A stretch of DNA of 44,779 bases from Thiomargarita sp. (lineage in GTDB: Bacteria > Pseudomonadota > Gammaproteobacteria > Beggiatoales > Beggiatoaceae), in contig DYNN01000014.1 of assembly GCA_020721045.1 (NCBI GenBank), positions 1 through 44,779 on the forward strand, given 5' to 3'. The notes beneath the pieces are model-generated. The model saw nothing but the letters and a program-made list of their open reading frames with translations, had not been told where the DNA came from and did no database searches. Position 1 is the first letter of the stretch. Every line of letters begins with the position of its first letter. The translations under genes were made by a program, and so were the position numbers. Below, one piece after another: positions 1-44,779 of this stretch.

Positions 1-61
1 ATTACAGTAGTCCGGATTTATATGATAACAGTCCGACTCTTCATAGCTAGATACAATAGAA

Positions 62-916
62 TTTAAAGCGGGACGCGATGGTTTTCCAATTGCAGAAATC
101 ACTAATCAGCAAGCAACAGCAACAATTGCATTACAAGGTGGCTTGATTATGTCTTTTTGTCCACAAAATCAATCACCTGTTTTATGGTTAAGCAACTTTA
201 TGCCCGTTGATAAAAATAAACCCATTCGTGGTGGCGTGCCCATTTGTTGGCCCTGGTTTGGTCCTCATGACAGTGACAAAACCAAACCCGGTCATGGTGT
301 TGCGCGCACAGCCTCATGGGAAGTCGTGAAAACTGCGCAATTGACTGAAGGTTCAACGCAAATTGTATTAGAATTAATTTCTACGCCAACAATTGAAGCC
401 TTATGGTCTCATTCAGCGCAATTGCAACTCGTTGTAACTGTAGGTAATACACTAACAGTTGAATTAATCACCCATAATTTAAGTGAAGAAAGCATTGTAA
501 TTGGCGAAGCATTTCACACTTATTTTAGAGTCGGCGATGTGACGAAAGTAGCGATTAAAGGCTTAGAAAATTGTGAATATTTAGATAAAATGGATAATTC
601 GCAACAAAAACAACAAATAGGCGATGTGACGATCAGTGCGCAAACAGATCGTGTTTATTTGAATACTGTCGCCGATTGTGTGATTGTTGATCCCGCTTTA
701 AATCGTCAAATACGTATTGCCAAACAAGGCAGTCAATCAACAGTGGTATGGAATCCTTGGGAAACGCAATCGTCTCAATTGGGTGATGTTGGACATCAGG
801 GATATTTGAAAATGGTTTGTGTAGAAACAGCGAATGCCGTCAATAGTGTAGTGACCATAAAACCGGGTGGAAAACACAGTTTAGTGACGATGATAAGTGT
901 GGAAGCAATTGATTAA
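62..916 (+). CDS. yeaD: D-hexose-6-phosphate mutarotase (YeaD-like), 5' end missing
   Basis: This is an aldose-1-epimerase-fold enzyme that interconverts alpha and beta anomers of hexose 6-phosphates in the cytoplasm. Family hallmarks are PIRGGVPICWPWFGP near the N-terminus, the catalytic-histidine region GEAFHTYFRVGD, and VVWNPWE near the C-terminus, where the second catalytic residue lies in this family. The first ATG in frame is at 149 (TTG at 143), but family-like sequence (FKAGRDGFPIAEITNQQ) is readable in the same frame back to base 62. It stops at an in-frame TAG at 44-46, with no ATG, GTG or TTG between. About 15 N-terminal residues are therefore lost. Either a frameshift or truncation broke the gene, or the contig edge is misassembled. 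The rest is intact for about 285 codons. The product is firm; whether the gene works is not. Confidence 0.85.
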   Translation, partial: FKAGRDGFPIAEITNQQATATIALQGGLIMSFCPQNQSPVLWLSNFMPVDKNKPIRGGVPICWPWFGPHDSDKTKPGHGVARTASWEVVKTAQLTEGSTQIVLELISTPTIEALWSHSAQLQLVVTVGNTLTVELITHNLSEESIVIGEAFHTYFRVGDVTKVAIKGLENCEYLDKMDNSQQKQQIGDVTISAQTDRVYLNTVADCVIVDPALNRQIRIAKQGSQSTVVWNPWETQSSQLGDVGHQGYLKMVCVETANAVNSVVTIKPGGKHSLVTMISVEAID

Positions 917-929
917 TCAGGAATAAAAT

Positions 930-1328
930 ATGAATAACTTGTTCCAATTTGATTTTTCCCAACTCAATTCGCCAGATTTTAAAGAAGACAGTGTGCGAGA
1001 AGTCTTAATTTTGCCGTTATTACAACAATTGGGTTATGAACAATCTCAAATTATACGTAGTAAAAGTTTGCAACATCCATTTTTAAAAGTGGGCAGCAAA
1101 AAACGTAAAATTACCTTGATTCCTGATTATTTGTTAAAAGTTGCAGATAATTACGCATGGGTACTTGATGCGAAAGCGCCGAATGAAGAAATTAAAAGCG
1201 GCGATAATGTGGAACAAGTTTATTCCTATAGTATTCATCCAGAAGTACGTAGTAAATTCTTTGTGTTATGCAATGGACGTGCGTTTTCATTGTTTCGACA
1301 AGACAAACAAAAACTGAAGGATAAATAA
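930..1328 (+). CDS. Solo HsdR N-terminal-type (PD-(D/E)XK) nuclease domain protein, probable fragment
   Basis: The 132-residue product matches the N-terminal nuclease domain of type I restriction R subunits. An acidic pair sits at E19/D20, followed by the PD-(D/E)XK core IPDYLLK (D66) and VLDAKAP (D80, K82), then a region expected to be the QxxxY-type helix (EQVYSYSIHP) and a beta strand FFVLCNGRAFSLF. Full R subunits exceed 800 residues and carry helicase motors. This one stops right after the nuclease fold, at DKQKLKDK. Solo HsdR_N proteins do exist, so it could be a small stand-alone protein, but the debris of other restriction and modification genes next to it favours a remnant. It starts 13 bp after yeaD with a modest AGGA-type site. 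Confidence 0.7.
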   Translation: MNNLFQFDFSQLNSPDFKEDSVREVLILPLLQQLGYEQSQIIRSKSLQHPFLKVGSKKRKITLIPDYLLKVADNYAWVLDAKAPNEEIKSGDNVEQVYSYSIHPEVRSKFFVLCNGRAFSLFRQDKQKLKDK

Positions 1329-1329
1329 A

Positions 1330-1536
1330 ATGTTTTTTATGATAACTTCTACAGAAATAAAAAAGATAGACAGTATTCCAATGGATTCAGATGTAATGAA
1401 AGACCAAGATTTTTTAAATTGGCTTTATTCACTAGAAGTCAATTGTGAAAATGAAGTTGATGGTGATTACTATGCAGAAATTACCGATGAAAATATGCTA
1501 TCAGAGTTTTTATCTGAATATAATGTCGAGATGTGA
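1330..1536 (+). CDS. Small hypothetical acidic protein
   Basis: This 68-residue, strongly acidic ORF has no family I recognise. It begins at ATG 1330, one base after the stop of the HsdR_N-like gene. GAAGG about ten bases upstream is a fair ribosome binding site, and a second ATG follows at 1339. There is no signal peptide or membrane segment. Its very AT-rich codon use matches the HNH gene that follows rather than the flanking housekeeping genes, so it may have arrived with that gene. A small partner or immunity-like protein is possible but unsupported. Confidence 0.45.
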   Translation: MFFMITSTEIKKIDSIPMDSDVMKDQDFLNWLYSLEVNCENEVDGDYYAEITDENMLSEFLSEYNVEM

Positions 1537-1597
1537 AACCATCACATAATTATTTTGCAAGATGTTTTTCACTAATATAGCTTAGAGTTAGGCAACT

Positions 1598-2389
1598 ATG
1601 ATAATTGATAATAAAGTTTTAGCTTCAAATTATGTTAGAAAAGCATCGAAATCAAATAAATTTTGGTTCAGCTTGCATAAAAATAAATTAGATAAATTGA
1701 TATTAGAATATCAGGATGATTTTAACATTATTATTTATGATGGCGAAGATTCAAATCAATTTTACATATTGCCATATTTTTTAATAAAACATATTCTAGT
1801 AGAAGAGTATATTTCAAAAGATAAACGACCAGATAAGCGATGGGTTGGCAGTATTAATAATCACATATTAAGGATTAGAAATTGTCCTTTTGATTTTGAT
1901 GTTGGATTATATTTCAGTAACTCAAATCTAGTTGATAAAGATGGGAAATTTCAAAAGACAACTGATGAAGAAGAAAACGATTATGCAATTCAAAACAGAA
2001 CAATAGAAATTCAAGCTAGAGTTAAGCAGTCTGTATTTAGAAAAAATGTTTTATTAAATTTTAAAGAAACCTGTTGCTTAACTGGAATAAATGAAACTCA
2101 GTTAATCGTTGCAAGCCATATTGTGCCATGGGCTGACAGAATAGAATCAAGACTTGACCCTGCAAACGGATTACCTTTATTTGTAACTTATGACAAACTT
2201 TTCGATTTGGGATATTTTTCGTTTGATAACAGTTTGAAAGTGATATTAACAAGTAAAACAAAAAACTTTAGTCCAGAGCTACAATTAGTTCTTAATGGCA
2301 TAAATGATAAAAAGGCTACAGAGCCAAATATATATAAAATAAAAAACGAATATTTAGAATATCATAGAGACACTATATTTATGCGATAA
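1598..2389 (+). CDS. HNH endonuclease (HNH_2 family)
   Basis: This 263-residue protein has an uncharacterised N-terminal region (1-135) and a C-terminal HNH_2-type nuclease domain (about 140-215). Key motifs are VFRKNVLLNF, the CCLTG turn (159-163), VASHIVPW (H174), DPANGLPL (N190) and YDKLFDLGYFSFD. The layout is that of restriction-like endonucleases in which this domain follows a substrate-recognition region. The position before LFD, often histidine in HNH proteins, is tyrosine here (Y198), so activity depends on whether that residue is needed in this subfamily. Codon use is much more AT-rich than in yeaD or hrpA, which suggests recent acquisition. Its stop lies 2 bp before the methyltransferase-like stub. 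Confidence 0.8.
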   Translation: MIIDNKVLASNYVRKASKSNKFWFSLHKNKLDKLILEYQDDFNIIIYDGEDSNQFYILPYFLIKHILVEEYISKDKRPDKRWVGSINNHILRIRNCPFDFDVGLYFSNSNLVDKDGKFQKTTDEEENDYAIQNRTIEIQARVKQSVFRKNVLLNFKETCCLTGINETQLIVASHIVPWADRIESRLDPANGLPLFVTYDKLFDLGYFSFDNSLKVILTSKTKNFSPELQLVLNGINDKKATEPNIYKIKNEYLEYHRDTIFMR

Positions 2390-2391
2390 AA

Positions 2392-3108
2392 TTGTATCGC
2401 GTATTAAAATTTGATCGATGGATGTCATTTGTATTTGCGCATAAAGACCCAGAATTTTGGCATTTAATTGTTGAAACGGCAGAAAGTTGTGGCTTTGAAT
2501 ACGCAGGTGCGGTTGCACAAAAGAATGGACAAACCAGTTTTAAAAAACGGCAAAATCCATTTACTGTGCTTTCTGGACAACTCATTATCAATTTCAAAAA
2601 AGTTCGCAAACCTAAATACATCATGAAAGCCGCGTTAGGCTTGGAAATCGGCGATATTGTGATGCAAACGATTGAAGGAATTATCGCTAAAAACAACGGT
2701 GCAACCTTAGAACAAATTAACGATGAATTGATTATTAAAGGCTTGGAATTGGGCTTTTTAGATTTAATGAAAAAAGAATATTCCGATTTAACGCCGATTC
2801 TATTAGAAACATTTGATTATGATGAAAAAACAGAATTATTTACTATTAAACAAAATCGCAAATTTAGAACCTATATCGATTTGAATTTACGCGTTAAATA
2901 TTACCTAATTTCTTATTTGCGCAGAATGGAACGCGAAAAGAAAATTGCCCATTTTGATGAAATTGTTCTATATATCATGCCATTATTGAAAAATGGTGTA
3001 ACGCCTGAAGATCAAACAATTTTGAATGTTTTAGAAGACATTGCACAGCGAATAGAAGGAGATTGTTGGCAACTCAAAACCGATGGACAAAGATTGTTGT
3101 TATTGTGA
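2392..3108 (+). pseudogene. C-terminal remnant of a probable DNA methyltransferase
   Basis: The 238 residues open without a convincing start (TTG at 2392; first ATG near 2419) and read straight into what looks like the interior of a larger protein: RWMSFVFAHKDPEFWHLIVE, then AGAVAQKNGQTSFKKRQNPF and VLSGQLIINFKKVRKP. From memory this resembles the C-terminal part of large adenine-specific DNA methylases, where a FAHKD-like segment belongs to the Rossmann fold and a long helical tail follows. The SAM-binding and catalytic motifs expected upstream are absent; the HNH gene sits there instead. I read it as the 3' stub of a methyltransferase gene cut by the recombination that brought in the HNH segment. 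A stand-alone helical protein of unknown role is the alternative. Confidence 0.5.
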
Positions 3109-3121
3109 AGGTTGACAAACA

Positions 3122-3142
3122 GCGCATAATATTTATCCTAAG
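3122..3142. repeat. 21-bp direct repeat, copy 1
   Basis: This is a perfect 21-base copy of the segment at 3649-3669, which spans the start codon and leader of lprI. This copy lies 13 bp past the methyltransferase stub and is followed at once by the palindromic element at 3145. The two copies bracket that element plus the whole lprI gene, as would happen if a short duplication accompanied insertion or rearrangement. Confidence 0.85.
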
Positions 3143-3144
3143 CT

Positions 3145-3231
3145 CGTAGGGTGTATAAGCGAAGCGTCATACACCGATTTTTGGAACTCTCACGCTTTTT
3201 GGTGCATGACGCTGCGCTTATGCACCCTACG
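3145..3231. repeat. Palindromic dispersed repeat (31-bp arms)
   Basis: The left arm 3145-3175 begins CGTAGGGTGTATAAGCG. The right arm 3201-3231 is its reverse complement with 28 of 31 positions matching; the loop is 25 bp. A related single arm appears at 44553-44580. This is a REP/MITE-like family. Lying just after the stop of lprI on the minus strand, and after the methyltransferase stub on the plus strand, it could fold as a terminator for either. Confidence 0.85.
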
Positions 3232-3234
3232 ATC

Positions 3235-3654
3235 TCAATTTGGTTGCTCAATTCCAAAGCCAAGTTCTAATAATTCAATCAGTTGCTTGGTTCTTTGGCG
3301 GGTTAATGTTACCATCAGTGAAGAAACGAGAGTAGGATACATACTCCCATATTCCACATAAGGATCACCGCCATTGGCAACTGGAAAATGTGCTTCAATT
3401 TCGGCATCTCTAAATTTAATCCAAGCTTGTTGTGCTTTTTTCAATTTTTCTAAAAATACAGTTTCATCTGCATATTTTTTCTGTAACTTCTTGTAAGTTC
3501 TGTTTAATTTGGCATCTTCTGCATCATACTCTTTGCCGGCACAAATACCAATATCCATTTGAGTCATTGCTTTATCCATACAGTCATCACCAGCAAATGA
3601 CGGATAACTCATTGTTGATAAACTAAAAACTAAACTACTAATTAAAAGGCGCAT
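3235..3654 (-). CDS. LprI-family (DUF1311) secreted protein
   Basis: This 139-residue protein has a clear Sec signal peptide (about 1-21, ending SYPSFA) and then the LprI fold: cysteines in DDCMDKAMTQMDIGICAGK, the KLNRTYKKL repeat-like helix, and the hallmark AQQAWIKFRDAEIEA. LprI proteins are periplasmic or lipoprotein-type inhibitors of host lysozyme in mycobacteria; in proteobacteria the role is mostly unknown. No lipobox is visible here. The start ATG (3652-3654) lies 22 bp after the stop of the transporter gene, so it is probably the last gene of that operon. Its start region is duplicated at 3122-3142. The family call is good; lysozyme inhibition is family knowledge only. Confidence 0.8.
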   Translation of the reverse strand: MRLLISSLVFSLSTMSYPSFAGDDCMDKAMTQMDIGICAGKEYDAEDAKLNRTYKKLQKKYADETVFLEKLKKAQQAWIKFRDAEIEAHFPVANGGDPYVEYGSMYPTLVSSLMVTLTRQRTKQLIELLELGFGIEQPN

Positions 3655-3669
3655 AATATTTATCCTAAG
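3649..3669. repeat. 21-bp direct repeat, copy 2 (covers lprI start)
   Basis: Read on the minus strand, these bases hold an AGGA-type ribosome binding site and the ATG of lprI. They are identical to 3122-3142. The other copy is not followed by an lprI-like reading frame. Confidence 0.85.
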
Positions 3670-3676
3670 TTGTACG

Positions 3677-6550
3677 TTAATAATAGACTTTAGAATGATG
3701 TGTTGTAGTTTCTATCAGTAATTCACGGACATTGCGATTTGCTTTACCCAGTCTTAGTCGCCCAATCTTTTCATATTGTATGTAGTGTAAACAAGCTCGC
3801 AACATATCGTGATTTAAAGCCAATAAATGCGATTCATAATTGCCTTCGTTAATTTCTAGTGGGCGATGAAACAATATGAAGTAAATGCGATTAACACCTT
3901 GAATATCATTGACACGTTCATCAAAATATTTTAATACTTGTCCTGCAAGATATTTTTCCCCTGCATTTGATAACACTTCTAATGCATTACCTTGATTTGC
4001 ACGACTGGGTGATAGCAGTCCACGACTTACTCGTTGAAAAAATTCTAAATTTTGTTCAGCTATATAAGTAATTACCGTTAATACATTTAATAGGTGATTT
4101 TCAGCGACTTCTTGTAAAATTTTGGCAATCAAATCTCGGGTTTTAGTATTTAAATGTTTTCCTTGATGTATCTTCAGTAACCCATTAATTTGCACAAATT
4201 TTCTTAATGCAATCCGCGCCATTTTTTGCAATCGTTCGCGTTGTTCATCGGTTAGTTTTAAGTAGATCAATGAAAGTATTTCAAAACGTTCTTGAACTGA
4301 TCCGGTTTCTGAGAAAACACATTTAATTAATGATGGTTTGCAACTATTTAAATTTAAACGCAATAATTCTTTACTTTCATTAACTAAAGTGCGATCTCGT
4401 GAACCTAGCAAGTGAATAACAGGTGACCAATCTTCCAATGGATGACATTCTTTTAATGCACGCAATGCGGTAATTTTGACTTCTTTAACTGGTAGTGAAA
4501 GTGCTTCAGTTAATTTTTCTCTATGTGGTTCTAATTGTCCGCTTAACATACGTACGTAAGCGGTAAATGCAGCACCACGTACTTCTAAAGTGCCTGTATC
4601 TAAGAAGGGTAATGCGATATCGCTGTAATTAGGTTGACGTAATTCTCCTAATGCATAAAGGTATAATGCTGTGTATTGATTATTTACTTTAGTGGCTTGA
4701 CCTAGGCGTTCTAAAATTTTCTTTTCAATAGCCGGTTTTGCTTTATATAAGGGGTGCCCATGTAGGCATAAACAGGCTTCAATAAAGACTTCTGGTGAGG
4801 GATGTGCTAATAATTTTTCAATTTCTCGATTGAGATTAATGGTTTTGAATGAGGCTAAATTCTTTAAAATTAAGGGTAAAACTTTGGGATCATTTTTAAC
4901 GCGCAAGGCTTCGACTAAGTACGTAATATTGCTATTTGATAAGGGTAGGGAAGCAAGCGTATTAATGCAACTGGATTGAATTTGCAACACATCTGATTTT
5001 AATAATAAATTACCTACTTGGTTGACAAAATGATTGAGCCGCAATACTCGAATCATTTCTAACGCAGCCACAACATGATAGGGATCGCTACTGGCTAATT
5101 TTTCTTCAATAACACGTTTGAGACTATTTCCCTTATTGGTTAAACCGATATCGCTGTGACGATTAAACAATTCTCGATTGAGTAAGCCAAATACGCCTTC
5201 GTTGTAAGCTGCCCACTGTGGTAAAGCGATACCTATGCCTAATATAGAAACGACAACGGCAATGAGCGGTAAGACGTAACTAATGGGTAAAGAAAGAATT
5301 TCGGTGGCAGTTGTATCTTTGACAATATCTCCGCCTAAAATGATGAGTATTGTACCCGCTATGATGGTAGAAAAAGGAAAAACAATGCCATTTAAAAATG
5401 CTTTATTTGTCCCCCATTGATTAGGTGGAATAGCGTTAAAAAGCAGATTATTTACTGGTGTACGCCAAGCACCGCGCATTTCTTGATTAATAAAATGGGT
5501 AAAAATGCCTAAACCTAGCATAATTCCCATGCTATCTCTGATTTGTCCAGCCGAGTTCCAATAGAAGTAGGTAAATAAGCTGAGTGCTGCAATCATGGTC
5601 AAAATAGGATGTAATAAATTGCTAGCACCTACGCCAATTTTTAAAATAATGCGTGAAGTTAGAAATAATTGAATCAGTAACCAAGCAAGATTTGCAAAAA
5701 TTTCATAGGTTGCAAAAAATGTCGTTCTATTCACCGGATCAGGATAAACAACAGGATAAATAATGACTTGGTACTGATATTCTAATAATTTATTGCCAAT
5801 GACAAATACCATTAAACCCAATGACATAAAAATCATTAAACGCGAGCCAATAATATATTTAAAGGCGCCAATCAGTTCTCGAATCGGTGTTTTATTGCTC
5901 TTGGTTTCACCATGTCCAACGCGAACAGGTGTCAAGCGATTTTTGATCAATCCCAACATACCAAACGCACCAAGACATGCGATTCCTAGTACAAGAATGA
6001 GACGTTGTGGTTCTAAACCAACTAAATTAATCAGCACTACTAATACTGTACCACCCAGCGCGCCGCCAATAGGAATGCCAGTATTAATGACACCAGTGAC
6101 ACGTTTTACTTGCACAGCGGTAAAATAAGAGGCGACAACACTACCTGCATGAATGAAAATGAGGATGTAAAAAAAAGAGAAGCCAACAAAGAAAAATCCA
6201 TAAATCCAATAATATTGGATGCCCAAATAGGCGTTGAAAAAAAATAGTCCTTGCGCAACAATAGAAAATACAGTTGTTGCTAATAAAAAAAATCCTAAGA
6301 TATTAAGACCACTCACTTTTTTAGTGTAATGGGCATAAATCATTGAACCAACCATGACTGCCAAATCAATCAAAATCAGGATGATAGGTAGGTTATCACC
6401 GCCTAAATTTTCGATTAATAAGGTAATACCAATGCTACGCGCAAAACTTGCACCAAACGAGAAAATTAAGAATACTAAGAAGAAATATAAAACACCTTCC
6501 CATTCATTGGCTTTGATGGCGAGTAGATTACCAAGAAAACGTGCTATCAT
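3677..6550 (-). CDS. ATP/ADP-translocase-like MFS transporter with C-terminal HEAT repeats
   Basis: Residues about 1-455 form roughly 11-12 membrane segments resembling the NTT/TlcA nucleotide transporter branch of the MFS, beginning ARFLGNLLAIKANEWEGVLY. The cytoplasmic C-terminal half (about 470-955) is a run of helical pairs typical of HEAT-like repeats, for example DPYHVVAALEMIRVLRL and LTEALSLPVKEVKITALRAL. Classical nucleotide translocases of intracellular bacteria lack this tail; MFS-HEAT proteins of free-living bacteria have unknown substrates. I chose ATG 6550 over the upstream GTG at 6556, since neither has a strong binding site. The gene starts a few bases after the CNBD gene stop, implying translational coupling and joint function. 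Substrate assignment to nucleotides is not warranted. Confidence 0.8.
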   Translation of the reverse strand: MIARFLGNLLAIKANEWEGVLYFFLVFLIFSFGASFARSIGITLLIENLGGDNLPIILILIDLAVMVGSMIYAHYTKKVSGLNILGFFLLATTVFSIVAQGLFFFNAYLGIQYYWIYGFFFVGFSFFYILIFIHAGSVVASYFTAVQVKRVTGVINTGIPIGGALGGTVLVVLINLVGLEPQRLILVLGIACLGAFGMLGLIKNRLTPVRVGHGETKSNKTPIRELIGAFKYIIGSRLMIFMSLGLMVFVIGNKLLEYQYQVIIYPVVYPDPVNRTTFFATYEIFANLAWLLIQLFLTSRIILKIGVGASNLLHPILTMIAALSLFTYFYWNSAGQIRDSMGIMLGLGIFTHFINQEMRGAWRTPVNNLLFNAIPPNQWGTNKAFLNGIVFPFSTIIAGTILIILGGDIVKDTTATEILSLPISYVLPLIAVVVSILGIGIALPQWAAYNEGVFGLLNRELFNRHSDIGLTNKGNSLKRVIEEKLASSDPYHVVAALEMIRVLRLNHFVNQVGNLLLKSDVLQIQSSCINTLASLPLSNSNITYLVEALRVKNDPKVLPLILKNLASFKTINLNREIEKLLAHPSPEVFIEACLCLHGHPLYKAKPAIEKKILERLGQATKVNNQYTALYLYALGELRQPNYSDIALPFLDTGTLEVRGAAFTAYVRMLSGQLEPHREKLTEALSLPVKEVKITALRALKECHPLEDWSPVIHLLGSRDRTLVNESKELLRLNLNSCKPSLIKCVFSETGSVQERFEILSLIYLKLTDEQRERLQKMARIALRKFVQINGLLKIHQGKHLNTKTRDLIAKILQEVAENHLLNVLTVITYIAEQNLEFFQRVSRGLLSPSRANQGNALEVLSNAGEKYLAGQVLKYFDERVNDIQGVNRIYFILFHRPLEINEGNYESHLLALNHDMLRACLHYIQYEKIGRLRLGKANRNVRELLIETTTHHSKVYY

Positions 6551-6558
6551 TTTCACGA

Positions 6559-6990
6559 TTATTTGTTACTGCTGATCATGCCACGCATGCGGCTAATCAA
6601 AACTTTAATAAATCCAAATGCAATTGCAGGATATTCGTGGGCTAATTGTTCCATATCATTACGCTCGATGACCAAGAAAGTGCAAGGTCCGTCACACACA
6701 GCTGTGGCAGTACGTGTTTCAGCATCAAATAGAGAAAGCTCACCCAAAAAATCATTTTCTTTCAAGGTAACGAGATGTTTTTCAATCCCACCTTGATTTT
6801 TGAGGATCATTACTTTACCTGATACCACGATGAACAATTTATCGCCAATATTCCCTTCATGAAACAGCGTATGTCCATCTTCATAAGCTTCTTCAGTGGC
6901 AATTGTCGATATCATGTGGATATCCTCAGTTTTCAGTGCAAAAAAAAGAGGAACTTTATTTAGAACAATGATTTTCTCTAGTGGGATCAT
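6559..6990 (-). CDS. Stand-alone cyclic-nucleotide-binding domain protein
   Basis: The 143 residues are essentially one CNBD (Crp/PKA-regulatory type): beta-roll EDGHTLFHEGNIGDKLFIVVSGKV (25-60) and a phosphate-binding cassette FLGELSLFDAETRTATA (81-97) with G83, E84, R93 and A95 in the positions used to hold cAMP or cGMP. There is no helix-turn-helix, so it is not a Crp-type regulator. It begins an operon whose second gene starts within 10 bp, the MFS-HEAT transporter. In related organisms I recall similar domains fused to such transporters, which would support a regulatory-subunit role, but that is memory, not shown here. The upstream region holds about 600 bp without genes. Confidence 0.85.
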   Translation of the reverse strand: MIPLEKIIVLNKVPLFFALKTEDIHMISTIATEEAYEDGHTLFHEGNIGDKLFIVVSGKVMILKNQGGIEKHLVTLKENDFLGELSLFDAETRTATAVCDGPCTFLVIERNDMEQLAHEYPAIAFGFIKVLISRMRGMISSNK

Positions 6991-7603
6991 CGCTAAAGTA
7001 ATAATTTCATAAAGAATCTGATGAATTTTATATTGATTAAGCCAATTCTACAACGAAAGACAGCGACAGCGAGTTTATTTTACGTGTTTTTTTAATATTC
7101 TCATAGCAATGTTTTAGGACTTACGCATTGACAAATAAAAACAATTTTTAATCAATGATTTACTCGATAACATCATGTGCATTTTGTGTTGAGAAAATGA
7201 TTTTAACTTTTTGATTTTTCAGTATATGATTTTGTCAATGCGTAAGTCCTATGTTTCATGAAATCAATTAAATTCACACGCACCATTAATAATGTTTATA
7301 GATTTTCAAGATGTGCAAATTTATGACCACTTTACTAAAATAAATACCATAAACATTTACATTCGTTCGTTTAAAGTAGATAATAGTGTGTACACAAAAC
7401 TTAAATATTAATAAAAGTCATCTTATTATCAAGATTGCTTAAAGTAAAGTCTGTGATATTTACAGTAACTTATTTTCTTAATAAAAGTTTTACGCATTAG
7501 TATAAACAATATCCTGAATTTTTGTAAGATGAGATAAACGATAAAATTAGGATGATGACAGGTCGTTAATTTTTTACTGACTGACATTAAATTCAATAAG
7601 TTT
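6991..7603. other. 613-bp intergenic region between divergent genes
   Basis: There are no coding regions I can support. It separates the minus-strand CNBD operon from the plus-strand TonB gene and so must hold both promoters, but it is so AT-rich that no single -35/-10 pair stands out. A 137-bp MITE occupies 7115-7251. A short inverted pair around TAATGTTTAT and ATAAACATTT lies near 7290-7360. Confidence 0.6.
7115..7251. mobile_element. Miniature inverted-repeat element (MITE), 137 bp
   Basis: The ends are perfect 21-bp inverted repeats: 7115-7135 begins TAGGACTTACGCATTG and 7231-7251 is its reverse complement. The inside is about 95 bp of AT-rich, non-coding sequence. Outside the GGAC...GTCC core both ends have TA, the target used by IS630/Tc1-type elements. 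ATGTTT at 7109-7114 and 7251-7256 is an alternative 6-bp target duplication. There is no transposase in the window, so any mobilisation would be in trans. Confidence 0.85.
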
Positions 7604-8527
7604 ATGAATATAATAACGATAGCTTCTTCGACTGAACGATTCATAATCACATTATTCGCAGCGACATTGGTGCACAGTTCAGCATTTTCTTTAGTTGGTT
7701 TTGTACTGCCAGAATCGAATAGACCACCAAATACCACAATGGAAGTTATTTTAGTACAAAAAAGTACCAAAAATATACCGGATCAAGCAGAATATCTGGC
7801 TCAAGTTGATCATGAAGGGGGCGGGAGCGAAGATGAAAGGGAAAAAGCGCGTCCAACCACGCCGACAATTGCCCCTTTTCCCGATCAAACAGCGGAATTA
7901 GTTGCGACACCGCCTCCCAAACAAGTGGCGGCGGCTACCCAAACGGCACAAGTAAAGAAATTAACTACGCAACGATCTGTAATACAACATGTTTCGTCGC
8001 AAAATAATGTTATGCCGGTGACAAATTCTGCAAACCAACAGAGCGTTGATGACAAAACTCAACTGTTAGAAGATACTGTTCCAGCCAGCACGTTGATTAT
8101 GAATTCGTTGGCTGCCATTTCTAGCATTCAACCCGAATTGGACGAAAAATTTAACGCCTTCACTAATCGCAAACGTGAAAAATTTGTCAATCCCAGTACA
8201 CGGGAATACCAATATGCAGCTTATCAAAGCGCGTGGCGACAAAAGATTGAACGTGTGGGGGCGCGTCATTTTCCAAAACAAGCCTCTCGAGACAAAATTT
8301 CTGGGCGATTGATGGTTGATGTGGCAATTAACGCGAATGGCACTATTCAGCAAATAACAATCAAAAAATCTTCTGGACATAAAATACTTGATGAAGCAGC
8401 TTTACGTATTGCTCATCGCGCTGCACCATTTTCCCTTTTTTCAGAAGAAATGCGCCAAGAAGGTTATGATATCTTGCACATCACCTGTTGGTGGAATTTT
8501 GGCTATGGAAATTTGACCACAAACTAA
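7604..8527 (+). CDS. tonB: TonB-family energy transducer
   Basis: This 307-residue protein has an N-terminal membrane anchor (about 12-34, TLFAATLVHSSAFSLVGFVL) and a proline- and glutamine-rich, low-complexity linker (about 60-190). The C-terminal TonB domain (about 205-300) includes DKISGRLMVDVAINANGTIQ and SSGHKILDEAALRIAHRAAPF. It would carry proton-motive energy from an ExbBD-type complex to outer-membrane receptors; neither ExbBD nor a receptor is in the window. The AEYLAQVDHEGGGS segment after the anchor is typical of one gammaproteobacterial TonB subgroup. The next gene starts 31 bp downstream, so the two may be co-transcribed. Confidence 0.85.
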   Translation: MNIITIASSTERFIITLFAATLVHSSAFSLVGFVLPESNRPPNTTMEVILVQKSTKNIPDQAEYLAQVDHEGGGSEDEREKARPTTPTIAPFPDQTAELVATPPPKQVAAATQTAQVKKLTTQRSVIQHVSSQNNVMPVTNSANQQSVDDKTQLLEDTVPASTLIMNSLAAISSIQPELDEKFNAFTNRKREKFVNPSTREYQYAAYQSAWRQKIERVGARHFPKQASRDKISGRLMVDVAINANGTIQQITIKKSSGHKILDEAALRIAHRAAPFSLFSEEMRQEGYDILHITCWWNFGYGNLTTN

Positions 8528-8558
8528 ACCTACTAAAAATCATGTCACCAGCGTCATT

Positions 8559-9056
8559 ATGCTGTTACACACTTCCCGAGACGATCATCGTATTGCTTGG
8601 TTAACAGCTTTAGCGATTACCATTCACATTGCAGAAAGCGCATTTCCATCACCATTGCCCGGTGTAAAACCCGGATTAGCTAATGTTGTGACTATTGTGG
8701 TTTTGATTCGCTTTGGTTGGAGAATGGCAGCTTGGGTCAATTTGTTGCGAGTCTTAGTTGGCAGTTTATTAATTGGTACATTTTTATCGCCCACATTTAT
8801 TCTAAGTTTAGGCGGCGCATTATCCAGTACTTTTATGTTGATTTCACTCACACAACTTCCGGGACGCGGTTGCAGTGCTATAGGATATAGCGTTGCCGCT
8901 TCTATTACCCATGTCATGACTCAATTTTGGTTAGCTTATTGGTTATTTATTCAACATTCTGGCTTATTTTATTTGCTGCCCGCTTTGATAATTGCAGCCG
9001 TTATCTTTGGTATAGTAACGGGTGTCATTGCCACTGCTATTGTGAAAAATTTGTAA
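8559..9056 (+). CDS. Gx transporter / heptaprenyl diphosphate synthase component I family membrane protein
   Basis: The 165 residues are about five to six hydrophobic segments with the family signature FPSPLPGVKPGLANVVTIVV (30-49), followed by GWRMAAWVNLLRVLVGSLLIGTF. The name 'heptaprenyl diphosphate synthase component I' comes from a Bacillus annotation; most proteobacterial members are thought to be small S-component-like or quinone-linked transport proteins of unknown substrate. The ATG at 8559 is the first in frame and immediately precedes the conserved part. Placement after tonB suggests one transcription unit, possibly nutrient uptake, but no substrate can be read from the sequence. 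Confidence 0.8.
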   Translation: MLLHTSRDDHRIAWLTALAITIHIAESAFPSPLPGVKPGLANVVTIVVLIRFGWRMAAWVNLLRVLVGSLLIGTFLSPTFILSLGGALSSTFMLISLTQLPGRGCSAIGYSVAASITHVMTQFWLAYWLFIQHSGLFYLLPALIIAAVIFGIVTGVIATAIVKNL

Positions 9057-9502
9057 TCAAAATCGCATCTTTCGTTTCTGTCATTCGATTAATCAAGTGG
9101 TCAAAAATGCACTGTTGCGCTTTTTGGAAAAATACTTTGAATTTACTCATAACCTTTATCTTCAGTTAGTTATAATAACGTTATTATTTTACATAATTAA
9201 ATTAAGAATCACTGCTCAACTTTGTACTTAACCAACATAGAATCAATGCTGATAGCAGAAGTGGCGGCGAATCTTAAAGATAAAATCACGAACAAGCATC
9301 AACAGAAAGTCAATCGTTGCGTTTCATTTCATGCTATCAAAACTGAAGCATTGAATTTATTATTTAGCAAGCTTCCAATTAGTAAAGTTTTAAACAAGTT
9401 ACGAAAGTTATTTCTAACTAATCCAACTTTGGATAAAAAAAAGCCGACAAGTTTTCAAAACCTGCTAGGTCTCAATGGTAATCTGCTGTGCATTCCTAAA
9501 CT
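9057..9502. other. 446-bp gap with a possible decayed transposase tail
   Basis: It lies between the convergent Gx transporter gene and the sulfotransferase/glycosyltransferase gene. No intact gene is visible. A plus-strand frame open from a TTG at 9222 to 9554 runs into the 3' end of the opposite gene and is treated separately. The stretch 9160-9220 is extremely AT-rich. Confidence 0.5.
9222..9500 (+). pseudogene. Possible C-terminal remnant of a transposase (weak)
   Basis: The frame encodes ESMLIAEVAANLKDKITNKH, then VNRCVSFHAIKTEALNLLF and a basic tail LRKLFLTNPTLDKKKPTSFQ. Its rhythm reminds me of the C-terminal end of IS4-like transposases, after the catalytic residues. There is no ATG near the start, no catalytic DDE part, no terminal repeats, and the frame overruns the end of the opposite gene. 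It may be chance. The coordinates give only the part that looks protein-like. Confidence 0.25.
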
Positions 9503-12500
9503 TTACATACTTTTTTTCGTCGAACTTGAGTTATCTAAAGACAAATTCACGTAGTGTTCCGCGCTAATTTTTGCTAAATAATCAGCAGCATGATATGAAC
9601 ATAATTTCATTGAGAACTGACATGATGGTAGATTAAGAAAGTCAAATATATTTTTTAACGTTTGTTCTGGCTCTCTTTCCAATGCTTCATCACGGATTTT
9701 AAAAAAATGTTGCAAGTGTAATATATCCCTCTGTAACAATTCTCGACTACGCACAAGATGATGATTAATCCTTTGTAATAATAAAGGCTCTCTTGAAGAA
9801 CGTAATATTTCATGAAGTGACAAAGCGGTTGCATGTTGGTGAGTCTCAATAAAAATGAAATATGCGTGGAGAAAATGTTGCTGTAACCAAACTGTTCTTG
9901 CCATTATGGTTGGGATGCCAGAAATAATACAAGTTGAAACAGATTGATTTAAAGAAAATTGCCGCAGCCATTCTTGTTTTTCATTGATGAGATCAAGATT
10001 CTTCTCATATTCAGGTAATATTTCTACATATTCTGTCCATAATTCAGGTATTTTTGCCTCTTGATTAAATTGAACATTTTTACAATGAGTCACTACATTG
10101 GTAATATTTTGATGTTGGCATAACATCTCTTTAAGCCACACAACCAATTCTGCTTGGTGACTTAATATAAATATCCAACGAATTGATTCTATTGATTCAA
10201 AACGATATTTCTCATTTATACAAGGACTTAACGCTTGTTTCCATTCATCAACATGATCTTCTAATAACCAATTCTTCTTTACCCACTGTTGTAAATTTTT
10301 CCCTTCTTGTTGAGTTGATTCCAAATCACTTATTTTCTCGCGTATTGCAGCAATCCATGCTTGTGGCGTATTTTTTACTCGAGTCACTGGTGCTGATTGG
10401 TAAGGATAAATATCAGAACAAACAACAGGATAACCCAAAATACCATACTCTAATAAACGCAGATTGCTCTTTGCCTCATTGAATACATTCTCTTCCAAAG
10501 GAGCAATCGCCAAATCAAGCGCAAGTTCAGCCAGATGGGCAGGATAGTGTGCAAAAGCCACCATAGGATAAAATTCACGCATATAAGGACGCAACTCATT
10601 GGGACACATACCAAAAAAAATCCAATCTACTTCTTTTGCCAACGCTTCTACAACGGGTAATATTAAACGCAAATCTCCCAAATGTTGCGCTGCACCAGCC
10701 CATCCCACTCTCGGTTTACTGCCTTGTTTTGGAATCACTGTTAATGCTTGCCATTGCTTGAATTCCAAATAATTAGGCACTACTTTGATATCATTTATAA
10801 TATGACGATATGCAAACGCAAGTGGTTCTGTAGAAACAATTAATCGATCACATAGCGTAATGGCATGATGAATGCGCTTTTTAATATCTTTGTAATTAGT
10901 GTGATAGTAAGAATTCAGTGGCGGTATAGTATATACCAAATCATCTTGACTAAAAATTTTAAAATAATCAGTAAATTGACAATCTTGTAATAACTCTAAT
11001 TCGGGCGTATGAAAGAAATTATGCAATAATAATACATCGCCTTGCATCCGTTGCAATTCTGGCAAAGTGGGAATCTTCTTCAATTCTCCGGCTGGCATTA
11101 AATGACTTTCGATAACTTCTTGTTTTTCTAAAATATTTAGCGGTATTTTTACACGATATTCACCACTACCCCAATTATCATTAGGAAAAGCAATAACACG
11201 TGGAATAGTATGTAAAAATGGATTACCACGACTAATATACCAAGTAGTGATAAAACTAGATTCTACAGTCCATTCCTTACCATTTAAATTTAACTGAGGA
11301 TGGTAAGAAGGATCATGGCTAAGTTGTGATAACCAACGTTGATACATTGTGGCTATTTCTTGACGCAAATAAGCCGTATTAATCACAGTTTGACGATGTC
11401 GTGCAACACTACCTGTACCATGTTGTATCAAAATTGCATGAGGTAACCAAACAATCTTATAACCCATTTTTGTTACTTTTAGACACAAATCGACTTCGTT
11501 AAACAAAATAGCTGTCTGTTTCTCATCCATACCTTGCACAGCTTGATAAATATTACGTTTTATCATCATGCCATTGTCAGAGATCGCTGCAAAATTTTGT
11601 GCTACCTGAGCGCGTTCTGCATAGCCAGAATCAGATAAAGTCAACCCTTGATGAATTTGCCCAGCCACACCTACCGCACCCATTCCAAGAATATAACCTG
11701 CTTGTAATATATTACCCTGAGAATCAAGTATTTTTGGTCCGACAATACCCACCTCAGTTCTTTGGGCATTTGATAGCAAGTGTTGTAACCAATCTGCTTG
11801 CACAATCTCACTATCATCATTTAAAAACAGAATAAATTCTCCCTTAGCTTGCTGCACTGCAAAATTATATAAAGTTGTTAATTCTGCTGGTCGAGGATAA
11901 CGTATTAAACGCACACTATTGGAATTTTTACAGAGAGACTGACAAAATGTTAAATGTAGTGATTTTGGACTGGCATTATCTACTATAATAATTTCATAAT
12001 GTAAATAATTAGTGGCAGTGAGAATACTGGTTAAACAACGTTCTAAAGTATCTTGTTCTTGAGTAGTGGCAATGATAATTGAAATAAATGAAAGTGTATG
12101 TAAAGCATAATCTACAATATAACTATTTGTAAAATCAGTAGAATAAACTTGCGCGGTGATGTGTTGACGTTGTAAATGTTCTTTTATGACCCGTTGATAC
12201 GCAGAAATATTTTTTCTCTCATTATTTGCGTAATAAAGTGGATAAGGAATGTGACCAATACAAGATTCACCGTAGTGTTCAATTATTTTAAAAACCAATT
12301 CTTCATTGTAATATTCATAGTAATTTGTATAACCTCCTACAGTTTCAAGTGCTTGGCGTTGAATCAAACAAAAATGTCCAATATAAGCCGTAGAGCGTAA
12401 TAAATCAATATTGACTGCGGGTTTGAATATCTGTTGATTTGCTAAATTTTTCTCATCAAAGTAAATAAATTTCCAATTAGGATAATGAGTTGCATATTTT

Positions 12501-13636
12501 ATACTTAAAGAAAATAACTGTGGTTCAAATCGATCATTTGGATAAATCAGTGCCACCCAATTAGCTGAAATAACAGCAATTTCTTGTGATATCACTTGAA
12601 TAATAGACTGTTTCTCTGTACGATATAACCAACGAATATTGGCTTTTTGTTGCATAAATGCTTCTGGATAAAAATCGGCAATGATAGAGAAATACCAATT
12701 TGGATAATCTTGTGATAAGACAGACTGAATTGTAATTTGACATTGAGACAATAGAGATTTTTCTAAGTAAAGCAGTAAATGTATCGTGAGTTTTTCAGTT
12801 GATTTTACAAGAAAATGATTATTAAACAATGCTGTTCTTATAGTATTGAGCTGACGCAAAGCTGTTATATTTCCCAACGCTACTTTTTGACAACTTTGAT
12901 ATACGTCACCACTCCAACCGGTTAATTGATTAGATAAATCGGCAGAAATGTGACAAACATGATGATGTTTCAGTTGAGGCAGAATAAAGTGACTTATTTC
13001 CTCTTTTACCGCTTGAATTGGATGAGGAAAGGTAATTTGTAATATTTGTGCAATTTTTTCTATGGTGGCTTGCCAATCATGTAATAGTTCGTCATAAGTG
13101 ACAAAAACTCTTGAATAATAACAAGTATGTTGTTCACTTTCTAACACATGTGTCAACCATAATAATAAAGAGTGTTCTAAAGTAAATTGATCTCTTCGTT
13201 GTAAAGAAGCCGCAACTTCTAACGGTTCTCTGAGGATATGAATAAAATGAAGGTTACTTCCTGTATTTTCCAATAAAGGTAGCCAAAAAGGTAATAAACG
13301 ACAAAGACGTGGGTCTTTAATTCCCCATAACGTAGATGCGGCGAAGTTTTGATAAAGCGTTTTTGCCAGCGAACGTTGTATATTAGCTAATGTAACAGAT
13401 GATTGATCTTGTTCTGAAATAATACGCGGATCGTCCCATTGTGAACGCAATTGATGTAATAATTTTTCATTAAATGTAACAATTGTTTTATGTTCCCAAA
13501 AACCCGTTTGATTTGTACGATGTTTAGGTAATAAAGGCTGTCCCAGATTCATACCTAACAAATTGAGAATTCTGGTAAGTAGTGAAGTTCCACTACGGTG
13601 CATTCCTAATACAATAATTGCATTGGAGTTTTTCAT
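9503..13636 (-). CDS. Multidomain sulfotransferase - glycosyltransferase fusion (1377 aa)
   Basis: Five modules can be read in order. Residues 1-240 are a sulfotransferase-type P-loop domain (VLGMHRSGTSLLTRIL at 9-24; IKDPRLCRLLPFW; a PAPS 3'-phosphate-like segment near HILREPLEVAASL). Residues 285-510 are a GT2-like fold whose usual DDD motif has decayed to YPNDRF (365-370). Residues 515-760 are a canonical GT2 domain with FISIIIATTQEQDTLERCL, FLNDDSE (605-610) and a GYK..W..HA end. Residues 815-1130 are a GT4-like GT-B domain (NDNWGSGEYRVKIP; RVGWAGAAQHLGDL; NLRLLEYGILGYPVVCSD). Residues 1150-1377 look like a degenerate second sulfotransferase ending EREPEQTLKNIFDFLNLP. Start: ATG 13636, where homology begins, rather than the TTG at 13684 inside the opposite gene. 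The likely role is assembly and sulfation of a surface glycan or glycoprotein. Confidence 0.8.
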   Translation of the reverse strand: MKNSNAIIVLGMHRSGTSLLTRILNLLGMNLGQPLLPKHRTNQTGFWEHKTIVTFNEKLLHQLRSQWDDPRIISEQDQSSVTLANIQRSLAKTLYQNFAASTLWGIKDPRLCRLLPFWLPLLENTGSNLHFIHILREPLEVAASLQRRDQFTLEHSLLLWLTHVLESEQHTCYYSRVFVTYDELLHDWQATIEKIAQILQITFPHPIQAVKEEISHFILPQLKHHHVCHISADLSNQLTGWSGDVYQSCQKVALGNITALRQLNTIRTALFNNHFLVKSTEKLTIHLLLYLEKSLLSQCQITIQSVLSQDYPNWYFSIIADFYPEAFMQQKANIRWLYRTEKQSIIQVISQEIAVISANWVALIYPNDRFEPQLFSLSIKYATHYPNWKFIYFDEKNLANQQIFKPAVNIDLLRSTAYIGHFCLIQRQALETVGGYTNYYEYYNEELVFKIIEHYGESCIGHIPYPLYYANNERKNISAYQRVIKEHLQRQHITAQVYSTDFTNSYIVDYALHTLSFISIIIATTQEQDTLERCLTSILTATNYLHYEIIIVDNASPKSLHLTFCQSLCKNSNSVRLIRYPRPAELTTLYNFAVQQAKGEFILFLNDDSEIVQADWLQHLLSNAQRTEVGIVGPKILDSQGNILQAGYILGMGAVGVAGQIHQGLTLSDSGYAERAQVAQNFAAISDNGMMIKRNIYQAVQGMDEKQTAILFNEVDLCLKVTKMGYKIVWLPHAILIQHGTGSVARHRQTVINTAYLRQEIATMYQRWLSQLSHDPSYHPQLNLNGKEWTVESSFITTWYISRGNPFLHTIPRVIAFPNDNWGSGEYRVKIPLNILEKQEVIESHLMPAGELKKIPTLPELQRMQGDVLLLHNFFHTPELELLQDCQFTDYFKIFSQDDLVYTIPPLNSYYHTNYKDIKKRIHHAITLCDRLIVSTEPLAFAYRHIINDIKVVPNYLEFKQWQALTVIPKQGSKPRVGWAGAAQHLGDLRLILPVVEALAKEVDWIFFGMCPNELRPYMREFYPMVAFAHYPAHLAELALDLAIAPLEENVFNEAKSNLRLLEYGILGYPVVCSDIYPYQSAPVTRVKNTPQAWIAAIREKISDLESTQQEGKNLQQWVKKNWLLEDHVDEWKQALSPCINEKYRFESIESIRWIFILSHQAELVVWLKEMLCQHQNITNVVTHCKNVQFNQEAKIPELWTEYVEILPEYEKNLDLINEKQEWLRQFSLNQSVSTCIISGIPTIMARTVWLQQHFLHAYFIFIETHQHATALSLHEILRSSREPLLLQRINHHLVRSRELLQRDILHLQHFFKIRDEALEREPEQTLKNIFDFLNLPSCQFSMKLCSYHAADYLAKISAEHYVNLSLDNSSSTKKSM

Positions 13637-13638
13637 AA

Positions 13639-15123
13639 ATGTCTCTGACTCTAGTTTATAGTACTCGACAACAAAATACAGCATTCAGTGAATATTTAAA
13701 ACAAACTTGTGGGGTTGAAGAAGTAGAAATTTTACAGTTTATTAATCCCGGTCACTACAGTTTAAGTCAAATTTATAATCATGCACTGACAAGAGCAGAA
13801 TATGATCTGATTGTATTTGTCCATGATGACGTAATATTTGAAACATCACGTTGGGGAATTTGTCTTATTAACCATTTTACCCATTCTAATTTTGGCATTT
13901 TAGGCGTGGCGGGCACAACTCATTTATCTAATACAGGAATTTGGTGGCAAGATAAAACAAAAATGATGGGGATTATTAAACACCATCAAAATGGAAAAAC
14001 TTGGACATCCCGATATTGCAATGATTTTGGCGATAAAATATTGCCGGCTGTCTGTGTCGATGGCGTATTTATCGCGGTGCATCGTAAAAGAATACACACT
14101 GTTTTTAATGAAAGTTTACCGGGCTTTCATTTTTATGATATTGATTTTTGTTTAACTAATCATGTAGTTGGCGTGAAAATTGGGGTTATTTTTAATATTA
14201 AGCTTATTCATCATTCTATAGGTACAACTAATGAACAGTGGGAAAACAATCGCTTACGATTTATTGCTTCTCACGCTTATCATTTGCCTTGTCACGTTAA
14301 AGGTGAGATTTTTATTGACACATTTCCTATCATTTTACCACGTTATCCTTCTGTTTCTATTATTATTTTACATAAATCTAAGAACTATTTATTGTTTAAC
14401 TGCTTACTTTCCATCGCTGAAAAGTCTACTTATCCTAATTATGAAGTTATCATTGTTGATACGGGCTCTTCAATAACGGAATTAGCTGAAATTGAAGCTT
14501 TTATTGCTATAACTTTGTTAAAAATCAAGCTTATTAAAACCAATTATTATCATTTTGCGCGTTCCAATAATGAGACAGTTGCTTTGATTGACAGCGAATT
14601 AATTCTATTTTGCAACAATGATATTGAACTGATTAATGATGCAATCAGTCGTATGGTGCAAGTTTATGTAGAAAATTCAGAGAATTGTGGCACGATTGGT
14701 TGTCGTTTGTACTTTGCAGATGGGACAATTCAACATGCTGGTATTGATATAGTGTTGCATTCTGAGCAAGATTTAAAAATAGGTCATAAAGGATTTCTTT
14801 CATATTATCAATATATTAAAGATGTAGAACCAAACATTTTAGGATCAACAGCGGCTTTTTTGTTAATAGAAAGAAATTTATTTAACAAAATAGGCGGTTT
14901 TAATCCAAATTACCTTGACTGCTTAGAAGATGTTGAATTAAACTTAGCATGTATAAGTGATAATAAAATAAATTTTTTTGTGGGCAGTGCTGCGTGCTAT
15001 CACTTTGAATCTCAAACAAGAAATACGAAAGGATTGATTCAAGCAGAGGATTATCAACGGTTACTTCAATATATTCAAAGTAATTCAGAAATTGCTAAAC
15101 GTGTACACTATTGTAACAAATAA
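13639..15123 (+). CDS. Two-domain family 2 glycosyltransferase
   Basis: The 494 residues hold two GT-A modules. Residues 1-215 (SLTLVYSTRQQNTAFSEYL, FVHDDVIF with HDD at 62-64, AVCVDGVFIAVHRKRI, FYDIDFCL) match the stand-alone Glyco_tranf_2_5-like domain. Residues 235-470 are a second GT2 (PSVSIIILHKSKNYLLFNCL, EVIIVDTGSS, LFCNNDIEL with NND at 326-328, GSTAAFLLIERNLFNKIGGF). Such proteins extend O-antigen-like or protein-linked glycans from nucleotide sugars. The start ATG lies only two bases from the start of the divergent fusion gene, and its GGAG site (about 13626-13629) lies inside that gene. The stop overlaps the ribosome binding site of the first Calx-beta gene, so it is almost certainly co-transcribed with it. 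Confidence 0.85.
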   Translation: MSLTLVYSTRQQNTAFSEYLKQTCGVEEVEILQFINPGHYSLSQIYNHALTRAEYDLIVFVHDDVIFETSRWGICLINHFTHSNFGILGVAGTTHLSNTGIWWQDKTKMMGIIKHHQNGKTWTSRYCNDFGDKILPAVCVDGVFIAVHRKRIHTVFNESLPGFHFYDIDFCLTNHVVGVKIGVIFNIKLIHHSIGTTNEQWENNRLRFIASHAYHLPCHVKGEIFIDTFPIILPRYPSVSIIILHKSKNYLLFNCLLSIAEKSTYPNYEVIIVDTGSSITELAEIEAFIAITLLKIKLIKTNYYHFARSNNETVALIDSELILFCNNDIELINDAISRMVQVYVENSENCGTIGCRLYFADGTIQHAGIDIVLHSEQDLKIGHKGFLSYYQYIKDVEPNILGSTAAFLLIERNLFNKIGGFNPNYLDCLEDVELNLACISDNKINFFVGSAACYHFESQTRNTKGLIQAEDYQRLLQYIQSNSEIAKRVHYCNK

Positions 15124-15127
15124 GGAG
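15122..15127 (+). promoter_or_regulatory. Ribosome binding site fixing the start of Calx-beta gene 1
   Basis: AAGGAG overlaps the stop codon of the glycosyltransferase gene and sits 7 bp before ATG 15135. The preceding ATG at 15132 is only 4 bp away, so 15135 is preferred. The same arrangement recurs before the second paralogue (17456-17461, 7 bp before ATG 17469). Confidence 0.75.
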
Positions 15128-15134
15128 TGTTATG

Positions 15135-17432
15135 ATGAAACCATTTCTAAAAGGCTTTCTGAGTGTAGTAGGCGCATTAGGACAATCTGCTACATCAATT
15201 GCGGCAGAATCTTCTACTGCACCGGCTAACAATGATTCATTTTTAACTAAATTAGGACAACCGAGTCCGCGTTCTTCGGTGCGAACTGGACAATCTGAGG
15301 TTAGGTTTTCTCAAAACGAATTAGACTATTTTTATTCAAAATTTGTTGTTGATGAAGGGGCTGGCGTAGCAAAAATCACGGTAGAACGTAGTTGTGGGGA
15401 TAAGGAACTACCTATTGCGTCCGTGTCATATAGAACTACATCAAGTTATTATTACGAATCAGCTACAGAAAAAGTAGACTATAGTCCAACATACGGTGGT
15501 ACTTTACGTTGGGAAATATTTGAATGTGGTCCTAAGACTTTTTCTGTCCCAATTATTGAAGATTCAGAATCAGAATTTAGTGAAACATTAGGATTAACGC
15601 TAAGTAATGCTCAAGGTATGACCATTGCGCCATCAGGTGGATATAGTAATCTCACTATCTTAGATAATGATGTAAATCCACAAGAAACTAGTTTAAGTTT
15701 TTCCTCAGAAAATTATACAGGCATAGAATCTTCTGGTATAGGTGCAATTTTAGTAAAACGAGAAGGATGTGCTCCCCATAGCCCAGCAATATCGGCAGAA
15801 CTGATTGTTAAACCAAATACTGCAGATACAACTGATTATTCAATATCTCCTACTTTTCCTTTAGATGAAAATGGAAATTATATTTTAAATTGGGGAGAAG
15901 TAAGATATCTATCTGATTGCAATAAAAGTTTCTATGTTTACTCCAAAAATGATGCTTTAATTGAAGGCACAGAAGATTTTGAAATGATTCTCAGTAATCC
16001 ATCAGAAGGTGCGATAATTGGACAAGGAAATGCTGTTCTGAACATTATTGATAATGATGGAAGTACAATTGGTTTTTCTCAATACAACTATCAACCAGAT
16101 GAGAATAAACAAGGCGTCATACTGACCATAGAGAGAAAAAACTGTGTTGAAGGGTATATTCCCAAGACTTCTTTGGAAAACCTTTCTTCTGGTTTTTCGT
16201 CTAGATTCTCTGGTCACTATACAAGTGATCCAGATCAATTAATTTGGCAAGAAAATGAATGCGGTTTTAAAAACATTGAAGTTAAACCAGTTATTGAAAT
16301 TAACCCAGTTTATATAGGTTATTATGGGAATAGTTTTATTACTATACCAAAAAATGTCACCCCTTTCCAAACAGATTTTAATATTAAGGATTCTACACAA
16401 TATAAAAATGATATAAAAGGTGATACAAGTGTCCATTTTGACCAATCATTTTACCCTTTATATGTGATAGAAAATAGCGAATTTGCAACAATTGGCGTTG
16501 AACGTGATGGATGTGATGATGATACTAATATATCCAAAATTTCAATAGATTATCGCACTCGTTATGTTTATTGGTATAATTCTGATTACTATCCAGCTTT
16601 TTCTGATTCTAGTTCTGGTACTCAAGATTACATAGATACTTCCGGTACTCTCACATGGCAGGAAAACGAATGCGGGACTAAAAATTTTACTGTTTCTATT
16701 CTTGACGATTCTGCACCTGAAAATACTGAAATAGTAGACATTAGTTTTGGTGGTCATTATTATGACAGTGAAGTTTTATTTATCATTGATGATGATGTTC
16801 CTACAAATAATACCTTAGCACATCACGATGTTTTCAAAGAATTTCTTTATCTAAATGATAACTATACTTTATATCCAATGGATTTAACAGCACCACTGAC
16901 ATCAGTTTCTTCTAACCCAAATATTGTGACAGTAGATGATATTATCACTGCAAGGGCTATCAACGTGGGTCAAGCCACTGTCACAACAACCGACGTCATG
17001 GGTAATTCCGTTAAAAGAATTATCACTGTTCTGCCTGAAGAATTCGCTGCTTTGACATTTTATAGCTCTGATGAAGTCAAAGTCGGTGAGGCACTTGAGG
17101 TTAGAGTAACTGCCAGCTACAAAAATCCTGATCCTGAACAATTGCTAGATTTATGGGTATTTATAGAGTCTCCTAATCTTGATCGAAGACTTTATGTTAC
17201 TTCTTCTGATTATCTCAGTAGTTTGTTTAGTTATGATCCACAACCTGTCAGGATAAATTTAGAAAAAATGAACAATACTTATCCAGTATTTCGTTTTGGG
17301 GTGACATCCGCTATGGCAGGAAAATATACACTGTATGCAATGCTTGCTAAGCAGGGAGAAAATCCTTTAGTAAATACTCAAGCACAAATGTCAAATTTAG
17401 CACGTGCTACTGTAACTTTACTTAAAGAATAA
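15135..17432 (+). CDS. Exported Calx-beta domain protein, paralogue 1
   Basis: This 765-residue protein has a signal-like N-terminus (MKPFLKGFLSVVGALGQ, about 1-23), a linker, and then four Calx-beta-like domains, each ending in a DND/DDD calcium-type motif (ILDNDV, NIIDNDG, FIIDDDV; the third is degenerate). Every domain carries one cysteine after its VxR strand and one before the KxFxV strand (RSC/FECG, REGC/LSDC, RKNC/NECG, RDGC/NECG). These eight are the only cysteines, suggesting four disulfides made outside the cytoplasm. A BIG2-like domain (SVSSNPNIVTVDD...GQATVTTTDVMG) and a conserved C-terminal domain with GVTSAMAGKYTLYAMLAKQG follow. No LPXTG or PEP-CTERM anchor is seen. It is probably a calcium-binding surface or secreted protein and a candidate glycosylation target of the gene upstream. 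Confidence 0.75.
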   Translation: MKPFLKGFLSVVGALGQSATSIAAESSTAPANNDSFLTKLGQPSPRSSVRTGQSEVRFSQNELDYFYSKFVVDEGAGVAKITVERSCGDKELPIASVSYRTTSSYYYESATEKVDYSPTYGGTLRWEIFECGPKTFSVPIIEDSESEFSETLGLTLSNAQGMTIAPSGGYSNLTILDNDVNPQETSLSFSSENYTGIESSGIGAILVKREGCAPHSPAISAELIVKPNTADTTDYSISPTFPLDENGNYILNWGEVRYLSDCNKSFYVYSKNDALIEGTEDFEMILSNPSEGAIIGQGNAVLNIIDNDGSTIGFSQYNYQPDENKQGVILTIERKNCVEGYIPKTSLENLSSGFSSRFSGHYTSDPDQLIWQENECGFKNIEVKPVIEINPVYIGYYGNSFITIPKNVTPFQTDFNIKDSTQYKNDIKGDTSVHFDQSFYPLYVIENSEFATIGVERDGCDDDTNISKISIDYRTRYVYWYNSDYYPAFSDSSSGTQDYIDTSGTLTWQENECGTKNFTVSILDDSAPENTEIVDISFGGHYYDSEVLFIIDDDVPTNNTLAHHDVFKEFLYLNDNYTLYPMDLTAPLTSVSSNPNIVTVDDIITARAINVGQATVTTTDVMGNSVKRIITVLPEEFAALTFYSSDEVKVGEALEVRVTASYKNPDPEQLLDLWVFIESPNLDRRLYVTSSDYLSSLFSYDPQPVRINLEKMNNTYPVFRFGVTSAMAGKYTLYAMLAKQGENPLVNTQAQMSNLARATVTLLKE
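15843..16114 (+). repeat. 272-bp perfectly identical block shared by the two Calx-beta genes (copy 1)
   Basis: The block is identical base for base to 18153-18424, while flanking coding sequence differs at many positions, including synonymous ones. It covers most of Calx-beta domain 2 and the start of domain 3. Perfect identity inside otherwise diverged paralogues points to recent gene conversion. Confidence 0.9.
17113..17432 (+). repeat. 320-bp near-identical 3' block of the Calx-beta genes (copy 1)
   Basis: It matches 19420-19739 with a single difference (A at 17384, G at 19691) through to the stop codon. It encodes the conserved C-terminal domain. Upstream of it the two genes again diverge. 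Confidence 0.9.
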
Positions 17433-17455
17433 TTTTGGTTCAATCAATAGTGATT

Positions 17456-17461
17456 AAGGAG
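17456..17461 (+). promoter_or_regulatory. Ribosome binding site fixing the start of Calx-beta gene 2
   Basis: AAGGAG lies 7 bp before ATG 17469. The GTG at 17466 would be only 4 bp away. Spacing and the protein N-terminus (MKPFLKGF) are the same as in paralogue 1. Confidence 0.75.
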
Positions 17462-17468
17462 TGTTGTG

Positions 17469-19739
17469 ATGAAACCGTTTTTAAAAGGCTTTCTGAGTGT
17501 AGTGGGCGCGTTAGGACAACCTTCTACAACAACCGCAGTAGAACCTCCTACTGTACCCACAAATAATGATTCATTTTTAACCAAATTAGGACAACCCAGT
17601 CCGCGTTCTTCTGTGAGATCGGGACAATCGGAGGTGAGGTTTGTCCAATCATACTTTGTTGTTGATGAAGGGGCTGGCGTAGCAAAAATCACGGTAGAAC
17701 GTAGTTGTGGGGAAAGAGAATTGCCTGTGGCATTCGTATCATATGAGTCGCATGAAACGAATTATTCAGGAAGTGCCGCAAAAAATATAGATTATCACCA
17801 TGTATTTAGTACTTTGCGTTGGGAAGTGTTTGAATGCGGTCCTAAGACTTTTTCTATCCCAATCGTTGATGATTCAGAATCAGAATTTAGTGAAACATTA
17901 AGATTAACCTTAAGTAATGCTCAAGGTATGACACTTAGTAGTTATCTGAACAATAGTCAATTATTAATTATTTCTGATAACGATGTAAGTGAAAAACAAA
18001 CTACCTTAAGTTTTGATAATACGAGTTACACAGTGCAAGAAGGTGGGGAAACCGTAGTATCAATAAGACGTAAAGAGTGTGAACCTCATGCGCCTGCTAT
18101 ATCTGCCACTCTTGCTATTGAACCAAATACTGCTGATACAACTGATTATTCTATATCTCCTACTTTTCCTTTAGATGAAAATGGAAATTATATTTTAAAT
18201 TGGGGAGAAGTAAGATATCTATCTGATTGCAATAAAAGTTTCTATGTTTACTCCAAAAATGATGCTTTAATTGAAGGCACAGAAGATTTTGAAATGATTC
18301 TCAGTAATCCATCAGAAGGTGCGATAATTGGACAAGGAAATGCTGTTCTGAACATTATTGATAATGATGGAAGTACAATTGGTTTTTCTCAATACAACTA
18401 TCAACCAGATGAGAATAAACAAGGTGTCATGTTGACTGTAGAGAGGAAAAATTGTATTGAAGGATATATTCCCAAGATTACTTTGGAAAATCTTTCTTCT
18501 AAATTTTCTTCTGTATACTCTGGTCACCACCCTACAACAAGCACCCCAGATCAGTTAATTTGGCAAAAAAATGAATGTGGTTCTAAAAACATTGAAGTTA
18601 AATCAGATAATTATGCGCCTAATTATAGTTATACTATTTTTGCTCCTAGTGCTCCCTCTTTTTTTGCAAATTTTGAGGTTGAAATAAATTCCTGTGACAA
18701 TACGCATTTTTATCTTCACCCTAGCTATGTTATAGAAAGTAGTGAAATTGCTACTGTTGATGTTGAACGCTATGGATGTGATAACAATACCAATGTAGCT
18801 GAAGTTTTAGTGCGTTATCGCACCTTTCAGACAGATGATTATTATTATGATTCTGCTTCTGTTACTTCTTCCTACTCTGGTACTCAAGACTACACAGATA
18901 CTTCTGGTTTTCTTACATGGCAAGAAAACGAATGTGGTACTAAAAGTTTTACTGTTTCTATTATTGATAATTCTAAGCCTGAATATACTGAAAAAATTGG
19001 GCTCGATTTATATTGTAATTCGAGCTACGCTTATTATTTTGACCAAAGTGATTATGTCCAAAGGGATTATTTGTTCATCATTGACGATGATGTTGCAGCG
19101 GAAAATACGTCTCCCATTTATCAAAAATCTTTGAAGATAACGCTTTATGAAAATACGTTCCATACTCTAGAATTAGGACGGTATTTTAAAGCACCGCTGA
19201 CATCAATTTCTTCTGATCCAAATATTGTTACTGTAGACAATGTAGGCAATGTAAAAGCTATCAATACTGGTCAAGCCACTGTCACAACAACTGATGTTAT
19301 GGGTAATTCCGTTAAAAGAATTACCACTGTTCTGCCTGAAGAATTCTCTACTTTGACATTTAATAGCCCTGATAAAGTCAAAGTCGGTGACGCACTTGAG
19401 GTTGAGGTTAAAGTGACTACCAGCTACAAAAATCCTGATCCTGAACAATTGCTAGATTTATGGGTATTTATAGAGTCTCCTAATCTTGATCGAAGACTTT
19501 ATGTTACTTCTTCTGATTATCTCAGTAGTTTGTTTAGTTATGATCCACAACCTGTCAGGATAAATTTAGAAAAAATGAACAATACTTATCCAGTATTTCG
19601 TTTTGGGGTGACATCCGCTATGGCAGGAAAATATACACTGTATGCAATGCTTGCTAAGCAGGGAGAAAATCCTTTAGTAAATACTCAAGCGCAAATGTCA
19701 AATTTAGCACGTGCTACTGTAACTTTACTTAAAGAATAA
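17469..19739 (+). CDS. Exported Calx-beta domain protein, paralogue 2
   Basis: The 756 residues have the same architecture as the gene before it: signal-like N-terminus, four Calx-beta-like domains with a cysteine pair in each, a BIG2-like domain and the conserved C-terminal domain ending RATVTLLKE. It has two further cysteines (VEINSCDNTHF and LDLYCNSSY), giving ten, perhaps a fifth pair. Domain 1 and the region between domains 3 and 4 differ most from paralogue 1; the domain 2 block and the last 320 bp are nearly identical. The gap between the two genes is 36 bp with no terminator, so they form one operon with the glycosyltransferase. Its stop lies 12 bp from the stop of the convergent gspF-like gene. 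Confidence 0.75.
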   Translation: MKPFLKGFLSVVGALGQPSTTTAVEPPTVPTNNDSFLTKLGQPSPRSSVRSGQSEVRFVQSYFVVDEGAGVAKITVERSCGERELPVAFVSYESHETNYSGSAAKNIDYHHVFSTLRWEVFECGPKTFSIPIVDDSESEFSETLRLTLSNAQGMTLSSYLNNSQLLIISDNDVSEKQTTLSFDNTSYTVQEGGETVVSIRRKECEPHAPAISATLAIEPNTADTTDYSISPTFPLDENGNYILNWGEVRYLSDCNKSFYVYSKNDALIEGTEDFEMILSNPSEGAIIGQGNAVLNIIDNDGSTIGFSQYNYQPDENKQGVMLTVERKNCIEGYIPKITLENLSSKFSSVYSGHHPTTSTPDQLIWQKNECGSKNIEVKSDNYAPNYSYTIFAPSAPSFFANFEVEINSCDNTHFYLHPSYVIESSEIATVDVERYGCDNNTNVAEVLVRYRTFQTDDYYYDSASVTSSYSGTQDYTDTSGFLTWQENECGTKSFTVSIIDNSKPEYTEKIGLDLYCNSSYAYYFDQSDYVQRDYLFIIDDDVAAENTSPIYQKSLKITLYENTFHTLELGRYFKAPLTSISSDPNIVTVDNVGNVKAINTGQATVTTTDVMGNSVKRITTVLPEEFSTLTFNSPDKVKVGDALEVEVKVTTSYKNPDPEQLLDLWVFIESPNLDRRLYVTSSDYLSSLFSYDPQPVRINLEKMNNTYPVFRFGVTSAMAGKYTLYAMLAKQGENPLVNTQAQMSNLARATVTLLKE
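18153..18424 (+). repeat. 272-bp identical block of the Calx-beta genes (copy 2)
   Basis: It is identical to 15843-16114; the offset is 2310 bp. Confidence 0.9.
19420..19739 (+). repeat. 320-bp near-identical 3' block of the Calx-beta genes (copy 2)
   Basis: There is one mismatch to 17113-17432. The offset is 2307 bp, three less than for the other block, reflecting codon insertions and deletions in the diverged part between them. Confidence 0.9.
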
Positions 19740-19751
19740 CGTAGTTGGTAT

Positions 19752-20951
19752 TTAAAATTTGATTTGGTTGATGCTGGTAATTGCTAAAATAACACCCGTG
19801 ATAATAATGCCAATAATGCCACCAATGACTAAAATGGCTATTGGTTCAATGAGTAACAAGAAACGTTTCATGCGCACTCTGCCGCTCTCTTCTAATAATT
19901 TTGCTAATGAGCGCAACATTCGAGGTAATTCACCGGCTTTTTCACCGGCACGAATTAAATTATGTCCGGTTGCTGTGAGTGCGTCATTATCTTGTAGTGC
20001 TTGTGATAAGTGGGCGCCCGCACGTACTGATTTGCTGACTTGAATTAATTTTGCGTTTAAACTGGGAACTTTAATCCCTTGATTTGATAACTCCAATGCT
20101 TTTAATAATGAAACGCGATTTTCTAATAAAGTGCCCATCATCGCTGCCCAACGTGCCGTTTCCGATTCCAACAACCAAATGCCCAATAAAGGAAAATTTA
20201 TCAATATATCTATTAGTTTAGCGCGTAAACGCGGTTGTTTCAATAAATAAGCCACACTTGTGACAACCGCAATAGTTGCTGCAATAATTAAATCAAAATG
20301 TGTGTTTAAAAACATGCCTGTGTTGAGCACCGCTTGCGCTAACCAAGGAATATCATCGTTGCGATTGTGTAACATGCTGGAAAAACGTGGCACTACAATG
20401 GTGAAAATCAATAAAACTGCTGCAATGCCAGATACAATTAAAATAATTGGATAAATCATCGCATTACGCATTTCACTACTTATTTGGGCATCGTATTCCA
20501 TTTGAGTAACCCCATCACGCAATGCAGTGGCGACTTTTCCTGTTAATTCACCGGCTTCGACCAACTGTAAAATGTACCAAGGTAGTTTTAATGGACTTTG
20601 ACGTAATGCGTTAGAAAAAGTTTGTCCTTGTCGTAATTGGGTCGCCATGATTGAAAAAGTCAGGGCAATAGTCGGATGATGTGAAGAAGTCGAGAGGGAA
20701 TCAACCGCTTCAATCAGTGTAACGCCCGATTCTAGTAAGGTAGCGAGTTCGTGCAAAACAATAAGTATATCACGTTGTTTTAATTTGGTAACTTTGCGTT
20801 CTGTTGATTGTTCTGTTGAAATCACTACTAAAGAAAGTGCAGTTAATCCGCGTTTTTGCAATTGACGAATCGCTTCTCTTTCGGCATCAGCTGCTAAAAT
20901 ACCGCTAACTTCTTGTCCTTGTGCATCAAGTGCTTGATATTTATAACGCAT
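19752..20951 (-). CDS. gspF: Type II secretion / type IV pilus inner-membrane platform protein (GspF/PilC family)
   Basis: The 399 residues are of full length for the family. They begin MRYKYQALDAQGQEVSG, followed by two T2SSF domains (about 70-190 and 270-392) with ELATLLESGVTLIEAVDSL and the paired MMGTLLENRVSLLKALELS, the conserved AGELTG and AGEKAGELP turns, and three membrane segments. GspF anchors the secretion ATPase and the assembly platform in the inner membrane. No gspE, gspD, gspG or pil genes adjoin it. Its partner is the TPR protein upstream, one base away. The start of the protein favours GspF over PilC, but the split is not certain. Confidence 0.88.
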   Translation of the reverse strand: MRYKYQALDAQGQEVSGILAADAEREAIRQLQKRGLTALSLVVISTEQSTERKVTKLKQRDILIVLHELATLLESGVTLIEAVDSLSTSSHHPTIALTFSIMATQLRQGQTFSNALRQSPLKLPWYILQLVEAGELTGKVATALRDGVTQMEYDAQISSEMRNAMIYPIILIVSGIAAVLLIFTIVVPRFSSMLHNRNDDIPWLAQAVLNTGMFLNTHFDLIIAATIAVVTSVAYLLKQPRLRAKLIDILINFPLLGIWLLESETARWAAMMGTLLENRVSLLKALELSNQGIKVPSLNAKLIQVSKSVRAGAHLSQALQDNDALTATGHNLIRAGEKAGELPRMLRSLAKLLEESGRVRMKRFLLLIEPIAILVIGGIIGIIITGVILAITSINQIKF

Positions 20952-20952
20952 A

Positions 20953-22032
20953 TTAGTTTTGACTAACCGAAACCTTTAGTTCTAACAATTTTTCATTATC
21001 CGCATCAATTTGTAATCCTTTTTCAATCATTTCTAAGGCTGATTCAGTTGAGCCTTTTTTTTGATTACGTAAAGCAAATGTATAATATTGTTCAACAATT
21101 TTATTTAACCCAGCTATTGCTGTTTGATTATCAGGAAAGAGTGCTAGAACTTCTTGATAAGTGAATAAAGCATTATCATCTTCTGGCGTAGTATATTTTT
21201 GCTGAATCATTTGTTTATCAGCCTTTTCCAATAGAGGCGTAACAATCTTTTTACCCAATTCTTGTGTTTTTGGGTCAGTTAGATTAATAATTTTCAATTG
21301 TTGGTAAGTTTCATATAAATTGTTACCCGCTGGTTCGGTGATATTATTTTGGCTTTGTTGTTCTTCAGCGCGATGATATAAGGTGTCTAATATAATAGTT
21401 AATAGTGTCTTTGCTCGTTCATTATGTGGTTCAATTTCTATCACTTTTTGATAAATCGCATAGGCATTTTTTTCTTCAGGATCAGTTAATCTACCGTCTT
21501 TCAAGTACGCATTGCCTTTATTAATGTACCAATCGATGACTTTATCTAAAATGATTTGTGCTTCTTCTGGTGCAATAGGTAGCAGTTCTTGATAAGTTTC
21601 ATAAGCATTATCTCCATCTGGTGAAGTTAAGCGCAATTTTTCCAATTGTGTTTCAGCACGTGCAACTAATTTTTTGGTCATTGCCTGACGTTGAGCATCA
21701 TCGTTATCCACCGTGGGCGTTGTTGTGGCTGGAATGATTGGAGAGTTATTATGAGCAACCGCGGCAATACTCAATTTAGGCGCGGGTAGAGGAGTGATTG
21801 GTGTATTTTCTACCATAGGCATTGCCGTTGAATTTTCGTTCATCATGGCAGTAATCTGTGGTGAAAAATACCAAGCAGTTGTTGCTATGAGTACTGAGAT
21901 GAATAATACGATAATTAATCCCTTTTTAAACGGTGTAAAGGGACTATCAAAGACTATTTTACCTTTAAGTTGGGGATCGTGTACCCAATTGATTTGTCTG
22001 CGATCAGGGTGTAAGTCAGATGATGTACGCAT
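20953..22032 (-). CDS. Membrane-anchored TPR-like repeat protein
   Basis: This 359-residue protein has a cytoplasmic N-terminus of about 35 residues, one membrane segment (36-57, KKGLIIVLFISVLIATTAWY) and a proline-rich linker (70-110). Four repeats about 48 residues apart follow, each with a P-x3-NAYxxYQxL core (prolines 138, 185, 234, 283), and a final helical repeat (SALEMIEKGLQIDADNEKLL). The repeat is a long TPR variant, suited to protein-protein contacts in the periplasm. One base separates its stop from the GspF-family start, so it probably works with that secretion or pilus part. No named Gsp or Pil component matches. Its promoter would share the 190-bp gap with the FecR-cadherin gene. 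Confidence 0.7.
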   Translation of the reverse strand: MRTSSDLHPDRRQINWVHDPQLKGKIVFDSPFTPFKKGLIIVLFISVLIATTAWYFSPQITAMMNENSTAMPMVENTPITPLPAPKLSIAAVAHNNSPIIPATTTPTVDNDDAQRQAMTKKLVARAETQLEKLRLTSPDGDNAYETYQELLPIAPEEAQIILDKVIDWYINKGNAYLKDGRLTDPEEKNAYAIYQKVIEIEPHNERAKTLLTIILDTLYHRAEEQQSQNNITEPAGNNLYETYQQLKIINLTDPKTQELGKKIVTPLLEKADKQMIQQKYTTPEDDNALFTYQEVLALFPDNQTAIAGLNKIVEQYYTFALRNQKKGSTESALEMIEKGLQIDADNEKLLELKVSVSQN

Positions 22033-22213
22033 GGCTTTTTATCCATTTCTCTGTGGAGATTGAAAAAAATTATTATAGCACGCATTTTATGTTTTTAAAG
22101 CGTTTGTAGCGGAAACAACAGGAGTATCATATACAGAGGTGGGAGAAATAAAGAGGATTCTTTTTTGCGTCCTGAAAGTGCTAAACTAAATGAGTAAGAA
22201 TCAGGTTATTTTT

Positions 22214-22218
22214 GGAGG
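22214..22218 (+). promoter_or_regulatory. Ribosome binding site of the FecR-cadherin gene
   Basis: GGAGG lies 8 bp before ATG 22227. The longer frame from TTG 22212 would place the start on the binding site itself, so 22227 is chosen. Confidence 0.8.
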
Positions 22219-22226
22219 TTATATTG

Positions 22227-25200
22227 ATGCTCACCATGCTCCCCAATACAACAGTTTTGCAACAGGCAAAATATACGCGTGTAGACAATGATTTACATAT
22301 CAGAACAGCACAAGAAACGATCGTAATTGAAGGTTATTTTAAGCAGCCAGTGCCTTTGATCACTGAAGAAGGTATGCAAATAACGGTAGCGGACGTTATG
22401 GCACAACTGAGTACTGCTACTGGTGAAATTATTGGATACGTTACGACTTTAGTGAATGGACCCGTCAGTGCAGAATCAGCTACGGGTGAAATTCGTGTCT
22501 TGCAAACTAATGACCCTATTTATTTGCATGATACCTTATTTACCGCGCCACAAAGCTACATTAAGATTACGTTAAATGACAATTCAATTTTTCAATTAGG
22601 ACCGCTTACAAAGGCACAATTAGATAAATATTCTTATGATCCGCAAACACCCGAACAAGGTGGACAGTTTGCGGGTAATATTTTCTTAGGTATTTTTAGA
22701 TTTATCAGTGGGCAAATTAGTAACGATAGTGGCGAACAACATACCACATTTAACACGCCCTCAGCGACCATAGGCATTCGTGGTAGTGAAATTGATGTGC
22801 GCATTGATGATGATGGGGCGACAACGATTTTACATTCCGCTGGTTTGATAGAAGTTTCAGCTCATTACAGCAATATTGAATTATCTATTTATGAATCTAA
22901 TACGTTGCTTTATATTCCAATCACGCCGATGTTACCCACGATTCAGATAGCATCGCCTGAGCAAATTGCACAAATGCGCGGACAGTTTACGCCTTTGGAT
23001 TTTCACGTACCACAAGAAATTTTACCTCATTCTGACGTTATGCCTGATATGTCATCTGTGGGAGCGCAAAATGAAGGAGGACGCGCTTATCCTGATCAAT
23101 TTGATGAGTCAAATGCTAAAACTCAATTGTGGCAACCCAGCGATTATCGTGATATGCATCATGAAGATTTTGGACAACAAATAGTGGCACAAATGGGTGA
23201 TTGGGAAAATAAGCCGCCACAGTTTGATAATCAAGCCAATATTTCACCAGAATTACCGCCATTTGAATTTTCCTTGCCCAGCGAATTCATTGTTTTTGAA
23301 GATAATTCTATTATTATAGAGACTCACCTACCGCAAAATTTATTATTTGATATAACGCAACCTACACACGGTTATGTTGTTAATAACTGGGATGGCAGTT
23401 TGACATATACGCCGCAATTTGGTTATTTTGGCAAAGATTTTTTTCAGTTGCAGTCAGTTGAAGAATTCGCTGCTTTGCAAATGATGACATCACAATTTGG
23501 TTATGCAAAAACGACGGATAATCATACACTTTCTATCTTAGCTGTCACCGAACAAGATGAAAATATCGCCTATACTATTACACAAAAAAGTGATAATAAT
23601 TATCAAGTTGAAGTGACTATTAAAGCGCAATTGATTGATTTTCCAGCATTAGGTCAAAATGCAGAATACACGCAACCTTTATATGGTCAGTTGCAAACAC
23701 AAGCAGATGGTCAATTGCGTTATTTGCCACCGGAAAATTTTCATGGAACTGATAGCTTTACTTATCGAGCTTCACCTGAGGCGCAATTTATCACCGTCAA
23801 ATTTCAAATTGAGCCCATGAATGATTCCCCAATGCCAAGTAATGATACTGATATTACGTTGGCAGAAGACACCGCACTTGCTCTGTTACCCAGTCAATTG
23901 CTGGCTAATGATAGTGATGCTGATGGCGATAGCTTATCAATTATCAGTGTAAATTCAATGTCTGAAATGACAGATAAATTCATTGATTTAACCCATGGTC
24001 AAGTCAGTTGGAATGAAGTTAAACAACAGATCGAATTCATGCCAACACTGAATTATTTTGGACAATCACAATTTACTTACACAGTGGTCGATCTTCACGG
24101 TGCACGCAGTACGGCAACGGTAACGATGAATATTACGCCAGTTAATGATGCGCCAATAACTCAAGATGACCAAATCACTATTGATCGCAGCGAACCCATT
24201 CAAATTACGGCTGACAAGCTGTTGGCTAATGATTCAGATGTGGAAAATGAAGTATTGCAGCTTATTCGAGTAGAAAATGCTCAAAATGGCTCTGTTGCAA
24301 TGGATAATCAAGGAACAATTATTTTCACGCCGGATGATAATTTTATTCAAGGTCGTTTTGATTACTTTGTCACTGATAACGTAATCGATCAAAAAACCGA
24401 ACAATTGACCGAAACACGTGGCACGGTGCAAATTAATACGCCTTTTTCTAATGGATTAATTCAGGCACAAGACGATAGTATCGTAGTGAAAAGCAGCCCT
24501 TTTACCATGACTGCTGATCAATTATTGGCAAATGACAAGGGTGATCGTTTGCAAATTGTGAGCGTTAACAACGGGATAAACGGAGAAGTGATTTTACAAG
24601 ATGATGGTAATATTTTGTTTGTACCTAATTCATTATTTACTGAACAAGGCGGAGAATTTCACTATACAATTAGCAATAATACCAGCAATCTTAGCGATGC
24701 TCATGTCACTCTGACTGCCATGTTACCTACAGTGACAGCATTGGGCGATACGATTTCTATTGGTAGTGAAAAAAGCGTTACGGTGGCAGCGAATACCTTG
24801 ATTAGTAACGATTTTAGCGAGCATGGAGCACCATTGACTATTACCGCTGTTACTCAGGGACAAAATGGTACCGTTGTCTTAGAAGGCGATCATATTACTT
24901 TCATTCGCAATGAACATTTTATTGAATTAGGCGATTTTTTCTACACAGTGAGTGATGGCAATAGCACTAATACAGCACAAGTTATTGTTACTGGTGTAGA
25001 AATATCTTATCAAACGCCAGTGATTCATGACGATGTGATTACAATTTTTAGTAACGCACCACAAACAATCGCAATCGACCAATTATTAAATAATGACGAA
25101 AATGCCAATAAATTAACACTGACAACGGTACAAGACGCTTATCAAGGTAACGTAGTGATTAATGGCGATTCTATTGTATTTACGCCATCAACTCAACTAA

Positions 25201-27626
25201 ATTGTGTAAATAACAAAGCTGGGTTTAGTTATTCAGTGATCAACGAAGAAGGTATTTCTGCCACAGCCCAAGTGGTATTAACCGCGAATCCTATGCCACC
25301 TTTGGCACAAGCTGATGAAATTATTGTGAAAGATAACGCACAACTCTCTATTGATACACACAGTTTACTCAGTAATGACAATGATCCCTATCAACAAAAT
25401 TTAACTATTGTTACTATCAGTGATGCGATCAGTGGCGGCATTGAATTACAAGCAGATCAAACAATTATTTTTACCCCCAACAATGAATTTATCACTACAC
25501 GATTAGGTGGTTTTAGTTATACTGTCAGCAATGGTTGTGATACAGCGACAGCAATGGTGACTGTGCGTAACGAAAATATTCCACCAATAGCACAAGATGA
25601 TAATATAGTAGTGAATCATGTAAAACCTACTGAAATTGATAAAGTTCTATTGTTGGATAATGACAGTGATGACAATAACGATATACTGCATATCAGCGCG
25701 GTTTCCAATCCAATCAGTGGAACAGTGCAACTGCTTGATACTGGGAATATTTTATTCACACCTTCTGCTGAATTTGTCAATACAGGTATTGGTGGTTTTA
25801 TGGTGACAGTAACAGATAATCATGGTGGCGAGAGTACAGCGATGGTTTCTTTAACACCGGATAATCGTCCTCCCATTGCAACAAGTGACAGTTTTGAGAT
25901 AATAACAAACGCGCCAACTACGATCACAGTTGAAGAATTGCTTGCTAATGACACTGATCCAGAGGGTGATCCTTTGACTATTATTGAGGTAAATCAATCG
26001 ATAGCTGGGAATGCAGAATTGTTAGATAACGGACAGATTCAATTTACGCCGTCAGATGATTTTATCACTACACAAATAGGAGGATTTACTTATACAATTA
26101 GCGATGGCAATGATACCAGTACGGCTGTTGTTTCATTGAATTACAAAAATTTACCGCCTAATGCTGTTGGTGATAATTTCGATATTGCTACCGACGCAAC
26201 TGCACTAATTACGGTAGAATCACTACTATCTAATGACACCGATCCACAAAATGAATCTCTCACTTTAATTGAAGTCGATCAAGCGGTTAATGGCAGCGTC
26301 GAATTGTTAGACACCGATCATATTCAATTTACACCTTCTGATGATTTTATTGTAAAAGGTAGTGGTTCATTTTCCTACACAATAGCAGATACTCTTAATA
26401 ATCAATCAACTGCAATTGTTACACTGACTGCGATTAACAATCCACCGACTGCCAATGACGACGAATTGACGGTGACAGATATCACTCCTATTCAGCTAAA
26501 TGCGGCTGATTTATTAACCAATGATACTGATTTTGAACAAGATAGTCTGAATATCATTAAAGTCAGTAATGCTATGAATGGAGAAGTGGTATTAAATGCG
26601 GATCAAACTATCACTTTCACATCTAATGCAACTTTTGAACAAGCGGGTATTGCATCGTTTGTCTATGTTATTACAGATGATATTGGTGGAGAAGCAATGG
26701 CAACTGCTACATTTATTTTAGATAAACCACAAATAATTTCTGCAATAAATGATGTAGTGACCGTACCTAATGCTGACACCGCAATGACTATTCCTAGCAC
26801 GCAATTATTAGCCAATGATATAGGTGAAGATTTATCCATTATTTCGTTTAGTCGCAACGTCGTTAATGGTTCTGTGCAATTGACAGCAGAAGGCGACGTG
26901 CTATTTACGCCCAAGGCTCAATTTGCAATCGACAGAGCGGGTGCTTTTTCATACGTGATCAGTGACGGCGAACAAACAGCAATTGGTTTGGTCAGTTTAC
27001 GCATCGGCACCAATATTTCACCCGATGGCAAAGATGACATGATTGCTATGATGCCCAATACATTATCTGTAGCGATCACTTATGACACATTATTAAGCAA
27101 TGATTTTGATATTGATGGCGATTCTTTAACAATTATTGCAACGAAAGCGGCAGAAAATGGTTTTATCACAACATCAACTGATGAAATCATTTTTTTCCCT
27201 GATGCCAACTTCTCAACTATAGGGCAAGGCAGCTTTGAATATGTAGTGGCAGATGGTAAAGGCGGTATGGATGTAGTGAACGTCAATATCATGCAAGATA
27301 GCCTGACAAGCGGGCGTTCGGGCAAATCTAGCAGAGTAGATTCTCTATTAGATGAGAGTTTTCTGAATTTCGATCTCATTAACGATCATCAAACGACGGT
27401 ACAACCTACTGAAAAAATGGATTTATTTCAAGATAACCAACTTCGCTTAAATGATATTTTAGATTTACCAAATAACGGCGCGCTGCTTATTGAAGACAAC
27501 GATGTGACTGATGATACTCAAAGCTGGGGAACATCCACCACATTCAATCATTTACTATATAACAATTACACCAGTGGAATAGATTTATTGGCAAATTCTG
27601 ATCTACAAAATCAGATTATTTTTTAA
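22227..27626 (+). CDS. Giant FecR-domain / tandem cadherin-like surface protein
   Basis: About 1799 residues, with no Sec signal peptide. Residues 1-250 are a FecR-type domain (VNGPVSAESATGEIRVLQTN, ITLNDNSIFQLGPLTKAQLD, TTFNTPSATIGIRGSEIDVR). A linker and two irregular modules are followed by about 12 tandem cadherin-like repeats of about 95 residues built on PPxAxDD, LLxNDSDxxxDxLxI, NGxVxLxxxGxIxFTP and GxFxYTVSDG, with acidic residues fit for calcium. The C-terminus (LRLNDILDLPNNGALLIEDN) resembles the end of type I-secreted adhesins. Lack of a signal peptide plus that end argues for type I export, though no ABC exporter is in the window. It could be an adhesin or cell-surface scaffold. 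Repeats differ from one another, so the array is old. Confidence 0.8.
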   Translation: MLTMLPNTTVLQQAKYTRVDNDLHIRTAQETIVIEGYFKQPVPLITEEGMQITVADVMAQLSTATGEIIGYVTTLVNGPVSAESATGEIRVLQTNDPIYLHDTLFTAPQSYIKITLNDNSIFQLGPLTKAQLDKYSYDPQTPEQGGQFAGNIFLGIFRFISGQISNDSGEQHTTFNTPSATIGIRGSEIDVRIDDDGATTILHSAGLIEVSAHYSNIELSIYESNTLLYIPITPMLPTIQIASPEQIAQMRGQFTPLDFHVPQEILPHSDVMPDMSSVGAQNEGGRAYPDQFDESNAKTQLWQPSDYRDMHHEDFGQQIVAQMGDWENKPPQFDNQANISPELPPFEFSLPSEFIVFEDNSIIIETHLPQNLLFDITQPTHGYVVNNWDGSLTYTPQFGYFGKDFFQLQSVEEFAALQMMTSQFGYAKTTDNHTLSILAVTEQDENIAYTITQKSDNNYQVEVTIKAQLIDFPALGQNAEYTQPLYGQLQTQADGQLRYLPPENFHGTDSFTYRASPEAQFITVKFQIEPMNDSPMPSNDTDITLAEDTALALLPSQLLANDSDADGDSLSIISVNSMSEMTDKFIDLTHGQVSWNEVKQQIEFMPTLNYFGQSQFTYTVVDLHGARSTATVTMNITPVNDAPITQDDQITIDRSEPIQITADKLLANDSDVENEVLQLIRVENAQNGSVAMDNQGTIIFTPDDNFIQGRFDYFVTDNVIDQKTEQLTETRGTVQINTPFSNGLIQAQDDSIVVKSSPFTMTADQLLANDKGDRLQIVSVNNGINGEVILQDDGNILFVPNSLFTEQGGEFHYTISNNTSNLSDAHVTLTAMLPTVTALGDTISIGSEKSVTVAANTLISNDFSEHGAPLTITAVTQGQNGTVVLEGDHITFIRNEHFIELGDFFYTVSDGNSTNTAQVIVTGVEISYQTPVIHDDVITIFSNAPQTIAIDQLLNNDENANKLTLTTVQDAYQGNVVINGDSIVFTPSTQLNCVNNKAGFSYSVINEEGISATAQVVLTANPMPPLAQADEIIVKDNAQLSIDTHSLLSNDNDPYQQNLTIVTISDAISGGIELQADQTIIFTPNNEFITTRLGGFSYTVSNGCDTATAMVTVRNENIPPIAQDDNIVVNHVKPTEIDKVLLLDNDSDDNNDILHISAVSNPISGTVQLLDTGNILFTPSAEFVNTGIGGFMVTVTDNHGGESTAMVSLTPDNRPPIATSDSFEIITNAPTTITVEELLANDTDPEGDPLTIIEVNQSIAGNAELLDNGQIQFTPSDDFITTQIGGFTYTISDGNDTSTAVVSLNYKNLPPNAVGDNFDIATDATALITVESLLSNDTDPQNESLTLIEVDQAVNGSVELLDTDHIQFTPSDDFIVKGSGSFSYTIADTLNNQSTAIVTLTAINNPPTANDDELTVTDITPIQLNAADLLTNDTDFEQDSLNIIKVSNAMNGEVVLNADQTITFTSNATFEQAGIASFVYVITDDIGGEAMATATFILDKPQIISAINDVVTVPNADTAMTIPSTQLLANDIGEDLSIISFSRNVVNGSVQLTAEGDVLFTPKAQFAIDRAGAFSYVISDGEQTAIGLVSLRIGTNISPDGKDDMIAMMPNTLSVAITYDTLLSNDFDIDGDSLTIIATKAAENGFITTSTDEIIFFPDANFSTIGQGSFEYVVADGKGGMDVVNVNIMQDSLTSGRSGKSSRVDSLLDESFLNFDLINDHQTTVQPTEKMDLFQDNQLRLNDILDLPNNGALLIEDNDVTDDTQSWGTSTTFNHLLYNNYTSGIDLLANSDLQNQIIF

Positions 27627-27646
27627 GCACGTCATTCGCGACAAAC

Positions 27647-27675
27647 GATGCGCTTTCTATTATTGTCAGCGCATC
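27647..27675. terminator. Hairpin between convergent genes, possible bidirectional terminator
   Basis: The arms GATGCGCT (27647-27654) and AGCGCATC (27668-27675) are perfectly complementary with a 13-bp loop. They lie between the stop of the FecR-cadherin gene and the stop of the rhodanese gene. There is no strong T-run on either side, so termination is only likely. Confidence 0.5.
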
Positions 27676-27684
27676 TTAGCGGAA

Positions 27685-28161
27685 TTAAGCAACTTGTTTT
27701 TTAGGAGGCAATTGATCGTCGCGTAAATGTGGCAATAATATTTCATCAGCGGTATCAACATCAACTAATTCACCATTTTTATTATATAGCGGCTGTTCAA
27801 ATTCATTCCAGCCTTTAACACCAGTTTTGAGCGATTTTACATGATGGAAACCAAGAATTTGCATCGTATAAGCCGCTAAAACACTACGATTACCAGAACG
27901 ACAAATCACAACAATTTCTTTATTTCTTGCATTAACTAATTCGGGTACTGTTTCATCGTAACCATACTCACTGGCTGTTTCTAAAATCCCGCGCGGCACA
28001 TTCACAGCGCCTTGAATATGTAGTTTATCAAATTCATAGGGTTCGCGAATATCTAACAATAAAGGTGGATGATCGGTCTCAAGTAATTCTGTCAATGTCC
28101 AAGGAAAAACTTCGTCTACACTTTCCAAACAATCCTTAATCAAATCTTGAAATGTTTTCAT
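27685..28161 (-). CDS. Rhodanese-like sulfurtransferase
   Basis: This is a 158-residue single-domain rhodanese: LLLDIREPYEFDKLHIQGAVNVP (34-56) and the active-site loop CRSGNRS with catalytic C87, followed by the GFHHVKSLKTGVKGW end motif. It moves sulfane sulfur to acceptors via a cysteine persulfide in the cytoplasm, which suits a sulfur-oxidising host, though rhodaneses are widespread. There is no signal peptide. The 40-residue tail beyond the fold (LPHLRDDQLPPKKQVA) is a little longer than usual. It stands alone, convergent to the FecR-cadherin gene. Confidence 0.88.
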   Translation of the reverse strand: MKTFQDLIKDCLESVDEVFPWTLTELLETDHPPLLLDIREPYEFDKLHIQGAVNVPRGILETASEYGYDETVPELVNARNKEIVVICRSGNRSVLAAYTMQILGFHHVKSLKTGVKGWNEFEQPLYNKNGELVDVDTADEILLPHLRDDQLPPKKQVA

Positions 28162-28294
28162 AGCAGTTTTCTTCTTATATTAGAGTACGTAAACATAATA
28201 ATAGATGCTACATGTGAATGTTTCAATAGTAAAGTATATTATTAAATACTAATGTAGCTTCAACGTAAATATTAATCTCGTCATCCACTATTAT

Positions 28295-28381
28295 CCCTCG
28301 TTCCCACATGCCATGTGGGAATGCAGTTGTGACGTGCTACGTCGAATATAATAAGCTCATAAAGTGTTGCAGAAATTAGCA
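28295..28381. repeat. 87-bp direct repeat, copy 1
   Basis: It matches 28465-28551 with one difference (T at 28352, C at 28522). It opens with the near-palindrome TTCCCACATGCCATGTGGGA and continues into GTTGTGACGTGCTACGTCG. Confidence 0.9.
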
Positions 28382-28383
28382 CT

Positions 28384-28479
28384 CCCCTCGTTCCCACATC
28401 CCCTCGTTTCCACATCCCCTCGTTTCCACATCCCCTCGTTCCCACATCCCCTCGTTCCCACATCCCCTCGTTCCCACAT
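28384..28479. repeat. Six tandem 16-bp units
   Basis: The unit is CCCCTCGTTCCCACAT. Copies start at 28384, 28400, 28416, 28432, 28448 and 28464; units 2 and 3 have TTTCC in place of TTCCC. The last unit flows into the second 87-bp repeat, so the array looks like slippage of the first 16 bases of that repeat. Confidence 0.92.
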
Positions 28480-28551
28480 GCCATGTGGGAATGCAGTTGT
28501 GACGTGCTACGTCGAATATAACAAGCTCATAAAGTGTTGCAGAAATTAGCA
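28465..28551. repeat. 87-bp direct repeat, copy 2
   Basis: It lies 170 bp downstream of copy 1. The arms TTCCCACATG and CATGTGGGAA fold into a tight hairpin. Confidence 0.9.
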
Positions 28552-28712
28552 TTTCATAAGCGATTACAAAAAAGACAGAGATTACCAAGTTTAGGAAGAG
28601 AGAAACCATTCTCAATTGATTGAAAATGAAGCAATGTTACTACAAAAAAAGGTTTGATCCCAGTTTATACAGAATGGTGGGTTGCCACTTCATGACGCAG
28701 CGCATCTTGATT

Positions 28713-28740
28713 GCATTCCCACATGGCATGTGGGAACGAG
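28713..28740. repeat. Inverted copy of the 28-bp palindromic core
   Basis: This is the exact reverse complement of 28297-28324 and 28467-28494. Two same-way copies and one opposite copy within 450 bp mark a dispersed palindromic family of REP type. Confidence 0.88.
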
Positions 28741-28832
28741 ATAACGAGATAAATCGATTATGCGCATTTCACACTTAACTGTGTGCAAATATTGTAAAAT
28801 AGTCATATCTAACTTCTACACAAAAGATAAAC

Positions 28833-31800
28833 ATGGATTTCGAGCAATTAAATCATCTTTCCGCTTTATGTGACAATGTGATGCGGCGCGATTATCACCG
28901 TCTACAACAACGGATACGTGACTTAAAAAATCAATTAAAAAAGAAACAACCTATTGATATAAAAACAGTTGAAACTTTAATTGAACAACTTGAAAAATCT
29001 TATCAACAACGTCAACAGCGGCTGACTCAATTACCTGTTCCCAAATTTCCCGATGAATTGCCCGTATCTGAGCGTCGTGACGACATTATCAATACAATTC
29101 TTTCTAATCAAGTGATTATTGTTGCAGGTGAAACGGGCTCAGGTAAAACCACACAATTACCTAAAATTTGCTTGATGGCAGGACGTGGTGTCAGTGGCAC
29201 CATTGGCTGTACGCAACCGCGACGCATTGCTGCTCGTACCATTGCCGCTAGAATTGCCAGCGAATTACAAAGTTCAGTCGGTCATATTGTCGGTTATAAA
29301 GTCCGTTTTACAGAACATGTCAGCGAACACACTTATATCAAACTCATGACAGACGGTATTTTATTGGCTGAAACTCAAGGCGATCGCTATTTAGAACAAT
29401 ATGATACGTTAATTATTGATGAAGCGCATGAGCGTAGTTTAAACATCGACTTTCTACTGGGTTATCTAAAACGATTATTACCTAAACGTCCGGATTTAAA
29501 AGTAATTATCACTTCAGCCACCATTGACACACAACGCTTCTCCGCACATTTTAACCACGCACCAATTATCGAAGTTTCTGGCAGAACTTACCCCGTCGAA
29601 GTACGTTATCGTCCTTTAGATGAAAGTGAAAATGAACAAGATCGCGATATACAACAAGCAATTATCGATGCCGTTGACGAAATTGCACAGTATGAACGCC
29701 AAGCTGATATTTTAGTTTTCTTAAGCGGAGAACGGGATATTCGAGAAACGGCTGACGCATTGCACAAACACCGTTTAATGAATACAGAAATTCTGCCTTT
29801 ATATGCCAAATTATCAATTAGTGAGCAAAATCGGGTTTTTTCGCCAGAACACGCACGACGCATTATTTTAGCCACCAATGTTGCTGAAACTTCATTAACC
29901 GTACCGCGCATTCACGCCGTTATTGACACCGGTTTAGCCCGTCTTAGCCGTTATAGCGTACGTAGCAAAGTGCAACATTTACCGATTGAAAAAATTTCTC
30001 GATCCAGTGCAGAACAACGCAAAGGACGCTGTGGACGGATTGCACCGGGTTTATGTATCCGCTTGTATAGTGAAGAAGATTTTAATAATCGACCTGAATT
30101 TACCGAACCAGAAATTCTACGTACTTCTCTGGCTGCCGTTATTTTGCAAATGTTATCACTACAATTAGGCGATATTAGTCAATTTCCCTTTGTAGAACCA
30201 CCTACGCCCAAAATGATCAACAGCGGTTTTGCGCTATTAGCCGAATTGAACGCAATTGATGAAAAACGGCGTTTAACGCAAATTGGGCGACAATTGGCTA
30301 AATTACCCATTGATCCCAGATTAGGACGCATGATTTTAGCGGCAAAACAAGAATTGTGTTTACAAGAAATCCTCATTATTACCAGCGCGCTGAGTATCCA
30401 AGACCCACGTGAACGACCTATGGATAAACAACAAGCCGCTGATGCCGCTCAAATGCGTTTTACTGATGAACAATCCGATTTTCTCAGTTTTCTCAAATTA
30501 TGGCAATTTTTTCAAGAACAAAGCAAACACCTTTCTAAAAATAAGTTACGCCATCTTTGCCACGAATACTTTTTATCCTACATTCGGATGCGGGAATGGA
30601 TAGATATTCATCACCAATTGACTACGCTAGTAAAAGAATTAAGCTGGAGAATCAATGAAATAGAAGCAAATTATGCCCAAATACACCGTGCTTTATTGAC
30701 GGGTTTATTGGGTAATGTTGCCTTTAAAATTGTTAAAGCTGAAAAATCAGAGCCTTATTTAGGTACACGCAATTTAAAACTCAATATTTTTCCCGGTTCC
30801 ACTTTATTCAAAAAAATGCCAAAATGGATTGTCGCTGGTGAATTAGTTGAAACATCAAAACTATACGCACGCAATACTGCAAAAATTGAACCTGAATGGA
30901 TAGAACAAGTAGCCGGCGATCTCTGTCAACGCACTTATTTTGAACCTCATTGGGAAAAGCGGGTTGCTGAAGTTGCCGCTTACGAAAAAGTTACGTTATA
31001 CGGATTAACGATTGAACCTAAAAGAAAAATTAATTATGGACCGATTAATCCAACAGAATCACGAGAAATTTTTATTCGCTATGCGTTGGTACAAGGTGAA
31101 TATTATTGTCGTTCTAAATTCTTTGAACATAATCAAAAACTTATTGGTGAAATTGAAGCCTTAGAACATAAAGCGCGACGACAAGATATTTTAATTGATG
31201 AAGACCAACTATTTAAATTTTATGATAACCATATTCCACAAGGGATTTATAATGGTACGACTTTTGAACAATGGCTTAAACAGGTTGAATCCAACAATCC
31301 GCTATTTTTGACTCGTGAAGATTTGATGCTACATGAAGGGGAAAGTATTACAAAAAATGCCTTTCCTGACTATTTATTACTCAACAACGTAAAATTTCCA
31401 CTTATCTATCATTTTGAACCCGGCAGTGAACGTGATGGCGTAACAATTAAAATCCAATTAACGCTGTTAAATCAACTCTCTGCACAAGCATTTGAATGGT
31501 TAGTACCGGGTTTGCTAGAAGAAAAAATTATCGCTTTATTACGCAGTTTAGCTAAAAATATTCGTAAAGCATTCGTACCGATTCCAGATGTGGCTAAAGA
31601 AGCCTTGCAAAGTTTACCCATTCTACAAGTCAATTTTCAGGAAGGGGGCAGTTTTTTGACTTTGCCCAACGAATCGTTATATGAAACTTTAGCCCGTTTT
31701 TGTCACCGTTATCGCGGTATGCCTTTGCCTGAACCTGCTTGGGATTTGGACAGTTTGCCTATGCATTTGCGAATGAATTTTTTATTGGTCGATCCACAAA

Positions 31801-32741
31801 ATGAATTTGTCGATATGGGACGCAATTTAAAAGAATTACAACAAAAATGGGGGCAAAAAGCAACTGTAGAATGTCAACAAGAAATTGCAAAAACAACCGA
31901 GTTTGAACGAAATAAACTGACAAATTGGGATTTTGGTGATTTACCAGAAAAAATTGACTTATTAATCAATAAAATCACGGTTCAAGGATTTCCTACTTTA
32001 ATCGATCAAACAACTCATGTCGATTTACGTATTTTAGATAATCAAGAACAAGCACAACAAGCGTTCATTTTAGGCTTAAGACGATTATTTTGGTTAAATT
32101 TACCAATAAAACGTCTATTAAAACAAATGCCTATCGGTCACAGATTATGCTTACAATATATGAAAGTAGGCGATTGTGAAGTGCTGAAAGAGGAATTATT
32201 AACCGCGGTAATTGATACAGTTTTCCTGTTTTCACCATTACCAACAAAACAAACTGAATTTGAACAACGATTGACTGAAGGTAAGCAACGGATAATGACG
32301 ATTGCAAATGAATATAGTCACTTGTTAGCAATGATTTTAGAAGAATATTTTAAATTAATTCAACAATTTAATCGCACATCTGCATTGCCCAATGATATTA
32401 AAACACAAGTGTCAGATTTGGTTTATGCGGGATTTATTAAAACGATTCCGTTAGAGCAATTAAGGCATTTGCCGCGTTATTTAAAAGCAATTCAATTGCG
32501 TTTGGACAAGTTAGCGCGTGATCCCAATAAAGATGCACTAAAAATGGCACAATTTACACCATTTTGGCAAACTTATCTTGCTTGTCGGGAAAAAATGACG
32601 CAAAAAAATGAGCAATGGGCTGAATTTCGTTGGATTTTGGAAGAATTCAGAGTTTCTCTATTTGCTCAAGAATTGCGCACTGCTTATCCAGTATCGGTAA
32701 AAAAGGTAGAAAAGTTATGGAAGCAGTGGAAAAATTGTTGA
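28833..32741 (+). CDS. hrpA: ATP-dependent RNA helicase HrpA
   Basis: This is a full-length (1302 aa) DEAH-box helicase. It shows Walker A GETGSGKT (99-106), motif Ia QPRRIAAR, DEAH (196-199), SAT (228-230), motif V TNVAETSLTVP, and motif VI QRKGRCGR (395-402). The HA2 and OB-fold regions follow, then the long C-terminal region of proteobacterial HrpA (DUF3418), including FEPGSERDGVTIKIQL and AFEWLVPGLLEEKI. HrpA acts on mRNA, and in E. coli on stalled ribosomes and fimbrial mRNA processing. The N-terminal coiled segment (20-65) is typical. The start ATG 28833 lacks a strong binding site, but homology begins within a few residues. The next gene follows after 28 bp. Confidence 0.95.
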   Translation: MDFEQLNHLSALCDNVMRRDYHRLQQRIRDLKNQLKKKQPIDIKTVETLIEQLEKSYQQRQQRLTQLPVPKFPDELPVSERRDDIINTILSNQVIIVAGETGSGKTTQLPKICLMAGRGVSGTIGCTQPRRIAARTIAARIASELQSSVGHIVGYKVRFTEHVSEHTYIKLMTDGILLAETQGDRYLEQYDTLIIDEAHERSLNIDFLLGYLKRLLPKRPDLKVIITSATIDTQRFSAHFNHAPIIEVSGRTYPVEVRYRPLDESENEQDRDIQQAIIDAVDEIAQYERQADILVFLSGERDIRETADALHKHRLMNTEILPLYAKLSISEQNRVFSPEHARRIILATNVAETSLTVPRIHAVIDTGLARLSRYSVRSKVQHLPIEKISRSSAEQRKGRCGRIAPGLCIRLYSEEDFNNRPEFTEPEILRTSLAAVILQMLSLQLGDISQFPFVEPPTPKMINSGFALLAELNAIDEKRRLTQIGRQLAKLPIDPRLGRMILAAKQELCLQEILIITSALSIQDPRERPMDKQQAADAAQMRFTDEQSDFLSFLKLWQFFQEQSKHLSKNKLRHLCHEYFLSYIRMREWIDIHHQLTTLVKELSWRINEIEANYAQIHRALLTGLLGNVAFKIVKAEKSEPYLGTRNLKLNIFPGSTLFKKMPKWIVAGELVETSKLYARNTAKIEPEWIEQVAGDLCQRTYFEPHWEKRVAEVAAYEKVTLYGLTIEPKRKINYGPINPTESREIFIRYALVQGEYYCRSKFFEHNQKLIGEIEALEHKARRQDILIDEDQLFKFYDNHIPQGIYNGTTFEQWLKQVESNNPLFLTREDLMLHEGESITKNAFPDYLLLNNVKFPLIYHFEPGSERDGVTIKIQLTLLNQLSAQAFEWLVPGLLEEKIIALLRSLAKNIRKAFVPIPDVAKEALQSLPILQVNFQEGGSFLTLPNESLYETLARFCHRYRGMPLPEPAWDLDSLPMHLRMNFLLVDPQNEFVDMGRNLKELQQKWGQKATVECQQEIAKTTEFERNKLTNWDFGDLPEKIDLLINKITVQGFPTLIDQTTHVDLRILDNQEQAQQAFILGLRRLFWLNLPIKRLLKQMPIGHRLCLQYMKVGDCEVLKEELLTAVIDTVFLFSPLPTKQTEFEQRLTEGKQRIMTIANEYSHLLAMILEEYFKLIQQFNRTSALPNDIKTQVSDLVYAGFIKTIPLEQLRHLPRYLKAIQLRLDKLARDPNKDALKMAQFTPFWQTYLACREKMTQKNEQWAEFRWILEEFRVSLFAQELRTAYPVSVKKVEKLWKQWKNC

Positions 32742-32769
32742 AATTCAATATGATGGTATTCTCAATTTT

Positions 32770-34788
32770 ATGAGAAAGTTGTGGTTGCTATTGATTTGTT
32801 GTTGCCACTCTGTTTATGCCATAGAAAATTTTTCGTTGGCATTTGAACAGATGGAGAGCAACGGATGGCAGGCACAAAACATTCAATTTCAATTAAATCA
32901 ATTAACTGAAACTGATTTTAGTTCACATATTTTAATTGCGCAACTGCAATTACCATTTATAAAAACATCGTTTAAACAACTAATTATCGATTGCCCACAC
33001 ATTTATCATTCAGTTGAAAAGATACTGTGTGTAGCAGGACAGTTTCACCTATCTCACGAAATATTAAGCGATTTATCAGGTCATCTCACTTTTAGCTATG
33101 ATTTGCTACAACAACAATTGCAATTAACCTTGACCCAAGTTGATTTCGCCGATGGGCAACTTGATTTGTCTTTGCAAATGGGCAAAAATTTTTGGCAAAC
33201 TGATATGGACTTACGCCAAATAAATTTATCTAAAATCAATGAATTATTTCCACAACCACTGACAATGACTGGTAACGCCGATTTAGATATTACAATAGCA
33301 CAAGGTGATGAAAAACAACAAATTGATGTGGTTGCAACGGTTGTAGAGGGAAATTTTGCCAATGCTGATTTTACCCAAGCGACTGAAAATTTATTATTTA
33401 ACATTAACTTGCAAGCAATTCATTTAAACGAACAATGGCAATTACAAGGAGATTTAACGATTCAGCAAGGTGGAATATATAGCGAACCCATTTATACAAC
33501 ATTTGATGATCAAGTTGCAAAATTGTTTTTTTTACTCACTTGGCAAGAAAATCGTCTAAAAATACAGCAATTAACTTATCAACATGGTGAAGCAATTGAT
33601 TTAACGGCGAAAGGAATGTTTAATTTTATCCCTTTTACCATTGAAGATTTATCGATACAAGCCACAATTCCGCAATTGCACAGTTTACGTGATGCCTATT
33701 TGGCTTCATGGTTGGAAACAAAACCATTTAATCAATTGATATTAGAAGGAAATGCAGCGGTTAATTTGGACTGGACAACATCAGGTATTCATTTTTTAAC
33801 GACTTTACATCAAGTGAATATTATTGATCCTAGCTTAAAAATCAGTTTGTTAGACCTCAATGGTACATTGCAATGGCATGATCAGTTGCCTTTGCCCAGT
33901 CATCTGTCTTGGTCATCGGGTTATCTGGCATCGGCTGTGTCATTGGGTGCAGGTCAGTTGGCAATGCAATTTGTAGGTGATCAAATGAGTTTATTAAGTC
34001 CTTTGTATTTACCGATTTTAGATGGTGGGTTACGGATAGAAGCTTTTGATTTAACAAGTTTTATTCAACCAGAAAAGATGCAATGGACTCTTAAAGGTCA
34101 AGTATTGCCTATTTCTCTCGCCGAAATGATGGCTGCTTTAAATTTACCTAAAATGGAGGGACAATTTTCGATAACTTTACCCACTATTCATTATAAAAAT
34201 CAATTTCTTAATATAGATAATCCCGTTATTATTAAATTATTCGATGGACAAATAGCGGTTGATAAGTTAATTGTGAATAAACCATTTGGACAACCGTCGA
34301 TATTAAATGCAGAAATTAAGCTTAATCAACTTAATTTGGCTAAATTGACCAAAATTACTAAATTTGGTGAAATACAGGGTGGATTATCCGGATTTATCAA
34401 TCAGTTAACAATGATTAATTGGCAACCAATCGCATTTAATGCTTATTTTGCTACACCGAAAAATAGCGTATTACCGCGCACGATTAGTCAAAAAGCGATT
34501 GATAATTTAACCAATTTAGGGGGTGGTGGTACGGTAGATACTTTGTCGCGTGCTGCGTTGAGTGTGTTTAAAGAGTTTTCTTATCAAGAATTGGGTTGGG
34601 GTTGTGAGTTAAAAAATGCTGTTTGTCATATGCACGGCGTTGATTTTAAAGAAGAAGGTTATTATATTATTAAGGGCGGAGGATTGCCTCGCATCGATAT
34701 TATTGGTTATAACAAGGAAGTCGATTGGCAAACTTTATTAACTCGTTTAAAAAGAGTGATGCATTTACAATCGCCAGTGATTGAGTAA
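32770..34788 (+). CDS. YdbH/AsmA-like periplasmic envelope protein
   Basis: This 672-residue protein has a Sec signal peptide (MRKLWLLLICCCHSVYA, cut near 17) and then long beta-rich sequence with repeated short strands, as in the AsmA/TamB/YdbH group, whose members bridge the periplasm and carry phospholipids to the outer membrane. The C-terminal motif GWGCELKNAVCHMHG plus YYIIKGGGLPRIDIIGYNKE is the recognisable family end. It has no transmembrane anchor apart from the signal. The YnbE and YdbL partners of E. coli YdbH are not present. It is probably co-transcribed with hrpA. The family is likely; the precise member is uncertain. Confidence 0.65.
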   Translation: MRKLWLLLICCCHSVYAIENFSLAFEQMESNGWQAQNIQFQLNQLTETDFSSHILIAQLQLPFIKTSFKQLIIDCPHIYHSVEKILCVAGQFHLSHEILSDLSGHLTFSYDLLQQQLQLTLTQVDFADGQLDLSLQMGKNFWQTDMDLRQINLSKINELFPQPLTMTGNADLDITIAQGDEKQQIDVVATVVEGNFANADFTQATENLLFNINLQAIHLNEQWQLQGDLTIQQGGIYSEPIYTTFDDQVAKLFFLLTWQENRLKIQQLTYQHGEAIDLTAKGMFNFIPFTIEDLSIQATIPQLHSLRDAYLASWLETKPFNQLILEGNAAVNLDWTTSGIHFLTTLHQVNIIDPSLKISLLDLNGTLQWHDQLPLPSHLSWSSGYLASAVSLGAGQLAMQFVGDQMSLLSPLYLPILDGGLRIEAFDLTSFIQPEKMQWTLKGQVLPISLAEMMAALNLPKMEGQFSITLPTIHYKNQFLNIDNPVIIKLFDGQIAVDKLIVNKPFGQPSILNAEIKLNQLNLAKLTKITKFGEIQGGLSGFINQLTMINWQPIAFNAYFATPKNSVLPRTISQKAIDNLTNLGGGGTVDTLSRAALSVFKEFSYQELGWGCELKNAVCHMHGVDFKEEGYYIIKGGGLPRIDIIGYNKEVDWQTLLTRLKRVMHLQSPVIE

Positions 34789-34796
34789 AAGTCAAA

Positions 34797-36002
34797 TTAT
34801 CTTTGTTTTTCATATTGATAAATCAGTTGTCCTAGATGTTTCATAAATGGTTTGCCAATAGTGTCATATTCGTAGTGATTGTCATTCATGGTTTCATTTT
34901 CATTAACATAAAGTGTGGCTGATAGAAAAAATTCTATTTTATTGACTTCATCAAGAATATACGCTACATCACTGATAAAACCATAAGATAGTCCTACTTT
35001 ATTGAAAATACGTATATTTTTATCAAGGTGAGTTGAGTTACCCAGTAACAGAAATTTTCTTGTATTATCTGGATAGTGATGATATTCTTGTATATCCGAT
35101 TCGCGCGGTAAAGTGGCTAAAGTTTCTTTTAAAAAGCTATAATCGGTATTTGTTAGTTGAAAGCGTCGAAATTGTGGCATTGAATCAGGAAATATGATAC
35201 TTATTAACATATTATGCAAATCAGAAAGTGGAATAAAGTTAAATTCAGTAAAATCCATAGGTTCATATAATTTTTTTCTCGATTCGGTGTAATTTATTTT
35301 GCCTACTTTTGCATTTTTTTCTTTTAAATTAATTGTTTGAGTGTAATCTTTTGAATTAAACAGTGCAGGTTGTTTATAAATAATTTGCTCGTTGTCGTAA
35401 AAAGTTATGGGGTTAGTGTGGCGATTTTGTTCAGTATTACAAGCGGGATTCAGTCGACGCAGAACATGGGCATCGTGGTAACTCATTGACCATAATCGCT
35501 CATTAATGTACTGTTGTCCTAAAAATTCATAAAGACGATTGTAAGCTTCGTTATCACTCATAATTAACGCTTTTTTAATGTAGGTTGCAATCGTTGCTAG
35601 ACCTGAAGACGTGGCATTATCGCGCTTTTGTGACGTTTGGCAGGCATAATCAGCTTGCGTTACCATGGTGGTTTCTTTGGTTAATTCGGGAATGGCGAGT
35701 TGATGAATTTTTTCTAATGCTAAGGCGGCAATGGGCAATTTTACTAGGCTAGCTGGATAATAAAATTGTTTGCTGGGTTGATAGGTCGATGTGGTTAAAT
35801 GTAGCAAATTTTGTTGATCGCGTTCAATTTGGGTGTAAATGATTTGAACTCGGTATTTTTTTGGATTTGCCAATATTCGGTTAAAATGTTTCGGTTCTGT
35901 ATGCAACAGTGTTTCAAGAAAGTTGGCAGGTAATGTATTTTCAGCATCAGAAACATTGCTGTATAATATCATGATAAGCAATAATATTTTAAGGTAACGC
36001 AT
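34797..36002 (-). CDS. Class A beta-lactamase-like serine hydrolase, exported
   Basis: The 401 residues have a signal peptide (1-20, ending VSDA) and all three motifs of the penicillin-recognising fold: S85-L-V-K88 in YYPASLVKLP, S149-D-N151 in IMSDNEAYNRLYEFLG, and a KTG-like K335-V-G337. At about 380 mature residues it is longer than true class A beta-lactamases (about 265), with an insertion between SDN and KVG (about 170-260). It is therefore more likely a peptidoglycan- or peptide-directed hydrolase than a resistance enzyme. It lies 15 bp after the hybrid kinase gene on the same strand, with a weak binding site, so expression probably depends on that gene. Its stop lies 8 bp from that of the convergent YdbH-like gene. 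Confidence 0.8.
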   Translation of the reverse strand: MRYLKILLLIMILYSNVSDAENTLPANFLETLLHTEPKHFNRILANPKKYRVQIIYTQIERDQQNLLHLTTSTYQPSKQFYYPASLVKLPIAALALEKIHQLAIPELTKETTMVTQADYACQTSQKRDNATSSGLATIATYIKKALIMSDNEAYNRLYEFLGQQYINERLWSMSYHDAHVLRRLNPACNTEQNRHTNPITFYDNEQIIYKQPALFNSKDYTQTINLKEKNAKVGKINYTESRKKLYEPMDFTEFNFIPLSDLHNMLISIIFPDSMPQFRRFQLTNTDYSFLKETLATLPRESDIQEYHHYPDNTRKFLLLGNSTHLDKNIRIFNKVGLSYGFISDVAYILDEVNKIEFFLSATLYVNENETMNDNHYEYDTIGKPFMKHLGQLIYQYEKQR

Positions 36003-36017
36003 AAATGGGTCCGATGT

Positions 36018-39000
36018 TTACTCGGTAGTTGCTGAAATCAAATAAGGCTGCACTAAATCGCTGACACCGTCAGAATCAAAGCTTTTAGCTAATTGCTCTA
36101 TTTTGTTGAGTAAGGGCAATAATTCGACGTTGCTGCGTAATTGTTTAGCCATGTCTAAAATGGCTGCTACATCCCCTTCTAATCCTAAGCGATGTAGTTG
36201 TGTTGCGTCATCAATTGATAATGGATAATCTGTTGTAATTTCAAACACTTCAGAAGGTACCGATGGACTATTTTGTACATGAGCTGAATTGAAAACTTCA
36301 TAAATCCAAATTAAATCCAAAGATTCTTGTAGGGTATTCAATAAAGCGTCAGCATCAATTGGTTTGGGTAAGAAAATGTTGCAGCCCGCATCGATACTTT
36401 GTTGTTGGTGATAGTCAAAAACACTGGCAGAAACGGCGATGACAGGTACTTGGCTAAAATGGGCGATTTTTCTGAAACGACGTGTGAATTCAAATCCATC
36501 CATCACTGGCATTACGAGATCGGTAAGGACAATATCTGGTTGATTTTCATTAGATTTATCTAAACCTTCCTGACCATTACATGCTTCTGTGATTGTAAAT
36601 CCTAGTGGTCTTAACAAATTGACCAATACTGAGCGATTTTCAGTTTTATCATCAATGATTAACACGTGACGTACTTTGCCTTCAAAACCGGTAATCATTG
36701 GTTTAAATTCAGATTTTTTGATCAGTATATCAGAAACTTCTACGACAGGTAGTGTGATTTGAAAAATACTGCCTTTGCGTAATTCACTGGTGACACTGAG
36801 ATCGCCGCCCATTTTTTCCGCTAATCTTTGAGTGATTGATAATCCTAAGCCCGTACCTTCCGCGCGTTGATTTTGATCGCCTACTTGTTGAAATGGGTGA
36901 AAAATACTTTCTAATTCATTTGACGCAATGCCTACACCAGTATCTTCTACCAAAAAATTAACTTTATGATTTTCATAGCTTATTTTTAAACTGACACCGC
37001 CGTCTGTGGTAAATTTAATCGCATTGCCTAATAAATTGATCAAAATTTGACGTAACCGCTTTTCATCTGTACGAATGCCAGCTGGTAGTGGTGATAATCT
37101 TTCATAAAAAAAGGCAATACCTTTTTGTTCTGCGCGTACTTTAAATAATTGCACAATGCTTTGAATAAATTCTTCAAAATGTACATTAGTTTCATATAAT
37201 TCAATCCGCCCAGCTTCAATTTTGGCTAAATCTAAAATATCATTGATTAAAGTTAATAAATATTCACCACTACGTTGAATAATTGCAATACCTTCGCGTT
37301 GTTTATCAGTGAGAGTCGCGTCCCGATTTAAAATTTGTGTATATCCCAAAATACCATTTAAAGGTGTGCGTAATTCATGGCTCATATTAGCTAGAAAAGA
37401 GCTTTTCGCTTGATTCGCCACTTCTGCTGTTTCTTTTGCCTGCTGTAATGCCCGTTCTACTTGTTTTCGTTCAGAAATATCTCGTATAATTTTCCAAATA
37501 TGACTGGGATTACTTTGTTCATCTAGCATTAAATAGGCTTGTATTTCAATTGGAATAACCGAACCATCTTTAAGTATGTATTCTTTTTCATAAAGCTCTG
37601 AATATCTTCTGGTTAAGACTTGTTCTTGTAAAATTGTTGCTTCTGATATATGCCATTTTTCTGGCGTAATATCTTGATATGAGAGTTGATAAATTTCTTC
37701 TTCTGTGTAACACGCTAAAATTCTTCTAAATGATTGATTAAATTGAATTATTCTTCCATCAAGATTGACACTAACAATCCCATCACGTAATCCATCATGC
37801 AATTCACGAAATCGACGTTCAGATTCTGCCAGTGCTGCTTCTATTTGTTTTTGTTTAGTTAAATCGACATGAGTACCGACAAGACGCACCGCTTTGCCTG
37901 CTTCATTCCAGACACCAACTGCGCGGGTTAAAATCCATCGGTAATGGTTGTCTTTGTGCCGTAATCGAACAATCAACTTATAATCTGTGCACTGTTTACT
38001 GGTATAATTAGCAAACATTTGACTAATAGGCTCTTTATCATCAGGGTGAACTTGTTCAAAAAAGACTTCCGGTTTATTAGGCAACTCATTATCACTAAAA
38101 CCTAACATCCCTTTCCAACGTTTGGAGTAATAAATGGTGCCCGTTTCCAAATTCCAATCCCATAATCCATCATTTGCACCTTCCATTGCCAATGCAAAGC
38201 GTTCTTCACTCCGGCGTAATGCTGTTTCTATTTGTTGGCGTTGTAACACTTCTTGTTGTAATAAATGAGTTTTTTCTTCTAAGGCTTCTGTTTGAGTGAT
38301 TAATTCTTCGTTTTGGGCTTCTAATTCTTCGTTTTGGGCTTCTAATTCTTCTGTTTGCGCTGCAATTTCTTCTTCTAAGCGTTGATTGTATTCTTTCAAA
38401 AATTGTTCGGCTTTACGACGTAAAGTAATGTCTTCAGACGTACCTAAAATACCAACTACACTCCCATCCGCATCATGTAAAGGAATTTTGTTAGTTTCTA
38501 GCCAACTTTCTTCATCGTCTTGGGTTTTATAAAGTTCAATAATATGTAATTCTGCTTGATCGCTTTTCATTATCCATTGATCATCTTGACGATATTTATC
38601 TGCACAATGTGACCAAGCGAGTTCATAATCGGTTTTGCCAATAATTTCATCGTGATGTTTAAAATTATTTATCAATGCCGTATGTTGGTTACAACCTAAA
38701 TATACAGAATTAATATCTTTCCAAAAAATAAGTTGTGGAATATTATCAATAATAAGGCGTAAAAATTCTTCTTTTTGACGTAAAGTAATTGAGATTTGCT
38801 GGCGTTTTTCACTTTCTTGTTGCAATTGTTGATTTCTTTCTGCCAATGCTTCTGTGTGCGCAAGCAATTCAGCCGTTTGCGCTTCAATCTCTTGTTTTAA
38901 TTGCTGATTATACGCCAGTATCAATTGTTCAGCTTGCTTGCGTTCAGACAGATCACGCGCAATAGCTATATAATACTGATGTTCTTCGTTGACCTTGATA

Positions 39001-40307
39001 TATTGTAAAGAAATTTCGACCGGATAAGTGCGTCCATTCTTGCGACGATGAACCGTTTCAAAACGAAATACAGATATTTTGCCTGTCTTGAGTGGCTCTA
39101 AAGTCAGCCCTACTTGCTCTATTGATTGAGTGGCATCAATGTCTAACGGCGTCATTTTCATCATTTCATCTAATGTGTAACCCATTGTATTTATAACACT
39201 ATTGTTGATGTAAACAAAATGCATTGTATTGGCATTAAGAATAAATATATTATCCATAACAATATCAACAAGTGTTCTAAATTGCTTCAATTCGGTAAAT
39301 TGAGTTTTAAGTAAATCCGCTGTTTGATTAAAAGCGTGTGCTAATTCTCCAATTTCGTCTTTTGATCTTGTAAGTACTTGAGTATCAAAATGTCCTTGCC
39401 CTAATCGCTGAGCGGCTGCTTTTAATGATAAAATAGGACGGATAATGCGATGGGCAAAAAAGATAACCACTAAAATCGCAATTAATAACAGAATTAAACC
39501 GTAAGAAATTAGTTGGTTACGCGACTCAATAAGCGGTTTGAAAACCTCATCTTCCCGATAATGAAAGATTAATGTCCAACCATTACCGGGGAAATCCAAA
39601 TAACCTTTTTCTGTGGCTAAAGTAAACACAGACTTTTCATGAGCATGTAAATCCGTTTTTGCCACTTGCTGTAACAATAATTGAGAATCATGGTTGGAAT
39701 AGAGCAGTAAACCTTGATGATCGATTAAATCAATATGAGTCTCTGTTGTTTCATTTATATCAATTTGAGCTAACAAGTTTTTTATAGGTATTTCTATGAC
39801 TAAAGCCCCTAATAAAGTATCATCTCCCCAAACCGGTGTCGCAAAAACAACCATGATCTGTTGAAACTCTGGTGAAAAATACACTTCACGCGCCATGCTT
39901 GCAATGCCTTGTTCATAAACTTCTCGCGTCCAAATTGAATCTGGTGCCACTTCACCAAGAGACTTTCCAGTAATATCTGCAATTTTAACGCGATGTAAAT
40001 CGAAAAAGGCTAAGGAAGCATATATTTTGTAAGTATCACGTATATATATCAGCTGTTTGGTCAATTCTAACGGAGAATATATGTAATTTTTAATGACAGA
40101 ATTTGATAATATTTTTATGTCGGCTGTACGTTCAAATAAAATCCAATCTATCTTATCCACACCACGGTCTGCTTGTTTTTGTAAATTTTGCGTAATCTGT
40201 TCGAGTATTATTTTTGTTGCCACATGATGTAAAAACATGCCTAACGGAAGGATAATCACCAACACAAATATCGAAAATAATAGAAAGATTTTAGTTGAAA
40301 ATTTCAT
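36018..40307 (-). CDS. Hybrid sensor histidine kinase with Cache-like sensor and four PAS domains
   Basis: The 1429 residues read as follows: TM1 (8-27), a periplasmic dCache-like sensor (30-265), TM2 (268-287), HAMP (288-340), and PAS 1 (343-455) and PAS 2 (515-628) separated by coiled coil. A second coiled coil (640-700) holds repeated EELEAQN heptads; PAS 3 (702-825) and PAS 4 (830-955) follow. Then come HisKA with H977 in SHELRTPLNG, HATPase (N1095; DTGVG from D1122; GTGLGLS), and a receiver domain with phospho-acceptor D1263 in LTDLVMPVMDG. The 100-residue tail is helical but shows no clear Hpt histidine. No separate response regulator or Hpt is nearby, so the output must be elsewhere. 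It senses something in the periplasm and sits in an operon with an exported serine hydrolase. Confidence 0.92.
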   Translation of the reverse strand: MKFSTKIFLLFSIFVLVIILPLGMFLHHVATKIILEQITQNLQKQADRGVDKIDWILFERTADIKILSNSVIKNYIYSPLELTKQLIYIRDTYKIYASLAFFDLHRVKIADITGKSLGEVAPDSIWTREVYEQGIASMAREVYFSPEFQQIMVVFATPVWGDDTLLGALVIEIPIKNLLAQIDINETTETHIDLIDHQGLLLYSNHDSQLLLQQVAKTDLHAHEKSVFTLATEKGYLDFPGNGWTLIFHYREDEVFKPLIESRNQLISYGLILLLIAILVVIFFAHRIIRPILSLKAAAQRLGQGHFDTQVLTRSKDEIGELAHAFNQTADLLKTQFTELKQFRTLVDIVMDNIFILNANTMHFVYINNSVINTMGYTLDEMMKMTPLDIDATQSIEQVGLTLEPLKTGKISVFRFETVHRRKNGRTYPVEISLQYIKVNEEHQYYIAIARDLSERKQAEQLILAYNQQLKQEIEAQTAELLAHTEALAERNQQLQQESEKRQQISITLRQKEEFLRLIIDNIPQLIFWKDINSVYLGCNQHTALINNFKHHDEIIGKTDYELAWSHCADKYRQDDQWIMKSDQAELHIIELYKTQDDEESWLETNKIPLHDADGSVVGILGTSEDITLRRKAEQFLKEYNQRLEEEIAAQTEELEAQNEELEAQNEELITQTEALEEKTHLLQQEVLQRQQIETALRRSEERFALAMEGANDGLWDWNLETGTIYYSKRWKGMLGFSDNELPNKPEVFFEQVHPDDKEPISQMFANYTSKQCTDYKLIVRLRHKDNHYRWILTRAVGVWNEAGKAVRLVGTHVDLTKQKQIEAALAESERRFRELHDGLRDGIVSVNLDGRIIQFNQSFRRILACYTEEEIYQLSYQDITPEKWHISEATILQEQVLTRRYSELYEKEYILKDGSVIPIEIQAYLMLDEQSNPSHIWKIIRDISERKQVERALQQAKETAEVANQAKSSFLANMSHELRTPLNGILGYTQILNRDATLTDKQREGIAIIQRSGEYLLTLINDILDLAKIEAGRIELYETNVHFEEFIQSIVQLFKVRAEQKGIAFFYERLSPLPAGIRTDEKRLRQILINLLGNAIKFTTDGGVSLKISYENHKVNFLVEDTGVGIASNELESIFHPFQQVGDQNQRAEGTGLGLSITQRLAEKMGGDLSVTSELRKGSIFQITLPVVEVSDILIKKSEFKPMITGFEGKVRHVLIIDDKTENRSVLVNLLRPLGFTITEACNGQEGLDKSNENQPDIVLTDLVMPVMDGFEFTRRFRKIAHFSQVPVIAVSASVFDYHQQQSIDAGCNIFLPKPIDADALLNTLQESLDLIWIYEVFNSAHVQNSPSVPSEVFEITTDYPLSIDDATQLHRLGLEGDVAAILDMAKQLRSNVELLPLLNKIEQLAKSFDSDGVSDLVQPYLISATTE
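38304..38345. repeat. Two exact 21-bp tandem units inside the kinase coiled coil
   Basis: The units 38304-38324 and 38325-38345 are identical, and a third copy decays after 38346. Each encodes one EELEAQN heptad on the minus strand, so slippage here adds whole heptads without breaking the frame. Confidence 0.9.
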
Positions 40308-40441
40308 TTTGCTCTCAAATAGCAGATTATTTTAATTATTGCCCATAAATAACTTATTAGCTTTTTTATGACTTCTAAGGCAACTACATAGTACAATACA
40401 CGTTATATTTTGATAAATACATATTTTACATAGGAAAAACA
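40308..40441. promoter_or_regulatory. Divergent promoter region, kinase operon / Mur ligase
   Basis: This 134-bp, very AT-rich gap lies between two diverging genes, so it must carry both promoters. AGGAAA at 40432 lies 6 bp before the Mur ligase ATG. I cannot single out -35/-10 boxes with confidence. Confidence 0.4.
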
Positions 40442-42034
40442 ATGGAACTTATCGCATTGTCAATTGGGCTTCTGAGCTATCTATTTTATATTTTTTGGAA
40501 AATCAGTAGAGAATTGCATATTTTACAACTTAATTCTTACATGAATCAGCGTTATTTTATTTGGATACAAAAAAATTTTTTAAAAACGATTACGTTAAAA
40601 GAATTTTTGCCTATTCTCATTATACCGCTATTATTCTTTGTGGCAAAACCACTCTTTTACCTGATTTGGACAGCGCTGTATATTTTCTTGTTTTTAAGTA
40701 AAAATATTGTTCCGCAAAAGAAACCTTTTATTGTAACTAGTCGCGTTAAAAGAATTTTAGCATTCACAATAATATTATTTTTAGCATCATTACTCTTTGT
40801 TTTTAGTACAATCGATCACACAAATAATCTTAATATAGCCATCATATTTACAATTTTGGCAACCATCAATATTTTTATCTTTATTGTCATTTTATTCACT
40901 AATTTAATGTTAATGCCACTAGAAAAATCTATCTCTCGCTGGTATTACAATGATGCCAAACAACAAATCAAACAAATGACTAATTTAACTGTCATTGGTA
41001 TTACCGGAAGTTTTGGCAAAACTAGCACTAAATTCTTTTTAAATGAGCTATTAACAGAAAAATTCAACGTGTTAATGACACCCGAAAGTTACAATACGCC
41101 CATGGGCGTAACCAAAGTTATCAGAACCACTTTAAGACCTATTCATGATATTTTTATTGTTGAAATGGGCGCAAAACAACGCGGGGATATTCAAGAATTG
41201 TGCGAATTGGTTCATCCGCAAATCGGTATTTTGACTGCAATTGGGGAACAACACTTAGAAACATTTAAAAATATTGAAACCATTATCCATACCAAAAACG
41301 AATTAATTGCTTCGTTACCCATTGATGGCATTGCTTTTTTAAACAAAGACAATACCAATATTCGTCATCTACCAAAATCTCGCGTGAACAAAATTATTAA
41401 TTATGGTCTGGAAACTGAAAATTTACATTATACTGCGAAAAATATACAAATAACGGCAACTGGTAGTCAATTTACGATACAAACCCCTGCTGCACAACAA
41501 ATTATATTACACACTAAATTGTTAGGAAAGCATAATATTTATAATATCTTAGCAGCAAGTGCAGTCGCTGCAGAATTAGGGGTTTCATGGGAAAAAATTC
41601 AATATGCCATAAAACGGCTAGAACCTGTACCGCATCGTTTGGTTCTAAAGAAAACACCGCAAAATATCACGATTATCGACGACGCGTTCAATTCTAATCC
41701 TGTGGGCGCACATATGGCGTTAGAAGTGTTACAAGCCATTGAAGGAAATAAAAAAATTTTAGTAACGCCCGGTATGGTAGAATTAGGCGCGAAAGAATAT
41801 GAATTAAACAAAGCGTGGGCAGAGCAAGCGGCAAGCTTTTGTGATTACATCATTTTAGTAGGTATCAAGCAAACTCAACCACTACAAGATGGCTTACAGG
41901 CAAAAAATTATCCCGCCACACAATATTATGTTGCAAAAGATTTTAACGCCGCTAATCAATACTTGCAAACCATTGCCCATTCCGGTGATGTGGTATTATT
42001 CGAAAATGATTTGCCTGATACCTACAATGAATAA
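40442..42034 (+). CDS. MurF-like Mur ligase with N-terminal membrane domain
   Basis: The 530 residues begin with four to five hydrophobic segments (about 3-20, 55-88, 104-124, 130-156). A Mur ligase core follows: P-loop GITGSFGKTSTK (186-197), the ESYNTPMGV and EMGAKQRGDI motifs, LTAIGEQHLETF, KNEL carbamate-lysine region, LLGKHNIYNILAASAVA, and IIDDAFNSNPVGAHMALEVL. The core is MurF type, which adds a D-Ala-D-Ala-like dipeptide to UDP-MurNAc-peptide. Housekeeping MurF of gammaproteobacteria is soluble and sits in the mra cluster. This one is membrane-bound and stands alone, so it is probably a second, specialised ligase for a related amide bond in the envelope. The exact substrate is unknown. 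Confidence 0.75.
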   Translation: MELIALSIGLLSYLFYIFWKISRELHILQLNSYMNQRYFIWIQKNFLKTITLKEFLPILIIPLLFFVAKPLFYLIWTALYIFLFLSKNIVPQKKPFIVTSRVKRILAFTIILFLASLLFVFSTIDHTNNLNIAIIFTILATINIFIFIVILFTNLMLMPLEKSISRWYYNDAKQQIKQMTNLTVIGITGSFGKTSTKFFLNELLTEKFNVLMTPESYNTPMGVTKVIRTTLRPIHDIFIVEMGAKQRGDIQELCELVHPQIGILTAIGEQHLETFKNIETIIHTKNELIASLPIDGIAFLNKDNTNIRHLPKSRVNKIINYGLETENLHYTAKNIQITATGSQFTIQTPAAQQIILHTKLLGKHNIYNILAASAVAAELGVSWEKIQYAIKRLEPVPHRLVLKKTPQNITIIDDAFNSNPVGAHMALEVLQAIEGNKKILVTPGMVELGAKEYELNKAWAEQAASFCDYIILVGIKQTQPLQDGLQAKNYPATQYYVAKDFNAANQYLQTIAHSGDVVLFENDLPDTYNE

Positions 42035-42042
42035 AAATGACC

Positions 42043-43818
42043 TCAATTCAAATGAGTTTGTAGCCAACTTTCTAATAAAGCCAAATGCCATAATTTACTG
42101 CCTTGTAAGGGAGTTAAATATTCTTCCGGCGCAGCAAGTAATTGATTAATATAATGTTGGTTAAATAATTGTCGTTGTTGGCAAGGTTGAGAAGTCAATA
42201 CTTCGCGCATAAATGTTAAAAATTCGCCACGCACATATTTCAACGCGGGCACTGGAAAATAACCTTTGGGACGATCAATCACGCTATCTGGCAATAAACC
42301 GCGTGAAATTTGTTTCAGAGGATGTTTACCACCTTGTTTTAACTTCAATTTTGGCGGCATCGTCGCGGCTAATTCAACCAATTGATGATCTAAAAAAGGG
42401 ACACGCGCTTCCAATCCCCACGCCATTGTCATATTATCCACACGTTTTACTGGATCATCAATAATCAAAGTAGTGACATCTAAACGCAATACTTGATCTA
42501 AAAATGTATCTGCATCGGGTTGCATCAGTGCAGTTTCAATGAGTTGCGCGGTATAATCTTCACCATGGTAATCAGAATGTACTGTTGTCAAAAATTCAGC
42601 ATGACGACGATCAAAATAATAGCGAGCAAATCGTTCTAAATCAGTACCTTGTGCAGCATTCATCAACGGATACCAAAAGTAACCGCCAAAAACTTCATCA
42701 GCCCCTTGTCCACTTTGCACAACTTTCACAACCTGTGATACTTGTTCTGCTAACAAATAAAAAGCCACCGCATCTTGTGCCACCATCGGTTCAGACATCG
42801 CCATAATCGCTTCAGGTAAACGCGTCAATACTTGATTATTAGGTATAGTATAGCGATGATGATGGGTTTTAAACCGCGCAACTACTTGATCGGAATATTC
42901 AAATTCGCTGCCTTTTTCTTCCGGCGCATCTTCAAAACCGATTGAAAACGTAAATAAATTACTGACATCTTGCTGTTCTGCTAATAATCCCACTAATAAG
43001 CTAGAATCCAATCCGCCCGATAATAATACGCCTACCGGCACATCCGCTGCTAAACGGTGGCTTTCGACGGCAGCTTTTAACACTGCGTGAGTTTGCTCAA
43101 TCCAATCATTTTCACTCACTACAGTTGTAGGACGTTGTGCAGTCAATTGCCAATAACGTTGTCGTGTAACTTTTCCTGTAGAATCAATCGTTAAAGCGGT
43201 ACACGGTTCTATTTTCCGAATGCCACGTAATAAAGTTCGCGGTGCTGGCACAACGGCATGTAACGTTAAATGATGATGTAATGCGATTTCATCAATTGTA
43301 GTGTCAACATCGCCCGCGCTAAGTAGTGCTGGCAATGTTGAAGCAAAACGAATAAAATCAGTTGTTTGATGAAAATAAAGCGGTTTAATTCCAAAACGAT
43401 CGCGGGCTAATAATAATTGTTGTTTTTTCTGATCCCACAAAGCAAATGCAAACATGCCTTGTAAATGCGTTAGACAGTTTTCTCCCCAAGCGGCATAAGC
43501 TTGTAAAATAACTTCAGTATCTCCTTCAGAATCAAAATGATAGCCGTTTTTGCTCAATTGTTGGCGACATTCACGATAATTATAAATCGTACCATTAAAT
43601 ACCAATAAATTACCCGTTGCTTGATCAATCATTGGTTGGTGCGCTTTATTAGATAAATCAATGATGGACAGACGACGGTGTCCCAATCCAATATTATTTT
43701 GTATTATATGACCGCTGTCATCAGGTCCACGCCGATTTAACTTATCCATCATTTTGCGAATCAACGTCGCATTTGGCTGTTCGCCATTAAATTTTAATTC
43801 ACCACAGATGCCGCACAT
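42043..43818 (-). CDS. asnO: AsnB-family amidotransferase, N-acetylglutaminylglutamine amide (NAGGN) type
   Basis: This 591-residue class II glutamine amidotransferase has nucleophile C2 in MCGICGE, RGPDDSG, GHRRLSIIDLS and the FNGTIYNYRE glutaminase part. The synthetase half has the PP-loop LLSGGLDSSLL (266-276). Stretches such as HAVVPAPRTLLRGIRKIEP (187-205), EKGSEFEYSDQVVARF and SEPMVAQDAVAFYLLAEQV match the subgroup that makes the osmoprotectant dipeptide amide NAGGN rather than plain asparagine synthetase. The usual partner, an N-acetylglutaminylglutamine synthetase with a GNAT domain, is not in this window. The gene follows gspB by 39 bp on the same strand, and its stop lies 8 bp from that of the Mur ligase. 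Amidotransferase is sure; the NAGGN role is likely. Confidence 0.82.
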   Translation of the reverse strand: MCGICGELKFNGEQPNATLIRKMMDKLNRRGPDDSGHIIQNNIGLGHRRLSIIDLSNKAHQPMIDQATGNLLVFNGTIYNYRECRQQLSKNGYHFDSEGDTEVILQAYAAWGENCLTHLQGMFAFALWDQKKQQLLLARDRFGIKPLYFHQTTDFIRFASTLPALLSAGDVDTTIDEIALHHHLTLHAVVPAPRTLLRGIRKIEPCTALTIDSTGKVTRQRYWQLTAQRPTTVVSENDWIEQTHAVLKAAVESHRLAADVPVGVLLSGGLDSSLLVGLLAEQQDVSNLFTFSIGFEDAPEEKGSEFEYSDQVVARFKTHHHRYTIPNNQVLTRLPEAIMAMSEPMVAQDAVAFYLLAEQVSQVVKVVQSGQGADEVFGGYFWYPLMNAAQGTDLERFARYYFDRRHAEFLTTVHSDYHGEDYTAQLIETALMQPDADTFLDQVLRLDVTTLIIDDPVKRVDNMTMAWGLEARVPFLDHQLVELAATMPPKLKLKQGGKHPLKQISRGLLPDSVIDRPKGYFPVPALKYVRGEFLTFMREVLTSQPCQQRQLFNQHYINQLLAAPEEYLTPLQGSKLWHLALLESWLQTHLN

Positions 43819-43857
43819 GAGATTGAATTTATCGAAAAGTGAGTTGAAGAATTTTTG

Positions 43858-44523
43858 TTAATTGGCTCGTTGCATTCGGAATAGCTGTTTTTTATATTCG
43901 AGCACAATATCATCTGGACGAATGGCTTGCAATTGCAAGTTCGGTTGAATAAAAGCATTTTCAGTATAACGACGTCCATTAATCAGTACAAAACGTTTAC
44001 TGCGTTGTTTTGAATAAATATGGGCATTAATTTCTAAATCAGGCACTGAAGCTTGAAATCTCGTTGATAATTCATATAAAAGCGGAATTTTATTGGGTAA
44101 CGTCTTCTTTTCTTCCTTTTCTTCTGAAATTATCGGTGGTACGGCTTTTTTTTCTGGCTGCACAATTTTATTATTCGGTACTAATTTCTCCTCATTAACC
44201 GATTTTGGTTGCACAACTTGAATCAATCCTGAAGGAGGTAATATTGGGGTTTGAGGAATTGTAACGCGCTTTTCCACGATTTTTTCCACAACAATAGTTT
44301 GAGGATTTTGCACCAAAGGCGTTGGCGGTGTGACTGGCTGATTAAAGAATGATACCATGAAAGTGAGTATTAACAAGATATTAATCGTCACAATCACAAT
44401 GATCCAAAACTGAGGATGTCGCTCTGACGTTTCTGTTGGATAAGAGAAGTGTAAATCGAGTGATTGCTCCTCTGATCGGTGCTCATGCTCAACTTTTTTT
44501 AGTGCATCCAAAATATAGGACAT
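43858..44523 (-). CDS. gspB: Type II secretion assembly factor GspB
   Basis: The 221 residues show the standard layout: cytoplasmic N-terminus MSYILDALKKVEHEHR, one membrane segment (39-60), a proline- and lysine-rich periplasmic linker (65-145) and the C-terminal T2SSB domain (about 148-218, VPDLEINAHIYSKQRSKRFVLINGRRY). GspB, usually with the ATPase GspA, helps the secretin GspD assemble through the peptidoglycan. gspA would be expected upstream but the contig ends 256 bp before it could appear. The GspF-family gene lies 23 kb away, so the secretion genes are scattered in this genome. Confidence 0.88.
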   Translation of the reverse strand: MSYILDALKKVEHEHRSEEQSLDLHFSYPTETSERHPQFWIIVIVTINILLILTFMVSFFNQPVTPPTPLVQNPQTIVVEKIVEKRVTIPQTPILPPSGLIQVVQPKSVNEEKLVPNNKIVQPEKKAVPPIISEEKEEKKTLPNKIPLLYELSTRFQASVPDLEINAHIYSKQRSKRFVLINGRRYTENAFIQPNLQLQAIRPDDIVLEYKKQLFRMQRAN

Positions 44524-44552
44524 AGTTTTCTATCGTCGCTAAAAAAACAAGT

Positions 44553-44580
44553 GTAGGGCGTATAAGCGCAGCGTCATACG
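44553..44580. repeat. Single arm of the GTAGGGYGTATAAGCG repeat family
   Basis: It begins GTAGGGCGTATAAGCGCAGC and matches the left arm of the 3145-3231 palindrome over most of its length. No second arm follows before the next repeat. Confidence 0.75.
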
Positions 44581-44587
44581 TTGAGGG

Positions 44588-44725
44588 TCAATGCCATTAA
44601 GTTAAGCGTTTCCCCCCTTTTTTAAAGGGGGCAGGGGGGATTTAAGTAATTGAAATATAAAAAATCCCCCTCAATCCCCCTTTGGTAAAGGGGGAAGCAA
44701 AATTTCCTTAACTTAATGCTATTGA
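44588..44725. repeat. Imperfect 138-bp palindrome with GGGGGA/TCCCCC blocks
   Basis: The outer arms 44588-44606 and 44707-44725 match at 17 of 19 positions, including a perfect 12-bp pair CATTAAGTTAAG / CTTAACTTAATG. Inside are alternating runs of C5-6 and G5-6 that can pair in several ways. It is a MITE-like dispersed repeat. Confidence 0.8.
44604..44658. repeat. 55-bp direct repeat at the contig end, copy 1
   Basis: It differs from 44725-44779 at one base. The shared end is GGATTTAAGTAATTGAAATA. Confidence 0.9.
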
Positions 44726-44779
44726 AGCGTTTCCCCCCTTTTTTAAAGGGGGCAAGGGGGATTTAAGTAATTGAAATAT
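44725..44779. repeat. 55-bp direct repeat at the contig end, copy 2, cut by the edge
   Basis: It runs to the very last base of the window. An assembler stopping inside a repeat with several genomic copies is the likely reason the sequence ends here. Confidence 0.88.

What the first reader, a model, noticed from the sequence alone, without database searches (positions are those of the whole stretch)
3235..6990. Candidate second-messenger-gated transporter: CNBD + NTT-like MFS with HEAT tail + LprI
A one-domain cyclic-nucleotide sensor with an intact phosphate-binding cassette is translationally coupled to an MFS protein of the ATP/ADP translocase type that carries a ~500-residue HEAT scaffold. 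A secreted LprI-family protein ends the operon. HEAT arrays bind proteins, so the CNBD could dock on the tail and gate transport. I know of no described system with this set.
Basis: partly seen in the sequence, partly recalled or inferred. Interest (0 to 1): 0.65.

Follow-up and report, generated by a model that had tools for sequence, protein, structure and literature searches.

The report
cNMP sensor paired with NTT-HEAT transporter
This is the Beggiatoa-family version of an already described but never tested pair: a membrane transporter of the ATP/ADP-translocase family with a long protein-binding tail, inherited together with a small cyclic-nucleotide sensor that probably switches it, while the third gene (LprI) is a chance neighbour.

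Summary
The three ORFs are real and as described. The two-gene core is conserved: the sensor (CNBD) ortholog occurs in 35 of 36 Beggiatoaceae genomes that carry the MFS-HEAT gene and in none of the 6 that lack it. It lies directly upstream in 32 of the 35 and elsewhere in the genome in 3. The MFS part belongs to the NTT (ATP/ADP translocase) family, shown by profile, tree and fold: the best structural matches are AtNTT1 and Chlamydia NTT1, Z 17.9-19.5. LprI is not part of the system; it is next to this gene in no other genome examined. The claim that no such set is described is wrong: Major, Embley and Williams 2017 (PMC5381601) reported NTT-HEAT proteins with an adjacent or fused CNBD and proposed that cAMP tunes transport. 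What differs here is the gene order (CNBD first), a divergent branch that Pfam's TLC model misses, and replacement of three of the four charged residues needed for ATP/ADP exchange, so the substrate may not be ATP/ADP. Gating is the best explanation but is inferred; my complex model was too poor to test an interface.

The parts
6559..6990 (-). Stand-alone cyclic-nucleotide-binding domain protein, 143 aa, no DNA-binding domain; intact phosphate-binding cassette (residues 82-98)
   Evidence: PF00027 E=3.7e-21; PDB phmmer hits to cGMP/cAMP kinases and CRP-like proteins; conserved across Beggiatoaceae
3677..6556 (-). NTT-HEAT membrane protein, 959 aa from GTG 6556; probable true start ATG 6550 by homology
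5189..6511 (-). 12-helix NTT-type MFS domain (about residues 16-456)
   Evidence: AF2 helices (low confidence in this domain); top fold matches 9j3m, 9j3l, 9j3n; profile hit to 9j3n E=3e-5
3737..5146 (-). HEAT-repeat tail (about residues 471-940)
   Evidence: AF2 pLDDT about 75-90 for most of it; fold matches to alphaRep and armadillo/HEAT proteins
3947..4006 (-). Most conserved HEAT segment, residues 851-870 SRANQGNALEVLSNAGEKYL; candidate docking site (inferred)
   Evidence: second most conserved 20-residue window of the whole protein; recognisable in other NTT-HEAT families
3235..3654 (-). LprI-domain secreted protein; neighbour, not part of the system
   Evidence: PF07007 E=3.7e-25; never adjacent in relatives

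Best explanation
The CNBD and the NTT-HEAT protein are the two parts of one cyclic-nucleotide-responsive inner-membrane transporter. A second messenger (cAMP or cGMP) binds the soluble CNBD, which docks on the cytoplasmic HEAT tail of the carrier and changes its transport rate. Shown here: the domains, the NTT kinship, the HEAT tail, the intact ligand cassette, strict co-inheritance and usual adjacency, natural fusions of a CNBD to the HEAT end in relatives, and many nucleotide cyclases in the genome. Inferred: ligand binding, docking on HEAT, gating and its direction, and transport itself. The substrate is probably an anionic, nucleotide-like metabolite, but not necessarily ATP/ADP. LprI is not involved.
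For: CNBD ortholog (E<=1e-58) in 35 of 36 genomes with the MFS-HEAT gene and 0 of 6 without it; adjacent upstream in 32, and kept although unlinked in three (G004, G009, G026), which simple operon hitch-hiking does not explain. Outside the family, ten gammaproteobacterial NTT-HEAT genes have a CNBD gene directly downstream and two carry it fused after the HEAT repeats; a distant second copy in one Beggiatoaceae genome is also fused, a Rosetta-stone argument. NTT membership: profile-profile P=100%, E=2.5e-49 against other NTT-HEATs; P=97%, E=3.5e-11 against canonical NTTs; HMM hit to 9j3n E=3e-5; fold Z 17.9-19.5 to AtNTT1/CpNTT1; tree groups it with NTT-HEATs at 97/87. CNBD cassette conserved. 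13 class III cyclase domains in the genome. Several charged and polar residues within the MFS domain are invariant, as expected of a working carrier.
Against: No binding, interface or transport data. The AF2 model of CNBD plus MFS-HEAT had MFS pLDDT mostly below 50 and gave no usable interface. The apparent CNBD-HEAT co-evolution vanished when three divergent sequences were dropped. G272 has a close NTT-HEAT relative with no CNBD neighbour and no close CNBD ortholog. In two genomes (G017, G031) the cassette Arg is His although both genes persist. The CNBD tree does not show that the upstream and downstream CNBDs are the same lineage.
Confidence: 0.6

Rival explanations
1. The NTT-HEAT protein is not a working carrier but a membrane receptor or scaffold: the MFS part senses or anchors, and HEAT plus CNBD integrate signals for other proteins.
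For: Three of the four charged residues required for ATP/ADP exchange are replaced; a tail of about 470 residues; the most conserved tail segment is more conserved than most of the membrane part.
Against: Several charged and polar residues inside the MFS domain are invariant, including Glu259, the equivalent of AtNTT1 Glu385; the MFS part evolves more slowly than the HEAT part.
Confidence: 0.2
2. A canonical ATP/ADP (or NTP) exchanger that merely carries a regulatory tail.
For: NTT fold and family.
Against: Equivalents of Lys155, Glu245 and Lys527 of AtNTT1 are Leu60, Ser127 (mostly Phe in relatives) and a hydrophobic residue near Ile398; only Glu385 (Glu259) is kept. Mutating Lys155 or Lys527 abolishes or strongly weakens ADP or ATP binding in AtNTT1 (PMC3306366). 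The Pfam TLC model does not hit.
Confidence: 0.12
3. The three genes, LprI included, form one envelope operon.
For: 22-nt gap, same strand.
Against: LprI is next to the MFS-HEAT gene in none of 28 other Beggiatoaceae loci; LprI homologs in 19 other genomes of the family lie elsewhere.
Confidence: 0.03
4. The CNBD regulates something other than the transporter, and the pairing reflects shared regulation only.
For: No interface shown; G272 lacks the CNBD.
Against: Co-retention when unlinked and HEAT-CNBD fusions (PMC5381601).
Confidence: 0.05

Closest known systems
NTT-HEAT plus adjacent or fused cNBD proteins (Major, Embley and Williams 2017, PMC5381601)
   Same: NTT-type MFS domain fused to HEAT repeats, with a cyclic-nucleotide-binding partner encoded next door; the same regulatory hypothesis was already proposed there
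   Different: CNBD gene lies upstream instead of downstream or fused; occasionally unlinked; divergent branch not detected by PF03219
Canonical NTT ATP/ADP translocases (AtNTT1, Chlamydia pneumoniae NTT1; 9j3j-9j3o)
   Same: Fold and distant sequence kinship (Z 17.9-19.5; HMM E=3e-5)
   Different: No HEAT tail or CNBD in those; three of four key charged residues replaced here
PKA/PKG/CRP-type cyclic-nucleotide-binding domains (PF00027)
   Same: Fold family and intact phosphate-binding cassette; Thr after the Arg, as in PKG-type sites
   Different: Stand-alone 143-aa protein with no kinase, channel or DNA-binding part
LprI lysozyme-inhibitor family (PF07007)
   Same: Third ORF is a family member
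   Different: Not conserved with the pair; unrelated to the system

Membership tests
NTT-HEAT family (PMC5381601) | NTT-type MFS domain followed by a HEAT-repeat domain | tested here: met
   Profile-profile P=100%, E=2.5e-49 over 868 columns to other NTT-HEATs; tree 97/87; fold
NTT-HEAT family (PMC5381601) | CNBD encoded next to or fused to it (in some members) | tested here: met
   Adjacent upstream in 32 of 35 family genomes; downstream or fused in other Gammaproteobacteria
NTT-HEAT family (PMC5381601) | CNBD follows the NTT-HEAT gene (feature of the published examples, not of the family as such) | tested here: not met
   CNBD precedes it in Beggiatoaceae; the paper treats CNBD placement as labile, so this makes it a variant rather than a non-member
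Canonical NTT (PF03219) | Score over the Pfam TLC cut-off | tested here: not met
   No hit at E<=1 and none in the genome (the control genomes of that search gave none either, but the model works in other genomes)
Canonical NTT (PF03219) | Lys155, Glu245, Glu385, Lys527 of AtNTT1 | tested here: not met
   Only Glu385 (Glu259) retained by profile alignment; AtNTT1 positions located by me from numbering offsets; low identity, so alignment error is possible
Canonical NTT (PF03219) | NTT fold | tested here: met
   Top three matches AtNTT1 and CpNTT1, Z 17.9-19.5, 354-371 residues aligned; model confidence in this domain low
Cyclic-nucleotide-binding domain (PF00027) | Over curated cut-off, with phosphate-binding Glu and Arg | tested here: met
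   75 bits against 27.5; Glu84 26/26, Arg93 24/26
Cyclic-nucleotide-binding domain (PF00027) | Binds cAMP or cGMP | not testable with these tools
   Needs a binding assay
LprI (PF07007) | Over curated cut-off | tested here: met
   88.8 bits against 22; secretion judged only by eye from the N-terminus

The most novel reading that the evidence does not exclude
In Beggiatoaceae the CNBD and NTT-HEAT proteins form an obligate two-subunit, second-messenger-gated MFS carrier whose substrate is not ATP/ADP: a directly cyclic-nucleotide-switched secondary transporter.
Probability: 0.3. Interest if true: 0.65.

Novelty: new variant of a known kind. Interest (0 to 1): 0.38.

Why it matters
NTT-HEAT proteins, with or without a cNBD, are widespread, including in cyanobacteria, Chlamydiae and oomycetes, yet none had been functionally characterised when they were described (PMC5381601). 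The Beggiatoaceae pair keeps regulator and carrier as two separate proteins that can be purified and mutated independently, which makes the gating hypothesis of 2017 directly testable, and it shows that the pairing is kept even when the genes are unlinked.

Tried and rejected
AF2 of a natural-frame read-through of CNBD plus MFS-HEAT (L032, 1057 aa, 7 rows): MFS pLDDT mostly below 50, no interface information. Mirror-tree test for CNBD-HEAT co-evolution: partial r=0.42, p=0.009 in the full set, but it does not survive removal of three divergent rows (r=0.29, p=0.057, while CNBD-MFS becomes 0.54), so it is rejected as evidence. CNBD tree to show that upstream and downstream CNBDs are one lineage: unresolved; with an HMM built from Beggiatoaceae rows only, some unrelated CNBDs (L115, L119, 86-88 bits) score as high as the downstream partners, so relocation versus separate recruitment is open. 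The stronger scores came from an HMM that contained two of the downstream sequences and are not used for this. LprI as a partner: rejected by synteny. Paper searches found no later functional study of NTT-HEAT proteins; the library is partial.

Full report
Observation. The three minus-strand ORFs are at the stated places. The first is a 143-aa stand-alone CNBD (PF00027, 3.7e-21), the second a 959-aa membrane protein with a HEAT tail, the third an LprI-domain protein (PF07007, 3.7e-25). Homologs of the second protein start at the position of the ATG at 6550, so the gap after the CNBD stop is probably 8 nt, not 2.

Where it comes from. The window is contig C80 of a 3.39-Mb draft genome. The named records with the closest copies of the gene are Candidatus Albibeggiatoa and Thiomargarita, which are the same contigs as two members of the window's own family; I take the family to be Beggiatoaceae.

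Conservation of the pair. The MFS-HEAT gene was found in 36 of 42 family genomes, counting a HEAT-only remnant in G013. An orthologous CNBD (E<=1e-58, well separated from all other CNBDs, whose best is 1.8e-28) was found in 35 of 42, all of which have the MFS-HEAT gene. The six genomes without MFS-HEAT (G001, G006, G029, G036, G037, G038) have no such CNBD; some of these are incomplete assemblies. From the coordinates, the CNBD lies directly upstream on the same strand in 32 and is unlinked in G004, G009 (53 kb away) and G026. Fisher p=1.3e-6, without phylogenetic correction. No other gene is as consistently present: a bPH_2-domain gene lies divergently downstream in 11 genomes, and LprI is adjacent only in the window.

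Outside the family. In 369 genomes drawn from the class, 13 NTT-HEAT genes outside the family were examined. Ten have a CNBD gene immediately downstream, two (L123, L124) have it fused after the HEAT repeats, and one (L114, genome G272), the closest to Beggiatoaceae, has none and no close ortholog elsewhere. A second, distant copy in G021 (L059) is a 1236-aa fusion with two CNBDs.

What the membrane part is. It does not hit Pfam TLC, but a profile from 28 relatives matches other NTT-HEATs at P=100%, E=2.5e-49, canonical NTTs at P=97%, E=3.5e-11 and the solved Chlamydia NTT1 (9j3n) at E=3e-5. A maximum-likelihood tree places it with NTT-HEATs (97/87) and apart from canonical NTTs. An AF2 model (mean pLDDT 66, better in HEAT than in MFS) has AtNTT1 and CpNTT1 as its three best structural matches, Z 19.5, 18.6 and 17.9, against 17.1 for the next entry, another MFS carrier. 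That lead over other MFS proteins is modest, so the family call rests on sequence and fold together.

Substrate. Four charged residues of AtNTT1 (Lys155, Glu245, Glu385, Lys527) are described as conserved and crucial in ATP-transporting NTTs (PMC10654386; PMC3306366). By two alignments (Lys527 only) I find Leu60, Ser127 (Phe in most relatives), Glu259 and a hydrophobic residue. Only Glu385 is kept, and it is invariant. An ATP/ADP exchanger is therefore unlikely, though such distant alignments can be off by a few residues.

Signal. The CNBD cassette keeps Gly, Glu and Arg in nearly all relatives; two sister genomes have His for Arg. Thr after the Arg is typical of PKG-like, cGMP-preferring sites (my own knowledge), so cGMP is as plausible as cAMP. 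The genome holds 13 class III cyclase domains and 7 CNBDs. The CNBD is the most conserved part of the pair (mean distance 0.33, against 0.61 for MFS and 0.80 for HEAT).

Mechanism. Best reading: cNMP binding to the CNBD changes its grip on the HEAT tail and thereby the carrier. The fusion point at the HEAT C-terminus and the very conserved segment 851-870 suggest where it docks; this is inference. My attempt to model the complex failed, and the co-evolution signal was not robust.

Known or new. Major, Embley and Williams 2017 described the NTT-HEAT family, the adjacent or fused cNBD, and the idea that cAMP adjusts uptake, with no function tested. New here: family-wide co-inheritance in Beggiatoaceae, CNBD-first gene order, retention when unlinked, and loss of most ATP/ADP signature residues. 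I cannot tell whether the 2017 dataset already held Beggiatoa sequences; it included 45 gammaproteobacterial ones.

Noticed in passing
window 7115-7251: 137-bp MITE-like element with 21-bp terminal inverted repeats TAGGACTTACGCATTGACAAA just upstream of the CNBD gene; 8 sites of the repeat in the genome at up to 2 mismatches, none for the reversed control pattern.
   Followed up: partly
window 3141-3235: 35-nt imperfect inverted repeat (89% complementary) right after LprI.
   Followed up: no
L032 (JAPYOW010000095.1, 4674 bases): Contig labelled Methylococcaceae carries a CNBD/NTT-HEAT pair whose MFS part nests inside Beggiatoaceae (100/99 with G009); misbinned contig or recent transfer.
   Followed up: partly
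L059:5262-8972: Second, distant NTT-HEAT in G021 with two CNBDs fused at the C-terminus, in a genome that also has the two-gene form.
   Followed up: partly
L035:5729-6373 and 10 other loci: bPH_2-domain membrane protein encoded divergently just downstream of MFS-HEAT in 11 Beggiatoaceae genomes; possible further partner.
   Followed up: partly
L057:4268-4690 and L058:7021-7443: CNBDs in which the cassette arginine is His (SPHITSA), suggesting loss or change of ligand binding while the pair persists.
   Followed up: partly
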